A program made the position numbers and the translations under genes. Source: Armatimonadota bacterium (GTDB taxonomy: Bacteria; Armatimonadota; Hebobacteria; CAIYQO01). From it: DNA of 59,359 nt. Below, in pieces: positions 1 through 59,359 of the stretch; position 1 is the stretch's first letter; each line of letters begins with the position of its first letter. The DNA lies in assembly GCA_029553475.1 (NCBI GenBank), contig JAKPKV010000023.1, positions 1-59,359 of the forward strand, read 5' to 3'. Under the pieces are notes generated by a model. That model ran no database searches, had not been told where the DNA came from, and saw nothing but the letters and a program-made list of their open reading frames with translations.

Positions 1-1
1 G

Positions 2-481
2 CCCGCGGAGCCGCTCACCGTGCTGGTGCTGGTGTCCTCGGACGTGCACCGCGGCATCCTGGAAGGGCTGGAAGCGGGCCGCGCCATCGCCGAGGGCCGC
101 CCGGACAGCATCCTGCGCGCCGTGCATATCGAGATGGACCCGGAGAAGACGCCGCGGCTGAAGGAGAAGTGGGTGCAGTTCGTCGAGCCGTACCTGGGCC
201 AGCAGATCCGGCTGGACATCGTGCCCTCGCCCTACCGCTGGCTGGTGGAGCCGATCATGGACTACCTGGACTGGGCGGACATGGAGCGCAGCGGCGACCG
301 CGTCATCATCGTGCTGCCGGAGTTCGAGACGGGGAGCTGGATCACCCAGTTCCTGCACAACTTCACCGCCCGCCGCCTGCGCGCCGCGCTGCTCAACCGC
401 CCGCACGTGACGGTGGTCTCCAGCCGCTACTTCATGAAGCCGATGGCCTGGCGGCTGGGGCGCGGCGGGCTGGTGTATTGA
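2..481 (+). CDS. APC-family amino acid permease, C-terminal fragment
   Basis: The reading frame is open from the left edge of the window, so this is the 3' end of a longer gene. The visible 159 residues match the soluble C-terminal domain that follows the membrane part of many APC-superfamily permeases: a Rossmann-like segment beginning VLVLVSSDVHRGILEGLE, then 'PSPYRWLVEPIMDYLD' and 'VIIVLPEF', and near the end a His-Asn stretch (LHNFTARRLRAALLNRP). In that family the domain sits in the cytosol and probably regulates transport. No membrane helix is visible because the N-terminal transporter part lies outside the window. Substrate cannot be inferred. Confidence 0.7.
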   Translation, partial: PAEPLTVLVLVSSDVHRGILEGLEAGRAIAEGRPDSILRAVHIEMDPEKTPRLKEKWVQFVEPYLGQQIRLDIVPSPYRWLVEPIMDYLDWADMERSGDRVIIVLPEFETGSWITQFLHNFTARRLRAALLNRPHVTVVSSRYFMKPMAWRLGRGGLVY

Positions 482-513
482 ATTTTGGATTTGAGATTTT
501 GGATTTTGGATTG
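482..513. repeat. AT-rich short tandem repeat
   Basis: Immediately after the permease stop codon is a run built on TTTTGGAT-like units (about three copies), strikingly AT-rich against its surroundings. It may act as a simple satellite. It does not form a terminator hairpin. Confidence 0.5.
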
Positions 514-590
514 GGGGGACGGGCGGAGGCTCGTTCCCCCTTGTGCTATGATTGTGTAGCGTGGCGTTAATGCTGGTAGGAGGAACAGGT

Positions 591-1094
591 ATGGGCGAAT
601 GCAAACCGGTAGATAAACTGACGGTTGAAGACCTGACGCGCTATCCGATCTGGGAGTTCGACCTGGAAAACGAAGACGAAGATGGCCAGGATGAAACATG
701 GGTGAAGCCGGTGAAACAACTGCCGGTGACGGATCTGTCAAATCGTATTGTTGGCATCCCGGTCAGGTTCGCTGGTGGTACAACAGGCTATGCCCTGTTA
801 GGCAATATTGATCTGCAGCACCTGCGTAAAACGCAGCAGTTTCTCGTTCTCACGTTGGTCATCGGAGATGGTGACTGGTTTCACCTTGCCCGCTACCACG
901 ACAGCGATTATGCTCGCAATGGTCCTGAAGCGCTGGCACGGCATGTGAACCTGTCGCTGGAGGAGATATTCCCCATCACCTATGACATCAGCACTTTTAC
1001 GCGCGGTCTTGATGCCGTCGTGCGGGGTAGCATCCCGGCGGAGCCGGTCGAAAGGCTGACGGATGACGAGCGGATGGCGCTGATCTTTGAGTAA
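591..1094 (+). CDS. Hypothetical protein, 167 aa
   Basis: I do not recognise a family. The ATG at 591 is chosen because AGGAGGA lies at the right distance upstream (around 577-584); an in-frame ATG at 552 lacks such a site. The protein is acidic, opens with 'MGECKPVDKLTVEDLTRYP', has an Asp/Glu-rich stretch near residue 25 (NEDEDGQDE), and shows no signal peptide or membrane helix. Codon use is visibly less GC-biased than in neighbouring genes (many AT-ending codons), which could mean recent acquisition. Orphan immunity-type or contact-system proteins can look like this, but nothing here proves it. Confidence 0.6.
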   Translation: MGECKPVDKLTVEDLTRYPIWEFDLENEDEDGQDETWVKPVKQLPVTDLSNRIVGIPVRFAGGTTGYALLGNIDLQHLRKTQQFLVLTLVIGDGDWFHLARYHDSDYARNGPEALARHVNLSLEEIFPITYDISTFTRGLDAVVRGSIPAEPVERLTDDERMALIFE

Positions 1095-1112
1095 TCGCTT
1101 ATGACCGGGGCC

Positions 1113-1404
1113 GCGGAGTTGTACTCCGCACGAGTTCCCGGGTTGGTGGGTGGCGGAGCGGTGCGGCTTCACCACGAAGAGCGGAAGAACGGAAGACGCG
1201 AAGGTGGGGGTAAGAAGCGTCCGGTAAAAAATGGTGACTGTTACGCATGATGCCGCCTCTCCTCACCCTACCAGGTGATCCACCCCCCTCCATAATGCGT
1301 GACTGTTACCATTTTTCCGATGACAGCGCCAGTCCCCTTGGAGGGCGAGACGCCGTCGAGCCGCAGCCCCAGGGAGACCTGATGCGTGCGGAGTGCAACT
1401 CCGC
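1113..1404. repeat. Nested inverted-repeat element in 321-bp intergenic gap
   Basis: The gap 1095-1415 holds no gene. Its outer arms are 20 bp at 1113-1132 and 1385-1404, GCGGAGTTGTACTCCGCACG against its complement with one mismatch, and each arm is itself a small hairpin. Inside lies a second inverted pair of about 26 bp (roughly 1223-1251 and 1291-1320) containing AAAAATGGT and GACTGTTACGCAT-type sequence. The segment at 1338-1365 (GGAGGGCGAGACGCCGTCGA) recurs at 6171 and 6285. This looks like a composite of non-coding repeat modules. Confidence 0.6.
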
Positions 1405-1415
1405 AGCCCCAGTGG

Positions 1416-2453
1416 TCAATACCCTACCTTTTGTCCGGCTTCGCCGACCGCCGCATACATCGCCCGCACGTTTTCGAGGGGGGTGTCGCGGTCGAAGGAC
1501 CAGGCGCAGAGGTTGACGCCGGGGGCGGTCGCGGTGTCGTCAATGATGCCGGCGATGAGGCGGGTGATGTCGTCGGGGGCGCCTTCGCGCATGAGCACCG
1601 GGTCAATGAGCGGCTCCAGCACCACCCCGGGCAGCAGGCGGGCGGCGGCGGCCATGTCGGTGCCGGCGCCGAGCTGGATGTGCCGCAGGCCGGGCAGCGC
1701 GCTGAACGCCGCCAGCAGGTGGGTGGAGAGGCCGCAGGAGTGGTAGCCGGAGTCCGGGTACAGGGTTGCCAGCCGCTGGTTGACGGGCAGCACCCGCTCG
1801 CGATACACCGCTTCGGAGAGCAGCGAGGCGGAGCAGTCGCCGAGGTAGATGCGGTCGAAGGCCGTGCCGGTGACCGCCAGCACGCGCGCGTAGATCGCCT
1901 GGTAGAGCTCCCACACCTTGGCGAAGATGGCCCGCGCCGTCTCCGGCTCGGTCAGCAGCAGCACGAAGAGCTCTTCGCCATAGAGCTGGTGGGCGGTGGT
2001 GTAGGGGGTGTGGATATTCATCATGCCGCTCTTCACCATGAAGATGTCGGCGGCGTCGCCGTAGTGGCGCGCGATCTCGCGATACTGCGCCAGCAGGCGG
2101 TCCATCACCGGGTGCTCGGCGGATGAGCGCGGGTCAATGGCGGCGATCTCCGCGCTGGAGAGCGTCGCCCACGGCGCGCCCACGCTCTCCAGCGTGGCGT
2201 CGTCGGGAAAACGCCACGGCGCCCCCTGCGTGTGCAGCATCAGGTCAATGGGCTGGATGAAGAGATGGGGAATCGGCCGGGGAGCCGCCGCCACGCCGAA
2301 ATCGCCGAGCTGCTCGTGCAGCAGCCGCGACTCCGCCCGCATCACGTCCGCGCGATAGGCGAGGTCGAAGTAGTAGGCTTCCCCGTAGGTGACGCCCACG
2401 TGCTTCGTAAAGTAGGCCGGCATGAAACCGAGCCAGATGTTGACGCGCGACAT
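1416..2453 (-). CDS. URO-D-family protein (methyltransferase/decarboxylase fold)
   Basis: A 345-residue protein of the uroporphyrinogen decarboxylase superfamily (TIM barrel), a family that includes HemE, corrinoid methyltransferases such as MtaA/CmuA and many uncharacterised catabolic enzymes. It is not a classical HemE: the N-terminal substrate-binding motif is absent. The C-terminal half has the expected barrel strands and a 'YHSCG' motif at residues 237-241, in the place where zinc-binding His/Cys residues occur in the methyltransferase branch. It starts at the ATG at 2453, three bases after the stop of the next URO-D gene, so the two are co-transcribed. It is the last gene of the minus-strand cluster. 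Substrate unknown. Confidence 0.75.
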   Translation of the reverse strand: MSRVNIWLGFMPAYFTKHVGVTYGEAYYFDLAYRADVMRAESRLLHEQLGDFGVAAAPRPIPHLFIQPIDLMLHTQGAPWRFPDDATLESVGAPWATLSSAEIAAIDPRSSAEHPVMDRLLAQYREIARHYGDAADIFMVKSGMMNIHTPYTTAHQLYGEELFVLLLTEPETARAIFAKVWELYQAIYARVLAVTGTAFDRIYLGDCSASLLSEAVYRERVLPVNQRLATLYPDSGYHSCGLSTHLLAAFSALPGLRHIQLGAGTDMAAAARLLPGVVLEPLIDPVLMREGAPDDITRLIAGIIDDTATAPGVNLCAWSFDRDTPLENVRAMYAAVGEAGQKVGY

Positions 2454-2456
2454 AAG

Positions 2457-3593
2457 TTATCCTGTCTTGCCCAATTCTCGGCACGCCTCGATCATCGCGT
2501 AGATATTCTCGTCGGGCGTTTCGCCGCCCACCTGGTCGCCGGTGCCGACGATGAGGCGGCGCGTGTCCGGCCCCCACTGCGCGAAGATGTCGGCGACTTC
2601 GCGGCGCACGTCGTCAGCGGTGCCGCGGATGAGCGTTTCCACGGTGTGGACGTTGCCGTTCACCGTCACGCGGTCGCCGAGGGCGCGGCGGACGACGCCG
2701 AGGTCGGTGACGTCGCCGCCGGGCGGGCGCTCGAAGGGGCAGACGCAGTCGGCGCCGCAGGTGGCGAGATCGGCGAGGGCGTCCAGGCATTTCCCGTGGA
2801 AGTGGATATGCAGCAGGCGGCCGTGGGCGTGGGCGACGTCGGCCATGGCGCGCACCACCGGCCAGTCCCACCGCCGCCACATCGCCGGGCTGATGAGCGA
2901 GATGCACGACCAGGCGCAGCCGATGACCAGCGCTGCGCCGGTGGTGTGCGCGCAGGCGGCCTCGGCGTAGCGGCGCACGTAATCCAGGTATTCCTCGTGC
3001 AGCGCGGCAAAGAACGCCTCGTGCTCGATCAGGTCGTAGATGCCCTGCTGGAAGCCGCCCTCGCGCCCGCCGGCGATGTAGTCGAAGAACTGCGCGGGCA
3101 GCCACACTTCCAGCAGGTAGTCCTCGCCCACCGCGTCCAGCGCCTGCTGCACGCCCGTCCAGTTGATCTCCTCGATGATGCCCAGCGTGGCGGCTTTATA
3201 GGCCGGCCAGTCGCGCGCAAAATCCTTGATGGGCCGCTCCACCTCCCAGCCCGGCTCCTTCGGGTCGGCCATCCACGCGCTGGTGAGCGTGCCGTATTGC
3301 GTCGTGCGCGTCTGCCGGGTGAGGAGGCGCCCCTCCGGCAGGTCGGTCGTCTCGCTGCTGTACGCCACGTCCGGGCAGGGCGCGCCGCTGAAGACCGCCC
3401 CCCAGCCCTCGGTGCCGTAGTGTTTGAACGTCTGCTGCAGCGCCTGCCAGTGCGGGACGCGCCCGAACTCGATCATATCCAGCCCGAGCAGCCGCGCGGG
3501 CAGGTAATACCAGAATTCCGGCGCGCAGGGCACGTAGTCGGGCCGTTCGCCGCGGTAGGCGGCCAGCATGCGTTGTTTCGGGGTCATGGTCAT
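2457..3593 (-). CDS. URO-D-family protein
   Basis: A 378-residue URO-D-superfamily protein. The ATG at 3593 is preferred over an upstream in-frame one because GGAG lies 8-12 bases before it, and because the longer version would be translated from repeat-derived sequence. The family opening 'TPKQRMLAAYRGERPDYVP' is clear, as is the 'HAHGRLLHIHFHGKCLDAL' segment of the barrel and the late 'VNGNVHTVETLIRGTADDV' strand typical of HemE-like folds. It is tightly coupled to the downstream gene (3-base gap). Neighbours are other URO-D paralogs too divergent to be recent duplicates, which suggests distinct steps or subunits rather than copy-number increase. Confidence 0.78.
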   Translation of the reverse strand: MTMTPKQRMLAAYRGERPDYVPCAPEFWYYLPARLLGLDMIEFGRVPHWQALQQTFKHYGTEGWGAVFSGAPCPDVAYSSETTDLPEGRLLTRQTRTTQYGTLTSAWMADPKEPGWEVERPIKDFARDWPAYKAATLGIIEEINWTGVQQALDAVGEDYLLEVWLPAQFFDYIAGGREGGFQQGIYDLIEHEAFFAALHEEYLDYVRRYAEAACAHTTGAALVIGCAWSCISLISPAMWRRWDWPVVRAMADVAHAHGRLLHIHFHGKCLDALADLATCGADCVCPFERPPGGDVTDLGVVRRALGDRVTVNGNVHTVETLIRGTADDVRREVADIFAQWGPDTRRLIVGTGDQVGGETPDENIYAMIEACRELGKTG

Positions 3594-3647
3594 ATTACTC
3601 AACTCCATTCCCCTCTGTCGGGAAGAGCAGGTCGGATTATCGAAACC

Positions 3648-3714
3648 GGCGTTCACCTCTCCCCCCAACCCCCTCCCCGCCTAGGGGAGGGGGTTGGGGG
3701 GAGAGGTGAACGCC
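3648..3714. repeat. Perfect 31-bp palindrome, 5-nt loop
   Basis: Arms 3648-3678 and 3684-3714 are exact reverse complements around the loop GCCTA. The arm starts GGCGTTCACCTCTCCCCCC. It fills the space between two minus-strand URO-D genes and ends one base before the stop codon of the upstream one, so in RNA it would form a very stable hairpin that could terminate or attenuate read-through or protect the 3' end. Relatives lie at 7513-7649 and 18440-18480. Confidence 0.85.
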
Positions 3715-3715
3715 G

Positions 3716-4774
3716 CTACGGCATCAACCCTTTGAACTCCTCGTAAAACGCCCGGCCTTCTTCGTCGTCGTTGGGCAGGAACCAGCAGCGGGCGTCGGTA
3801 TGCTGCAGCAGCCAGCGCCAGTAATCGTAGACGTTGGCAAAGTCCTGCTGGCGATCCTGCATGAGGTAGGGGATGAAGACCACCCCCTGATCCACCAGGG
3901 GCCGCAGCTCGTCAATGCGCGTGGCGGGGTAGTGGAACTCCATCGCCAGGATGTTGAGGCCGGCGCTCGCCAGGTTGGCGGCGTGGCGACCCCAGTCGCC
4001 ACAGCAGTGGATATGCAGCCCGCCGAACGCCGCCTGCAGCCGCTTGAGCTGCGGGATGCCGAACTCGGCGTACAATTCCGGCGAGAGCAACGGCATCAAA
4101 TCCTCGGTGAAGGAGAGGCCGAGGGACGACGGCAGGAAGGTGTAGGGCCAGATATTGCCGCAGAGCCGGTCAGCTGTCTCCCGCCGCAGGTAGCTCGCGT
4201 AGCCGATGAGGAAGTCGCACACCTTGTCCAGGAAGGCATGCACCGACTCCGGCTCGCTATACATCGCCATCAGCAGCTCTTCCTGGTTCATGATGAGGCC
4301 GGCGGTGTTCAGCACCCCCTGCATGTCCGGCGAGCGCAGCCAGAGGGAGTCCGTCTCCAGCCGCGCGGAGAGCGCCTTCCACAGCCGCACGCCGTGCGCG
4401 CCGTCTAGCGCCGGGTCGTCTACCGGTTTCGGCATCAGCGCCAGCGCCTCCTCGATCTCCCGCGCGGCCGGATCAATGAAGAGATTGCCCCCGGTGGAGT
4501 CAAAGCGCGCCGTGCCGCCCCAGTACTTCGCGGTGGAGACGGTGCCGAAATCGGCGAAGAGGTACGGCATCTGCGCGCCCGGCAGCGCGGCCATCCGCCG
4601 CAGGTGCTCCGGCGCGCGCTCCAGGATGACCGCGTCGTCGAACGTCTGCCGATATCCCGCCTCCCACGTCAGCACCGAGATCAGGCAGCGGCCCTCGCCG
4701 CCCCAGAAGCGGGTGATCCGGTCGAGGGTCCGGTGGTAGCGCTCTTCGCCGTAGAGGTGTAGGAGTTGGTCCAT
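3716..4774 (-). CDS. URO-D-family protein
   Basis: A 352-residue URO-D-superfamily protein. It begins MDQLLHLYGEERYHRTLDRI and has 'HIHCCGDW' at residues 254-261, another candidate metal-binding His-Cys-Cys cluster comparable to the HSCG of the gene at 1416. The final barrel segment 'LNILAMEFHYPATRIDEL' fits the family. The ATG at 4774 has AAGG about ten bases upstream. It ends right against a perfect palindrome (3648-3714), and upstream of it lies a 124-bp inverted-repeat element, so its expression may be partly uncoupled from the genes on either side. The reaction is unknown; demethylation or sugar-derivative chemistry are the usual guesses for this branch. Confidence 0.75.
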   Translation of the reverse strand: MDQLLHLYGEERYHRTLDRITRFWGGEGRCLISVLTWEAGYRQTFDDAVILERAPEHLRRMAALPGAQMPYLFADFGTVSTAKYWGGTARFDSTGGNLFIDPAAREIEEALALMPKPVDDPALDGAHGVRLWKALSARLETDSLWLRSPDMQGVLNTAGLIMNQEELLMAMYSEPESVHAFLDKVCDFLIGYASYLRRETADRLCGNIWPYTFLPSSLGLSFTEDLMPLLSPELYAEFGIPQLKRLQAAFGGLHIHCCGDWGRHAANLASAGLNILAMEFHYPATRIDELRPLVDQGVVFIPYLMQDRQQDFANVYDYWRWLLQHTDARCWFLPNDDEEGRAFYEEFKGLMP

Positions 4775-4808
4775 GTTGGTTTGCCTTATTTACCTGTGGT
4801 ATTCATAA

Positions 4809-4932
4809 TGTAGGGAATGTCCCGCCGTGGCATTCCCAGGGTGACGAATAGGCAGTCTTGCCCGGACTATACAGTTTGGTGGCGGAATCAACGGCGCACC
4901 GCCGGGAATGCCACGGCGGGACATTCCCTACA
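4809..4932. mobile_element. MITE-like element, 28-bp perfect terminal inverted repeats
   Basis: 124 bp with exact 28-bp terminal inverted repeats (4809-4836 and 4905-4932, beginning TGTAGGGAATGTCCCGCCGT). It has no coding capacity. A second member with 26-bp perfect ends sits at 58879-59004. Both share the internal stretch CAACGGCGCACC. I see no convincing target-site duplication. It lies in the 248-bp gap between two URO-D genes. Confidence 0.75.
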
Positions 4933-5022
4933 AGACGCTTACCCGGCACCGGAGGAGAAAGTCACCGCTTAACTAAGCATCATTATAACTCTCTGCGTTC
5001 TCTATGCTCTCTGCGGTAAATC

Positions 5023-6006
5023 TCACTGCGCATATGTTACGCCACCGGTGAACGGCACCCCTTCCCAGCGCTCGCCGGCATTATACCGCGCCAGCTCGCC
5101 CAGCATCAGCGCGTAGTGGCGCAGGGGCAGGCCGGGGAAGATGGTATTGCTGGAGCTGAAGATATAGCCGCCGCCGGGGGCGCCATGCGTGAGGGCGTAG
5201 CGGGCGGAGGTAATGATGGCCTCATCGGGGCCGTCCTGCAGCAGGTTGCACTGCACGTTGCCCATCAGCGCCACCTTGCCGTAGGTGCGGCGCTTCACCT
5301 CGGCCATGTCCATGCCGGCCATCGGGTCCAGCGAGTGCAGCAGGTGCGGGCCGGGGGAGATCCAGTCGTCGAGGATGGGCATCAGGTTGCCGTCCGAGTG
5401 CTGGATGACGATGAGGCCCTCCGCCTTCAACGCCGGGATGTGCCGGTGCATATACGGGATGATGAACTCGCGGAACATCGCCGGCGAGATGAACGGCCCG
5501 CCGTTGAAGGCCACGTCGGAGACCAGGTTCACGAAGTCGGCGCCCGCCTCCAGCATCGCGCGCCCCTCACGAATGGCGTTGTCGGACATCGCCAGCGCCT
5601 GGGCGTGAATCGTCTCCGGATGCTCGTAGAGATCGTCGGAGAAGCGCTCGAAATCGTGGGTGGTGTCAATGGCGTGGATGGACTCCCCGATATACCCGCC
5701 GATGAGGATCTCCGCGCCCAGCTCCCGCTTCGCGATGCGCAGGCACTCCCGCTGCTCCGGCCCGCCCCAGGGGTGCCACAGGGTGACGGCGTCCCACTGG
5801 AAGCGCTCGACGATGAGCGCGTAGAGCTCCACGCACGCGTGCAGCAGCCGGTCGCGCTCGTCCGCCGTCGCTTCCGCGATCGCCTTCCCCGACGGCATTG
5901 ACCGCCCGAACGCCTCCTGGTTGAGATCGAAAATCTCCTCGAAATGCGGCACGCGGTCGGGCTCCCTGAATTGGAGCGTGGTGAGGATGCGTTGTCGTCC
6001 ATTCAT
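5023..6006 (-). CDS. URO-D-family protein
   Basis: A 327-residue URO-D-superfamily member, the one here closest to the common 'uroporphyrinogen decarboxylase family' pattern: N-terminal 'MNGRQRILTTLQFREPDRVP', then 'GADFVNLVSDVAFNGGPFIS', 'IQHSDGNLMPILDDWI' and 'YGKVALMGNVQCNLLQDGP'. The start at 6006 is supported by GGGAG seven bases upstream. The frame stays open to 6150, but that extension reads through the CTCGTA hexamer repeat (giving EYEYEHE), so I reject it. It follows the oxidoreductase gene in the same direction, separated by about 417 bp of repeats. Confidence 0.78.
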   Translation of the reverse strand: MNGRQRILTTLQFREPDRVPHFEEIFDLNQEAFGRSMPSGKAIAEATADERDRLLHACVELYALIVERFQWDAVTLWHPWGGPEQRECLRIAKRELGAEILIGGYIGESIHAIDTTHDFERFSDDLYEHPETIHAQALAMSDNAIREGRAMLEAGADFVNLVSDVAFNGGPFISPAMFREFIIPYMHRHIPALKAEGLIVIQHSDGNLMPILDDWISPGPHLLHSLDPMAGMDMAEVKRRTYGKVALMGNVQCNLLQDGPDEAIITSARYALTHGAPGGGYIFSSSNTIFPGLPLRHYALMLGELARYNAGERWEGVPFTGGVTYAQ

Positions 6007-6060
6007 CAGTTTACTCCCTGGCTCACCCATGGTGGCGGACCCCTCCCCCGGCCCCATACG

Positions 6061-6420
6061 CGTCATCATAGCGTCAGCGCTCGTCTCGTGCTCGTACTCG
6101 TACTCGAAATCAGCTACGGGCGGACAGGATGTCCGCGCTCCGATGGGCACGACTCGTACTCGTATCCCCTGGAGGGCGAGACTCCGTCGAGCCGCGTGCG
6201 GAGTGACGGGTATCGCCTATTGCCGTACCCTGGACCGGGCGCCCCGGGCACAGGGTCTGAGAATCCGCGCGCGGATGCTACGCGCGCGGCTCGACGGAGT
6301 CTCGCCCTCCAGAGCACGCGGAAGGCAAGGCGCCGTCACCATGTTTCCGATCACAGCGCCGGGCGCCGAACTATTTCGAGTACGAGTATGAGCACGAGTA
6401 TGAGTGCGAAGGATACGCGA
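6061..6420. repeat. Composite inverted repeat: hexamer satellite arms around a 28-bp perfect inverted repeat
   Basis: The 417-bp gap 6007-6423 contains no gene. Outer arms are CTCGTA/CTCGTG-type hexamer arrays, one strand at about 6078-6111 and the complementary strand at about 6372-6408. Inner arms at 6169-6196 and 6285-6312 are exact complements (CTGGAGGGCGAGACTCCGTC...). Modules recur elsewhere: CCCCATACGCGTCA at 6052 and 18256; GAGCGCTGACGCTATGATG (complement near 6063-6083) at 18413; GAAGGATACGCGA at about 6409 and 10344. Confidence 0.75.
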
Positions 6421-6423
6421 ACC

Positions 6424-7482
6424 CTACTTCGCCGCCACTCGGTCCTGATACGCCACCGCCAGCCGCTGCCGCTCGCGCGAGCTGCGGGTGACGTGGGCGA
6501 TGAGCTCATCCACCACGTAGCCGTCCCAGGCGGAGGGGGCGGGGGTCTCACCGCGCTCGAACCACTGGAGCATGCTCGCCATCTCGAGGTGGAAGGGGTT
6601 CACCTGCGGGTAGCGGTACTCGGTGGTGACGCCCGTCTCGCCGTCCATGTGCACGAGCAGCGCGCCGTTGCGGTCCGGGCGGTTCCAGGTGACGGTATAC
6701 AGGTCCAGGCGGCCCGTCACGGTGTTGATCTCCAGCCGCTCGTCCCAGCCGTTGCGCTCGTAGCCGACGAATTTATACGGGTGGCCGCAGGCTTCATAAT
6801 GGACGATGCTGCCGTCGGGCATCCACAGCATGGCGTTGCCCTGGCGGTCGGCGTCCATCCCCTCGCGGATATTCAGGTGGCCGACCACCTCCGCCGGGCG
6901 GCCCACCAGCCAGTGCACCAGGTCGAGGATATGGCTGCCGGCCATCACCAGCGCGCCGCCGCCGTAGTTGCGCACCATCCACGACGGGTGCTGGCGCAGG
7001 CTGTCGTCCAGGGGGGCGTTCCACATGTCCCACGGCTGCCAGGAGCGCGCGTAGACGCTGATGAGCTGCCCCATGCCGGCGAGCAGCTCTTTCGCCCGCT
7101 GGCTGGCGGGGAAGAAGCGCTTCATGTAGGCGGTGGCGCAGAACTGGCCGGTGGCATCGGCCGCGCGGGCGATATCGGCGGCGCTCTCCGGGCTGTCCGC
7201 CAGCGTCTTCTCGCAGACCACGCCTTTGCCCGCCCCCATGGCGGCGATGGCGATCTCCCTGTGCGTGGCCGAGGAGGTGCAGACGCTGACGAGCTGCACC
7301 GCGGGATCGTCCAGCACGGCGCGGTAATCGGTGCTCACCTTCGCGCCATATTGTGCGCCCACCGCCTCCGCGGCTTCCTTGCGGAGGTCGCAGACGTGGG
7401 CGATCTCCGCCCCCGCCAGCGCGAACCCCTCGTGGTGAAAGGCGGAAATCCCGCCACAGCCGATAATGCCGACCTTTGTCAT
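6424..7482 (-). CDS. Gfo/Idh/MocA-family NAD(P)-dependent oxidoreductase
   Basis: A 352-residue enzyme with the N-terminal Rossmann fold 'KVGIIGCGGISAFHHEGF', then 'VSVCTSSATHREIAIAAMGAGKGVVCEKTLADS', where the EK(T) replaces the usual EKP but keeps the catalytic-type lysine. The C-terminal half is the alpha/beta substrate domain. The family oxidises or reduces sugars, inositols and related cyclic polyols with NAD(P). The start ATG at 7482 has AAGGAG directly upstream. It lies between the MDR dehydrogenase and the URO-D genes in the minus-strand cluster, which suggests that the cluster handles a sugar-like or methoxylated compound. The substrate is not readable from sequence. Confidence 0.85.
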   Translation of the reverse strand: MTKVGIIGCGGISAFHHEGFALAGAEIAHVCDLRKEAAEAVGAQYGAKVSTDYRAVLDDPAVQLVSVCTSSATHREIAIAAMGAGKGVVCEKTLADSPESAADIARAADATGQFCATAYMKRFFPASQRAKELLAGMGQLISVYARSWQPWDMWNAPLDDSLRQHPSWMVRNYGGGALVMAGSHILDLVHWLVGRPAEVVGHLNIREGMDADRQGNAMLWMPDGSIVHYEACGHPYKFVGYERNGWDERLEINTVTGRLDLYTVTWNRPDRNGALLVHMDGETGVTTEYRYPQVNPFHLEMASMLQWFERGETPAPSAWDGYVVDELIAHVTRSSRERQRLAVAYQDRVAAK

Positions 7483-7512
7483 GGGAAGGTCTCCTTGTAA
7501 TGTATTACACCC

Positions 7513-7649
7513 GGCGTTCACCTCTCCCCCCGGCCCCCTTCCCTAAACGGGGAGGGGGAGACACGGAGAGAGAAGACAACACGCCTTCGCGCCCCCACTC
7601 ACTCCCCCTCCCCACCTAGGGGAGGGGGCCGGGGGGAGAGGTGAACGCC
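7513..7649. repeat. Inverted repeat related to the 3648 palindrome
   Basis: The left arm at 7513-7544 and right arm at 7618-7649 are reverse complements apart from an extra base near the tip (GGCGTTCACCTCTCCCCCCG at each outer end), separated by about 70 bp. The right arm overlaps the 3' end of the MDR dehydrogenase and supplies its last codons and stop. Confidence 0.75.
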
Positions 7650-8689
7650 GCATCCGGCACCACCGCCACTTTGCAGACGGCGTCGCGCTGGGTGCGGACG
7701 GTGGCGATGGCCTCCGCCAGCTTGCTCAGCGGGAAGACGTGGCTCACGATCTCCTTCGGCGGGATGATGCCCGTGCGCAGCAGGGTGAGCGCCTCCGGCA
7801 GGTAGAGCGCGGGGGAGGCGAAGGACGGGCGCAACTGCTTCTTGCCGAAGTGCAGCGCGTGGGTGTCCAGTTGGATGACGCCGCCGCTGCGGAAGTTGGA
7901 GCCGATGTAGACGAGATACCCGCCGAAGGCCGTCGCGATGATGCAGTCGGGAATCACCTCCGGCGGCGCGGTGATGAGGATGCGGTCGAAGCCGCCGTAT
8001 TCCGTGCCGAGGTCGGGCAGGGAGACGTCCTGCGTGGAGACGACCTTGTCCGCGCCCAGCCGCCGCGCCTTCTCCAGCTTGCCTGTCGAGCGGTTGGCCA
8101 CCACCACCGGGCCGGCGGTGGCGCGGCGGATGAGCGGCAGCGCCATCAGCCCGATGGGGCCGGCGCCGACGAGGAGCACTTTATCGGTGAGGCCGATGTC
8201 CGCCACCTTCACCATGTCCACCGCCACCCCGCAAGGCTCGGCGAGCACGGCGGCCAGCGGGGCGATGTCGCGGGCGGGCACCACGTTGCGCGCGGGCACG
8301 AGCATCGCCTCGGCGAACCCCATGGCGGGGCCGCTCCAGAAGCCGGCGCCTTTGTTGCACAGGTCCACGCGGCCGTTGCGGCAGAGGTCGCAGTCGCAGC
8401 AGAAGGAGCCGGACTCCAGCACCACCTGGTCGCCGGGCTGCACGTGCGTCACCCCGGGACCGACGGCGCGCACGCGGGCGCAAATCTCGTGGCCGAAGGC
8501 CTGCGGGCCGTTGGTGGCCAGCGACTCGGCGATCTCCATGTCGAAGCCGCAGATGCCGCACGCCAGCACGTCCAGCAGCACTTCGCCGGGACCGGGCTCG
8601 CGCAGCGTCACCGTCGCGAAGGTGACGGTGAAGGGGACTTCGATGCGGGCGGCGGTGATGGTGAGCGATGGGGACGAGGTCGTGGTCAT
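7616..8689 (-). CDS. Zinc-dependent MDR alcohol/polyol dehydrogenase
   Basis: A 357-residue medium-chain dehydrogenase. The catalytic zinc site is visible as C47 (GICGFD) and H67-E68 (FGHE). The structural zinc loop is complete as C97-x2-C100-x2-C103-x7-C111. The nucleotide-binding motif 'LLVGAGPIGLMALPLI' follows around residue 170. Such enzymes oxidise secondary alcohols or polyols with NAD(P). The last residues (about TSPPGPLP) are encoded by the inverted repeat at 7618-7649, so the natural C-terminus has been replaced or extended. It is the first gene of the minus-strand cluster, divergent from the GntR/LacI regulator, and is likely controlled from the palindrome at 8711-8727. Confidence 0.85.
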   Translation of the reverse strand: MTTTSSPSLTITAARIEVPFTVTFATVTLREPGPGEVLLDVLACGICGFDMEIAESLATNGPQAFGHEICARVRAVGPGVTHVQPGDQVVLESGSFCCDCDLCRNGRVDLCNKGAGFWSGPAMGFAEAMLVPARNVVPARDIAPLAAVLAEPCGVAVDMVKVADIGLTDKVLLVGAGPIGLMALPLIRRATAGPVVVANRSTGKLEKARRLGADKVVSTQDVSLPDLGTEYGGFDRILITAPPEVIPDCIIATAFGGYLVYIGSNFRSGGVIQLDTHALHFGKKQLRPSFASPALYLPEALTLLRTGIIPPKEIVSHVFPLSKLAEAIATVRTQRDAVCKVAVVPDAAFTSPPGPLP

Positions 8690-8710
8690 ATTGACAGGCT
8701 CCCAGTTGTA

Positions 8711-8727
8711 CGATATAACTTATATCG
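8711..8727. promoter_or_regulatory. 17-bp perfect palindromic operator candidate
   Basis: CGATATAACTTATATCG is an exact palindrome in the 111-bp divergent region between the dehydrogenase and the GntR/LacI regulator. It is AT-rich in a GC-rich setting. A weaker near-palindrome, TGTATTATAAAACA, lies at about 8773-8786. Binding by the adjacent regulator is inference. Confidence 0.6.
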
Positions 8728-8800
8728 CATATTGACAGGTGAAATGCGCGCGTTCCCACCGGAACGGCACTACCTGTATTATAAAACAGCCCGGTGAAAG

Positions 8801-9904
8801 ATGCAAGATATTTCTTTCAAACATCACCGCTCGCCCGCGGTGCGGCGCCTGCTGACGGAGCTGATCGCGCGGATTCGCTCCGGCGCGCTGCGCCCGGGCG
8901 ACTACCTGCCCAGCGCGCACGCGCTGGCGGCGCACTACGGCATCGGCTACGTCAGCGTCATCCGCGCGTATAAGACGCTCAGCGAGGCGGGGCTGGTGGA
9001 GACGGTGCGGGGACGCGGCGCCTTCGTGCGCGCGGCGGCGCCGGCGGCGCTCACCGACATCACCGTCGTCCTCGGCTCGCAGCAATCGCTGACGCTGGAG
9101 GGCAATCCGCATACCGCGTGGGTGTTCCAGTGGATGCTGAGCGGCATGAACGCGGGCACGCTGGCGCGGAACGTGCGCATGCAGCTGCAATTCGCCGACG
9201 TGGTGGGCGAGCAGTGGCGCGCGGTGGTGGATGCCCTGCCGGCGGAGGGCGGCGTCCTCTTCCTGATGAGCGCGCCGCCGGCGTGGGTCATGCGCCTGCA
9301 TCGCCGGGGCATCCCCTATGGCGTGGTGCTGCCCGGCCAGTACAGCGCCTGGGACGCGGAACTGCCCCGCGCCATCGCCGACTATCGCGGCAGCGTGCGG
9401 GCGGCGACGGCGGCGGTGCTGGCGCGCGGCCCGCGCCGCGCGGCGTTTCTCGGCGTGCGCGACGGCGACGACCATGAAACCCCGCGCTACCTGGGCTTCC
9501 TTGACGCGCTGGCGGCGGCGGGCCTGGCGGAGCCGATCATCATCCCCTGCCCGTCCATTGACCCGGCGGTCGCCCGCGCGACGATGCGCGACTACCTGGC
9601 GGCACACCCCGGCCTCTCGTTCGATTTTCTCGTGTGCGGCAACGACCTGCGCGCGCTGGGTGCGCTGGAGGCTCTCGCCGAAGGCGGCCTCCGCGTGCCG
9701 GACGATGTCGCCGTGCTCGGCTTTGACGATATCCCCGCCGCCGCGGCCGCCGGCCTCTCCACCGTGCGCCTGCCGGTGCGCGATCTCGGCGAGGCGAGCA
9801 TCCACTGGCTGCTCGATACCGTCGCCGCCGATCCCGCGTCGCTCCCCGCCCCACTGACGCTGCCGTGCCCACCCGTCTGGCGCGCGAGCACGGCGCGGTG
9901 CTAA
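8801..9904 (+). CDS. GntR-HTH / LacI-type ligand-binding transcriptional regulator
   Basis: A 367-residue regulator with AraR-like architecture: an N-terminal winged HTH of the GntR type (residues about 8-78; 'SGALRPGDYLPSAHALAAHYGIGYVSVIRAYKTL') fused to a periplasmic-binding-protein-like effector domain (about 85-360; 'VLGFDDIPAAAAAGLSTVRLPV' is the classic late LacI motif). Such proteins bind a sugar and release their operator. It is transcribed away from the dehydrogenase/URO-D cluster with a palindromic site in the shared promoter region, so it most likely represses that cluster and itself. The ATG at 8801 has AAAGATG-type sequence upstream but no strong ribosome site. Confidence 0.85.
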   Translation: MQDISFKHHRSPAVRRLLTELIARIRSGALRPGDYLPSAHALAAHYGIGYVSVIRAYKTLSEAGLVETVRGRGAFVRAAAPAALTDITVVLGSQQSLTLEGNPHTAWVFQWMLSGMNAGTLARNVRMQLQFADVVGEQWRAVVDALPAEGGVLFLMSAPPAWVMRLHRRGIPYGVVLPGQYSAWDAELPRAIADYRGSVRAATAAVLARGPRRAAFLGVRDGDDHETPRYLGFLDALAAAGLAEPIIIPCPSIDPAVARATMRDYLAAHPGLSFDFLVCGNDLRALGALEALAEGGLRVPDDVAVLGFDDIPAAAAAGLSTVRLPVRDLGEASIHWLLDTVAADPASLPAPLTLPCPPVWRASTARC

Positions 9905-9981
9905 CGGGCGGCCGCGCGTCCCCGCCCGGCGCATCGTCGCGGCTATGCGCCGGCCAGACCCGCTCTCCGCGGAGTACAACG

Positions 9982-10228
9982 AACCAGGAACCAGGTGTAG
10001 CGGGTCGTCACGTTGCACCTTGCTCTGTAGTCCGCGCCCTCCGCGGCGCGTGGTGACGCCTTGCTCCACCGCTTGTCAGCCGAAGCTTTAGCGAAGGCTG
10101 GTGTCCGATGACGGTGGTGTCGGACACGGTGTCGCATGTTGGTCACACGCGCCGCGGAGGACGCGGACTACCCCGGCTGGTTTGCTACACAAAGTACATC
10201 GTGACGACCCACTACAACCAGGAACCAG
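9982..10228. mobile_element. MITE-like palindromic element with 13-bp direct repeats
   Basis: The element at 9996-10216 has 20-bp ends TGTAGCGGGTCGTCACGTTG (9996-10015) and its complement (10197-10216) with two mismatches. Inside is a second inverted pair of 26 bp (10027-10052 and 10146-10171) with one mismatch. Exactly adjacent on each side is AACCAGGAACCAG (9982-9994 and 10216-10228; the right copy shares one base with the element), a possible target-site duplication. There is no coding frame of note. Related ends occur at 40120 and 40299, and at 58842. Confidence 0.7.
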
Positions 10229-10310
10229 AGACCACTACTACTGCCCGACCTCGGCCGCCGCTTTGTCGAAAACTGACGCGCCCCCGCCAAACATTGACAC
10301 TTTCTTGACG

Positions 10311-10425
10311 CCTCACCCGCCCAGGGGATACGAGCACGAGTACGAAGGATACGCGACCGGGACGGTCGCGAGGACCGGTGGCCGGCTGGAAGCCGGCGGT
10401 CCGACCGCCGGGCAGCGAACGCTGT
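10311..10425. repeat. Hexamer-repeat remnant and adjacent hairpin
   Basis: GGGGATACGAGCACGAGTAC at 10323-10342 is followed by GAAGGATACGCGA, matching modules at 6152-6168 (complement) and 6409. Just after it, GGACCGGTGGCCGGCTGGAA... folds with AGCCGGCGGTCC (about 10371-10401). It lies in the 758-bp gap between the regulator and the nitric oxide reductase. Apart from the repeats and the operator at 10584 I see no gene in that gap. Confidence 0.55.
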
Positions 10426-10583
10426 GCGCAAATCCAACGCCGTCTTCAATGATCCCGGAAGGGGGTGGGGGAAGCCTGCCCCGATGACATCGGGGAGGTG
10501 AACCCTCCGAAACCACACTCCGGACATCCGAAATGTTGGGGATAAGTCTGATTGCACTTCCGCTTTTTTTATTTCACCCCCCG

Positions 10584-10603
10584 CCTATGACATTTGTCAT
10601 AGG
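10584..10603. promoter_or_regulatory. CRP/FNR-type palindrome upstream of qNOR
   Basis: CCTATGACATTTGTCATAGG is a perfect 20-bp palindrome with core TGAC-N4-GTCA, the arrangement bound by HcpR/DNR-like members of the CRP/FNR superfamily that respond to nitric oxide. It ends 59 bases before the reductase start codon. The identity of the regulator is inference. Confidence 0.65.
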
Positions 10604-10662
10604 AGAAATTCCATCGCAGAACTATCCTTACCGTGATCTATCCCGGAAAGGAGCCCGGTCTC

Positions 10663-13026
10663 ATGAGTCTCGCCCCTCCGCAACAGGCCAACAGGCGTGA
10701 TGTCTTGCGCCACGCGCTCATGCTCTCGCTCATCCTCGGCTTTTCCGCGCTGCTCTTTGGCGGTTTTCTCGTCTTCAAAAGCCAGGCGCCGCTGCCCGAC
10801 CAGGTCGTCGCCCCCGACGGCGCGGTGCTCGCCACGCGGACGAGCATCAAAGGCGGGCAGGCCGTCTATATGAAATACGGGCTGATGAATTACGGCTCCG
10901 TGCTCGGGCACGGCGCCTACCTGGGGCCGGATTTCACCGCGCAGAGCCTGCACCTGCAGGCCGTGCACATGCGCGACTTCTACGCGCGGGAGCACTACGA
11001 TGCCCCCTACGCGGAGCTGAAGCGCGCGGAGCAGCTCGCGGTCGCGGAGCAGGTGCGCGCCGAGCTGAAGGAGAATCGGTACGACGCCGCCACCGGCACG
11101 CTGGCGCTCACCGCCGGCCAGGCGTACGCCTTCGCGCAGGTGCGCGACTTCTACCGCGAGTTCTTCAATAAGGGCATCCCGAGCTGGGCGCTGCCGGCAC
11201 GGATGATCTCGGAACAGCACCTGCCGGCGACGGGGCGCGTCTTCGTCGCCGAGGGCGACCAGCTGAGCCAAATCGCCGATTTCTTCCAGTGGACGGCCTG
11301 GCTCTCCGCCGTGAAGCGCCCGGGGATGGACTACTCCTTCACCAACAACTGGCCGTACGACCCCGATGCCGGCAACGTCGCCACCTACGCGGCCGTCGGC
11401 TGGAGCGCGGTGAGCGTGGCGGTGCTGCTGCTCATGCTGGCGGTGGTGCTCTACTGGTACTATCGCTACAACTATCAGATGGAAGACGCGTACACCGAGG
11501 GCAATTTCCCGACGATGAACGCCGCCGCCACGCCGCTCACCCCCAGTCAGCGCGGGGTGGCGAAATATTTCGCCGTCGCGATTCTCCTCTTCCTCGCGCA
11601 GTCGGTGCTCGGCGGGCTGCTGGCGCACTTCTACGCGGAAGGCAACTACTTCTACGGCTTCGACATCAGCAAGTTCCTGCCGTTCAACGCGGTGCGCTCG
11701 TGGCACCTGCAGCTCGGCATCTTCTGGATCGCCACCGCCTGGTTGGCGGCGGGGATGTACGTGGCGCCCATCGTCAGCGGGCGCGAGCCGAAGGGCCAGC
11801 ACTGGCTGGTGACCATCCTCTTCGCCGCCGTGGTGCTGGTGGCGGTGGGCAGCCTCATCGGCGAGTGGGCGGGCATCAAGGGCTATCTGGGCAACCTCTG
11901 GTACGCCTTCGGGCAGCAGGGGTGGGAATACCTGGAGCTCGGCCGCGTCTGGCAGGTGCTGCTCTTCGCCGGGCTGGGCATCTGGCTCTTCATCGTCTTC
12001 CGCGGCATGCGCGACGGCCTGCGCCGGGAGCACGACAAGGGCGGTCTCACCCACCTGCTGCTCTATTCCGCGGTGGCCATCCCGTTCTTCTACATCTTCG
12101 GCTTCCTCTTCAACCCGTCCACGCACCTCACCATGTCGGACTACTGGCGCTGGTGGGTCATTCACCTCTGGGTGGAAGGGATGTTCGAGGTGTTCGCGGT
12201 GGTGGTGGTCGCCTTCCTGCTCGTGCACATGGGGCTGGTGACGAAAAAATCCGCCACCCGCGCGGTCTACTTCATGCTCACGCTGCTGCTCGCCAGCGGC
12301 ATCATCGGCACCGGGCACCACTACTACTGGATCGGCGCGCCGGAAGCGTGGATCGCGCTGGGCGCCGTCTTCTCCGCGCTGGAAGTGATCCCGCTCTCGC
12401 TGCTCATCATGGAAGCGTGGGAGCACTACCGCGTGGTGCGGAAGGGCGGGATTGATTTCCCGTATCGCGCCACCTTCTGGTTCCTGATGGCGACCGCGTT
12501 CTGGAACCTCTTCGGCGCCGGCGTGCTGGGCTTCCTCATCAACCTGCCGGTGGTGAGCTACTACCAGCACGGCTCCTTCCTCACCGCCACCCACGGCCAC
12601 GGCGCGCTGATGGGCGTCTACGGCATGCTGGCGCTGGCGTTGATCTTGTTCGCGCTGCGCAACATCGTGCGGCCGGACGCGTGGAAGGAAAAATGGATCA
12701 AGCTGGGCTTCTGGGGCACGAACATCGGCCTGATGGGCATGATTCTCATCACGCTGCTGCCGGTGGGCCTGGTGCAGATGCAGCACAGCTACCAGCACGG
12801 CTTTTGGGCGGCGCGCAGCCTGGAATTCTACCGCCAGCCGCTGGTGACCGGCATCCTCTGGTTCCGCATGCTGCCGGATACCGTCTTCATCGTGCTGGGC
12901 GTGCTGCCGCTGGCGGCGGCGGTGATCTGGGCGTATGGCCACCTGCGCAAGGCGACGGTGGCGGACGGCGGCGAGATGACCGCCGACGCGCCCGCGGAGC
13001 CGATTGAAGCCGCGACGACGCGGTAA
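10663..13026 (+). CDS. norZ: Quinol-dependent nitric oxide reductase (qNOR)
   Basis: A 787-residue membrane enzyme that reduces two NO to N2O with electrons from quinol. An N-terminal periplasmic cytochrome-c-like extension without heme-binding Cys (after the first helix, about residues 45-240) precedes the 12-helix catalytic core. That fusion distinguishes qNOR from cNOR. Heme and non-heme-iron ligands are recognisable: 'SWHLQLG', 'HLWVEGMFE' (His about 501), the pair in 'GTGHHYYWIG' (about 552-553), and 'THGHGALMGVYGM' (about 644-646). The ATG at 10663 follows AAAGGAG. There is no norC, as expected. A palindrome of FNR/HcpR type lies upstream and a terminator directly after. It probably serves NO detoxification, since no other denitrification gene is nearby. 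Confidence 0.92.
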   Translation: MSLAPPQQANRRDVLRHALMLSLILGFSALLFGGFLVFKSQAPLPDQVVAPDGAVLATRTSIKGGQAVYMKYGLMNYGSVLGHGAYLGPDFTAQSLHLQAVHMRDFYAREHYDAPYAELKRAEQLAVAEQVRAELKENRYDAATGTLALTAGQAYAFAQVRDFYREFFNKGIPSWALPARMISEQHLPATGRVFVAEGDQLSQIADFFQWTAWLSAVKRPGMDYSFTNNWPYDPDAGNVATYAAVGWSAVSVAVLLLMLAVVLYWYYRYNYQMEDAYTEGNFPTMNAAATPLTPSQRGVAKYFAVAILLFLAQSVLGGLLAHFYAEGNYFYGFDISKFLPFNAVRSWHLQLGIFWIATAWLAAGMYVAPIVSGREPKGQHWLVTILFAAVVLVAVGSLIGEWAGIKGYLGNLWYAFGQQGWEYLELGRVWQVLLFAGLGIWLFIVFRGMRDGLRREHDKGGLTHLLLYSAVAIPFFYIFGFLFNPSTHLTMSDYWRWWVIHLWVEGMFEVFAVVVVAFLLVHMGLVTKKSATRAVYFMLTLLLASGIIGTGHHYYWIGAPEAWIALGAVFSALEVIPLSLLIMEAWEHYRVVRKGGIDFPYRATFWFLMATAFWNLFGAGVLGFLINLPVVSYYQHGSFLTATHGHGALMGVYGMLALALILFALRNIVRPDAWKEKWIKLGFWGTNIGLMGMILITLLPVGLVQMQHSYQHGFWAARSLEFYRQPLVTGILWFRMLPDTVFIVLGVLPLAAAVIWAYGHLRKATVADGGEMTADAPAEPIEAATTR

Positions 13027-13093
13027 CGACTTCCCGTCCCTGGCAGGGAGGCGCGGCACGGGAACAGCGCATGGGGATGCAGGGACGCGCGAG

Positions 13094-13134
13094 CCCGGCG
13101 GGTGGAAGCGGCATTCCGCCCGCCGGGTTCTTTT
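13094..13134 (+). terminator. Rho-independent terminator after qNOR
   Basis: CCCGGCGGG (13094-13102) pairs with CCCGCCGGG (13119-13127), with inner pairing TGGAA/TTCCG, followed by TTCTTTT. Confidence 0.8.
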
Positions 13135-13173
13135 GCGCGCGCCGCTCGCTTCGGCCCCCGCGCGCCGGCTTCG

Positions 13174-13203
13174 TTGTATAACTGATTGGCGATATGGTAT
13201 ATT
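13174..13203 (+). promoter_or_regulatory. Candidate promoter of the corrinoid-activator gene
   Basis: TTGTAT (13174-13179), an 18-base spacer and TATATT (13198-13203). A second possible -10, TATGCT, lies near 13249. Either would give a short leader before the GTG at 13286. Confidence 0.4.
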
Positions 13204-13285
13204 AACGCGGCGCCGTGCGTCGTCGCTGGCGGGGCGGCGCAAACTGTGCTATGCTAACGCGGCTTTCGCGTGAGGAGGAGCAGGG

Positions 13286-15169
13286 GTGTCGGTATCATCG
13301 GAGTCGCAGGCGACGGCGGCCGTGCAGACCACGGCCCGCGTGACGTTTCTCCCGGGGGACCGCACCGTCGAGGTGCCGTCCGGCACCACCGTGCTGCACG
13401 CGTCGCGGGCGGCCGGGGTGGCGGTGGACGCGCCCTGCGGCGAACAGGGGAAGTGCGGCAAGTGCCGCGTGCGCGTGCTGCGCGGGGCGGCGGCGGCGCC
13501 GGACGCCCACGAGCGCGCGCTGCTGACCGCCGCCGACCTCGCCGACGGCATCCGCCTGGCCTGCGAGCTGCCCGTCGCCGACGGGCTGGTGGTGGAAGTG
13601 CCGGAGACCAGCCGCATCCAGATCCGTCGCAAGGCCACCGCCGAGCTGCGCCGCGCCATCGCGCCCGCCCCCGCCACCGCGAAGGTGCTGGCGCGGGTGG
13701 CGAAGCCGTCGCTGGAGGATGCCGACCTGCGCGATGACCTGGCGCGCCTGCGCGCAGCCCTGCCACAGATTGCCACCGCCGAGCTGGCCGCCGTCCGCGC
13801 GCTGCACGCCGCGCTGGTGGAGGGCGACTACACCGTCACCGCCGTGCTCGATGGCGATCGGCTGCTCGGCGTGGAGCCGGGCGACACCACCTTTGCCCAC
13901 TACGGCGTGGCGCTGGACGTCGGCACCACCACGCTGGTGGGCTACCTCATTGACCTGCGCACGGGCGAGGACGTGACGCACTGCGTGCAGCCGAACCCGC
14001 AGGCGAGCTACGGCGCCGACGTCATCTCGCGCATCGAGTTCGCGATGGGCGACCCCGCGCGGGTGGAGACGCTGCGCCGCGCCGTCACCGACGCCGTGAA
14101 CGAGATCCTGGCGACGCTGGCCGCGGAGGCCGGCATCCCCGCGGAGCGCATCTACGAGATGACGGCCGTGGGCAACACCTGCATGTCGCATCTCTTCCTG
14201 GGCATTGACCCGCTGCCGCTGGGCCACGCGCCCTACACGCCGGTGGTCACCGCGTCCCTGTGCCTGCCGGCGGCGGAGCTGGGGCTGCGCATGCACCCGC
14301 GCGCCCTGGTGCGCACGCTGCCGAATATCGCCGGCTTCGTCGGCGCGGACACGGTGGGCGTCCTGGCGGCCAGCGCGCTGCGTTCCCTCCCCGGCCTGCG
14401 CGTGGCGGTGGATATCGGCACCAACTGCGAGGTGCTGGTGGGCATGGACGGCCGCGTGATCGCCTGCTCCACCGCGGCGGGACCGGCCTTCGAGGGGGCG
14501 AAGATCAGCCACGGCATGCGCGCGCAGCCCGGCGCCATTGACCGCCTCTCCATCGGCGAAGACCTGCACGTCCACACCATCGGCGAGCGGCCGCCGCGCG
14601 GCGTCTGCGGCTCCGGCGTCATTGACATCATCGGCGAGTTCCGCCGGCTGGGCATCATCGAAAGCAGCGGGCGCTTCGCCGACCTCGACGACCTGCCGCA
14701 CCTGCCGGAAGCCATCCGGGCGCGCCTGCGCGAGGACGCGGCCGTGCTGGTGTGGGCGCAGGACAGCGGCACCGGGCAGGATATCCTCTTCACCCAGCAG
14801 GATATCCGCGAGATTCAGCTGGTGAAGGCCGCCATTTACGCCGGCATCGCCACGCTGCTGGAGAAGCTGGGCAAGACGTTCGACGAGTTGGATGGCGTGC
14901 TCATCGCCGGCGCCTTCGGCACCTACATCAACCGCGAGCACGCCATCAATATCGGGCTCATTCCCGACGTCGGCGCCGAAAAGCTCACCTTCCTTGGCAA
15001 CGCCGCCGGCGCCGGCGCGAAGATGGCGCTCATCTCCCGGCACGAGTTCGCCGCCATCCAGGACGCCGCCCACGGCGTCGAGTACGTCGAGCTCGCCGGC
15101 GACGCCGCCTTCCGCGACCATTTCGCCTTGGCGATGCTGCTCGCCCCCGGCTGCGAGGACGACTGGTGA
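13286..15169 (+). CDS. [2Fe-2S] ferredoxin-ASKHA corrinoid activation protein (RACo/RamA-like, DUF4445)
   Basis: A 627-residue protein. The N-terminal plant-type ferredoxin domain has ligands C51, C57, C60 and C93 (CGEQGKCGKC ... LACELP). A linker is followed by an actin/hsp70-like ATPase region from about residue 205 with 'GVALDVGTTTLVGYLIDL' and 'VAVDIGTNCEVLVGMDG', and the late 'GVLIAGAFGTYINREHAINIG'. In characterised members (RACo, RamA) ATP hydrolysis drives reduction of an inactive Co(II) corrinoid protein to Co(I), so it can accept methyl groups. The GTG at 13286 has GAGGAGG upstream. No corrinoid-binding protein is in the window, but the four URO-D-fold proteins at 1416-6006 belong to the superfamily containing corrinoid methyltransferases. 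Confidence 0.88.
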   Translation: MSVSSESQATAAVQTTARVTFLPGDRTVEVPSGTTVLHASRAAGVAVDAPCGEQGKCGKCRVRVLRGAAAAPDAHERALLTAADLADGIRLACELPVADGLVVEVPETSRIQIRRKATAELRRAIAPAPATAKVLARVAKPSLEDADLRDDLARLRAALPQIATAELAAVRALHAALVEGDYTVTAVLDGDRLLGVEPGDTTFAHYGVALDVGTTTLVGYLIDLRTGEDVTHCVQPNPQASYGADVISRIEFAMGDPARVETLRRAVTDAVNEILATLAAEAGIPAERIYEMTAVGNTCMSHLFLGIDPLPLGHAPYTPVVTASLCLPAAELGLRMHPRALVRTLPNIAGFVGADTVGVLAASALRSLPGLRVAVDIGTNCEVLVGMDGRVIACSTAAGPAFEGAKISHGMRAQPGAIDRLSIGEDLHVHTIGERPPRGVCGSGVIDIIGEFRRLGIIESSGRFADLDDLPHLPEAIRARLREDAAVLVWAQDSGTGQDILFTQQDIREIQLVKAAIYAGIATLLEKLGKTFDELDGVLIAGAFGTYINREHAINIGLIPDVGAEKLTFLGNAAGAGAKMALISRHEFAAIQDAAHGVEYVELAGDAAFRDHFALAMLLAPGCEDDW

Positions 15170-15422
15170 GCCGGCGCCGGGAGTGACCCCGGCCTGCATG
15201 CCTCCCCCCCCGCGGCGTGGGCACGCGATACTGGCGGGGGCCACGGCGGGCCTGCGCTCCGCCCGGCGGTCAGGCTCGCGGCGGTCAATATCGCCCCCCG
15301 TTGCTCCCGGCGCGGCTCCCTTGCTATACTATCGCCGGATGATGTGATCGCGTCTACACACCGATTCAGTGAGCATGACGGTACGATGAACCCGAATAAA
15401 AAATCACTCTCGGAGGAAAAGC

Positions 15423-16220
15423 GTGGATAAATTTGCCTTTTTCGTGAACGGCAGCCACCTCTTTGGCGCCTTCAAGCACATGGAAGTGTATGTGAACGAC
15501 TACCAATCCCTCTATCGCCATCTCTTCGAGCAGGCCGTGGGCCGCTGGCGCAATACGATGGTGGCCGCCGCGCCGCCGCCCGCGCAGTTGATGCGCGTCT
15601 ACTGGTACGTGGTGGACAGCCTTGACGAGTGGGATCTGCAGAATCCGCGCACCCGCCAGTACCTGAGCGAGCGTTTCAGCGACGACCGCGAGATCCGCGC
15701 GCGCTGGGTGGCGGAAGCGTCGCGGCAGCTCGCCGGCGCCGACCAGGGGCGCATCGAGCAGGTCGCCTTCGACCTGTGTTTCGACGATTTCGCCCGCTGG
15801 TACGACAAAAAGCTCACTATCCTCGCCGGCATGAATCGCTTCTACCACGCGGTGGAAGCGGCGTCCGACTTCATCGAAGTCTGCCGCTGCGGGCGCTGGA
15901 AGGTGGACCTGCTGCATAAAACGCTCACCGAAAAAGGGCTGGATGTCTGGCTGGCGACGGATATGATGGGCTTGCAATCGAATTATGATACCGCGCTCAT
16001 CATCGCCCCGGACAGCGACCCCATCCCCAGCATTGACTACGTGAAGGGGCGCGGCAAGCAGGTGGGCGTCTTCGAGTTCCAGCGCGGCGGCGCCGAGAGC
16101 CGCGGACGTGCCTTCGCCTCTCAGCTCAAGCTCTCCGCCGATTTCGTCACCACCGTCTTCGAGAGCGACCTCGTCCGCCTGGGCATCGCCACGAAGGGCG
16201 AAGGGGAGGATTTCGGGTGA
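15423..16220 (+). CDS. NYN/PIN-like domain protein (LabA family)
   Basis: A 265-residue protein with the NYN (PIN-like) ribonuclease fold. The N-terminal 'FAFFVNGSHLFGAF' corresponds to the usual 'FIDGxNL' strand with an Asn in place of the first Asp. The C-terminal 'KGLDVWLATDMMGLQSNYDTALIIAPDSD' and 'GRGKQVGVFEF' carry the conserved acidic pair. Family members are predicted endoribonucleases. Residues about 60-130 form an insert not usual in the short LabA proteins. The GTG at 15423 is supported by GGAGG at about 15412. It is a single gene, convergent with the ABC transporter. The 253-bp gap before it has a TATACT-type -10 near 15325 and no gene. Confidence 0.78.
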   Translation: MDKFAFFVNGSHLFGAFKHMEVYVNDYQSLYRHLFEQAVGRWRNTMVAAAPPPAQLMRVYWYVVDSLDEWDLQNPRTRQYLSERFSDDREIRARWVAEASRQLAGADQGRIEQVAFDLCFDDFARWYDKKLTILAGMNRFYHAVEAASDFIEVCRCGRWKVDLLHKTLTEKGLDVWLATDMMGLQSNYDTALIIAPDSDPIPSIDYVKGRGKQVGVFEFQRGGAESRGRAFASQLKLSADFVTTVFESDLVRLGIATKGEGEDFG

Positions 16221-16296
16221 GCGCGGCGGGCGCTTCCCCGGCGCCGCGCCCCGCCTCGCGCGCGCGGGGACGCCGGGGAGACCCGGACCGCGGCGA

Positions 16297-18150
16297 TCAC
16301 GGGGTCTCCGTCGCCTCGCCGCCCCGGGCGAGGGCGGCGAGGTGGAGGTCGCGGAAGAGGCCGGGGGCCTCCACCAGGTCGGCGTAGGCGCCGTCCTGCA
16401 CCACGCACCCTTCGTGCAGCACGAGGATGCGGTCCACGGTGCGCACGGTGCTCAGCCGGTGGGCGATGATGAAGGTCGTGCGCCCGCGCATGAGCTCCTG
16501 CAGCGCCTGCTGCACCTGCCACTCCGCCTGGTTGTCCAGCGCGGAGGTGGCCTCGTCCAGCGCCATGATGCGCGGGTCGGCGAGGAAACAGCGGGCGAGG
16601 GCGATGCGCTGGCGCTGCCCGCCGGAGAGGCCGCTGCCGCCCTCGCCCACCGTGAAATGCCAGCCGTCGCGCAGCTCCTGCACGAAATGCCACGCCTGCG
16701 CGCGCTCCAGCGCCGCGCGGACGTCCGCCTCCGTCGCCGCCGGGCGCACCGCGCGCAGGTTGTTCAGCACGCTGTCATTGAAGAGAAACGGCTCCTGCAG
16801 CACCACGCCGTACAGGCCGCGATAGGGCGCCAGCGGCAGCGTGCGGATGTCGCGGCCGTCCAGCCGCACGACGCCGCGGTCGGGGTCGTAGAAGCGCAGC
16901 AGCAGGTTGACGAGCGTCGTTTTCCCGCCGCCGCTGGGGCCCACCAGCGCCACTGACTGCCCCGCGGGCACCGCCAGCGAGATGCCGCTCAGCACCGGCT
17001 TGCCATCATAGCTGAAGTGCACGTCCTCCAGCGCCAGCCCGCCCGCGACCTCTGCCGGCATGACGGCGCCCGGGCGGTCCGGCACCGTGGGCCGCTCGTC
17101 CAGCACCTCGTAAATCTGCTCCAGGCCGGCGGCGGCGGCGGCGTAGGCGCCCCCCACCAGGCTGATGGCGGAGAACATGCCGATGAGCGAGGCCTGGTAG
17201 CCGATGAAGGCGGTCATCGTGCCCAGGCTGAAGGCCGGATCGCGCAGCACCAGCAGGGCGCCGCCCACGGTGACGGCGGCGGTGATGAGGTAGCTGAGGC
17301 TCTCGGTGGCAAACGCCAGGCGCATCGTCGTTTTCTGCTGTTCCAGCGCGCGCAGGTGCAGCGGCCACAGCTCGGTATCGAACGCGTCAGTCACCCGGCG
17401 CTCCATGGCGAAGGCCTGGATCGTCTTGATGCCGCGCAGCAGATCGGTGGCCTTGCCGGCAAACAGGTTGGTCTGCCGGTTCAGCGCCTTCGTCAGCGCG
17501 TGGATGAGGCGGCCGTAATAGCGGCTGATCGCCACGTAGCCGAGGCTCATCGCCAGAATCCACAGCGTGAGGCCGGCGTGCAGGCGGAAGCAGATCACCA
17601 GCGAGAGGACGATCACCGTCAGGTAGGTGATCACCTGGTTGAAGAACATGGTGAGGAAGGCGCCCACCGCCGTGGAGGCCGCGCCCAGCGTGCGGTCGTA
17701 CAGGTAGCCGGGGCTGTAGCGGGCGTGGAAGCGCAGGCAGAGATGCTGCAGCCGGTGGAAGACCTGGCTGCGCAGCTTGAAGAGCACCTGCTCGCGCACC
17801 CAGAGCAGCATGCACTGCCCGAGATACCAGGCGGCCATGCGCGCGGCCATCGCCAGCAGGAAGAGGAGCATCACCCCGATGATGACGGGCAGACGGGGCT
17901 CGCCCGCCGTGACGCCCCCAAGCCACCACGCCGCCGCCGGCACGCGCCCGGACTGCAGATGATCAATCACCGCCTTGGTGAAGAGCGGCATCACCGAGAC
18001 CATCGCCCCGGTGACGGCGACGCACAGCCCGGCCGCCAGCAGCCGCCAGCGATACGGCGCAAAAAGCGGCAGCGTCCGGTGAAAGACGTGGTGCCCCGTC
18101 CCGCGCGGCGGCACGGCGGGATCCTGAAATGGCCGCGGGCGAATCATCAT
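16297..18150 (-). CDS. ABC transporter, fused permease-ATPase (exporter type)
   Basis: A 617-residue half-transporter of the lipid/multidrug exporter class. Six membrane helices occupy about residues 30-345. The nucleotide-binding domain has Walker A GPSGGGKT (404-411), signature LSGGQ (508-512), Walker B with IMALDEAT (528-535) and the H-loop His564. All catalytic residues are intact, so it should work as a homodimer or with a partner encoded elsewhere. The start may be the ATG at 18150 or the next at 18147; GAAAGGG lies just upstream. It has no obvious operon partner and is convergent with the NYN gene. Substrate unknown. Confidence 0.92.
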   Translation of the reverse strand: MMIRPRPFQDPAVPPRGTGHHVFHRTLPLFAPYRWRLLAAGLCVAVTGAMVSVMPLFTKAVIDHLQSGRVPAAAWWLGGVTAGEPRLPVIIGVMLLFLLAMAARMAAWYLGQCMLLWVREQVLFKLRSQVFHRLQHLCLRFHARYSPGYLYDRTLGAASTAVGAFLTMFFNQVITYLTVIVLSLVICFRLHAGLTLWILAMSLGYVAISRYYGRLIHALTKALNRQTNLFAGKATDLLRGIKTIQAFAMERRVTDAFDTELWPLHLRALEQQKTTMRLAFATESLSYLITAAVTVGGALLVLRDPAFSLGTMTAFIGYQASLIGMFSAISLVGGAYAAAAAGLEQIYEVLDERPTVPDRPGAVMPAEVAGGLALEDVHFSYDGKPVLSGISLAVPAGQSVALVGPSGGGKTTLVNLLLRFYDPDRGVVRLDGRDIRTLPLAPYRGLYGVVLQEPFLFNDSVLNNLRAVRPAATEADVRAALERAQAWHFVQELRDGWHFTVGEGGSGLSGGQRQRIALARCFLADPRIMALDEATSALDNQAEWQVQQALQELMRGRTTFIIAHRLSTVRTVDRILVLHEGCVVQDGAYADLVEAPGLFRDLHLAALARGGEATETP

Positions 18151-18239
18151 CGGCCCTTTCCTTCGGCGGAGAGGGGGGAACTCCCTTCCCGGCCCTGCGC
18201 TGGGGTGTCCGCACAGCTTGTGCGCTTCCCACTGCGGCG

Positions 18240-18490
18240 CTCCCCTCTCCCCCCGACCCCATACGCGTCACGATATACCTGACGCTTTCCTCGCGCTCGT
18301 ACTCGTGCTCCTGCTCGTACTCGTACTCGTGCTCGTACTCGACGAACATCATCGTCAACACACATCGCCACCGATGTTTTCGAGTTACGAGCAGGAGCAG
18401 GAGCACGAGAAGAGCGCTGACGCTATGATGGCGCATATGCCCCCCGGCCCCCTCCCCGCTCAGGGGAGGGAGCCGGGGGGAGCGGTGAGC
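18240..18490. repeat. Hexamer satellite inverted array plus GC palindrome
   Basis: An array of CTCGTA, CTCGTG and CTCCTG units at 18295-18341 faces a complementary array at about 18374-18408, spaced by a short unique segment. It is flanked by modules shared with 6061-6420 (CCCCATACGCGTCA on the left; GAGCGCTGACGCTATGATG at 18413 on the right). Next to it, 18440-18457 and 18463-18480 form a one-mismatch palindrome related to 3648-3714. Together with the promoter at 18644 these fill the 555-bp gap 18151-18705. Confidence 0.75.
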
Positions 18491-18643
18491 GCCGCAGGGG
18501 GAAGCAGCAGTGCGCTCTCACAGTTTTTGCGTGCACCCCTCCGCTGCGCTCCGACAGCGCACCGCGGCGCGACGGCGTCTCGCCCGCCAGGGAGGCTGGC
18601 CTTCTCGGTTCGCGCGTGTCGCGAACAAAAGTATATGTTTGCC

Positions 18644-18672
18644 TTGACAATAGAACGAAAATTTGCTATATA
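18644..18672 (+). promoter_or_regulatory. Consensus-like sigma-70 promoter of the portal-like gene
   Basis: TTGACA (18644-18649), a 17-base spacer and TATATA (18667-18672), in an AT-rich island. GCGAACA...TGTTTGC (18621-18642) and a further GCGAACA at 18676 surround it and could be repressor half-sites. Confidence 0.75.
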
Positions 18673-18705
18673 AAAGCGAACATTTGTATTGGTGAGGAGG
18701 CGAAC

Positions 18706-20022
18706 ATGACAGAGGCGTGGTATAGCGCGGAGGACGCGCGGCGATGGAGCGACTATCGCCGGTATGAGCAGTTGTTCGAGGGGCGGCACGAGGAGGCGTT
18801 CAACCTGCCGGCGGCGAGCGCGCGACGGCTGCAGCGGTATCTCGTCTGCAACGTGGCGGGGGTGGTCAGCAAGACGTGCGCGGACATCCTCTTCGGGGAG
18901 AGCCCGCGCTTCGTGACGTGCGAAGCGGCGGCTGGCGAAGCAGTGGCGCGCCTCGCGCGGGGGACGGACCTGCGCGTGGTGGGCTACGAGGCGGCGCTGG
19001 CGGCGAGTTTTCGCGGCGACGCCGTGCTGAAAGTGCGCTGGACGGAGGCGGGCGCGCGCATCGAGGAGGTGCCGGCGGGCCTCTACCTGCCGGAGCTCGA
19101 TCCCGACGACGTGCGCGGCGTGCGCCGCGTCACCCTCGCCTGGCTGCGGCAAGCGGAGGGGAAGACCTACCTGCGCCGCGAGGTGCACGAGCCGGGCCTC
19201 GTGCGCAACCTGCTGCACGAGGTGGAGTCGAACGGCTACGCGCTGAAGGAGCCGGTCGCGCTGGCGCGCCTCTACGGCGCCGATGCCCCGCCGGAGGAGG
19301 CGGAGACCGGCCTGCCGGCGATTCCGGTCATTCACCTCCCGAACTACCGCACCGGCAGCCGTTTTTGGGGCTATTCGGACTACCTGGGCCTGGAGAGCCT
19401 CTTCGCCGCGCTGAACGAGCGCCTCTCGCAGGTGAGCGAGGTGCTGCGCAAGCACGCCGCCCCGCGGCTGGCGGTCCCGCAGGACTACATTCGCCCGGAC
19501 GGCACGGTGGCGCTGGAGGACCTGGAGGTGATCCCCTTCGACCCGCAGTTCCGCCCGCGGCCGGAGTATCTCACCTGGGACGCCCACCTCAGCGCGGCGT
19601 TCACCGAGATTGACCGGCTGCTGGAGATGATCCTGCTGGTGAGCGAGAGCGCGCCGGCGATGTTCGGGCTGGAAAAGTACGGCATTGCGGAGAGCGGGCG
19701 GGCGCTAAAATACCGCCTGCTGCGCACGCTGGCGAAGATCGCCCGCAAGCGCGCGTATTTCGCCGCCGGCTTGCGCCAGGCGCTCTACCTCGCCCAGTGC
19801 TGCGAGGTGCTGCATGGCGCGCGCTACACGCCGGAATACCCCGAGGTGGAGTGGAACGATGGCCTGCCGAACGACCCGCAGGAATCCGCCAGCATCGAGC
19901 AGACCCTCCTCGCCGCCGGCGCCACCAGCCTGCGCGGCAGCCTGGAACGCCTGCACCCGGAGTGGACGCCGGAGCAGGTAGCGCGGGAGGAGGGGTTGAT
20001 TCGTGAAGGGGTGACGGGGTGA
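18706..20022 (+). CDS. Phage portal protein-like (SPP1 Gp6 family)
   Basis: A 438-residue protein resembling the SPP1 gp6-type portal, which forms the dodecameric DNA gate of tailed phages: 'VCNVAGVVSKTCADILFGESPRF' near the N-terminus, the central 'FWGYSDYLGLESLFAALNERLSQVSEVLRKHA', then 'PAMFGLEKYGIAESGRALKYRL' and a C-terminal helical 'EWTPEQVAREE'. Length is close to the family norm. The ATG at 18706 has GAGGAGG upstream and a strong promoter at 18644. No terminase, protease or capsid gene is adjacent: it is flanked by an ABC exporter and folC. Either it is a prophage remnant or a domesticated portal. Its stop codon is inside a GGTGAAGAG tandem repeat. Confidence 0.75.
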   Translation: MTEAWYSAEDARRWSDYRRYEQLFEGRHEEAFNLPAASARRLQRYLVCNVAGVVSKTCADILFGESPRFVTCEAAAGEAVARLARGTDLRVVGYEAALAASFRGDAVLKVRWTEAGARIEEVPAGLYLPELDPDDVRGVRRVTLAWLRQAEGKTYLRREVHEPGLVRNLLHEVESNGYALKEPVALARLYGADAPPEEAETGLPAIPVIHLPNYRTGSRFWGYSDYLGLESLFAALNERLSQVSEVLRKHAAPRLAVPQDYIRPDGTVALEDLEVIPFDPQFRPRPEYLTWDAHLSAAFTEIDRLLEMILLVSESAPAMFGLEKYGIAESGRALKYRLLRTLAKIARKRAYFAAGLRQALYLAQCCEVLHGARYTPEYPEVEWNDGLPNDPQESASIEQTLLAAGATSLRGSLERLHPEWTPEQVAREEGLIREGVTG

Positions 20023-20082
20023 AGAGGTGAAGAGGTGAAGAGGTGAAGTGGTGAAGGGGTGACGGGGTGACGGGGGGGGATG
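20003..20082. repeat. GGTGAAGAG tandem repeat
   Basis: About seven degenerate copies of a 9-base unit (GGTGAAGAG, drifting to GGTGACGGG) run across the end of the portal-like gene into the gap before folC. The complementary form appears at about 28916-28968. Confidence 0.7.
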
Positions 20083-20098
20083 ACGGGTTCGGCACTGG

Positions 20099-21451
20099 TC
20101 ATCCCGTCACCCTCTCGCCCCACCACCGCAGCGCCTCGCCCACCACGTAGAGCGAGCCGGTGACGCAGAGCAGGTCGTCCGCGCCGGCGTAGGCGAGGGT
20201 GTCGTCGAGGGCCTGGGGCAGGTCGGCGAAGATGGAGAGGCGGATGCCGAGCGGGATGGCCGCTGCGGCGAGGGCGTCGGGGGAGACGGCGCGGGGGTTG
20301 CCGGAGGCGGTGAGGATGAGCTCCGCGGCGTGGGGGGCGAGCTGGCGCAGCATCGTCTCCCAGTCTTTGTCGCGCCCGAAACCGACGATGAAGCGCCGGC
20401 GACGGTTGGGGAGGTGACGGTCGAGGGCGGCGAGCAGCGCCGCGATGGACGCGGGGTCGTGCGCGCCGTCGAGGAGGAGCAGCGGGCGCTCGGACAGCAG
20501 GTGGAAGCGCCCCGGCCAGACGACGGCGCCCACGCCGGCGCGGATGGCGGCGGGGGTGATCGGCTCGCCCTGGTCGGCCAGACATTCCGCCAACCCGATG
20601 GCCACCGCGGCGTTGATCTGCTGGTGGGCGCCGAGCAGCGGGCAGACGAGGTCGGCGTAGCGCCCGCGCCGTCCGATGACGGTGAAGCGCTGCCCCGCTG
20701 GCGAGGGGACGGTGCTCGGTTCGATGACGATCTCCTCGCCCACGCGAATGAGCGGGCTCCCCACCTCGGCGGCGGCGCGGGCGATCACCGCGGCGGCCTC
20801 CGGCGCCTGCGGCGCGCTCACCGCCGGGCGTCCCGGCTTGATGATGCCCGCTTTTTCGCCGGCGATGGCCGCCAGCGTGTCGCCCAGCTCCACGGTGTGG
20901 TCGAGGGCGATGGTCGCCAGGCCGGCGGCCAGCGGCGCCACCACGTTGGTGGCGTCCAGCCGCCCGCCCATGCCCGTCTCCAGCACCACGAGATCCGGCC
21001 GCTCGCGCGCGAACCAGCGGAAGGCGATGAGCGCGATGGCTTCAAAGAAGGTGGGCGGGCCGTCCGGCGTCGCGCGCATCGCCTCGATGATCGGCTGCAT
21101 CTCCGCGACGAGCGCCGCCATCGTCTCCGCCGGGATCAGCGTGTCGTCAATGCGGATGCGCTCGCGGAAATCCACCAGGTGCGGCGAGGTGAAGAGCCCC
21201 ACCCGTCGGCCCGCCGCGCGCAGGATGGCCGCCAGCATCGCCGCCGTTGACCCCTTCCCCTTGGTGCCGGCGATATGCACGCAGCGCAGCCCCAGGTGCG
21301 GGTCGCCCGCGCGCGCCAACGCCGCGCGCATGCGATCTAGGTTCAGATACCGCGCCATCGCCGTGCCCGCCGGGGTTTTCTCGTAATCCACGAGGCGATA
21401 CAGATCGTCCGCTGCCGTGCTCACCGTCATCTGCGCATAGTCTACGACCAT
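20099..21451 (-). CDS. folC: Dihydrofolate synthase / folylpolyglutamate synthase
   Basis: A 450-residue Mur-ligase-family enzyme that adds glutamate to dihydropteroate and to folates using ATP. The P-loop 'HIAGTKGKGSTAAMLAAIL' and the family 'GLFTSPHLVDFRERIRID' follow each other near the N-terminus, and the central 'LETGMGGRLDATNVV' plus 'IALDHTVELGDTLAAIAGEKAGIIK' are diagnostic. The C-terminal domain has 'LLLDGAHDPASIAALL'. The start could be the ATG at 21451 or that at 21430 (MTVSTAADDL); neither has a clear ribosome site. It is a single gene, with no other folate gene beside it. Confidence 0.93.
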   Translation of the reverse strand: MVVDYAQMTVSTAADDLYRLVDYEKTPAGTAMARYLNLDRMRAALARAGDPHLGLRCVHIAGTKGKGSTAAMLAAILRAAGRRVGLFTSPHLVDFRERIRIDDTLIPAETMAALVAEMQPIIEAMRATPDGPPTFFEAIALIAFRWFARERPDLVVLETGMGGRLDATNVVAPLAAGLATIALDHTVELGDTLAAIAGEKAGIIKPGRPAVSAPQAPEAAAVIARAAAEVGSPLIRVGEEIVIEPSTVPSPAGQRFTVIGRRGRYADLVCPLLGAHQQINAAVAIGLAECLADQGEPITPAAIRAGVGAVVWPGRFHLLSERPLLLLDGAHDPASIAALLAALDRHLPNRRRRFIVGFGRDKDWETMLRQLAPHAAELILTASGNPRAVSPDALAAAAIPLGIRLSIFADLPQALDDTLAYAGADDLLCVTGSLYVVGEALRWWGERVTG

Positions 21452-21507
21452 GGAGGGGGCGCGTCAATCATCCGGGGATGTTGGAGTGGAAAGCGCGGGA
21501 GAATCAA

Positions 21508-21748
21508 CTATCCGAAAAGGAGATGGGTTAATCTTGCGCGATCTATCTCCTGTATTGCCGCGACTTCTGCAAGAATGGCCGCAATGGTGCCTACACGAAG
21601 CGGGGTATGACGGGGAATTGTGGCGTGGTGCTCAGTCGGGCTTACAGGTGAGCCGCATATGGCTTCCTGTCTGGCGAGTCGTTTGATATCCGAGCTTGCG
21701 CAATGCAGAGGCCAGTTCGTCCCCTGATATGTTGCGAGGGAGCTTCAT
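21508..21748 (-). pseudogene. hicA: HicA mRNA interferase toxin, frameshifted
   Basis: From the ATG at 21748 the frame gives 38 residues: 'MKLPRNISGDELASALRK', 'LGYQTTRQTGSHMRLTC', then KPD and a TGA at 21634-21632. In a shifted frame the rest of HicA continues at once: EHHATIPRHTPLRVGTIAAI followed by LAEVAAIQEIDRARL, ending at a TAG at 21510-21508. Together they make a full-length HicA with the catalytic His in 'GSH'. The total is one base more than a multiple of three, so a 1-nt insertion (or 2-nt loss) near 21640 is the simplest cause. The start overlaps the hicB stop as ATGA. The toxin should be inactive unless the shift is a sequencing error. Confidence 0.75.
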
Positions 21749-21954
21749 GCGGCAAAGATCTCCTCGCGGATGAAATGCAAACGAATTATCGCCGGCCGCT
21801 CCCCTTCATCAAAATGGCAGCGCACGGCGTCACGCACTTGCATACGCAGATCGTCCAGATCATCACCTTCCGTGAAGATGGGTTGACCCAGTGCGTGGGC
21901 GGTATACCCACCTTCGGGAGCTTCTTCGACGATGAAGATTAATTCATGTGCCAA
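21745..21954 (-). CDS. hicB: HicB-family antitoxin
   Basis: A 69-residue HicB-like antitoxin: 'MAHELIFIVEEAPEGGYTAH' then ALGQPIFTEGDDLDDLRMQV and 'RDAVRCHFDEGERPAIIRLH'. This is the short subtype with the degenerate RNase-H-like fold and no separate DNA-binding domain. It normally binds and neutralises HicA and autoregulates the operon. It is intact although the downstream toxin is frameshifted. The operon order hicB-hicA with an overlapping stop/start is common for this subtype. A near-palindrome just upstream (21966-21981) contains a TATAAT on the coding strand. Confidence 0.82.
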   Translation of the reverse strand: MAHELIFIVEEAPEGGYTAHALGQPIFTEGDDLDDLRMQVRDAVRCHFDEGERPAIIRLHFIREEIFAA

Positions 21955-21965
21955 CCTCGCAGTCA

Positions 21966-21981
21966 GGTATCATATTATACC
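21966..21981 (-). promoter_or_regulatory. hicB promoter/operator candidate
   Basis: GGTATCATATTATACC is a 16-bp palindrome with one mismatched pair, ending 12 bases before the hicB start. Read on the minus strand it includes TATAAT, so a bound repressor would block the -10 element. Confidence 0.5.
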
Positions 21982-22025
21982 GCAAACAGCAGGAAGATGA
22001 CGCGAACAGGCGAAAAGAGGCTGTT

Positions 22026-22478
22026 ATGCGTATCGGCGTAATCGCGGACACCCATGGCCGGGTGCCGGCCGGGGTGGGTGACGCCTTTGCCGGGGTGGTG
22101 ATGATTCTGCACGCGGGGGATATCGGCGGCGAGGGGGTGATCGCCGAGTTGGCGACGCTCGCGCGGGTGGTGGCGGTGCGCGGGAATACCGACGTCGGCT
22201 TCGGCCCGCCGCTGTATCCGGACACGCGGCGCCTCACCCTGGCGGGCGTGGAGATTTTCCTCTGCCACGAACCCTCCCGCGCGGACGCGCTGACGCCGCC
22301 GCCGGACGTGGTCATCCACGGCCACACGCACAAAGCGCGCAACGAGCGCATCAACGGCGTGCTGTGGTTCAACCCCGGCACCGCCGGCAAGCCGCAGTTC
22401 GACGCCCGGACGCTGTCGGTGGGCGTGCTCACCGTGGAGGATGGCCAGGTCACCGGTGACATAATCCCGGTAGGATAA
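22026..22478 (+). CDS. YfcE/MJ0936-family metallophosphoesterase
   Basis: A 150-residue calcineurin-like phosphodiesterase. The metal-binding blocks are all present: 'MRIGVIADTHGRVP' (D-x-H), 'LHAGDIG' (GD), 'VRGNTD' (GN-D), 'LCHE', and 'IHGHTHKA' (GHTH). Family members hydrolyse phosphodiesters with Mn or Ni. The ATG at 22026 has AAGAGG upstream; the open frame back to 21948 has no ribosome site. It is divergent from hicBA across a 71-bp region. The physiological substrate is not known. Confidence 0.88.
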   Translation: MRIGVIADTHGRVPAGVGDAFAGVVMILHAGDIGGEGVIAELATLARVVAVRGNTDVGFGPPLYPDTRRLTLAGVEIFLCHEPSRADALTPPPDVVIHGHTHKARNERINGVLWFNPGTAGKPQFDARTLSVGVLTVEDGQVTGDIIPVG

Positions 22479-22637
22479 GCCCGCCGTCGCGCGCCACGCC
22501 TCCCTTCGCTCACGCTCTGGGGATGCTCCGGGGGACACGCCGCGCCGCGGCGTGGCGCACGACCAACACGCGGGCGCATATTTCGAACGGCAATGTTGCA
22601 ATGTGAACGTTCTCTTGAACGGGGTGAGGGACGACCC

Positions 22638-23654
22638 ATGACAACGGCAGCGCATCATTTCTTTCACTTGGCGCCGGGGTGCGCGGCGCGGGCGCGGCTG
22701 GAGGAGGCGGAGGCCTATTTCCTGGCTGGGAACCTGAACGAGGCGCTGGCGGCGGCGCAGCAAGCGTGGCGTGAGCACCCGCAGGAGCCGGATGCCTTCC
22801 GCATCCTCGCCTATCTGCACATGACGCTGGGCGAATACCCCCCGGCGGCGCAGGCGGCGTACCAGGCGGTGGTGCTGGACGGCGACAACCCGGCGTCCTT
22901 CGCCACGCTGGCGCAGGTCTACCTCACCTTCAACATGCTCAGCCTGGCGGAGGAGACGCTGAACACCGCACTGCCGCGCTTTCCCAACGACCCCACGCTG
23001 CTCACCCTCTCCGCCGACGTGCGCTTCCGCCGCGGGCAGGAGGGGCGCGCGGTGGAGCAGGTGACGCTGGCGCTGCAGCAGAACCCGCAGGACGGCTACG
23101 CGAAGGCGCTGCTCGGCGCGCATCACCTGCGCCGCAAGCACTATACCGCCGCGCAAAAGCTGCTGGCGGACGCCGTGGCGGCCTATCCGAACCGCTGGGA
23201 CTACCTGCGCGACTACGGCATCACGCTGGTGCACACCGAACAGTACCACCTGGCCCAGCGCGTGCTGGCGCAGAGTTTTCAGTTGAATCCGCTGGACCAG
23301 CGCGCCAAGCAGTATCTTTTCCTCGCCTTCCGGCTGGGCAAGAGTGGCGGCGGCGCCTACTGGAGCACCGCCTTTTTCTTCTATCGCCACTCCGGCTGGG
23401 GCTGGTTCCTCAACATCATCGGCCTGCTCGGCTTCGTCGTCGGCGCTATCTGGGGGATGGTGGTGGCCTTCCAGTGGTACAGCCTAGAGTGGACGGCGGC
23501 GCTCTGGCCCGGCGGCCTGCTCCTCGGCGGCTTCGCTCTCCTCGCCATCACCCAGGCGGGCATCACCCTGCCGTATCGCCGCGGCCGGCGTTTTGACGCG
23601 CTGCTCTCGCGCGAGGTGAAGGAGCTGGGCGAGGCGGACCAGCCGGCGGCGTAA
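22638..23654 (+). CDS. TPR-repeat protein with two C-terminal membrane helices
   Basis: A 338-residue protein. About six tetratricopeptide repeats occupy residues 25-235 (for example 'AEAYFLAGNLNEALAAAQQA' and 'AFRILAYLHMTLGEYPPAAQ'), a scaffold for protein contacts. Two hydrophobic helices follow (about 260-285 and 292-318), then a short basic tail ending at the stop, so the TPR domain would be cytosolic or periplasmic depending on topology. The ATG at 22638 has GGGTGAGGG upstream. It is transcribed in the same direction as the phosphodiesterase and radC but about 160 and 100 bp from them. Function unknown. Confidence 0.75.
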   Translation: MTTAAHHFFHLAPGCAARARLEEAEAYFLAGNLNEALAAAQQAWREHPQEPDAFRILAYLHMTLGEYPPAAQAAYQAVVLDGDNPASFATLAQVYLTFNMLSLAEETLNTALPRFPNDPTLLTLSADVRFRRGQEGRAVEQVTLALQQNPQDGYAKALLGAHHLRRKHYTAAQKLLADAVAAYPNRWDYLRDYGITLVHTEQYHLAQRVLAQSFQLNPLDQRAKQYLFLAFRLGKSGGGAYWSTAFFFYRHSGWGWFLNIIGLLGFVVGAIWGMVVAFQWYSLEWTAALWPGGLLLGGFALLAITQAGITLPYRRGRRFDALLSREVKELGEADQPAA

Positions 23655-23754
23655 CGGTGCACATCCCGCGTCTCGCCCGCCAGGAGTATCGAGAGCGATA
23701 GAGAGATCTGGTGAGCGTGTGATGACGACGACAGGACACATCACGGAGGCCCCC

Positions 23755-24444
23755 ATGTCCGATTACACCACCCTGATTCGCGACCTGCCGCAGGAGGAGC
23801 GCCCGCGCGAGCGGCTGGAGCGGCTGGGGGCGGCGGCGTTGAGCGTGCCGGACCTGATCGCCATCCTGCTGCGCACGGGCAACGCCCGCACCTCCGCCAT
23901 CCAACTGGCGCAGCACCTCTTCGCGCGTTTCGGCAACCTGAAGCACCTCGCCGCCGCCACCGTGCAGGAGCTGTCGGAGATCAACGGCATCGGGCTGGCG
24001 AAGGCTTGCCAGCTCAAGGCGGCCTTTGAGCTGGGTCGGCGGCTGGCCGCCACCACCGACGCCCCGCGCCCGGTCATCAGCAACCCGCGGGACGCCGCCG
24101 CGCTGGTGATGGAGGAGATGCGCCTCTTCCGCGAGGAGCATTTTCGCGCGCTGCTGCTCAACACCCGCAACGAGGTGACCGGCATGCAGGAGATCAGCGT
24201 CGGCTCGCTCAACGCCAGCCTGGTGCATCCGCGCGAAGTGTTCCACGCCGCCATCAGCCGCAAGGCCGCCGCCATCATCGTCGCCCACAACCACCCCAGC
24301 GGCGACCCCACCCCCAGCGCGGAAGACCTCGCCCTCACCGCCCGCCTCGCACAGGCCGGCGATCTCCTCGGCATCCCCCTCCTCGACCACCTCGTCATCG
24401 GGGACAACCGCTTCGTGAGCCTGAAGGAGCGGGGGTTGATGTAA
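23755..24444 (+). CDS. radC: RadC-family JAB domain protein
   Basis: A 229-residue RadC/YsnF-type protein. An N-terminal helix-hairpin-helix region ('LSEINGIGLAKACQLKAAFELG') precedes the MPN+/JAB domain whose metal motif is intact: 'HNHPSGDPTPSAED' at residues 178-191. An additional upstream 'E' (HPREVFHAAI) completes the JAMM set. The family was once linked to DNA repair; its actual role remains unsettled, and members often sit near mobile elements. The ATG at 23755 has GGAGG directly upstream. Full length for the family. Confidence 0.9.
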   Translation: MSDYTTLIRDLPQEERPRERLERLGAAALSVPDLIAILLRTGNARTSAIQLAQHLFARFGNLKHLAAATVQELSEINGIGLAKACQLKAAFELGRRLAATTDAPRPVISNPRDAAALVMEEMRLFREEHFRALLLNTRNEVTGMQEISVGSLNASLVHPREVFHAAISRKAAAIIVAHNHPSGDPTPSAEDLALTARLAQAGDLLGIPLLDHLVIGDNRFVSLKERGLM

Positions 24445-24660
24445 GCAGAGACGCTGATGAGTGCAGAGTTGTGCCCTGAAATCGGCTGAATCGCGCAAAC
24501 GCGGTTGAGCCGGCATGATCTATTCGTCAACAGGCTTTAAGCAGGAGAGCGCCGGCCGGCGGCGAACGACCATTATGCGGAGGCGGGCGGCGCGCGCCTG
24601 GTGCCGCGGGGACTGACTGCGCATGGCCGGTCCCTTCCGCCCCGGATACAGGAGGAGCTG

Positions 24661-25872
24661 ATGCCGCGATACCTCGGAATCCTCCTGCTGCTCCTGCTGC
24701 TCATCGTGACCGCGCTCGCGCGCGCCGAGCCCAGGCCCCTCGACCCCAAAATCCCTGCGGTGGGCAGTTCCGCCGGGTGCGCCTGGCACGCCGCCGCCGA
24801 GGAGATCACTCTGGCCGGCAAGCCCTACCAGAGCTACGCCTACCTGAAGGACGGCAAGGATAATCACGCCCCTGGCTGGATCACCTTCGACGCCACCGGC
24901 TGGCACCGCTTCACCGCCGCCGTAGGCCGCTCCGACCGCTGGGCGCAGAACGACGGCCCGCTCACCATCGAAGTGGACGGCGAAAAGACGCACGCGATCA
25001 AAAAGCAGAGCGGCGAGACACCGCACGACGTGGACCTCTCGCTCGCCGGCGCCAAAACGCTCACCCGCCGCTTTGCGTCCTCCATCCTGCTGGCGGCGCC
25101 GACAGTGCTACGCGCAGAACAGGTCAACCCCAAAGACGGCGCCGCGCTGGTCTGGGTGCCGGCGGAGGAGTTTGTGATGGGGAGCAAAGACAACGAGGGC
25201 TCCAGCAATGAGCGTCCCCAGCGCAAGGTCTACCTCGACGGCTACTGGCTCTACAAATACGAGGTGACGGTGGCGCAATACCGCGCGTTCTGCGCGGCCA
25301 CGGGGCGGGCGCTGCCGCCCTTCCCGTCGGGCTATAGCTGGAAAGGCAAAAACGGCTGAACGGACCCGGCATTACAACAGCACCCGATCGTCAACGTGAC
25401 CTGGCACGCCGCGACGGCGTATGCCGCCTGGGCGGGAGCGCGCCTCCCCACCGAGGCACAGTGGGAGAAAGCGGCGCGGGGGACGGACGGGCGCGTCTCC
25501 CCGTGGGGCAACGCCTGGGACGCGGCGCAGTGCGCGAACGCCGCCAACTCACTCCAGCAAGAGAAAAGCACCTGGCCGGTCGGCAGTTTTCCGGCGGGGG
25601 CGAGCTGGTGTGGGGCGCACGACCTGGCCGGCAACGTGTACGAGTGGTGCGCGGACTGGTCCTAGTCGGCGTACTACAAAACCGCGCCGGCGCGCAACCC
25701 CACCGGCCCGGCCACGGGCACCCGCCGCGTGCGGCGGGGTAGTCCCTGGGACTTCCACGACTTCGTCGTCTACTACGCCCGCGGCGCGTACCGCGACCTC
25801 AACTACCCGGGCAGCAACTGGTACAACAACTACGTCGGGTTCCGGTGCGGCTCTGTCTCGCCAGGACCGTAA
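24661..25872 (+). pseudogene. Formylglycine-generating-enzyme-like (SUMF1) secreted protein, two in-frame stops
   Basis: One continuous reading frame of 403 positions interrupted only by TGA at 25357-25359 (position 233) and TAG at 25663-25665 (position 335). It has an N-terminal signal peptide (MPRYLGILLLLLLLIVTALA), an unassigned domain to about residue 150, then a complete FGE-sulfatase-type domain: 'LVWVPAEEFVMGS', 'YEVTVAQYRAFC', then after the TGA 'HPIVNVTWHAATAYAAW', 'RLPTEAQWEKAARG', 'DLAGNVYEWCADW', and after the TAG the typical ending with VGFRC. The TGA falls where the family usually has Trp (one-base change from TGG). No frameshift. Either a recent pseudogene or, less likely, read-through. 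Confidence 0.8.
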
Positions 25873-25916
25873 ATTTTCACCCTGCGCCATCACCCCCTTT
25901 CCCCTTAAGCGGCGCC

Positions 25917-26444
25917 ATGGATGACACCCCGCACCCATCCCCCATTCCCCCGACTCCCATCCCGCCGGCAACCTCGCCCGACGTCCAGCCGCTGCCGCCC
26001 CGCCGCTCCCGCGGCGCCATCGCCGCGGGAGCGGCGCTGCTGCTGGCAGCGCTGGGCGGGCTGGGCGTGGAGATGCGCAACCAGTCCATCCTCTGCGGCT
26101 GCGAGAAAGGCGGAGAATTCATCGTGGCGGGCTACGTGCTCGGCTTCGGGCTGGCGCTGCCGGCGGCATGGGGGCTGCTGCGCGGGCGCCGGTGGGGCTG
26201 GACCCTCGCGCTGCTGGTCTCCGGCGCCGGCGCGGCGTTGGGCATCGTGGGGTACGGGGCTCTGCGGCATGCCTACGCCAGGATGATGGCGAGCGGCGGT
26301 TGGGGGAACTCCGATCAATTGCACCTGTATGAAAACTTTCCCAACCTGACCATCACGATGAACCTGCAAAACGGCCTCTGGCTTGCCGCCCTCGTCGGCG
26401 CGTGGTGGACGTATCTTGCGGCGCGGCGATGGGAGAAGCGCTGA
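25917..26444 (+). CDS. Small membrane protein, unrecognised
   Basis: A 175-residue protein with a Pro-rich cytosolic head ('HPSPIPPTPIPPATSPDVQP') and four predicted hydrophobic helices (about residues 34-50, 68-88, 94-115 and 150-168), ending in a basic 'RRWEKR'. No family recognised. The start at 25917 is tentative: the upstream ribosome site is weak. It lies 44 bases after the broken FGE-like gene and convergent with groEL. Confidence 0.55.
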   Translation: MDDTPHPSPIPPTPIPPATSPDVQPLPPRRSRGAIAAGAALLLAALGGLGVEMRNQSILCGCEKGGEFIVAGYVLGFGLALPAAWGLLRGRRWGWTLALLVSGAGAALGIVGYGALRHAYARMMASGGWGNSDQLHLYENFPNLTITMNLQNGLWLAALVGAWWTYLAARRWEKR

Positions 26445-26511
26445 TGGGTGATGGGACCTGATGCGGCGCACGCATTGCGCGCCGCATACCCCCGCCCCCG
26501 ACCAAACACAA

Positions 26512-26539
26512 AACGGCCCCGGCGCGCGCCGGGGCCGTT
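26512..26539 (-). terminator. Terminator of groESL
   Basis: A perfect palindrome with 14-base arms rich in GC; read on the minus strand it is followed by TTGTGTTTGG. It lies 22 bases after the groEL stop. A weaker hairpin (TGCGGCGC/GCGCGCCGCA) lies further on at about 26462-26487. Confidence 0.8.
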
Positions 26540-26561
26540 CGCGGGTCTCTGCGACGCGGAC

Positions 26562-28232
26562 TTACATGCCGTAGTCCATGCCGCCCATGCCGCCGCCGGG
26601 CATGCCGCCGCCGCCCGGGGCCGCCGGCTTCTCTTCCGGCTTGTCGGCGATCAGCGCCTCGGTGGTGAGCACCATGGAGGCGATGGAGGCCGCGTTCTGG
26701 AGGGCGGAGCGCTCCACCTTGGCCGGGTTCACGATGTGCATCGCCACCATGTCGCCGTACTCCTCGGTGAGGGCGTTGAAGCCGTAGCCCGGCGTGTCCG
26801 TCTGCTTGATGCGCTCGACGACGACGCTGCCTTCGATGCCGGCGTTCTCGGCGATCTGGCGCAGCGGCTCTTCGAGGGCGCGGCGCACGATCAGCACGCC
26901 GGTGCGCTCATCGCTGGCGATCTCCGCCGGCAGCGTCTCGATCTCCGTCAGCACGGCATCCAGCGCGGCGATGGCGTTCACTAGCGTGACGCCGCCGCCC
27001 GGCACGATGCCCTCTTCCACCGCGGCGCGGGTCGCGCTCAGCGCGTCCTCGAAGCGGTGCTTCTTCTCTTTCAGCTCGGTCTCCGTCGCGGCGCCCACCT
27101 TGATCTCCGCCACGCCGCCGGACAGTTTTGCCAGGCGCTCCTGGAGCTTCTCGCGGTCGTAGGAGGATTCGGTGGTCTCGATGGCGCGGCGGATTTGCTC
27201 GATGCGGCCGCGCACGCGGGCGCTGTCGCCGGCGCCTTCCACGATGGTGGTGTTATCCTTGGTGATGGTCACTTTGCGGGCGCGCCCCAGCATCTCCAGG
27301 GTCACGCTCTCCAGCTTCATGCCCAGGTCCTCGGTGATGAAGGTGCCGCCGGTGAGGATCGCGATGTCCTCCAGCATGGCCTTGCGGCGATCGCCGAAGC
27401 CCGGCGCCTTCACCGCGACCACCTGCAGCACGCCGCGCAGCTTGTTCAGCACCAGCGTGGCCAGCGCCTCGCCTTCCACGTCTTCGGCGATGATCACCAG
27501 CGGCGCGCGGCTGCCCGCCACCTTCTCCAGCAGCGGCAGCATGTCCGCCACGTTGGAGATCTTCTTCTCGAAGATGAGGATGACCGGGCTCTCCAGCACG
27601 GCTTCCATCCGCTCGGGATCGGTCACGAAGTACGGGCTGATGTAGCCCTTGTCGAACTGCATGCCTTCCACCACGGTGACGGTGGTGTCGGTGCCCTTCG
27701 ACTCCTCGATGGTGATGACGCCGTCTTTGCCCACCTTGTCCATCGCCTCGGCGACGTAGGTGCCGATCTCCGGGTCGTTGCCGGAAATGGCGGCGACGTT
27801 CTGCACGTCCTCTTTGCCCTGCACCGGCTGCGCCAGCTCGGCGATGCGCGCGACCACCGCGGCCACCGCCTTGTCAATGCCGCGCTTCACCAGCAGCGGG
27901 TTGGCGCCGGCGGCGATGGCTTTCAGGCCTTCCTTCAGGATCGCCTGGGCCAGCACCGTCGCGGTCGTGGTGCCGTCGCCGGCCACGTCGTTGGTCTTGC
28001 TCGCCACTTCCTTCACGAGCTGCGCGCCCATGTTCTCATACGGGTCTTCCAGCTCGATCTCTTTGGCCACCGTCACGCCGTCTTTGGTGATGGTGGGGCT
28101 GCCCCACTTCTTCGCGAGCAGCACGTTGCGGCCGCGGGGACCCAGCGTCGTCTTCACCGCGCGCGCCACGATATTCACGCCGCGCTCCAGTGCGCGACGC
28201 GCCTCTTCATCAAATGCAAGCATTTTCGCCAT
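26562..28232 (-). CDS. groEL: Chaperonin GroEL
   Basis: A 556-residue Hsp60 subunit, which forms the double-ring folding chamber with GroES and ATP. Signature regions are present: '[35 protein letters not shown]', '[24 protein letters not shown]', '[11 protein letters not shown]'-type apical segment (written [19 protein letters not shown]) and the C-terminal Gly-Met tail ([12 protein letters not shown]). It starts at the ATG at 28232 with AAGGAG upstream, 49 bases after groES, in one operon under the CIRCE-controlled promoter. Slightly longer than the usual 540-548 residues. Confidence 0.97.
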
Positions 28233-28281
28233 GATGTGTCTCCTTTGTCAGGGTACTGCCGGATGGCCCGGCATCAAATCC

Positions 28282-28563
28282 TTACTGCTTGATGGCGAGG
28301 ATGCTGTCCTCGTCCAGAATCACGTAGTCCACGTCGCTGATCGTCACCTCGGTGCCGCCGTACTTGCTGTAGACGACGACGTCGCCGACCTGCACTTCCG
28401 GCTCGACGAGCTTGCCGTCCACGTGCTTGCCGCGGCCGACCGCCACCACTTCGCCTTCGGTGGACTTCTTCTTCGCCGTGTCGGGGACATAGATGCCGCC
28501 GGCGGTCTTTTCTTCCGCCTCTTTCGGCTTCACGATGATCTTGTCGCCCAGTGGTTTCAGCAT
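28282..28563 (-). CDS. groES: Co-chaperonin GroES
   Basis: A 93-residue Hsp10. '[20 protein letters not shown]' opens it, the mobile loop '[20 protein letters not shown]' follows, and the end is '[15 protein letters not shown]'. The start at 28563 is fixed by GGAGGAGG seven bases upstream; the frame is open further to 28632 without a ribosome site. First gene of the groESL operon. Confidence 0.97.
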
Positions 28564-28638
28564 GGTGCAACCTCCTCCTGCAGAGTAATGTGGATTGTTC
28601 GCTGGCCAACGGGTACCGGGCGCCCGGCCCACTGACCG

Positions 28639-28665
28639 TTAGCACTCGATGGGTGTGAGTGCTAA
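28639..28665. promoter_or_regulatory. CIRCE operator (HrcA site), perfect
   Basis: TTAGCACTC, nine bases, GAGTGCTAA: the exact consensus inverted repeat bound by the heat-shock repressor HrcA, lying downstream of the -10 and before groES. Confidence 0.95.
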
Positions 28666-28673
28666 CCGGGGAG

Positions 28674-28701
28674 ATTATAGCACCATTTTTAGCAGTGTCA
28701 A
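28674..28701 (-). promoter_or_regulatory. groESL sigma-70 promoter
   Basis: On the minus strand TTGACA (28701-28696), a 16-base spacer and TATAAT (28679-28674), both full consensus. The -35 lies in the spacer of the second CIRCE, so HrcA binding would cover it. Confidence 0.9.
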
Positions 28702-28715
28702 GGGGTGAGTGCTAA
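28689..28715. promoter_or_regulatory. Second CIRCE operator, two mismatches
   Basis: TTAGCAGTG, nine bases, GAGTGCTAA. The left arm deviates from the consensus TTAGCACTC at two positions. It overlaps the -35 element. Confidence 0.85.
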
Positions 28716-28740
28716 AAAAGTCCAAAAAATTTTCAGGCCC

Positions 28741-28975
28741 CGCCCGACGCGTGCTCGTGCTCGTGCTCGATTCAGTCGCTTTCCCCGGCAGGCGCGTCAC
28801 GCGCAGATGCCGCTGTCGTCCTTTCAGGACTTGATGGATGATTGCGGCGCCTGTCCCACGGGTTCCGCTGTCGCTTCACCCGTGGCTAGCATCTGCCGGC
28901 CTTTCAGGCCTTTGTCACCCCATCCCCTCTTCACCTCTTCACCCCATCCCCCCGTCACCCCGTCACGCGCCCCGC
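28741..28975. repeat. Mosaic of dispersed repeat modules
   Basis: Between the groESL promoter and the next gene lie, in order: CGTGCTCGTGCTCGTGCTCG (hexamer family, about 28749-28768); CCACGGG...CCCGTGG hairpin at 28856-28886, matched with two differences by 59196-59226 on the other strand; CCTTTCAGGCC; and a stretch (28916-28968) that is the complement of the GGTGAAGAG repeat at 20003-20082. No gene is visible. Confidence 0.65.
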
Positions 28976-28996
28976 GAAATCTGGTATCATACCCGC

Positions 28997-31627
28997 GTGG
29001 ACCTGATCGTCTCCCACACCAATGCCGACTTCGACGCGCTGGCCAGCATGGTGGCGGCGTCGCTGCTCTACCCCGGCGCGCTGATGAGCCTGCCGGCGGG
29101 CGCGGACCGCAACGTGCGCGAGTTCCTCGCGCTGCACGGCGATCTCATCACCCTCGTGCCGCCGCAGGACGTGCCCCTCGACCGCGTCGCCCGCCTCATC
29201 GTGGTGGAGACCCAGCACGCCACGCGGCTGGGGCGCTTCGCCGCGCTCATCGGCACGCCGGGGGTGACGGTGCGGCTCTACGACCATCACCCCCCCTTCC
29301 AGCCCACCATTCCGGCGGAGGCGCGCATCGAACCCTATGGCGCCAACACCACGCTGATGGTGCGCCTGCTGCGCGAGGCGGGCATCCCGGTGGACCCGCT
29401 GCACGCCACCCTCTTCGCGCTGGGCATCTACGAGGACACCGGCTGCCTGACCTTCAGCACCACCACCCCGGACGACGCGGAGACGGTGGCCTGGCTGTTG
29501 CGCCAGGGGGCGAATCTCGACGTCGTCGCCGCCTTCATCACTCGCGCGCTCTCCGAGGCGCAGCGCGCGGTGCTGCACCAACTGCTCGCCACCGCGGAGA
29601 CCCACCGCGTGCACGGCATCCAGGTGCTCATCGCCACCGCCGACGCCCGCGACAACGTGGACGAGCTGGCGTTGCTGGCGCATAAGCTGCGCGAGCTGGA
29701 GAGCAGCGACGCGGTGATGGCCCTCATGCGGCTGGACGACGTGGTGCTGCTGGTCGCCCGCAGCAGCGTGGACGCGGTGAACGCCGCCGCCGTCGCCCGC
29801 CACTTCGGCGGCGGCGGGCACGACCGCGCCGCCAGCGCCACCATCCACGACCGCACGGTGGCCGCCGTGCGCGAGGAGCTCGTCGCCGTGCTGGAGCGCG
29901 AGGTGCGGCCGCGGGTGACCGCCGCCACGCTGATGAGCTATCCGGTGCGCACCATTCCCCCCGATACCCCCATGGCGGAAGCGGCGCGGCTGATGCTGCG
30001 CTACGGCCACCGCGGGCTGACGGTGGTGGATGACGCCGGCCAGGTGGTGGGGATAATCGCCCGCCGCGACGTGGACCGCGCCCGCCATCACGGCCTGGGC
30101 CACGCCCCGGTGCGCGGCTTCATGGGCCGCAAGGTGGTCACCATCGCCCCGGAGACGCCGCTGCCGGAGATCGAACGGCTGATGATCGAGGGCGACGCCG
30201 GGCGCCTGCCGGTGATGCGCGACGGCAAACTCGTGGGCATCGTCACCCGCGGCGACGTCATCCGCGCCATCCACGGCGAGCGCTACGCGACCCATCATAC
30301 CCTCTACCGCGGCGCGGGGCCGGCGCGCAATATCTGGGCGCTCTTCGCGGCGCGCGCCCCGGAGCCGTCCCGCGCGCTGCTGCTGCGCATCGCCGAGATT
30401 GCTACCGGCATGGGGCGCACGATCTTCCTCGTCGGCGGCGCGGTGCGCGATCTGCTGGTGGGCAACGAGACCATTGATCTTGACCTGCTGGTGGAAGGGG
30501 AAGGCATCCCGCTGGCGGAAGCGGTGGGGCGCGAGCTGGGCGGGCGCGTGGTGACCCACCCAAAATTCCACACCGGCACGGTGGAGCTGCCCGACGGGCG
30601 CACGGTAGACCTCGCCACCGCGCGCACCGAGTTCTACCAGTATCCCGCCGCGCTGCCCACCGCCGAGCACAGCTCGGTGCGCGAGGACCTGTACCGCCGC
30701 GATTTCACCATCAATGCCATGGCGATGCAGCTCAACGGCGACGAGCCGGGCCGCCTGCTCGATCCCTTCGGCGGTAGCCGCGACCTCGCCGAGGGCATCA
30801 TCCGCGTGCTGCACACCCTCAGTTTCGTGGAAGACCCCACCCGCATCCTGCGTGCGGCGCGCTTCGCGGCGCGTTTCGGCTTCCGCATGGATGAGCGCAC
30901 CGAGGAGCTGGCCCGCCACGCCATCGCGATGGAGCTGCTCGACCGCGTCTCCGGCCAGCGGATACGCGAGGAGCTGCGCGCCATCCTAGGAAAACCCTTC
31001 CCGGACGTGGCGCTGCGCCGGCTGGATGACCTCGGCCTGCTCGCCGCGCTGGAGCCGGAGTGGCGTCTTGGCGGCCCCGCGCCGGAATACGGTCGGCTGG
31101 AGGACACGCTGGCCTGGGCGCGCGCCCAGCCCGACGTCGCCGCGCACATGATCGAGCCGGCGGCCCAGCGCCTGCTGCTCGTCTTCTGCCGCCTCACCGC
31201 GGCGGGGGCGGCGCGCCTCGTCGAGCGCCTGCGCCTGCCCGTGCGCGAAAAACGGCTGGCGCGCCTCGCCCCCATGCTGCCCGCCCTCGTCCCCGCGCTG
31301 GCCGCCGCGTCGCTGAAGCCCAGCGAGCTGGACGCCCTGCTGCGCCCGCTCAACGTGCCGCTCTGCCTCGCCCTGCTCGCGCTGGCCGAATCGCCCGTCG
31401 TCTGGGCGCGCGTGCAGCAGTACCTCACCGACCTCGTCCACGTGCCCGTCCCCCTCACCGGCGACGAGCTCAAAGCCCTCGGCGTCCCCCGCGGCCCGGC
31501 CTTCGCGCGCATCGTCGCCCGTCTCCGCGCCCTCCGCCTCGACGGCGACATCCGCACCCGCGACGACGCGGTGGACGCCGCGAAACGCCTGCTGGCAGGA
31601 GAAGACGGCGAAACGGCGAACGAGTAG
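28997..31627 (+). CDS. DHH-CBS-poly(A) polymerase/tRNA nucleotidyltransferase fusion
   Basis: An 876-residue multidomain protein. A DHH phosphoesterase (residues 1-150; 'SHTNADFDALAS', DHH at 96-98) and DHHA1 ('HFGGGGHDRAASATI', about 270) are followed by two CBS domains (about 312-430), and a class II nucleotidyltransferase head begins near 478 ('FLVGGAVRDLLVGNETIDLDLLVEG'). The catalytic acidic residues of the latter (DLDLL) are intact, and an RNA-binding helical tail follows. In bacteria with this architecture the enzyme adds A (or CCA) to tRNA 3' ends and may degrade nanoRNA; the CBS pair could sense adenylates. The GTG at 28997 fits the N-terminus of the DHH fold, though no strong ribosome site is seen. 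Confidence 0.87.
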   Translation: MDLIVSHTNADFDALASMVAASLLYPGALMSLPAGADRNVREFLALHGDLITLVPPQDVPLDRVARLIVVETQHATRLGRFAALIGTPGVTVRLYDHHPPFQPTIPAEARIEPYGANTTLMVRLLREAGIPVDPLHATLFALGIYEDTGCLTFSTTTPDDAETVAWLLRQGANLDVVAAFITRALSEAQRAVLHQLLATAETHRVHGIQVLIATADARDNVDELALLAHKLRELESSDAVMALMRLDDVVLLVARSSVDAVNAAAVARHFGGGGHDRAASATIHDRTVAAVREELVAVLEREVRPRVTAATLMSYPVRTIPPDTPMAEAARLMLRYGHRGLTVVDDAGQVVGIIARRDVDRARHHGLGHAPVRGFMGRKVVTIAPETPLPEIERLMIEGDAGRLPVMRDGKLVGIVTRGDVIRAIHGERYATHHTLYRGAGPARNIWALFAARAPEPSRALLLRIAEIATGMGRTIFLVGGAVRDLLVGNETIDLDLLVEGEGIPLAEAVGRELGGRVVTHPKFHTGTVELPDGRTVDLATARTEFYQYPAALPTAEHSSVREDLYRRDFTINAMAMQLNGDEPGRLLDPFGGSRDLAEGIIRVLHTLSFVEDPTRILRAARFAARFGFRMDERTEELARHAIAMELLDRVSGQRIREELRAILGKPFPDVALRRLDDLGLLAALEPEWRLGGPAPEYGRLEDTLAWARAQPDVAAHMIEPAAQRLLLVFCRLTAAGAARLVERLRLPVREKRLARLAPMLPALVPALAAASLKPSELDALLRPLNVPLCLALLALAESPVVWARVQQYLTDLVHVPVPLTGDELKALGVPRGPAFARIVARLRALRLDGDIRTRDDAVDAAKRLLAGEDGETANE

Positions 31628-31843
31628 GTATCACGTCAAGGATGGTACACGCATGGAAGGAGATACGCGGCATCGTAAACGCACCCGCTCGTTGGTAGTG
31701 CGCCACGTAGCACAGCGGAGTGGCGCCGCCTCGGCTGTAATCATCGCACGGTTTGGAAGCCGGCCACCGTCGCGCCCCGGCCTGCCGTCCATCCCCGGTC
31801 ACGCCAGACCGTTCATTGTTGCCTCGTGCGGGGAGGTGATGGC

Positions 31844-32383
31844 ATGACTGACCACCACCCCACCCTCACTTCCCTGTCCCCCTCCGCCGGTGACGAGCGC
31901 CCCTCGCCCTTCGTGGACGTGCCCTACGCCATGCCGGGCGCGGGGCGGCCGGCGGTGGTGTCGCTGGCGGGCACGCTGCTCATCGTCTACGCGCTGGTCG
32001 AGGTGGGCGTCTTCGCGCGGCTAGATAGCCGTCAGCACTGGCTCACCTGGCTCTCCGCGGGCGTCAGCGCCCTCGCCATCCTCGCCTACCTGGTCTTCGC
32101 CGTCGGCATCTTCGCGCTGGCGCCGTGGGCGCGCAGGGGCGCCCTCATCATGCTCGGCATTCGCGTGGCGGTCGCCTACGCGCTCACCCTCGTCACCTAT
32201 CTGGCCTACGCCGGCATGCTCCTCACCCTCGCCGAGCGCCAGGAGTTCTGGCAGGTCTCCGGCCTCCGCCTGGCGCGCTCGTTCGCCATCACCCTCGCCA
32301 CCCTGCTGCCCATCGTCATCATCCTCACCCGCCGCGGGGTGATCGCGGCCTTCGAGAAGAAACGAAAGGATGCGCACCGATGA
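31844..32383 (+). CDS. PWAR-motif membrane protein 1
   Basis: A 179-residue membrane protein, first of three tandem paralogs. A Pro-rich N-terminal tail of about 40 residues precedes four hydrophobic helices. Between helices two and three is 'ALAPWARRGALIMLGIRV', the motif shared by all three proteins. The basic C-terminus is EKKRKDAHR. The ATG at 31844 has GGGGAGGTGA upstream. Its stop overlaps the start of the next gene (ATGA at 32380). Function unknown. Confidence 0.7.
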   Translation: MTDHHPTLTSLSPSAGDERPSPFVDVPYAMPGAGRPAVVSLAGTLLIVYALVEVGVFARLDSRQHWLTWLSAGVSALAILAYLVFAVGIFALAPWARRGALIMLGIRVAVAYALTLVTYLAYAGMLLTLAERQEFWQVSGLRLARSFAITLATLLPIVIILTRRGVIAAFEKKRKDAHR

Positions 32384-32880
32384 CCGACAACCTGCCCCCG
32401 ATTGTCCCGCCCATCGTCCCGCCCCCGCCGCCGACCATGACGCCGATACCCGGCGGGCGTCCCGCTTCAGTGACGGTGACCGCCGTCCTGCTCCTCGTCA
32501 TCGCCGGCTTTGATGTGCTGGCCTGCCTTCCCTCGCGTGATATCCTCACGCCGACGGCCGTCCTCGTCGGCCGCCTGGACAGCTTGCTTGCCATCATCGG
32601 CTTCGTCTTCATCGGCGTCACGCTGCTGCGGATGCGCCCCTGGGCGCGCGGCTGGGCCATCCGCCTGCTCATCGCGCGCTTTGTGATCCTCATCGGCGCA
32701 ATCACCTACCAATTCGTGGAGACCGCGCATCAGGGGAGTCATCTGCTGCAGCTCCTCATGATCAACGCCGTCTTCGCGGTCGTCTTCTCGATTATCATGA
32801 ATACCGTCTTCATCAGCCTGCTCTGCACCCAAACCGTGCGCGCCGCCTTCGCCGCCCGCGCGGAAGACACCGCGAGGTAA
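32380..32880 (+). CDS. PWAR-motif membrane protein 2
   Basis: A 166-residue paralog with the same plan: a Pro-rich head (MTDNLPPIVPPIVPPPPP), four hydrophobic helices and 'LRMRPWARGWAIRLLIARF' between the second and third. Translational coupling to the preceding gene is shown by the 4-base overlap. The three proteins could form one hetero-oligomeric membrane complex. No known domain recognised. Confidence 0.7.
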   Translation: MTDNLPPIVPPIVPPPPPTMTPIPGGRPASVTVTAVLLLVIAGFDVLACLPSRDILTPTAVLVGRLDSLLAIIGFVFIGVTLLRMRPWARGWAIRLLIARFVILIGAITYQFVETAHQGSHLLQLLMINAVFAVVFSIIMNTVFISLLCTQTVRAAFAARAEDTAR

Positions 32881-32900
32881 TCACATACGGAGGTATCACT

Positions 32901-33458
32901 ATGACTGACAACGAGCAACCCAACCTGCCGCCGGAAGAGCGGCCCGCGCTGCCCCCCACGCCGCCGCCGCAGGTCGCGCCGGGGTTTGCGCCATCGGCGC
33001 CCGGCCGCCCGGTCGCGGCCACCGTCATCGCCATCGTGCTGCTGGTCTTCGCCGTCCTCGGCCTCACGGCGTTCATCCCGCAGCCCATCCAGGTGCTGCC
33101 CAGTGTGGTGCGCGCCGTGTCGCTGGTCATCAGCGCCATCTCCATCGCCCTCTACATCACCATGGGCGTCGGCCTGCTGCGCATGGAACCCTGGGCGCGC
33201 AAAGGCACCATCTACACGCTCATCGGCCTCTTCATCGTCGGCATGGCGACGAGCGCCCTCACCTACACCTACACCGCGGCCTACATGCAGCAGCAGATCG
33301 CGGCGACGCCCTCCCCCGAAGCCGCCATCGGCGCGCGCGTCGGCATGATGATCGGCCTGGGGGTTGGCCTCTGCTTCAGCGTCGCGATCTACGGCGTCAT
33401 GATCTACGTCCTCACCCGCCCCAACATGGTGGAAGCCTACGACAGGCGGACGACGTAA
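32901..33458 (+). CDS. PWAR-motif membrane protein 3
   Basis: A 185-residue paralog: a Pro-rich head ('PEERPALPPTPPPQVAPGF'), four helices and 'LRMEPWARKGTIYTLIGLF'. It follows the second gene by 20 bases with CGGAGG before the ATG at 32901, so all three are one operon. Between the first and second helices it has an extra polar segment relative to paralog 1. Function unknown. Confidence 0.7.
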   Translation: MTDNEQPNLPPEERPALPPTPPPQVAPGFAPSAPGRPVAATVIAIVLLVFAVLGLTAFIPQPIQVLPSVVRAVSLVISAISIALYITMGVGLLRMEPWARKGTIYTLIGLFIVGMATSALTYTYTAAYMQQQIAATPSPEAAIGARVGMMIGLGVGLCFSVAIYGVMIYVLTRPNMVEAYDRRTT

Positions 33459-33567
33459 CGCGGCGCAAGGCGCCGGGCCAAACGCCGGCGCGTTGAAAGG
33501 GAACGTGCCCGAAAACGCGAACTAGAAATGGCAATCGCATCGGTGACAACGCCAGGGGGAGGACAGC

Positions 33568-34743
33568 ATGGGCATCAGCCTGGGATTGGTCGGTCTGGGG
33601 GCGTTCGGCAGCGCCTTTGCCGAGTTATTCAAGAGCCACCCGCTGGTAGACCGGGTGGCGCTGTGCGACCGCGAAGCGGCGCGGGTGGCGCATTTTGCCA
33701 ACAGCCCCGCCTTCCGGGACAAGTTTTCGCCGAAGGACGCCTATACCTCGCTGGACGACATCTGCCGCAGCGACGTGGACGCGCTGGTGATCATCACCCA
33801 GCACTGGCTGCACGCGCCCCAGTGCGTGCAGGCGATGGAGCACGGCAAGCACGTCTACAGCGCCGTGCCGGTGATCAGCATCCCGGATGGCGACGAGACG
33901 CTGGCGTGGTGCGACCGCATCATCGAGACCACCCGGCGCACCGGCCAGCACTACATGCTCGGTGAGACGACCTACTATCACGCCGGGGCGATGTATTGCC
34001 GGCGGAAGGCGGCGGAGGGGGCGTTCGGCCACTTCGTCTACAGCGAGGGGGAGTATTACCACAGTTTTGACAGCCCCTGCTGCGACTTGCGGGAAGTGAT
34101 CGCCCACCGGCTGGCCAGCGCGGCGGGGCAGGAGTGGGCGGCGCTGCTGGCGGAATACCGCCGGCGCGGCGCGCAGGATGGCCCCATGCACTATCCCACG
34201 CACAGCACCTCCGGCCCCCTCAGCGTGATGCGCGCGCACCCGGTGAAGGTGTGCGGCTGGGGCACGCCGGTGTGGACGGACGACGCCTATTTCCACGACG
34301 GCCTGTTCCCCTTCAGCAACGAGACGGCGCTCTATCAGTTGAGCAACGGCGCGACGATGCGCATCTGCGAGCACCGGCACTGCGGCCTCATCCGCGAGAC
34401 GTTCCGCGTCTACGGCACCGAGGCCGCGTTCGAAAACGACACCTGGATCGCCAAAGAGCAGCCGACGGCGCTCACCGCCGCCGAGATGCGCGACCCGCTG
34501 CCGCCCGAGGTCTACGCCGCCTTCGCCGCCATTGACGGCAACGCCGGCGTCTACGACGGGCACGGCGGCTCGCACGCCTACCTGGTGCACGAGTTCGTGG
34601 ACGCCATCGCCCACGGTCGCCGCCCCGCCATCAACGCCTGGGACGCCGCGCGCTACACCGCCGCCGGGGTGATGGCGCACAAGTCCGCGCTGAAGGATGG
34701 CGAGGTGCTGGCGGTGCCGGATTGGGGCGACGCGCCGGCGTAA
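33568..34743 (+). CDS. Gfo/Idh/MocA-family oxidoreductase
   Basis: A 391-residue NAD(P)-dependent enzyme of the glucose-fructose/inositol dehydrogenase superfamily. The Rossmann motif 'LGLVGLGAFGSAFAELF' and the strand 'DALVIITQHWLHAPQCVQAM' are clear. The usual EKP motif is replaced by 'YSAVPVI', so the catalytic lysine is not in its normal place. The C-terminal domain is rich in His and Tyr ('ETTYYHAGAMYCRRKAA'). The ATG at 33568 follows GGGGGAGGA. It is not an obvious paralog of the enzyme at 6424. It may act with PdxS only by position; no metabolic link is evident. Confidence 0.82.
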   Translation: MGISLGLVGLGAFGSAFAELFKSHPLVDRVALCDREAARVAHFANSPAFRDKFSPKDAYTSLDDICRSDVDALVIITQHWLHAPQCVQAMEHGKHVYSAVPVISIPDGDETLAWCDRIIETTRRTGQHYMLGETTYYHAGAMYCRRKAAEGAFGHFVYSEGEYYHSFDSPCCDLREVIAHRLASAAGQEWAALLAEYRRRGAQDGPMHYPTHSTSGPLSVMRAHPVKVCGWGTPVWTDDAYFHDGLFPFSNETALYQLSNGATMRICEHRHCGLIRETFRVYGTEAAFENDTWIAKEQPTALTAAEMRDPLPPEVYAAFAAIDGNAGVYDGHGGSHAYLVHEFVDAIAHGRRPAINAWDAARYTAAGVMAHKSALKDGEVLAVPDWGDAPA

Positions 34744-34870
34744 ACCGCGTCCGGCGCCGCCGGGCGTCCGTCCGCCGCGCGGGCGCGGCACGGCTGGACG
34801 CGACCGGCGCAAATGAGTACAATAAAGCGCGAACATTGGCGGCGGTGGCCGCGGAACGAGGCACGAACCC

Positions 34871-35755
34871 ATGAGTGAAAAATCAACCTGGCGGACGAAA
34901 GTCGGATTGGCGGAGATGCTGCGCGGCGGCGTCATCATGGACGTCACCACCCCGGAGCAGGCGAAGATCGCCGAAGAGGCGGGCGCGGTGGCGGTGATGG
35001 CGCTGGAGCGCGTGCCGGCGGACATCCGCGCGCAGGGCGGCGTGGCGCGCATGACCGACCCCGCCATCATCGCCGAGATCAAGGCGACGGTCTCCATCCC
35101 GGTGATGGCCAAGGCGCGCATCGGCCATTTCGCCGAAGCGCAGATTCTCCAGGCGCTGGAAGTGGACTTCATTGACGAGTCCGAAGTGCTCACCCCCGCC
35201 GACGACCGCTACCACATTGACAAGCACGCCTTCACGGTGCCGTTCGTCTGCGGCTGCCGCGACCTGGGCGAGGCGCTGCGCCGCATCGGCGAAGGCGCCG
35301 CGATGATCCGCACCAAGGGCGAGGCCGGCTCCGGCAATATCGTCGAAGCCGTGCGCCACATGCGCACCGTGCAGAGCGAGATGCGCCGCATCCAGGCGAT
35401 GCGCGCAGACGAGCTGATGGTGGTCGCCAAAGAGCTGGGCGCGCCGTATGACCTGGTGCGCTACATCCACGAGCACGGCAAGCTGCCGGTGCCGAACTTC
35501 TCCGCCGGCGGCGTGGCCATCCCCGCCGACGCCGCGCTGATGATGCAGCTCGGCGCCGAGGCGGTCTTCGTGGGCAGCGGCATCTTCAAGTCGTCCGATC
35601 CCGCCCGCCGCGCGAAGGCGATGGTGGATGCCACCACCTTCCACGACCGCCCGGATATCCTGGCGGATATCTCCGCCGGCCTCGGCGAGCCGATGCGCGG
35701 CATTGACGTCGCCACCCTGCCGGATGGCGAGCGCATGGCGACCCGCGGGTGGTAG
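34871..35755 (+). CDS. pdxS: Pyridoxal 5'-phosphate synthase, PdxS lyase subunit
   Basis: A 294-residue PdxS, which builds pyridoxal 5'-phosphate from ribose 5-phosphate, glyceraldehyde 3-phosphate and ammonia. Catalytic residues match the well-studied enzymes in number and position: D24 (VIMDVT), K81 (MAKARIGH) and K149 (IRTKGEAG). '[20 protein letters not shown]' and '[20 protein letters not shown]' are family-typical. The ATG at 34871 has weak Shine-Dalgarno sequence; TACAAT near 34817 may be the -10. The glutaminase partner PdxT is normally adjacent, but not here. Confidence 0.96.
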
Positions 35756-35778
35756 ACGCCGTCAGGCGTGCCCGCACA

Positions 35779-35809
35779 CACGGCGCGAGCCAACGCGGCT
35801 CGCGCCGTG
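35779..35809. terminator. Bidirectional hairpin between convergent genes
   Basis: CACGGCGCGAGCC and its exact complement GGCTCGCGCCGTG with loop AACGC, midway between pdxS and the PQ-loop gene. No T-run follows on either strand, so factor-assisted or RNA-stabilising action is likely. Confidence 0.65.
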
Positions 35810-35816
35810 CCGCGTC

Positions 35817-36131
35817 TTACTCCAGCACGTCCGCCTCGCCGATCGGCGCCGCGGGCGCCGCGCCCGGGCGGCGGCTATAGCGGTAACAGAGGAAGAGGTC
35901 GGTGAAGACCAGCGCGGCGTTGAGCGCGTACAGGTAGACCACCCAGCTCATCGTGCCGAACATCTTGCTGGCGATGCCGCTGAGGTAGCCCATGAAGACG
36001 AGCCAGAGGAAGATCAGGCTTTTCCCCTGCGCGGATTGCGCCCTCCACGTTTTATAGACGGCGAAGGGCCAGCTCGCGCCGAAGCAGATCAGCATGCCGG
36101 CTTCAAAATACGGCGAGATCTCCGGAAGCAT
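35817..36131 (-). CDS. PQ-loop/SemiSWEET-like small membrane protein
   Basis: A 104-residue protein with three hydrophobic helices. 'MLICFGASWPFAVYKTWRAQ' resembles the first helix and PQ-type turn of SemiSWEET/PQ-loop transporters, followed by 'GKSLIFLWLVFMGYLSGIAS' and a third helix. Such half-transporters dimerise and move sugars or similar solutes, but the motif is imperfect. Its start overlaps the stop of the Clp-like gene by the ATGA at 36131-36134, so translation is coupled to it. Confidence 0.6.
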   Translation of the reverse strand: MLPEISPYFEAGMLICFGASWPFAVYKTWRAQSAQGKSLIFLWLVFMGYLSGIASKMFGTMSWVVYLYALNAALVFTDLFLCYRYSRRPGAAPAAPIGEADVLE

Positions 36132-38272
36132 CAGGCCGGCTCTCCCTTCGCCACGCAGCGGCCGCATTCCACCGTCAGGCGCACGCGCACGTCGTCCGGC
36201 GGGCGCACGGCGGGCAGGTGCGGGATGATGGCCGGGCACAGGTGCTCATCCACCAGCCGCTCCCACTCCGCGCGCGAAAGCCGCGCGTGCCCCCGTTCCA
36301 GCAGCCAGGCGATGACGCTGGCGTCAACGCAGACCTGCACGCCCAGCGGGCGGAACCGCGCGCGCAGCTCCGCCAGCAGGCAGTCGCGCAGCCACTGGCG
36401 GCGCGCATCGTCGCCGGTGTGCAGCGCGTCGCAGATCAGGTCCACCTGCCGCGGCAGCGCGGCGCCCAGCAGGCGCGCGGCGCGGGCGTGCGGGCTGTCC
36501 GGCGCGCCCGCGGCGCCAAAGCCCAGTGGCGCGCTGGCGGACGCGCGCGCCTCCGCGGCCAGCAGCACGATGGCATCGCTGAAAAAGACGCGCTTGCCGT
36601 CCGCCAGCGTGAGGTAACCCTCGTGCAGCGCCTGCGTCAGCGCCTCAAGCGCCGCCGGGTGGGCGGCCTGCACATTCTCGCAGCGCAGCACGCACCAAGG
36701 CATCTGCTGCACCTGGTGCAGCGGCAGGCGGCCCTGGTAGCCCACGTAGCCCGGCGGCGAGCCGAAGAGCATCGTCAGGTCGCTCTCCCGCGCGAAGCGC
36801 GCCCAGTCCAGCGTCACCACCCGCGCGGCGTCGCCGTAGAGGCCGTCGGCAATGGTGGCCGCCAGCGGCTCGCTCTGCGCGGCGGCGGCGCCGAGCAGCA
36901 GCAGCACGGCATTGGGGCGCGCCGCGCGCAGGTCGAAGCCGCGCAGCGTCACCGCCAGCCGCTTCAGCAGCGCGTCAATCGTCTCCGGCGGCAGCAGGCC
37001 CTGCGCGGTCAGCGCCGCGCGCAGGGCGATCAGCCGCTGGCCCAGGTCCTGCGGCATGCCCACCATGCGCCGCGCCACCGTTTCCACGTCCGCCTGCGCC
37101 AGCGTCGTCTTCCCGTCCGCCACGCCGCGCGCGGCGCACTGTTCCAGAATATCTATCGCCTTGTCCGGGAAGTGCCGGTTGCGCAGGTACTGCCCGGCGA
37201 AGGAGACGATCCACGCCAGCTGCGCCTCCGGGACCGTCACCCCCTGCGCCCGCGCCAGGCTGTCGCGCACGGCGGCGAGCGCGGACAGCGTCGCCTCCGG
37301 GGTGAGTTCCTGCACGCGGATGGGCTGGAAGCGGCGCTCCAGCGCGGCGTCGCCTTCGATGTACAGGCGGTATTCCTCGTCGGTGGTGGCGGCGATGCAG
37401 GCCACCTCACCGCGCGCCAGCGCCGGCTTCACGATATTCGCCAGGTCGCCCCCGCCGCGCCCGCCCGCGCCCGCGCCCACCAGCGTGTGCGCCTCGTCGA
37501 AGAAGAGGATGACGTCAGCGGCGCTCGCCTCGCGCAGCAGCGCCAGCATGCGGCCTTCTACCTCGCCCACCAGCCGACAGCCGGCGACGATGGCGGCGGC
37601 GGAGAGCAGCACGATGCGCGCGTCGCGCAACGGCGCCGGCACCGCCCCCGCCGCCACCCGCTGGGCCAGCCCCTCGATGATCGCCGTCTTGCCCACCCCC
37701 GCCGGGCCCAGCAGCGCGGGGTTGCGTTTCGTGCGCCGGCACAGCGTCTCGATGACGCGCTCGATCTCCGCGTCGCGCCCGATCACCGGCCCCAGCCGTC
37801 CCGCGCGCGCCGCCCGCGTCAGGTCCACGCCCAGCGTGTCGAGGATGGCGGGCTCCGTGGCGGGGTCTGCCGCCGTTGGGGGCGCGGGTGCAGCCTCGCC
37901 GCCGAGTGGGAAGCCCGCCGTGAGGAGGATGGTGCGCACCAGCGCCGTTTCGGTGACCTCGCGCTCCCCCCGGCGCGCGGCGTCGGCGCGCGCGCCGGCC
38001 AGCAGGGCGTCATCGCCGATGCGGCGCCCGATATCGCCGCTCATCACCAGCGCGAAGAGCGAGCGCTGGGTCTGATCCAGATCGCCCAGCCCCGGCGCCA
38101 CCGTCGCCACCACCGCCCGGCTGCACTCCAGCGCGGCCAGCACCCACTGGAGCAGGCCCAGCGCGCCGGCGACGTCCGCCCAGCGCTGCCGCGCGTAGGC
38201 CACCAGCGCCGCCGCGTCCTCGGAGATCGCCATCTGTGCCACCGCACACTCGTCCACGGATGTCCCTTTCAC
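36131..38272 (-). CDS. Divergent Clp-type AAA+ ATPase with inactive second domain
   Basis: A 713-residue Clp/Hsp100-like protein. The first AAA domain looks active: Walker A GPAGVGKT (189-196), Walker B ILFFDEAH (255-262) and the sensor 'ACIAATTDEEYRLYIEGDAALERRF'. In the second domain the Walker A position reads LLLLGAAAAQSEPLAA (457-472), without the GKT, and the Walker B position is WCVLRCEN (526-533), lacking the Asp-Glu pair; yet the pore loop SPPGYVGYQG (505-514) is kept. The usual duplicated Clp-N repeat is replaced by a different 140-residue helical N-terminus. It starts at the GTG at 38272 with GGAGAG upstream. It could be an adaptor or threading machine powered only by the first ring. 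Confidence 0.85.
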   Translation of the reverse strand: MKGTSVDECAVAQMAISEDAAALVAYARQRWADVAGALGLLQWVLAALECSRAVVATVAPGLGDLDQTQRSLFALVMSGDIGRRIGDDALLAGARADAARRGEREVTETALVRTILLTAGFPLGGEAAPAPPTAADPATEPAILDTLGVDLTRAARAGRLGPVIGRDAEIERVIETLCRRTKRNPALLGPAGVGKTAIIEGLAQRVAAGAVPAPLRDARIVLLSAAAIVAGCRLVGEVEGRMLALLREASAADVILFFDEAHTLVGAGAGGRGGGDLANIVKPALARGEVACIAATTDEEYRLYIEGDAALERRFQPIRVQELTPEATLSALAAVRDSLARAQGVTVPEAQLAWIVSFAGQYLRNRHFPDKAIDILEQCAARGVADGKTTLAQADVETVARRMVGMPQDLGQRLIALRAALTAQGLLPPETIDALLKRLAVTLRGFDLRAARPNAVLLLLGAAAAQSEPLAATIADGLYGDAARVVTLDWARFARESDLTMLFGSPPGYVGYQGRLPLHQVQQMPWCVLRCENVQAAHPAALEALTQALHEGYLTLADGKRVFFSDAIVLLAAEARASASAPLGFGAAGAPDSPHARAARLLGAALPRQVDLICDALHTGDDARRQWLRDCLLAELRARFRPLGVQVCVDASVIAWLLERGHARLSRAEWERLVDEHLCPAIIPHLPAVRPPDDVRVRLTVECGRCVAKGEPA

Positions 38273-38526
38273 GCCAAACTCTCCCTATCGGTTCGCCGGC
38301 ACGACAGGGCTCTCCTGCTGTCGCACGGCGGTGGCGGGAAAATGCCGGCGGGTGACGCGCGGGGAGAGCGTTACGAAATTTTTGCCCACCCCCTCGTATC
38401 CGCGCCAGGCCCCCGTATGCATGCCGATTCGTTACGTCGTGCCGCAACGCCGCGTGCCTCCTCTGGTGCCCCCCGCATGGTGAAACGCCGCACGCCACGC
38501 GGGACGGGACGCCCTCAGGGGGATAG

Positions 38527-38556
38527 TTGACAGCTGGCGGGCGCGCTCCCTATAAT
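38527..38556 (+). promoter_or_regulatory. Sigma-70 promoter of rpoZ-dnaJ
   Basis: TTGACA (38527-38532), 18-base spacer, TATAAT (38551-38556). It lies about 60 bases before rpoZ. The rest of the 343-bp gap 38273-38615 holds no gene. Confidence 0.88.
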
Positions 38557-38615
38557 ACGTATTCGGACTTTCACGCCGGGTGCGATCCCGGCCCCGATGA
38601 GGAGATGTCACGCGC

Positions 38616-38831
38616 ATGTCGGAACAGCGACCTCGCCAGAAAGTGAATATTGACCGCCTGACGCGCCGCATGGGGAAATACGCCCTGGTGGTGGCGGTGT
38701 CCCAGCGGTCCCGCGAGTTGAAGGAGCAGTCCTACCGCCGCGGCGAGCGCGATCAATCGAACCTGATCGGCCACGCCCTGTACGAGCTCTTCGACGGCAA
38801 AGTGAAGCTCATCGAAGACGAAGAGGCTTAG
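38616..38831 (+). CDS. rpoZ: RNA polymerase omega subunit
   Basis: A 71-residue omega subunit, which helps assemble and stabilise the polymerase by latching onto beta'. The core 'GKYALVVAVSQRSRELKEQ' followed by the helix 'NLIGHALYELFDGKVKLIED' matches the family, at the short end of its length range. The ATG at 38616 has GAGGAG upstream and a consensus promoter further upstream. It is followed 81 bases later by dnaJ in the same direction. Confidence 0.8.
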   Translation: MSEQRPRQKVNIDRLTRRMGKYALVVAVSQRSRELKEQSYRRGERDQSNLIGHALYELFDGKVKLIEDEEA

Positions 38832-38912
38832 CGTCCCGCGACATCGCCCCCCCTCCCGCCGCCCGCGCGCGTCCAGGAGGACACGACCGAGACACCGCGG
38901 CAGGTTCCGACT

Positions 38913-40070
38913 ATGTCCGAGAAACGCGATTACTACCAGGTCCTCGACGTGCCGCGCACGGCCACGCTCGAGGAGATCAAGAAGGCGTATCGCCGGCTGG
39001 CGCGCCAGTATCACCCGGACGTGAATCAGCACGACGCCACCGCGGAGGCGCGTTTCAAGGAAGTCGTCGAGGCATACGAGGTGCTCAGCGACCCGGCGAA
39101 GCGCGAGGCGTATGACCGCTTCGGCCACCCGGGGCTGCGCGGCGGCGCCGGCGGACCCGGCGGCGCTCCCTTCGGCGACTTCGACGTGAGCGATCTCTTC
39201 GGCGCCTTCTTCGGCGGCATGGCCGGCGGCGGCCGTCCCGACCCGCGCGGCGCCGACCTCGCCGCCGAGCTCGCGGTGACGCTGGAGGAGGCGCTCACCG
39301 GCGTCGAACGCGTCATCCGCCTCACCCACCACGTCACCTGCTCCGCCTGCGCCGGCCAGGGCGCCCGCGACGGCCGCGTCGTCGCCTGCCCCGCCTGCGC
39401 CGGCACCGGCCAGCGCCGGCAGACGGGTACCAATATCCTCGGCTTCCACGTCACCACCCTTGTCCCCTGCGACCGCTGCGGCGGCAGCGGCGAGTATATC
39501 GCCAATCCCTGCCACGCCTGCGGCGGCACCGGCCGCGCGCCGGCGGCGGAAGAGGTGACGGTGGAGATTCCCGCCGGCGTCGAGCACGGCACGCGTTTTC
39601 GCGTGCGCGGCAAGGGCGAGGCCGGTTTTCGCGGCGCGCGCGCCGGCGATCTCTTCGTGGTGGTGCGCCTGCGCCCGCACGCCCGCTTTCAACGCCACGG
39701 CCGCGACCTCTGGTGCGAGGTGGAGGTGCCCTTCACCACCGCCGCGCTGGGCGGCCGCGTCACCATCCAGGCGCTGGACGGCGACGGTGAGCTGGAGCTG
39801 CCCCCCGGCACCCAGTACGGCGAGCAACTGCGCCTGCGCGGGCGCGGCATGCCGGACATGAACGCCCGCGGTCGCGGCGACCTGGTGGTGAAGGTGAAAG
39901 TGGTCGTGCCCCAACAGCTGACGCCGCGCCAGCGGGAACTGTTGACCGAGTTGGCCGACGACCGCGGCGAAGACGCGCCAAAGGCGCGCAGCGCCTTCCA
40001 GCGCCTGAAGGACGCCGCCCAGCACCTGCTGACCGGCGAGAGCGACGCCCCGCACGAGGCCAAGGAGTAG
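38913..40070 (+). CDS. dnaJ: Chaperone DnaJ
   Basis: A 385-residue type I Hsp40. The J-domain (1-70) carries the HPD that activates DnaK (in 'YHPDVNQ'), followed by a Gly-rich linker (about 75-115) and the zinc domain with four CxxCxGxG repeats: [24 protein letters not shown] and CHACGGTG, all intact. C-terminal substrate-binding beta domains run to about 340. DnaK and GrpE are not in the window. It lies downstream of rpoZ, which is an unusual pairing. The ATG at 38913 lacks a strong ribosome site at close range; CAGGAGG lies 35-40 bases upstream. Confidence 0.95.
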
Positions 40071-40076
40071 GTGCAT

Positions 40077-40319
40077 CGTGCTCTGCGCACCGACCGCTGG
40101 TAGGGGTTAGGGATTAGGGGTAGTGGGTCGTCACGCTGAGCCTCGCTTCGCCATCTTGACCGGGCGCTGCCTGTGGGGTCCGCTGATGCGCCGTCCGTGG
40201 CCGGCGGGGGTGATCCCTTCGGGATGACATCATCTCCTCTACCTCGTACGCCTATCTCCTATCTGTCGCGGGCCGTCACGATAGACCGTGCCGCGTCCAT
40301 CGTGACGACCCCCTACACG
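40077..40319. repeat. MITE-like repeat complex downstream of dnaJ
   Basis: 40120-40138 and 40299-40317 are inverted ends (GTAGTGGGTCGTCACGCTG and complement) related to the element at 9996-10216. The internal 40158-40280 is matched on the other strand by 59034-59156 (115 of 123 positions by eye, equal length). The flanking 40077-40103 is matched exactly in inverted orientation by 59001-59027. GGGGTTAGGGATTAGGGG lies just left of the element (as at 58824). Confidence 0.75.
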
Positions 40320-40325
40320 TAGGCG

Positions 40326-41180
40326 TTACGCCGGCGTGATGCCGCGTTCCGTCACCCGCAGCAGCGTGGGCAGCAGCGGGTAGGCCTGCCGATGGTAGTC
40401 CTGCCGGCTGCGCCAGGCCAGCCACCCCGCCGCGCCGAGATTTTCCGTGGAGACCATGATGAGGGTGTCGCGGGTGGGCACCGCCACCAGCAGCGGGGCT
40501 TCGGCGAAGCGCGGTCCGAAGCGCTGGAAGAACGTGGGCACCAGCAGGCGCGCGGCATCCAGCCCGTCGCCGGTCTGGAAGCGCAGCATCATCTCCTCGC
40601 CCTCGTCCTCGCCGTCGCGCGCGTCAATCACCAGCCGATTGCAGCTCCGCTCGATATTGCGCAGCGCCGCCGCGCCCAGCGCCTCAGCGCTCACGCCCGC
40701 CGCCGCCAGCTCCGCCTGGGTGATCCACCGGAACGCGCCGTCGCGCGGCAGCACGTAGCCGACCTGCACCCCCGCCAGCAGCGCCTGGCGCGCCAGCGCG
40801 GGATCCGCGGCGTCGTCCGGCAGCAGTTGCGGCAGCACCTGATCCGCCCAGTCCGCGGGGAGCCCGTCCTCCTCGTTCAGCGCCGCCACGAAGGCCATCG
40901 CGGCCTCCTCGACCAACAGCGCGGCATGCTCGGGATAGGCGCGGCAGCGGCGCAGGAGCTGTTCCAGATACAGCGCGCCCGCGCGCCCGCGCGCCGTCAC
41001 GCGCAGCGCGTCCTCCGCCTCTTCCACGTCCAACTCCGGGCGGAGGTTCAGCAGCCACTGCCGCAGCGCGGCGCGCAGCGCGGGCCGATTCATCGCCGGT
41101 GTTCGCGCCTCCGCCAGCCAGCGCATCGCCAAATACAGCAGGCCGCCGACCAGCAGCCAGATAACAACGCCGTTCTCCAT
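40326..41180 (-). CDS. YtpQ-like DUF1444 protein with N-terminal membrane anchor
   Basis: A 284-residue protein. An N-terminal hydrophobic helix ('VVIWLLVGGLLYLAMRWL') is followed by a region like the UPF0354/DUF1444 family of Bacillus YtpQ: 'LRPELDVEEAEDALRVTARG' and a C-terminal 'LVAVPTRDTLIMVSTEN'. The biochemical function of that family is unknown. The ATG at 41180 has GGAG about seven bases upstream; longer starts up to 41420 would give an Arg-rich repeat-like leader and are rejected. It is divergent from the ATP-grasp gene. Confidence 0.7.
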   Translation of the reverse strand: MENGVVIWLLVGGLLYLAMRWLAEARTPAMNRPALRAALRQWLLNLRPELDVEEAEDALRVTARGRAGALYLEQLLRRCRAYPEHAALLVEEAAMAFVAALNEEDGLPADWADQVLPQLLPDDAADPALARQALLAGVQVGYVLPRDGAFRWITQAELAAAGVSAEALGAAALRNIERSCNRLVIDARDGEDEGEEMMLRFQTGDGLDAARLLVPTFFQRFGPRFAEAPLLVAVPTRDTLIMVSTENLGAAGWLAWRSRQDYHRQAYPLLPTLLRVTERGITPA

Positions 41181-41804
41181 GCCTGCTCCACGGGGAATGC
41201 CCCTCGTCATCAGTTTCGCTGCCCGCGAAGAAAGTCCTTTCCGTCGCGCCGGCGCCCGGCGCCGTGGCTCGCTGTCGGCGCCGGCCGCCATGGGGCGGCG
41301 GCGTCGCCGCGAAAATGTGCGGATTTCCGCCGCGCCTGTGGTGCGCGCCCGGCGCCCGGGGGCGCGGCGCCTGCGCGCGTGTCGGATCAGCATACGGTGC
41401 GGCGCGCGCCGCGCGGACATCCGGCTGCTGGCCGCCGGCTTCGTGGCAGGGTGGGGGCTAACCCGTCCGGGAAGCGTCCCTCCTGTGCGGCGTGGAAGCG
41501 ATCCCTGTGCGCGCGCGATGACAGCGCGGCGCGTCTTTGCGTGAAAACATCCACACGCCCCGTGTTACGTTGGTGCTCGGCTTTCCCATACTTCCCAATG
41601 TGGGGGGAGTTCCCCGGTAGTTCGGGCGACGACCCCGACAGAAATGTCCGGTGACGCGCGGCGCGGCGACGCCGGTGCCGCTGTGCCGGAAAGTGAACAA
41701 ATGCGGCGGGATTGTCGAAGGAACGTCTGTGGAACGCGACGGTTTTTGGTTACAGTGTTGAGGACACGCCCGCCGGGGGACAGGCCGACCAGAGGGAGGC
41801 ATGG
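41181..41804. other. 624-bp intergenic region, no gene
   Basis: Between the divergent YtpQ-like and ATP-grasp genes. Frames are open only as long GC-driven shadows with no ribosome sites. The short repeat ACTTCCCAATGTGGGGGGAG near 41591 can fold with GTTCCCC. The AT-richer stretch around 41695-41765 (GGTTTTTGGTTACAGTGTTG) is the likeliest place for the promoter of the ATP-grasp/KGG operon, but I cannot define it. Confidence 0.4.
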
Positions 41805-42725
41805 ATGGGGGAGGCCCTGCGCATCGGGATCGTCACGGCGTATCTGGAGCAGGACTGGCATAGCCAGCAACTGGTGGCCGCCGTGGCGCGCATCGCGGAG
41901 CCGTGCATCATCCGTCCGGACCAATTGGGCGCCGCGGTGATGCCCGATGGCGTATCGGTGCTGGCGCAGGGGATAGACCTGACAGCGCTGGACGGGTTCA
42001 TCCTGGCGCGGGGATTCGGTGACCGGGGCAATTCGGATTTCCTGGTGCCGGTCTACCAGATGCTGGAGCGCACCGGGGCGGTGCTGGTGAACAGCATCAA
42101 CGCGCTGCTGGTGGCCATTGATAAATTTGAGACGAGTGTCCGGTTGCGGCAGGCCGGGGTGGCGACGCCGAAGGTCGTGGTGGCGCAGGATGTCGAGCTG
42201 GCGCGCGGTGTGCTGCGCGAGTGGGGCCGCGCGGTCGTGAAGCCGCTGTTCGGCTCGCTGGGGTTGGGCATTGAGCTGGTGGAGGATACGCCGGGGGGAT
42301 ACGCGCTGTTGCCGGTGCTGCTGGAGCGGTTCGGCGCGATTTACCTGCAGGAGTTCGTGCCCACGCCCGGCCGGGACATCCGCGCCTTCGTGGTGGGCGA
42401 CCGCGTGGCGGCGAGCATCTACCGGGTGGCGGCGCCGGGCGGGTGGCGGACGAATATCGCCCAGGGCGGGGCGCCGGAGCGCTGCCGGCTGGACGCGGCG
42501 ACGGCCGGGCTGGCGGTGGCGGCGGCGCGGGCGGTGGGCCTGGATTATACGGGGGTGGATCTCCTGGAGGGACCGGAGGGTCCGTCGGTGATCGAAGTGA
42601 ATGGCAACCCGTTGTGGCAGGGTGTGCTGGATGCGACGGGGCGGAATATGGCAGAGGAGATTGTGGCCTGGGTGATCACGCGGATCACGCAGACCGCCGC
42701 GAAAGGGGGTGAAGGTCGTGCCTAA
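41805..42725 (+). CDS. RimK-like ATP-grasp ligase
   Basis: A 306-residue ATP-grasp enzyme of the RimK/LysX/MptN group, which join a carboxylate to an amine (often glutamate) or ester-link side chains, via acyl phosphate. Visible are the pre-ATP-grasp domain, 'VNSINALLVAIDKFETSVRL' (95-114), the glycine loop 'VVKPLFGSLGLGIELVE' (144-160), 'YLQEFVPTPGRDIRAFVVGD' (180-199) and the Mg site 'VDLLEGPEGPSVIEVNGNP' (251-269). GAGGGAGG precedes the ATG at 41805. The last 8 bases overlap the start of the first KGG gene, so the two are translationally coupled. The acceptor may be one of the five adjacent KGG proteins; that is inference. Confidence 0.88.
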   Translation: MGEALRIGIVTAYLEQDWHSQQLVAAVARIAEPCIIRPDQLGAAVMPDGVSVLAQGIDLTALDGFILARGFGDRGNSDFLVPVYQMLERTGAVLVNSINALLVAIDKFETSVRLRQAGVATPKVVVAQDVELARGVLREWGRAVVKPLFGSLGLGIELVEDTPGGYALLPVLLERFGAIYLQEFVPTPGRDIRAFVVGDRVAASIYRVAAPGGWRTNIAQGGAPERCRLDAATAGLAVAAARAVGLDYTGVDLLEGPEGPSVIEVNGNPLWQGVLDATGRNMAEEIVAWVITRITQTAAKGGEGRA

Positions 42726-42912
42726 GTCAGCGAAAGGCGACATGACCGTGCGGGAGGCCGGCCATAAAGGCGGGCAGCTCGGCGGCAAGAAGGGTGGCGA
42801 GACGACCCTGGAACGGTATGGGCCGCAGTTCTATGAGGAGATCGGCAAGAAAGGCGGACAGAAGGTTCGCGAATTGATCGCCGAAGGGAAGAAGGCCCAG
42901 CGGAAACGATAA
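42718..42912 (+). CDS. KGG-repeat small protein 1
   Basis: A 64-residue basic protein of the KGG (con-10/GsiB-like stress-induced) type. The GTG at 42718 is chosen because AAAGGGGGTGA ends seven bases before it. The common opening is 'GDMTVREAGHKGG', then one full repeat 'ERYGPQFYEEIGKKGGQKVR', and the shared tail 'ELIAEGKKAQ'. Hydrophilic throughout, no signal peptide. In Bacillus GsiB and fungal Con-10 such proteins accumulate in stress or sporulation. The overlap with the ATP-grasp gene ties it to that enzyme. Confidence 0.8.
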   Translation: MPKSAKGDMTVREAGHKGGQLGGKKGGETTLERYGPQFYEEIGKKGGQKVRELIAEGKKAQRKR

Positions 42913-42979
42913 CGTGCCGGCGAGGAAGACACGTGGCGGCAGCATCAATGCCAACATCGCTGTAGAGGAGGTGACATCA

Positions 42980-43222
42980 ATGCCTGAGAAGTCGAAAGGC
43001 GCCATGACGGTGAGTGAAGCGGGCCGCAAGGGTGGCGAGACGACATCCGAGCGCTATGGCCACGAGTTCTACGAGGAGATCGGCAAGAAAGGTGGCCAGA
43101 AAGGCGGACAGACGACCTTTAAGCGCTACGGCCCCCAGTTCTACGAGGAGATTGGCCGCAAGGGCGGTCATAAAGTCCGCGACCTCATCCAGGAGGCCAA
43201 GCGGGCGCGGGGTGAGATGTAA
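42980..43222 (+). CDS. KGG-repeat small protein 2
   Basis: An 80-residue KGG protein. GAGGAGGTGA lies upstream of the ATG at 42980. Opening 'GAMTVSEAGRKGGETTSERY', two FYEEIG-K/R-KGG units and the tail 'KVRDLIQEAKRARGEM'. The frame is open back to 42914, but the strong ribosome site favours the shorter form. The repeats alternate aromatic-acidic (FYEE) and basic (RKGG) blocks. Part of the five-gene array after the ligase. Confidence 0.8.
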   Translation: MPEKSKGAMTVSEAGRKGGETTSERYGHEFYEEIGKKGGQKGGQTTFKRYGPQFYEEIGRKGGHKVRDLIQEAKRARGEM

Positions 43223-43303
43223 CGCCCCGAACGTGCACGGAACGGGTCGCGGCCAGGGATGGCCGCACCCCCGTGAAATAACCACCATGAGGAGGTGACA
43301 ACC

Positions 43304-43558
43304 ATGGCGAATGCCAAAAAGCGGAGTGCATCCGGTGAGATGACCGTCCGCGAAGCGGGACGCAAAGGCGGCGAGACCACGGCCGAACGGCACGGGCACG
43401 AATTCTATGAAGAAATCGGCCGCAAAGGTGGGCAAAAGGTCCGCGACGAATACGGCATCCCCTTCTACGAGGAGATCGGGCACAAAGGCGGGCAGAAAGT
43501 CCGCGACCTGATCGCCGAAGGCAAGCGCGCCCTGGGCAGCGGCCGGCGGTCGTCATAA
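43304..43558 (+). CDS. KGG-repeat small protein 3
   Basis: An 84-residue KGG protein. GAGGAGGTGA precedes the ATG at 43304. Opening 'SGEMTVREAGRKGGETTAER', then FYEEIGRKGGQKVRDEYGIP, then FYEEIGHKGGQKVRDLIAEG and a short basic tail ending GSGRRSS. Two FYEEIG units, the first followed by KVRDEYG rather than KGGQTT, so the order of blocks differs between paralogs. Confidence 0.8.
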   Translation: MANAKKRSASGEMTVREAGRKGGETTAERHGHEFYEEIGRKGGQKVRDEYGIPFYEEIGHKGGQKVRDLIAEGKRALGSGRRSS

Positions 43559-43601
43559 GCCCGCGTGCGCGCGCAGGGATGTGAGAAGGAGGTGACGTGA
43601 G

Positions 43602-43775
43602 ATGCCAAAGCCAGGGAACAAGGGACAAATGACGGTGAGTGAGGCCGGGCGCAAAGGCGGGCTGAAAGTCCGTGACGCCTATGGCGTGGAGTTCTATGAA
43701 GAAATCGGCAAGAAGGGGGGCCACAAAGTGCGCGAGCTCATCGAAGAAGGCAAGCGCGCCCGTGGTCAGCGCTAA
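43602..43775 (+). CDS. KGG-repeat small protein 4
   Basis: A 57-residue KGG protein, the shortest of the set. AAGGAGGTGA precedes the ATG at 43602. It opens 'MPKPGNKGQMTVSEAGRKGG', has 'KVRDAYGVEFYEEIGKKGG' once, and the tail 'HKVRELIEEGKRARGQR'. Read by direct translation; all five family features are present, so I regard it as a real gene. Confidence 0.78.
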   Translation: MPKPGNKGQMTVSEAGRKGGLKVRDAYGVEFYEEIGKKGGHKVRELIEEGKRARGQR

Positions 43776-43887
43776 CCCCTTGCCGTGATGACAGCCGCCG
43801 CGCGGGCTCCCCACCGCGCGGGGACCACAGGGCCGACGTCCCGGAACCGCCGTCGGCGGTTCCGGGATCTGGTGAAAGGAGGGCATC

Positions 43888-44172
43888 ATGGCGAACAAGG
43901 GCGATATGAGCGTCAGTCAGGCCGGCCGCAAGGGCGGCAAGAAGACGGCGGAAACCCACGGCCACGACTTTTACGAGTCCATTGGCCGCAAAGGCGGGAC
44001 GAAGGTGAAAGAGACCTACGGCCACGAGTTCTATGAAGAGATCGGCCGCAAGGGGGGCACCACCGTGCGCGATGAGCGCGGCCCGCAGTTCTACGAGGAG
44101 ATCGGGCACAAGGGTGGGCAGAAAGTCCGCGACCTGATCGCCGAGGGGAAACGCCGCCTGGGCAACCGGTGA
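43888..44172 (+). CDS. KGG-repeat small protein 5
   Basis: A 94-residue KGG protein, the longest: opening 'MANKGDMSVSQAGRKGGKKT', then three units (FYESIGRKGGTKVKETYG, FYEEIGRKGGTTVRDERG, FYEEIGHKGGQKVRDLIAEG) and a basic tail ending LGNR. AAAGGAGGG precedes the ATG at 43888. It ends the array, 66 bases before the terminal side of the convergent histidine kinase gene. Confidence 0.82.
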   Translation: MANKGDMSVSQAGRKGGKKTAETHGHDFYESIGRKGGTKVKETYGHEFYEEIGRKGGTTVRDERGPQFYEEIGHKGGQKVRDLIAEGKRRLGNR

Positions 44173-44237
44173 GCAGCGTCTGGACCGCCCCCGGTCCGCA
44201 CGTTTAGCGAAGAGGGGACAACAGCCCGGGGCGCGTC

Positions 44238-46223
44238 TTAGCGCTCCCCATCGGCTGATATCTGCCCGGCATCGGGCCGTGGCGATCCGGAGGGACGTTC
44301 CCCCGCGTCCTCCGGGGGAGAATCGCCCACATGCGGCAGCCTCACGGTGAACTGGCTGCCCACCCCCACCTCACTCTCGACGGCGATGGCGCCGCCGTGC
44401 TGCTCCACCAGGTGTTTCACGATGGACAGGCCGAGGCCCGTCCCCCCCTGCGCGCGGGAGCGCGCTTTGTCCACCCGATAGAAACGCTCGAAGATACGCT
44501 CCCGGTCCTCGCGGGAGATGCCGATGCCCGTGTCGGCGACGTGGATGGCCACCTGCGCGGGCGTGCTGGTGATGCGGACGGTGATCTGGGCGCCTTCCGG
44601 CGAGTACTTTCGCGCGTTATCCAGCAGGTTGACGAGAATCTGGATGAGGGCGTTGCGATCGCCGGTGAACGGCAGCGCGTCCGGCATCTCCAGCACGAGG
44701 CGCTGCCCCTTTTCGGTGATGGGGGTCATCAGGCGCTGGGCCACGTGATGGATGATGTCCACCAGGTCGAGGGGATCGCGGGCGAGGGGGCGGCGGCCGG
44801 ACTCGAGCCGCGACAAATGCAGCAGGTCATCGAGCAGCGCGGTGAGCCGCTCGCTCTCGCCGGTGATGGTCGTCAGGAAGTCGCGCGCCACCGCCGGATC
44901 GTCCAGGGCGCCGTCGAGCAGCGTTTCGGCCATGGCGCGGATGGACGTGACCGGGGTGCGCAGCTCATGGCTCACGTTGGCGACGAAATCGCGGCGAATT
45001 TGCGCCAGGCGCCGCTCGTTCGTCATGTCGTAGAGGACGATGACCACGCCGACGGGCTGCTCGCCGGCGCTCACCGGCGCCACGTGCGCCTCCACGAAGC
45101 GCTCGCTGGGCCGGGTGATGGCGAGATCGAGCCGCACCGGCGCCTGGGTGGTGAGCGCCTGCTGCAGCAGCGTGTCCAGCTCATACGGGAGCAAGGCTTC
45201 GGACAACGTTTTGCCCTGTACCGCCGGGCCGTGCAGACCCAGCAGCGCCTCCGCGGCCTGGTTGAGCAGGAGGATGTTGCCGGCGGTATCGGTCACCAGC
45301 ACGGCATCGGCCATGCTGGTGAGGATGGCCTGCGCCTGGGCGCGCTCGCTGGCCAGGGTGGAGATGAAGCGGCGCAGTTGATCGGCCATCTGGTTGAAGG
45401 AGTCCCCCAGGCTGGCCACTTCGCTGGCGCCCACCGGCGGGACGCGCTCGTCCAACTGGCCGTCGGCGATGCGCTGGGCGGCGGCGCTCAACGTGGCCAG
45501 GGGGCGCGAGATGGAGTTGGAGACGAGGGTGTTGACGACGAGGAGCACGAGCAACGCGGCGAGGAACGCCAGGCCGATGGCGACTTTCATGCTCGCCACC
45601 GTCTCCTGGATGCCGGTGAGCGGCACGGCGATGAGGAGCACGTGGCGCGCCACCCACCGCGTGCGGGGCGTCGGCGTCGTCGGCAGGAACAGGTCCTTCG
45701 GGATGGGCACCGCTTCTCGGATCTTCACCGGCACGGCGACGAAGAAGGTCCGCTCGCCGGCGGCGGCGGGATTCTCGCGGATATCTTCGCCCAGGTCGCG
45801 CAGAAAGACGGCGTCGCGCACTTCGGGATCGTAGCGCGAGGAGGGGGAGGGGGTCGCGGTATACGGCAGCTCGGCCGCCTGCCGCTCCCCCAGGTCTACG
45901 ACCTTCCCGTCTTTCGTGAGCAGGGCCACCCGGCGGGCGTAGGTACTGAGGTAGATGCGGGACAGCGTGCGCTTGATTTCTTTCGCGGCGTTGATGCGCG
46001 CCTCGGCGTTGGCGGGGTGGGTGAAGGTTTCCACCGAGGGCGAGAGCCAATCCGCGCCGTTGCGGGCGTTGCCGCGGAGGACCGTCAGCGTCCGCGCTTC
46101 CAGGTCCGCCTCCACCCGGTAGGAGAAAAAGAGCGCCAGCCCGCCGAGCAGCACGGCCGTGAGACTGAAATAAATCCCGCCGATGAGCCACCGGAGGGAA
46201 GTACTGCGTCGGGACATCATCAT
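44238..46223 (-). CDS. Sensor histidine kinase (PhoR/ResE-like)
   Basis: A 661-residue membrane kinase. One N-terminal helix (about 12-33), an extracytoplasmic sensor domain to about 210, a second helix (214-236), HAMP (237-290), PAS (about 295-400), HisKA with phospho-acceptor His419 ('VSHELRTPVTSI') and an HATPase domain with 'NLLDNARKYSPEGAQI', 'DTGIGI' and 'GTGLGLSIVKHL'. It autophosphorylates and transfers to the response regulator encoded just upstream, whose stop overlaps its start (ATGA at 46220-46223). The signal is unknown. The pair lies convergent with the KGG array; there is no sequence evidence that it controls that array. Confidence 0.93.
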   Translation of the reverse strand: MMMSRRSTSLRWLIGGIYFSLTAVLLGGLALFFSYRVEADLEARTLTVLRGNARNGADWLSPSVETFTHPANAEARINAAKEIKRTLSRIYLSTYARRVALLTKDGKVVDLGERQAAELPYTATPSPSSRYDPEVRDAVFLRDLGEDIRENPAAAGERTFFVAVPVKIREAVPIPKDLFLPTTPTPRTRWVARHVLLIAVPLTGIQETVASMKVAIGLAFLAALLVLLVVNTLVSNSISRPLATLSAAAQRIADGQLDERVPPVGASEVASLGDSFNQMADQLRRFISTLASERAQAQAILTSMADAVLVTDTAGNILLLNQAAEALLGLHGPAVQGKTLSEALLPYELDTLLQQALTTQAPVRLDLAITRPSERFVEAHVAPVSAGEQPVGVVIVLYDMTNERRLAQIRRDFVANVSHELRTPVTSIRAMAETLLDGALDDPAVARDFLTTITGESERLTALLDDLLHLSRLESGRRPLARDPLDLVDIIHHVAQRLMTPITEKGQRLVLEMPDALPFTGDRNALIQILVNLLDNARKYSPEGAQITVRITSTPAQVAIHVADTGIGISREDRERIFERFYRVDKARSRAQGGTGLGLSIVKHLVEQHGGAIAVESEVGVGSQFTVRLPHVGDSPPEDAGERPSGSPRPDAGQISADGER

Positions 46224-46909
46224 TCCGCGAATTTATACCCCACGCCGCGAATCGTCAAGATGCGCGCCGGCGCGGCCGGGTTGCGCTCGATCTTTTCCCG
46301 CAGCCAGCGCACGTGCACGTCCACGGTGTGCGGGTCCCGGTACAGGCCTTCTTCGCCCCAGACCTGGCGGAGGATCTCCTCGCGGCTCATGGCGCGGCCG
46401 TGCTGGCGCAGCAGCAGGGCGAGGAGATCAAATTCTTTCGGCGAGAGCTCGAGCGGCGCGCCGTCCACGCTGGCGCTGTGGCGGGTCAGGTCCACTTCCA
46501 CGCCGTGATACGCGAGGACGGGCTCCGGCTGCGCTTCCGCGGCCGGGCGGCGCAGCGTCGCCTTCACGCGGGCCACCAGCTCGCGCATGCTGAACGGCTT
46601 CGTCAGGTAATCGTCGGCGCCGATCTCCAGGCCGATGACCCGGTCAATCTCCTCGGCTTTCGCGGTGAGCATGATGATGGGGATCCAGGCCCGCTGCTGC
46701 TGGCGCACGGCACGGCAGATTTCCAGCCCGCCCATGGAGGGCAGCATCAGGTCCAGGATGATGAGCGAGGGGATGAGCGGTCCCTGCGCCAGCCGCAGCC
46801 CTTCGGCCCCGTCGGTGGCAATGGTGACGTCAAAGCCCTCGCGCTTCAGCGTATACGCGATGGACTGCGCGATGGGACGCTCATCCTCGATAATGAGAAT
46901 GTGAGCCAT
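46220..46909 (-). CDS. OmpR/PhoB-family response regulator
   Basis: A 229-residue two-domain regulator: receiver with phosphorylated Asp53 ('LIILDLMLPSMGG'), acidic pair E8-D9 and Lys in 'MLTAKAEE', then a winged-helix OmpR-type DNA-binding domain ('LSPKEFDLLALLLRQHGRAMSREEILRQVWG', 'VDVHVRWLREKIE', 'IRTIRGVGYKF'-like ending). GGGGAGCAGG lies before the ATG at 46909. It is co-transcribed with the kinase and overlaps its start. The target genes cannot be identified here. Confidence 0.95.
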   Translation of the reverse strand: MAHILIIEDERPIAQSIAYTLKREGFDVTIATDGAEGLRLAQGPLIPSLIILDLMLPSMGGLEICRAVRQQQRAWIPIIMLTAKAEEIDRVIGLEIGADDYLTKPFSMRELVARVKATLRRPAAEAQPEPVLAYHGVEVDLTRHSASVDGAPLELSPKEFDLLALLLRQHGRAMSREEILRQVWGEEGLYRDPHTVDVHVRWLREKIERNPAAPARILTIRGVGYKFAE

Positions 46910-47082
46910 CCTGCTCCCCTTTCACCATACGGAGGCGTGCGTCGCCTCCTCCAGCGTCGCCCGCATTGGGCCGGTCATACTCTAGTGTAATCGGTTTTAC
47001 GCCGCCGGAGCGTTAAGCCGAGTTCAGCGAGATCAACGGGCCATTAAGAACGTCGCAACGTTTGGTCAAACCACCGGCGCGG

Positions 47083-48492
47083 TCACTCCGGGAGGGTGAT
47101 CGCCTCAATCCACTGCCGCAACGTGTCGGGCAGCGGCGCGTGTTCGCCCGGCAGCTCGAATTCCAGCCGCCAGAGTCGGCCCGCTTTGCCGAAGAGATAG
47201 GCGTGGATGGTCGTTTTCGCGTAACTGGTGAAGTGCACCTGCACGCCGTTCGCGCCGTCTACCGTGAACGGGTGTTGCGTGAAGCGCGCGCGGCTCACCT
47301 CGCGCTGGCTGGCGGCGAACTCGGTCAGCGCCTGCGTGCGTGCCGGGGCATCGGCGTAGGCCTCCGGCGCGTAGAGGCGCGCGCGCCCCCCCGCCGGGCC
47401 GGTGAACATCACCGGGTTTTCGCCGGCGGCGGTCCAGTCGGGCGGCACCGGCATGGACAGGTGACCGTCCACGGAGCGCCAGCGCGCCGGCGCCGCGGGG
47501 GCGACGGGCGGCGCGGGGTCCGCCGGCGCCGCAGCGGGCTGCGCCGGCTCCGCCGGTGGCGTGGGTGTCGGCTCAGCGGGAAGCGGGGGCTCCGCCGGTT
47601 TTGGAGGCGTTGCTGTCGCGGGGGGCGCGGGCGGCTCCGGCGCAGCGGCAGGCGCGGCGGGCGTCACCGGGGCTTCCGGGATGGCCGGGGTTTCCGGCGC
47701 GGGCGGCGTAGGCGGCGCGACCGGCGCCGCGGGCGCAATCGGCGTGTCCGGTGGTGCGGGGGCCGCCGGTTCGACGGGGGCCGCGGGCGTCGGCGGCTTC
47801 TCCGGATTTTCGGGCGCCGCGGGCGCGGCGGCCTGTGCCGGCGGCGGGGGGGACGTGGGCGCGGCTGGTTGGGCGGGGGGCTCCGGCTCCGCCGGCGGGA
47901 TCGTCGGGGGCCGCCAGAGGTCGCGCAGCAGGGCGACGGTCTTTTCGGCGAGTTCTCGTCCGCCCGCGGTGCGCAGCGCGCGCGGCGCCTGCTCCAACTC
48001 GCTCACCGTCACCGACTGCCGTACCTCCAGCAGGATGGCGTCGGTGTCCACGGCGGTGGCGAAGGTGAAGATTTCGGCGCGGTGTGCGCGCAGCTTCTCC
48101 GCATTATGGTTCATGCCGCTCACCGTGAAGAGCACGCCGTGCGTGCCGAGGACGGGCCAGGGTTCCGCGTTGACGGTATAGCCGCGCGCGGCGTAATCGT
48201 TGAAGCGCTCGCGGCGGGTCATCGCCAGCGCGCGCCGCGTCGCCTCGGCGGCGGAGGGGGCGCGCTCGACCTGATAGGCGACCATGAGATAGCCTTCGCC
48301 GCCTTTGGGCAGATTCGCGAGCGGCATGCGCCAGATTTGCGAGAGATCGGTCGCCGTCACCTGCGATTGCAGCGTGCTCCATTCGCGAAAGGGCGTGGTG
48401 GGCAGCAGGCGGTCGGCCAGCTCGACCGATTGGGATGGCAGGCTGGCGATGAGCAGGACGACAGCGGCGGTCAACAGCGCGCGCGGGCTCAT
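47083..48492 (-). CDS. Secreted protein with long Pro/Ala-rich linker
   Basis: A 469-residue protein with a signal peptide ('MSPRALLTAAVVLLIASLPSQS'), a 150-residue N-terminal domain, a Pro/Ala/Glu linker of about 150 residues (roughly 200-345; repeats of APEPPAPPA type), and a C-terminal domain of about 120 residues with 'MPVPPDWTAAGENPVMFTG' and 'VQVHFTSYAKTTIHAYLFG', which resembles periplasmic domains of lipoprotein-like export proteins. No enzyme motif seen. GGAAAGGAT precedes the ATG at 48492. Last gene of the cyclase-FecR run. The linker could span the periplasm. Confidence 0.65.
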   Translation of the reverse strand: MSPRALLTAAVVLLIASLPSQSVELADRLLPTTPFREWSTLQSQVTATDLSQIWRMPLANLPKGGEGYLMVAYQVERAPSAAEATRRALAMTRRERFNDYAARGYTVNAEPWPVLGTHGVLFTVSGMNHNAEKLRAHRAEIFTFATAVDTDAILLEVRQSVTVSELEQAPRALRTAGGRELAEKTVALLRDLWRPPTIPPAEPEPPAQPAAPTSPPPPAQAAAPAAPENPEKPPTPAAPVEPAAPAPPDTPIAPAAPVAPPTPPAPETPAIPEAPVTPAAPAAAPEPPAPPATATPPKPAEPPLPAEPTPTPPAEPAQPAAAPADPAPPVAPAAPARWRSVDGHLSMPVPPDWTAAGENPVMFTGPAGGRARLYAPEAYADAPARTQALTEFAASQREVSRARFTQHPFTVDGANGVQVHFTSYAKTTIHAYLFGKAGRLWRLEFELPGEHAPLPDTLRQWIEAITLPE

Positions 48493-48663
48493 ACCGATGA
48501 TCCTTTCCAGCGGTGACGTGACTCTGCGCATTATCCCCCGCCGACGCGCGAGGGTCAAGGGAGATGGCGCAACTCAGTGGCAGTATGCCCGGCGCGGGGG
48601 GCGGGTAACCGTCCGGCGGCATCACGCCGGGCGGTGGGCGGCGCGCGCACAGACTGCACGACG

Positions 48664-48694
48664 ATGCGCCCGGCGAGCGGAGCGCCGGGCGCAT
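48664..48694 (-). terminator. GC hairpin downstream of the FecR-domain gene
   Basis: ATGCGCCCGGCG and its exact complement with a 7-base loop, 47 bases after the FecR-protein stop. No T-run. It may reduce read-through into the next gene. Confidence 0.5.
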
Positions 48695-48740
48695 GAGACC
48701 TCCAGAAGGGCGCCGTGTCTACTTGGCGAGGGCGCCGCGC

Positions 48741-50696
48741 CTACTTGACGTCGCCGGCGGCGTGAGCGGCATAGCTGCCGAAGCGCCAGATGGCGGCCGC
48801 GCCGACCACCCACGCGCTGTCCTGGCGCGTCACGTAGGCGCGCAGCTCGCCGTCATCGTTGACGGGTTTCACGGCGACGGCGGAGAAGGCTTCCCCGAGC
48901 TGCTCGTGATGGCCGTATTCGAGGAACAGGTCCACGTCAAAGCGCTGGTAGAGGCTGGGGAAGTAGAGGCCGTAGGTCTGCAGCGTCGCGTCGTCCACGC
49001 CGGTGCCCACTTCGCCGTAGGTCTCCAGCCGGTTCGGCAGCAGCGGGTAGGCGACACTCAGCGTGCGGCCATGGCCGTCCCGCACGCCGCCGGCTTCCAG
49101 CAGGTGCAGGCCGAAGACGCCGCCGCCGGCGCGGTAGGCCGCGGTGAGCAGCGCGCCGCGCTGGGCGCCGGCCGCCACGCCGTTGCTGTCATACAGCCAG
49201 GCGCCTTCCAGGGAGAGCCGGTCGTGGCGCCAGCGCAGCCCGACGCCGCTGTAGCGGTCGGCGATGAGCTGGGTGGCGACCTGATTCTGGAAGACCGGCC
49301 CGTGGTAGTAGCGCTTGCGGCCGGCGAAAGCGACGAGACTATCGGTCAGGTTATGCTCCACCACGGCCACCGACCCGACGCGGGTCGCCCAGTCGCTGGC
49401 GGGGCCGTTGGTGAATTTTAACGCGTTGGCTTCCACTGTGTAGCGCGTGCGACCGATCACCCCGCGCGCTTCCCCGCGCCCGCCCAGGAAGCCCGGATGA
49501 CCGCTGAAGCCGTAGAACAGGGCGCCGAAGCGCGGCGCGCTCACCGTCAGGTCGCCCCAGTCGGCGATGAGGCCGAGGCCGAGGCCGGCGGCCAGCACGG
49601 CGATGGAGGACTCGGTGCGGTCAAGGAGGCGCAGGCTGGACTGCGAAATGGTGGAGGCGCCGGGCTGGAACTGCGCCTGCCGGCCGCGCACGTCCACGGT
49701 GATCGCGCCGCCGTTCACCAGGATGGCCTCGATGGCCTGATCGAGGGTGGTGATGCCCAGGCTCTCGAAATGCGCCAGATCACCCGGGGGCATGCCCCAA
49801 TGCGAAAGGGTGAGATGCCCGTCCCGCTGGCGGAACTCCGCCAACGTGATGCCGTCCGCCTGCATGATCGCCTCGACGCTGTGCACGACGGCATGATTCG
49901 CCACGGCGAGGAAGTCGTTGCGCGCGGCCGCGTCGGGGATGTAGAACGGCGGGTGCGTGGGCGCCGATGCGCTCAGCGGCTCCTCGGCGACGCCGGAGCG
50001 GCGGAGGTCGTCCACCACGTCGGTGCCGCTGGTCACCGCCAGGCCGGCGGTGCTCGGCACGTCCTCCCACCAGCCGATGACGGTGCCGCCCAGCTCCACG
50101 GGCATATCCGCCTGGCCGAGGGTTTCGACGTCGCCCGGCCGCACGCTGCCGCCGCCGGCCTCGCCACCGCCGGTGGTCTCGGTGGACTGACCGCCGTGCA
50201 GGGTCACGGTCTGGCCGCCGACGGCGACCTCGACGACGCCGTCAAAGACCACCACGCGTACCCGACCATTGGGCAGCAGCACGACGACGAAGGTGGTGCC
50301 GCGCGCCGTCGCCGTGCAGGACGGCGTTTCCACGCTGGTGTTGGCGCCTTTCGCGACGTGCACCCAGACCGCGCCTTGCTGCAGGTGAATTTTGCGCATC
50401 TCCGCGACGTCGTGAATGGCGACTTCGGTGCGTTCGTTCAGGCGCAGGATGGAGCCGTCCTTGAACTTGAGCTCCGCCTTCGAGCGTTTGAGCGTCTGTA
50501 CGCCATACCCGGTCAGAATACCCTGGCCGTGTTTGGCGGGCATCCAGGCTTTCGTTTTCATATTCGGCGCTTTCGTCACTTCGACCTGGCGCACGACGCT
50601 GAGGGTCGCGGCCGGCGCCTGGGCGGAGACCAGCGCGGCCAGCGCGCACGCGCCAACCAGCATGAGGCATCTGAGCACGACACGGAAAGCGGTCAT
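48741..50696 (-). CDS. FecR-domain protein with C-terminal beta-barrel-like region
   Basis: A 651-residue exported protein. The signal peptide is in 'RVVLRCLMLVGACALAALVSA'. Residues about 35-150 are a FecR-type domain (for example 'GYGVQTLKRSKAELKFKDGS', then 'ILRLNERTEVAIHDV' and 'RGTTFVVVLLPNGRVRVVVF'). From about residue 350 on the sequence alternates as a transmembrane beta-barrel would ('LIADWGDLTVSAPRFGALFYG', 'TYGLYFPSLYQRFDVDLFLE') and ends in a short hydrophobic strand. It lies 106 bases downstream of the CHASE2-cyclase gene. FecR-cyclase pairs are a recurrent bacterial arrangement; the signalling partner is the likely role, the barrel is inference. Confidence 0.72.
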   Translation of the reverse strand: MTAFRVVLRCLMLVGACALAALVSAQAPAATLSVVRQVEVTKAPNMKTKAWMPAKHGQGILTGYGVQTLKRSKAELKFKDGSILRLNERTEVAIHDVAEMRKIHLQQGAVWVHVAKGANTSVETPSCTATARGTTFVVVLLPNGRVRVVVFDGVVEVAVGGQTVTLHGGQSTETTGGGEAGGGSVRPGDVETLGQADMPVELGGTVIGWWEDVPSTAGLAVTSGTDVVDDLRRSGVAEEPLSASAPTHPPFYIPDAAARNDFLAVANHAVVHSVEAIMQADGITLAEFRQRDGHLTLSHWGMPPGDLAHFESLGITTLDQAIEAILVNGGAITVDVRGRQAQFQPGASTISQSSLRLLDRTESSIAVLAAGLGLGLIADWGDLTVSAPRFGALFYGFSGHPGFLGGRGEARGVIGRTRYTVEANALKFTNGPASDWATRVGSVAVVEHNLTDSLVAFAGRKRYYHGPVFQNQVATQLIADRYSGVGLRWRHDRLSLEGAWLYDSNGVAAGAQRGALLTAAYRAGGGVFGLHLLEAGGVRDGHGRTLSVAYPLLPNRLETYGEVGTGVDDATLQTYGLYFPSLYQRFDVDLFLEYGHHEQLGEAFSAVAVKPVNDDGELRAYVTRQDSAWVVGAAAIWRFGSYAAHAAGDVK

Positions 50697-50802
50697 GGCA
50701 ACCATCCTTTCAGCAACTTGGGGCACTTCACTTCGCCGGGCGGCGCACGGGCGCCGTGATCCCGTTATCAAGAGCTTCCTTTCGACATCCGGGCGATTTC
50801 TC

Positions 50803-52797
50803 CTACTCCGCCATCACGGTTTCTTCCTCCACGGGAGCGGCAGCGTCGTCACGCGGGTCATCGTACCACGCCGTCACCTTCACGCAGGCGATGGGCTGCG
50901 ATTTGCCTTTCAGCGTGACCTCGCCGAGCGGCTCCACCGCGACGTGGCGGCGCACGAGCGCGTAGGTGGGCAAATCAATGATGACGTCCGGTTGGCCGGT
51001 CACCCCTTGCAGGCGGGAGGCGAGGTTGACGGTGTCGCCGATGATGGTGAATTCGTGCCGGCGCTGGCTGCCCACGTGGCCGGCCACCAGCGGGCCGGTG
51101 GTGATGCCGAAACCGGTCGCCAGCGTATAGGCCGTGCCGTCGTCATCCACGATGGGCACCAGCGCCGCCTCGCGCATCAACCAGGCGGCGCGCACCGCGC
51201 GCCGGGCGCTGTCCGCCTGCGGCAGCGGCGCGCCGAAGACGGCGAGGATGCCGTCGCCGAGGAACTTGTCAATGGTACCGCCGACATCGTAGATGATGGT
51301 CGTCAGCTTCTCCAGATGCCGGTTCAACAGGCGGACTACCGTCTCCGGCGTGTGCTGCTCGGAGAAACCGGTGAAGTTGCGGATATCGCCGAACATCACC
51401 GTCGCGTCGTAGCGCTTGGCGCCAAGGTCGCCTTCGTGCTGCATGATCATCTGCATGACCGCCGGCGATACGTAACCGGACCATTTCTTGCGCAGGCTGC
51501 CGCGCTCCATCCAGGCGAGGGTCGAGGCGGTGAGCACCACCAGCGCGCTGGGCAACACCCAGGGGAGGTGGGTGGACCATTGGTGGAAGGCGATGATGCT
51601 CGTGGCGAGATAGAGCGCGATGATGGCGGCGAACAGCACGGGGCCGCGCCAGTTCATGAACTGGCGCACGACGTAGGTCGCGGCCAGGGCGAAGACGAAC
51701 ACGATCAGCCACAAATGCAGGAGGGGCAGTTGATGCATGAAGCCGTGACGCCGCAACGCGCTCAGGATCTGCGCCTGCACTTCGACGCCGGCGATATAGG
51801 GCGTATTGCGCCCGGGATAGGGCGCAAAGCGGGTGGCGGCGGTGGTGAACTGCTCATTGGTGGCTTTTGCGAGCTCGGAGCCCGTCACGCCAATGAAGGC
51901 GACTGTATTCGTGAAGGTACCGGGGCTGAATTCATTGCGATAGACGCGTTCGAACGCGACGATAGGCGCCGGGGCGCTGGGAAAACGCACATACGCGGCG
52001 GGGATGGCGCTGCCGTCGAAGGAATCGCGCACGGTTGGCGCGGTGCGCGGCACGCGCAACTGGCCCAACCAGACGGATTTGGGATAGACGCGGATATCCG
52101 CCGGGCTTTGCCCGGTCATCGCCAGGTAGGTCGCGACGGGCAGCGACGGCACCCAGTCCCCTTCGGTATCAGGCCGATCCCACCCCTGCTTATAATTGAC
52201 CAGGATGCACGAACGGATATGTTTGGTCGTGCCTTCGGCGGTGGCGCGGGTCATTTCCCCGAAGCCTAACCGCGCGTTCTGTTCAAAGTCCACGTGATCA
52301 TCCCAGTAGGCGCCCACCAGGCGTTTGCTGGGCACCCCCGCGCGATCGGTTTCGGCGAGATCCCGATGAAACGTGCAGGGGAGAATGACGCGGTTCGGCA
52401 CGGCCAGCAACGCCTCATGCAGGGCTGTGTCGGCTTGCGGGGTACTGGCATCCTGGAACGACACGTCGAACACGATGAGCTGGACCCCGTCAGCGACGAG
52501 GTTGTTCACCACGCGCGCATGGACATCCCGGGGAGGAGGCCACCGGTGGGCGAGGGAGAGTTCCGTCTCCGCGCTGTACCCGACGATCACGATACGCGGG
52601 TCAACGGTTGACGGATCGTACGGCCGCAGGGCAAACAGCGCGTCGTACCCCATCCATTCAACATAATGCAGCGGCGCGAGGAAGAGTGCCGTCCCCCGTT
52701 CAGGCGGCCAGATGAGTACCGCGAGGGTGGCGACGACGGCGGCCAGCAGGGGGGTGAACCACTGGCGGGGCAGCGTGAGTCGTGTTCCGATCGGCAT
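50803..52797 (-). CDS. CHASE2-domain adenylate/guanylate cyclase
   Basis: A 664-residue class III cyclase. An N-terminal helix, an extracytoplasmic CHASE2 sensor (about 40-330; 'DPRIVIVGYSAETELSLAHRW'), three hydrophobic helices (about 345-425), then the catalytic domain (about 460-640): 'VTVMFGDIRNFTGFSEQHTP', 'GGTIDKFLGDGILAVFGAP' and 'RRHEFTIIGDTVNLASRLQG'. Both metal Asp residues, the DK and the purine-specifying region are intact, so an active cAMP-producing enzyme is likely. It is the first gene of the minus-strand run with the FecR protein and the Pro/Ala-rich secreted protein. Confidence 0.93.
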   Translation of the reverse strand: MPIGTRLTLPRQWFTPLLAAVVATLAVLIWPPERGTALFLAPLHYVEWMGYDALFALRPYDPSTVDPRIVIVGYSAETELSLAHRWPPPRDVHARVVNNLVADGVQLIVFDVSFQDASTPQADTALHEALLAVPNRVILPCTFHRDLAETDRAGVPSKRLVGAYWDDHVDFEQNARLGFGEMTRATAEGTTKHIRSCILVNYKQGWDRPDTEGDWVPSLPVATYLAMTGQSPADIRVYPKSVWLGQLRVPRTAPTVRDSFDGSAIPAAYVRFPSAPAPIVAFERVYRNEFSPGTFTNTVAFIGVTGSELAKATNEQFTTAATRFAPYPGRNTPYIAGVEVQAQILSALRRHGFMHQLPLLHLWLIVFVFALAATYVVRQFMNWRGPVLFAAIIALYLATSIIAFHQWSTHLPWVLPSALVVLTASTLAWMERGSLRKKWSGYVSPAVMQMIMQHEGDLGAKRYDATVMFGDIRNFTGFSEQHTPETVVRLLNRHLEKLTTIIYDVGGTIDKFLGDGILAVFGAPLPQADSARRAVRAAWLMREAALVPIVDDDGTAYTLATGFGITTGPLVAGHVGSQRRHEFTIIGDTVNLASRLQGVTGQPDVIIDLPTYALVRRHVAVEPLGEVTLKGKSQPIACVKVTAWYDDPRDDAAAPVEEETVMAE

Positions 52798-52855
52798 ACG
52801 GCACCTCGCGGGAACGAGTTACCGTTAGCATACCGCGCGCGGGACGGATTGGCAA

Positions 52856-52885
52856 CCGGCCGCGGGCGGGGGAGCCCGCGGCCGG
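52856..52885. terminator. GC hairpin downstream of the TolB-like lipoprotein
   Basis: CCGGCCGCGGGC and its exact complement with a 6-base loop. It follows the lipoprotein operon on the minus strand and precedes the cyclase promoter region (52798-52947). No T-run. Confidence 0.6.
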
Positions 52886-52947
52886 GAAAGCGCCCGGCGG
52901 GACCGCGGCGCGCCCGGGATCCCGCGGAGCGGCGAACGGAGGGGGAG

Positions 52948-54402
52948 CTAGGGTCCCCACACCGGATAATGGTCCAACGACGTGCTGGTGGTCAGGCGGC
53001 GGGGGTTCTGCCCGTCGCTGTCCATCACGTAGATGTCATACTGGTTGCCCTCGCGGTTGGAGGCGAAGGCGATGAAGCGGCCATCCGGGCTGTACCAGGG
53101 GCGCCAGTCGCGATAGCCCGATGGGAAGGTGAGCTGGCGGCGGCCCGTGCCGTCAATATTGATGGTGGTGAGGTGCGTGCCCTCGGTATAGACGATTTTC
53201 GTGCCGTCGGGGCTGATGCAGTGATACCAATCATCGGGGGGCGCGTTCGTCAGGTTCTGCACCCCGCTGCCGTCGCGCCGCATGCGGAACAGGTCGTAGG
53301 CGTTCCCCACCATGCGCTCGAAGATGATCCACTGTCCGTCCGGCGTCATGCTCGGCAGCACGTCGGCGACGGTGTTATTGGTCAGCCGCCGCTGGTTCGT
53401 GCCGTCGGCGTTCATGATGTAGAGTTCGTCGCCGGCGCTCTCCGTGCGGAAGAAGAGGATCTCCGTGCTGTCCGGGGTGAAGATCGGCCCCCAGTCGTCG
53501 CGCGACCCATTGGTCAACTGGCGCACGTCCGTGCCGTCGCTGTTCATGATGAAGATGTGGAAGGGGCCGTTGCGGTCGGAGATGAAGAGGATCCGGCGGC
53601 CGTCCGGGCTGAAGGAGATTTCGTTCTCGTTCGCCGGGTTGTTCGTCAGGCGGCGCTGGTCGGTGCCGTCGGGGTTCATGATGTAGATTTCCGAGTTGCC
53701 GTCGCGGGTGGACAGGAAGGCGATCTTGCCCACCAGCCGCGCGCTGACCGTCGCGGTCACCGTGCTGGCGACGCCCGATTCCGTCTCGGCCGCGGTCACC
53801 TGCGCCGTCCCCGGCTCCACCCCGGTGAGCACGCCGCCGGTGGCGGATACCGTCGCCGCCCCGGTCGCCGACCAGGCGATGGTGCCCGGCGGGGTGAGCA
53901 CCACCGCGCCCGACGCGTCCACCGGCGTGGCGGTGAGGAGCAGGCTATCGCCGACCTGCAGCGACGGCGTCGCCGGGGCGATGACCAGGCGGACAATGGT
54001 GGTCGCTATGGTGAGGGCGACGTCGGCGCGCTGATTCGCCGCAATGGTCACCTCGGTGACGCCGGCCGCCTGTGCCGTACCGCCGGCTTCCGGCTGCGGA
54101 TACGCCGCGGCGGTGATGGTGAGGGCGCCCACCGGCACGGGGTCAAAGAGCACGGTGCTCGCGCCCCCCGCCGCCGGGCGATTGAGGACGCGGCTCTGCT
54201 GGAATCCCCGCGCAGTGTGTACCGTCACCCGAAGGCTCTCGGCCATCGCGGGCAGCAGGCGCGTTCGCGCCGGCCAGCGGACGGTCAGCAGGGCGCTGCC
54301 CTCATCAGCGGGCGTCGCGGGCGCAAGTGACGGGCTGCAGCCGGCAACGAGCGCGGCCAGGCCGAGGGCCAGCAGCCACCGGGCATGTTTTTTGGTCATC
54401 AT
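52948..54402 (-). CDS. TolB-like beta-propeller lipoprotein with Ig-like domain
   Basis: A 484-residue lipoprotein: lipobox in '[15 protein letters not shown]' (Cys at residue 22). An Ig-like BIG2 domain follows (about 115-215), then six PD40/TolB-type propeller blades, e.g. '[17 protein letters not shown]' and '[16 protein letters not shown]'. The propeller of TolB binds peptides in the periplasm. The start at 54402 lies one base after the stop of the PKD lipoprotein gene, so the two are one operon. Function unknown; it could hold the two together at the cell surface. Confidence 0.88.
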
Positions 54403-54403
54403 C

Positions 54404-55021
54404 CTAGTTCACCTCCACGTTCAGGCTGCCGGCCACCACCGTCACCGGGGCGCTGACGGCGACGGCGGGGTCCGCCACGCTGGTCGCGGTCACCTGGTAG
54501 GCGCCCGCGGTGGTGGGCGCGGTATACGTGCCGTCCGCCACCGCGCCGCCGGTGGCCGACCAGGTCACCCGGTGGTCCGCCACGCCCAGCACGGCGACGG
54601 TAAACGTCACGCGCTCTCCGATGGACAGCGTGGCCGGCGTCGGCGTGAGGGAGAGGTGGGGCGCCACCGTCACCGTGGCGCGGTACGTGCTGCAGCGTCC
54701 GCTGCTGTCCCGCACTTCCAGCGCCAGGGTGTATCGCCCGGGATCGCGATACAGGCGCTCCGCCGTCTTCTCAACGGTGAAGGGGGTGTCGAAGATGCCG
54801 TCATCGTCCCAATCCCAGCGCACTTCCAGCGCGTCGGGTCCGTCCTGGGCGTCACCGCATCCCGAGGCGTCGTATCGCACCAGCGTGCCGTCGCCGCGCA
54901 ATTCCGTCGCGGTGGTGAAGGCCGCCACCGGGTTGGGGTCCACGCTGCTGCTGCAGCCGCCGACCACGATCAGCAGCCCCAGCATCAGCAGTATGCCTCC
55001 GTAACGTAATCGTCCGTGCAT
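54404..55021 (-). CDS. Lipoprotein with PKD and Ig-like domains
   Basis: A 205-residue lipoprotein. The lipobox is in '[14 protein letters not shown]' (Cys about 23). It has one PKD domain ('[17 protein letters not shown]', '[19 protein letters not shown]') and one BIG2/Ig-like domain ('[20 protein letters not shown]', '[20 protein letters not shown]'), both frequently used for surface carbohydrate or protein adhesion. GGGAG lies before the ATG at 55021. Followed after one base by the TolB-like lipoprotein. The first visible part of an exported two-gene unit. Confidence 0.85.
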
Positions 55022-55344
55022 GCTTACTCCCTGGCAAAGAGTTTGTCCCGCCACACAGATGCCGCTGTGTGACTCTGCCCTGATGGTACCGCATCAGGAT
55101 GGACTGGACGTACGGTTTCCGGACGGCGACTGGTATGGCGGGACGCCGATGTCGGCATATCCGCGCAAATATGGCGGCTTTGTGTCGGTTGTCAATACAG
55201 CGCTGTCCCTGGCGGCTGACAGGTGATGAGCCGGCCGGCCACCCATCGCTTGGCGGCGGGCACGCTCGCCCCGGCGCGCCGCGGAAACTTTTGTCACCCA
55301 TCAGCGTCTGTGGTACTGTGACCCTATCCCCGGGAGTGTTCCGC
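55022..55344. other. 323-bp divergent intergenic region
   Basis: It separates the minus-strand lipoprotein operon from the plus-strand GH20 gene. The minus-strand promoter probably lies at about 55040-55120 and the plus-strand one further right. TTGTCA near 55187 is a possible -35; I see no convincing -10. No gene. Confidence 0.4.
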
Positions 55345-57696
55345 ATGTCCGTTCATCTCTCACCTGTCCCGCGGCTGGCGCGCTGGGACGCGGCCCGCGC
55401 CTCTCTCACTGCTCGCTGGCGCATCGCCTGCCCCGCTGACGACGCGGCGGCGCGGCGCGGCGCGGAGGAGTGCCGGTCGCGGGTGCGCGAGCGCTGCGGG
55501 CTGGAGCTGCCCATGCAGCCGGCGGGGAGGGCGCCGGCCATCACGCTGCGCATCGCGCCGGAGGCAATGGACCGCGCGGCGCTGCGTGCCGCCGGCTGGA
55601 CGGGAGTCGGCGCGCCGGCGGAAGCGTATCAGCTCACCTGCGGCGAGGTCATCACCCTCATCGGTTCCGATGAAGCGGGGCTCTATTACGGCGTGCAGAC
55701 GCTGGCGCAGGTGCTCGACCGTGACGGCGGCTACCCCCTGGGCGCGGTGACCGACTACCCGGCGCTGCCCCTGCGCGGTTTCCAGTTCGACCTGGGGCGG
55801 CAGGTGGAACGCATGGAGTACGCGCTGGCGGTCTGCCGGCGCATGAGCCGGCTGAAGGCCAATACCGTGTTTCTCTACTGCGAGAACGGCATCCGGTACG
55901 ACCGCCATCCCGGCTTTGCCGCGCCGGGCGCCTGGACGATGGCGGAGACCAAAGCGTTCATCCGCCAGTGCGCGTCCTGGCACATGGACGTCATCCCCAT
56001 CGTGCCGAATCTGGGGCACACCCACTTCATCGTGCGCCATCCCGACTACGCCCATCTGAACGAAGGGCGTGAGGGCGCGCGCGACAGTTACGGCGGCGCC
56101 GGCAACAGCCTCTGCCCCGCGCTGCCGGAGACGCGCCGGCTGGTGGAAGCGATGTTCGCCGAGTGGTTCGCCATCAGTCCGTCGCCGTATTTCCATATCT
56201 CCTGCGATGAGTGCCATCAGCTCGGTCTGTGCTCGCTATGTCGGCCGAAGTACGACGCCGGCGGCATGGCGGAAGTCTACCTGGCGCACGTGAATTGGGC
56301 GGCGGAGCTGGCGGTGCAGGCGGGCAAACGGCCCATGCTGTGGGGCGATCAACTGCTGTATTGGCCGGAGCGCCTGCCCGCGCTGCATCCGGCGCTCATC
56401 GTCATGGACTGGGAATATCACACGCGCAACGGGCGCTCGCTCAATGCCTTCCCGCACTGGCGGGCGGAGGATACCACCGGCATCTTCCTGCGCGCCGGCC
56501 ACGAGGTCGTGCTCGCCCCTTACGGCGCGTCTTCGCATACCGCGCAGTTCCTCAACGCCTACGGGCGCCAGCCGGGCGTGCTGGGGGTGAACAGCACGGT
56601 CTGGGAGCTTAGCCGCACCTTCTTCGAATGCGAGGGCACGGGCATCGAGTTCGCCGTCGCCGGCGCCTGGCAGGGGTTCGCGCCCGAGCAGGACACCTTC
56701 GTCGCCAGCCGGGCCCGGCAGCGCTTCGGCGTCGCCGGCGACGCCCCCGCTTCGCTGGTAGACTTGCGCGATGGGCGCTATCGCGGCATGGTGAGCGGCG
56801 AGCTGTTCTCCTACGTTGATCCACTGCCCAAAGACGCTCTTTCGCGCGCGCCGGAGCTGACGCGGCGGCTGCGGCTGACGGAGCGCTTCGCCGCAGCGGC
56901 GGCGTGCGCCGAAGAGCGGGAGCGCCTGGCCTGTGAGGCGCACCTGCTGGCGCGCGAGCGCTTCGCGCAGCGCCTGCGCGAGACGATGAGCGCCTGGTAC
57001 CAGGCCCTGCGCCACCCCCTGCGCACGCCGCCGACGGCGACCGCGGCGCGGCTGCGCGACCTGCTGCGCGACGTGCGCGCGCTGCGGGAGACGGAGGCGA
57101 TGCTGTGGGCGCGGTATCGCCCGGCGGAGCAGACCTCCCCCACGCTGCGCGCGCTGGAGCGACTCGAGGCGGAGATGACGGCGTTTCTCGCGCATCACGA
57201 TGCGGGAGAGCCGACGGGCCTCGAACGCGACGTGCTGGTGCTGCATCTCATCGAGCCCGATCCCTGTTTTCGCCGCATGGCTATCGAGGCGACGGATGCC
57301 GATGGTGGGTGGCAGACGCTCTATCGCGGCCACGACGGCGGGAACGCCCCCCTGCGCATGAACATCTTCTCGCTGCCGGCTGGCGTGCCGATGGAGTGCA
57401 CGGTGCGGGTGACGCTGCAGCCGCACGGGGAGTTGGGCGTCCGCTTCCTGGAGATCCTCTACGCCGATGGCCGACGCGCGGCGCCCGTCGCGGCGGAGGG
57501 GGAGGGATTCGTCCGCGACGCGGCGCACGTGCTGACTGACGATATGCGCGCCTGCTGGATGAATCCGGATGACGTGGAGAGCACGTATCTGTGGCACCAG
57601 CACCGCCCGGAATTGATGGGTCCCAATACGCTGACGACCCGGATGGCGGCGTCGCCGGAATACCTCTCTCGTCCGCGCCTGCCCGGTGCACGATGA
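55345..57696 (+). CDS. GH20-like beta-N-acetylhexosaminidase family protein
   Basis: A 783-residue glycoside-hydrolase-20-type protein: an N-terminal GH20b-like domain ('YQLTCGEVITLIGSDEAGLY'), the catalytic TIM barrel (about 140-480) with 'LPLRGFQFDLGRQVERMEYA' and the Asp-Glu pair at 288-289 in 'PYFHISCDECHQLGLC'. Usual family motifs carry HxGGDE, so this divergent barrel may act on a different sugar. A C-terminal helical part (about 495-620) and a final beta domain follow. No signal peptide is obvious, so it may be cytosolic. GGGAG precedes the ATG at 55345. Confidence 0.78.
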   Translation: MSVHLSPVPRLARWDAARASLTARWRIACPADDAAARRGAEECRSRVRERCGLELPMQPAGRAPAITLRIAPEAMDRAALRAAGWTGVGAPAEAYQLTCGEVITLIGSDEAGLYYGVQTLAQVLDRDGGYPLGAVTDYPALPLRGFQFDLGRQVERMEYALAVCRRMSRLKANTVFLYCENGIRYDRHPGFAAPGAWTMAETKAFIRQCASWHMDVIPIVPNLGHTHFIVRHPDYAHLNEGREGARDSYGGAGNSLCPALPETRRLVEAMFAEWFAISPSPYFHISCDECHQLGLCSLCRPKYDAGGMAEVYLAHVNWAAELAVQAGKRPMLWGDQLLYWPERLPALHPALIVMDWEYHTRNGRSLNAFPHWRAEDTTGIFLRAGHEVVLAPYGASSHTAQFLNAYGRQPGVLGVNSTVWELSRTFFECEGTGIEFAVAGAWQGFAPEQDTFVASRARQRFGVAGDAPASLVDLRDGRYRGMVSGELFSYVDPLPKDALSRAPELTRRLRLTERFAAAAACAEERERLACEAHLLARERFAQRLRETMSAWYQALRHPLRTPPTATAARLRDLLRDVRALRETEAMLWARYRPAEQTSPTLRALERLEAEMTAFLAHHDAGEPTGLERDVLVLHLIEPDPCFRRMAIEATDADGGWQTLYRGHDGGNAPLRMNIFSLPAGVPMECTVRVTLQPHGELGVRFLEILYADGRRAAPVAAEGEGFVRDAAHVLTDDMRACWMNPDDVESTYLWHQHRPELMGPNTLTTRMAASPEYLSRPRLPGAR

Positions 57697-57841
57697 CCGG
57701 CGTATTCGCCTTTCCGCGCCCCCAGCGGTGGCACAACGCTCCCGGATAAAAAAATTTTCGCGACCGGTGTGAAATATCGCGGGCGCCTATGGAATACATG
57801 GAATAACAGGCATTACATTCCGCTCCCCCTGCGGTACAACC

Positions 57842-58882
57842 ATGAAGCACGCAGCAGCATACTGCGCCATGATCGGCACCGGCGGCATTGGCTCCGGGGC
57901 GTTCTTCGCGCTGGAGGGTGACCACACCCTCGGGCGGGAGGAGAGCCGGGGCGGGCGCTTCCTCGACCGGCGCGACTACTGCAAGCTCCACATTATCAGC
58001 CACTACGTGCACACGCTGCTCGGTCCCGACTTCACCGTGCTGCCCATCGGCGCGGTGGGCGAAGACGACGCGGGGAAAACGCTGCTGGCGGAGATGCGCG
58101 AAGCGGGATTGCCCCTCGATTACGTGCGCGTCCTCCCCGGCGAGCAGACGCTCTACTCCTTCTGCGTCGTGTATCCCGATGGCAGCGGCGGCAACATGAC
58201 CACCACCGATTCGGCCTGCGCGCGGGTGGACGCCGCCGCCGTGCGCGCCGTCGAGCCGGCCTTCGCCCGCTTCGCCGACCGCGGCATTGCGCTGGCCGTG
58301 CCCGAGGTGCCGCTGGCGGCGCGCGCCGAGGTGCTGCGCCTGGGGACGGCGTATGGTTTCCTGCGCGTGGCCTCCTTCGCCTCGGCCGAGGTGGAGGAGG
58401 CCTGGACGCTGCTGCCCGCGGTGGACCTGCTGGCGGTGAATCTTGACGAAGCCGCCGCCATTGCCGGACTGCAGGATTTTGACCTGTCCGTCCCGGAAAT
58501 CGCCGCGCTGGCCTGCGACGTGCTGCGCCAACGCCAGCCCGCGCTGCGTGTCTCCATCACCGCCGGCCGCGCGGGCAGCTGGTGCTGTGACGGCGGCACG
58601 CTCACCCACGTCCCCGCCGTGCCGGTGGACGCGGTGAGCACCGCCGGCGCCGGCGACGCCCATCTCTCCGGCGTCCTCGTCGGCCTCGTGCACGGTCTCC
58701 CCTTGGTGGACGCCATGCGACTCGGCGCCCTCACCGGCGCCCTCGCCGTCACCTCCCCGCACACCATTCATCCGGACATCACCCGCGCGACGCTGGCGCG
58801 CTTCGCCGCGGAGCAGGGGGGTGAGGGGTTAGGGATTAGGGGTAGCGGGCCGTCACGGTGTACCTTGCCTCGTCCATCGTAG
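57842..58882 (+). CDS. PfkB-family carbohydrate kinase
   Basis: A 346-residue ribokinase/PfkB-type kinase that phosphorylates a sugar or nucleoside with ATP. The catalytic signature is 'DAVSTAGAGDAHLSGVLVG' (Asp of GAGD), and the family N-terminal Gly-Gly is in 'MIGTGGIGSGAFF'. The start could be the ATG at 57842 or 57869; neither has a strong ribosome site. The last about 20 codons and the stop at 58880-58882 lie inside the repeat at 58842-59004 ('GIRGSGPSRCTLPRPS'), so the C-terminus is recently altered. Co-directional with the GH20 gene but 145 bp apart; a pathway link is only plausible. Confidence 0.83.
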   Translation: MKHAAAYCAMIGTGGIGSGAFFALEGDHTLGREESRGGRFLDRRDYCKLHIISHYVHTLLGPDFTVLPIGAVGEDDAGKTLLAEMREAGLPLDYVRVLPGEQTLYSFCVVYPDGSGGNMTTTDSACARVDAAAVRAVEPAFARFADRGIALAVPEVPLAARAEVLRLGTAYGFLRVASFASAEVEEAWTLLPAVDLLAVNLDEAAAIAGLQDFDLSVPEIAALACDVLRQRQPALRVSITAGRAGSWCCDGGTLTHVPAVPVDAVSTAGAGDAHLSGVLVGLVHGLPLVDAMRLGALTGALAVTSPHTIHPDITRATLARFAAEQGGEGLGIRGSGPSRCTLPRPS

Positions 58883-59004
58883 GGAACGCCCGCCGTGGCG
58901 TTCCGGTGCCCCTTGTGTCGAGCCGCCCGCGGTCACCAGCGGGCTCGCGCCCGCAACGGCGCACCCCTGCGGCGACCAGGAACGCCACGGCGGGCGTTCC
59001 CTAC
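58842..59004. mobile_element. MITE-like element with 26-bp perfect terminal inverted repeats
   Basis: 58879-58904 and 58979-59004 are exact complements (GTAGGGAACGCCCGCCGTGG...), giving a 126-bp element related to 4809-4932. Immediately left, 58842-58860 (GTAGCGGGCCGTCACGGTG) is one end of the 9996/40120 repeat family. The PfkB stop codon TAG lies in the left inverted repeat. Confidence 0.75.
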
Positions 59005-59359
59005 CAGCGGTCGGTGCGCAGAGCACGATACAGCGTGACAACCCGCGACAGATAAGAGATAGGAGTACGAGGTAGAGGAGATGATGTCATCCCGAAGGGA
59101 TCACCCCCGCCGGCCACGGGCGGCGCATCAGCGGACCCCGCGGGCAGCACCCGGTCGCCCCCCACCCCCCTGTCCCGCAGGGACCGAAGCCGTTCGCCAC
59201 GGGTGGAGCGTCAGCGGAACCCGTGGACCCTGGCCCCGCAAAACATCCACAGCCCCGCAGGGGCGACAGCGTCCCGTCCCATCGCTACCGCGGAGCATCC
59301 GGAATCCTCCTCCTGCAACGTCACCGTCCGCTGCGGCTCGGCCTGCGGCTCGCGCTACC
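59005..59359. repeat. Terminal non-coding repeat mosaic
   Basis: 59034-59156 is the inverted copy of 40158-40280, and 59001-59027 of 40077-40103. A CCACGGG hairpin at 59196-59226 matches 28856-28886. A further GC hairpin GCCCCGCAGGGGC-type unit lies near 59252-59265. No gene is visible in the last 477 bases of the window. Confidence 0.7.

Follow-up and report, generated by a model that had tools for sequence, protein, structure and literature searches.

The window, which is the whole 59,359-nucleotide stretch of DNA that was analysed, carries on its plus strand a gene for an ATP-grasp ligase followed by an array of five genes for small KGG-motif proteins, designated here KGG1 to KGG5. The features of this locus are the following:

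41805 to 42725, plus strand: RimK-family ATP-grasp ligase, 306 amino acids, from ATG at 41805 to TAA at 42725
42702 to 42711, plus strand: Shine-Dalgarno-like sequence AAAGGGGGTG for KGG1, inside the end of the ligase gene; from its sequence, a candidate for translational coupling
42718 to 42912, plus strand: KGG1, 64 amino acids, GTG start; single FYEEIG at 42829-42846
42980 to 43222, plus strand: KGG2, 80 amino acids; FYEEIG at 43067-43084 and 43139-43156
43304 to 43558, plus strand: KGG3, 84 amino acids; FYEEIG at 43403-43420 and 43463-43480
43602 to 43775, plus strand: KGG4, 57 amino acids; FYEEIG at 43692-43709, in a repeat without Ser or Thr
43888 to 44172, plus strand: KGG5, 94 amino acids; FYESIG at 43969-43986, FYEEIG at 44029-44046 and 44089-44106

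The end of the ligase gene and the start of KGG1 overlap by exactly 8 bases, with AAAGGGGGTG lying shortly 5' of the GTG, and each of the four further paralogs, KGG2 to KGG5, has its own strong ribosome site (AGGAGGTGA or AAAGGAGG). Both features had been described in an earlier sequence-only reading of this DNA and were recovered here as described. Coupled translation with the same 8-base overlap recurs in the Anaeromyxobacter-type loci L265 and L266. Between positions 38616 and 46909 of the window, an omega subunit-like gene and DnaJ are followed by an unknown minus-strand gene (DUF1444 here), the ligase and the KGG array and then, on the minus strand, by a histidine kinase and a response regulator. 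This order is common to another locus (L012), which has one extra KGG gene.

All five KGG proteins of the window score above the cut-off of the Pfam KGG family PF10685 (25.7 to 55.4 bits, cut-off 20.4), and all remain below that of LEA_5, PF00477 (18.7 to 39.3 bits, cut-off 40). Together they contain nine FYxxIG units, of which eight are the FYEEIG described in the sequence-only reading and one is FYESIG (KGG5, 43969). The element TTxER, which the same reading had placed in the repeats, is present in KGG1 to KGG3 and absent from KGG4 and KGG5, with the second repeat of KGG2 carrying TTFKR. The shared opening MTVxEAGRKGG is likewise found only in part, given that MTV is present in KGG1 to KGG4, but KGG5 begins with MSVSQ and KGG1 has AGHKGG. 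The proposal that this opening resembles a leader was not sustained, because MTVxEAGRKGG, together with a C-terminal KV(R/K)xLIExGK tail, also occurs in KGG proteins of genomes without the ligase. The leader motif of graspetides, Phhx(1,2)h (PMC8939145), is absent from the KGG proteins of the window by inspection. The structure predicted for KGG5 consists of low-confidence helices (pLDDT 54), which agrees with the disorder reported for KGG proteins, known as stress proteins (PMC7161692).

The ligase scores above the cut-offs of Pfam RimK, PF08443 (96.6 bits, cut-off 21), and of TIGR00768, the RimK family of alpha-L-glutamate ligases (176.1 bits, cut-off 143.4), and its relatives within the clade reach 157 to 196 bits with the latter. 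The best NCBIfam score is obtained with MptN, NF040720 (224 bits), which is below the equivalog cut-off of 350. Scores also fall below the cut-offs for LysX/ArgX, TIGR02144 (154.5 bits, equivalog cut-off 275.6), for the ATP-grasp protein of the GAK system, TIGR04356 (130 bits, cut-off 300), for the 30S S6-glutamate ligase RimK, NF007764 (90 bits, equivalog cut-off 331) and for the graspetide maturase, TIGR04187 (22 bits, cut-off 350). The H4MPT enzyme Mch (PF02289) was found in none of 28 ligase genomes, with archaeal positive controls detected, and for this reason an MptN-type cofactor role of the ligase is unlikely.

Enzymes of the RimK family couple an amino acid to a carboxylate that they first activate; for LysX and ArgX, this carboxylate is the side chain of a Glu in a small partner protein. 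The AlphaFold model of the ligase (pLDDT 90) has RimK and ArgX-LysW as its nearest folds, and the structures nearest to it include RimK-RpsF (5zk6) and ArgX-LysW (3vpb), both of them ligases with protein substrates. The ATP/Mg ligands K107, K146, D252, E264 and N266 are conserved and invariant in the ligase clade. In Pseudomonas RimK, the contacts with poly-glutamate include R64, R189, N262 and R8 (PMC10092738). The counterparts of the first three (R69, R193 and N266) are invariant in the ligase, and that of R8 is not conserved.

The co-occurrence of ligase and KGG genes in relatives, on which the sequence-only reading had made its proposal depend, was found in every case that could be read: KGG genes adjoin the ligase in 34 of the 34 clade genomes with readable flanks, and no ligase lacking KGG genes turned up among them. 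The genomes belong to Armatimonadota, Myxococcota, UBP13 and one 'Deltaproteobacteria' genome (MAG). This recurrence means that the pairing is not due to chance. When 291 Armatimonadota genomes were searched with a profile of the ligase, the matches fell into a group at about 390 bits or above, which also includes an interrupted copy in G028 at 289 bits, and a group at 177 bits or below. KGG neighbours are present for every member of the high-scoring group and in none of the loci fetched from the low-scoring one. The interrupted copy (L209, G028:C98) has a frame change and an internal TGA beside an intact KGG array, and either is a pseudogene or reflects an error of assembly.

A scan of named genomes located the pairing also in Anaeromyxobacter soli, A. 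terrae, UBP13 and the 'Deltaproteobacteria' MAG, and searches by phylum found the ligase in 13 Anaeromyxobacter-type, 8 other Myxococcota and three UBP13 genomes, with a KGG array wherever flanks were readable (in G450 the locus is split across contig ends). In a tree of 62 ligases, all 29 that are linked to KGG genes form one clade (SH-aLRT 99), with one label change, and none of the 33 outgroup ligases has KGG neighbours. In one locus (L030) the KGG gene lies upstream of the ligase and not downstream, indicating that the link does not reflect a single fixed gene order. No third conserved component was seen among the neighbours, which differ by lineage: glnD in Myxococcota, a CRP-type regulator in the Armatimonadota family f5, and DnaJ and a histidine kinase in the window. 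The regulator of family f5 is located directly 5' of the ligase (L022:5148-5807, L029:3435-4094).

KGG proteins are far more widespread than the ligase, occurring in 50 of the 291 Armatimonadota genomes and in 106 of 195 from Myxococcota; a longer KGG profile detects more genome copies than a short one. The ligase depends on the KGG genes and not the reverse. In Myxococcota, KGG arrays with and without the ligase occupy the same site between glnD and a Sua5-type gene, which indicates that an orthologous array acquired or lost the ligase, and makes these arrays a ready natural experiment. The order glnD (PII uridylyltransferase), KGG array, Sua5/YrdC-type gene was observed in L255, L256, L269, L265, L266 and L260, and from this neighbourhood a link of nitrogen signalling to KGG expression is possible. 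Often first in the Myxococcota arrays is a KGG paralog whose N-terminal tail is rich in Lys and Ala and resembles histone H1 (L260:4982-5479, L261:5315-5644, L206:6122-6424 and L225-L228), and the motif of this paralog is FYSEIG, FYQEIG or FYQAIG, not FYEEIG.

Comparison of the repeats shows a coupling to the ligase at the level of single residues. The skeleton of the repeat (GG, G, F, Y, I, G, K, GG) is fixed irrespective of the ligase, and most of the columns that are neither skeleton nor Glu vary irrespective of it. The pair of glutamates in FYEEIG behaves differently. With the ligase, Glu-Glu is found in 59 of 62 Armatimonadota repeats (95%), versus 1 of 41 (2%) without it, where FYEAIG, FYERIG, FYQRIG or FYKEIG appear instead; in Myxococcota the counts are 107 of 120 (89%) versus 64 of 142 (45%). 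These comparisons include some incomplete genomes and were made with a KGG profile built from ligase-linked proteins, whose bias, if any, would be towards Glu-Glu in the genomes without ligase. All 36 UBP13 repeats accompanied by the ligase have Glu-Glu (100%), as do nine of ten (90%) in the genome G294, and five relatives of G294 that lack the ligase, in a third phylum, carry FYSEIG, GYAEIG or FFSEIG, with Glu-Glu absent. In terms of entropy, the Glu columns of Armatimonadota go from 0-0.4 bits with the ligase to 2.0-2.3 bits without, and those of Myxococcota from 0.45 to 1.9 bits (second Glu) and from 0.45 to 0.75 bits (first Glu), the loss of constraint being clearest in the second Glu column in both phyla.

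The dependence was also examined by means of an RpoB tree of 57 genomes, obtained by a quick search, from which seven independent pairs with and without ligase were taken on well-supported branches. On average 6.5 of these contrasts go in the same direction and 0 in the opposite one, which gives p 0.016 with the Glu-Glu threshold at 0.8 and p 0.031 with it at 0.7, the motif having been noticed first in Armatimonadota and then counted in the other phyla, and the thresholds set afterwards. The association has exceptions. Myxococcus-type genomes without ligase still have Glu-Glu in three of four repeats, which means that the motif can persist without the enzyme, and the genome with the most divergent ligase (G349) has it in only three of eight. 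In G056, which is of the same family as four ligase genomes and where no ligase was found, two of the four readable repeats are broken (ED and EK), its KGG array beginning at a contig end. Elsewhere in the genome of the window, an unlinked KGG gene (L270, G000:C139:4669-4953) has three FYEEIG repeats, and its ortholog in G001 (L271) has kept all three.

Given that the ligase is never found without KGG genes and that near-constancy of Glu-Glu is confined to genomes with the ligase, the KGG proteins are very probably its substrates, as the sequence-only reading had suggested, and the ligase probably attaches an amino acid to them. One competing explanation is that the two are only co-expressed, with the ligase making a small-molecule or poly-amino acid protectant and the KGG proteins being a parallel output of a desiccation or stress response. 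From work by Kino and colleagues in 2011 (cited in PMC4431377), E. coli RimK alone can reportedly make poly-alpha-glutamate, which would suit such a role. The description of KGG proteins as stress proteins (PMC7161692) also fits. Nevertheless, co-expression does not predict a coupling at the level of residues that is centred on two Glu columns, nor that in four lineages the ligase is never found away from KGG genes. It could survive if the KGG proteins bind the product of the ligase through FYEE, and we consider it unlikely.

The sequence-only reading had listed several fates for the substrates, and of these the addition of an amino acid, e.g., glutamate, fits the enzyme family best. Ester crosslinks through Thr-Thr, for which it had pointed to the residues of the repeats, find no support in the repeats themselves: there is no conserved Ser or Thr column, and at least 16 distinct Glu-Glu repeats contain neither residue, including the single repeat of KGG4, GGLKVRDAYGVEFYEEIGKKGG. 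Crosslinks between Thr or Ser and Glu were rejected on these grounds and because the TIGR04187 score is far below its cut-off. Another candidate is a crosslink of the isopeptide type, in which the ligase would join the Glu of FYEEIG to a Lys, e.g., that of the KGG motif a short distance further along, within or between repeats, in the manner of graspetide ligases that form lactams. Any chemistry that proceeds through an activated Glu side chain would suit the coupling to Glu-Glu, the fold is related to that of the graspetide ligase PsnB (TM about 0.75), and 95% of the distinct ligase-linked repeats contain the KGG Lys. The conservation of this Lys is, however, the same whether or not the ligase is present, and in some Glu-Glu repeats its place is taken by Met. 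Together with the lack of the graspetide leader motif, the low TIGR04187 score and the position of the ligase in the RimK/MptN/LysX branch, this makes an isopeptide crosslink quite improbable.

The closest solved structures being those of RimK, including its complex with RpsF, glutamates might instead be added at the C-terminus of the KGG proteins, as RimK does on S6, with FYEE acting as a docking motif. Among the 53 ligase-linked KGG proteins the last residue is of eight kinds, most often K, R, G or S, and the Glu-Glu pair persists in almost all internal repeats, which is more than one docking site would need; tailing of this kind is distinctly unlikely.

The coupling between Glu-Glu and the ligase is most simply read as identifying the FYEEIG Glu side chains as the carboxylates that would be activated. 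The reading that we favour, with somewhat better than even confidence, is that of a two-component modification operon, in which the ligase would attach an amino acid, most likely glutamate, to these side chains. The ligase would be a dedicated modifier of the KGG proteins encoded on its own mRNA and of unlinked KGG paralogs. It would activate the side-chain carboxylate of a FYEEIG Glu in each repeat as an acyl phosphate, which would then be joined to the amino group of one or several amino acids, by analogy with the enzyme family most likely glutamate. The product would be a side-chain (poly)glutamylated form of a disordered and very hydrophilic stress protein. The analysis itself establishes the conserved pairing, the single ligase clade, the coupling of the ligase to Glu-Glu and a RimK/ArgX-type fold with conserved catalytic residues, whereas the modification as such, the Glu of the pair at which it would take place and the amino acid added are inferred.

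More tentatively, at least four bacterial lineages may share a multi-site, tunable glutamylation of the FYEEIG side chains of desiccation-type KGG proteins, comparable to the polyglutamylation of tubulin. If so, it would alter the charge and the water-binding of these proteins, and the KGG motif family would gain its first modifying enzyme. A ligase that tracks two specific glutamates may reveal the first post-translational modification of this family.

This system is apparently undescribed: among 5.4 million open-access papers none was found to report a pairing of ATP-grasp and KGG genes, a recent survey of graspetides makes no mention of KGG, and for the known KGG/GsiB/YciG members no modifying enzyme was found in the open literature searched. 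The partner proteins in the window are otherwise ordinary members of this stress protein family (PF10685), with 20-residue repeats, and differ in that ligase-linked members keep FYEEIG nearly constant. Graspetides such as microviridin and plesiocin also have an ATP-grasp enzyme beside multi-repeat precursors, but their enzymes belong to another branch, and their leader motif and conserved Ser/Thr-acid core have no equivalent in the KGG system. The likeness to MptN, the tetrahydromethanopterin:glutamate ligase, resides in the best NCBIfam score and in the archaeal MptN-type proteins that are the nearest relatives outside the clade, set against a score below the equivalog cut-off, the missing Mch and the KGG genes that are always adjacent. 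LysX and ArgX with LysW offer an ATP-grasp ligase that acts on the Glu gamma-carboxyl of a small partner, ArgX-LysW being the second-best fold match, but the LysX model scores below its cut-off and the KGG proteins are multi-repeat, multi-copy and devoid of Cys. With RimK and S6 (RpsF) the ligase shares the family (TIGR00768), the fold (TM 0.84), a dedicated protein substrate and the conserved ATP/Mg residues, and differs in its score (90 bits versus 331), in having a disordered KGG array as partner, and in a candidate site that is an internal Glu-Glu and not the C-terminus. What would be new, judging from the sequences, is the pairing of a protein ligase of the RimK family with a substrate family that is itself new, disordered and multi-repeat. 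If this is true, it provides an example of a RimK-type ligase acting on disordered stress proteins, and the role of the KGG repeat becomes testable.
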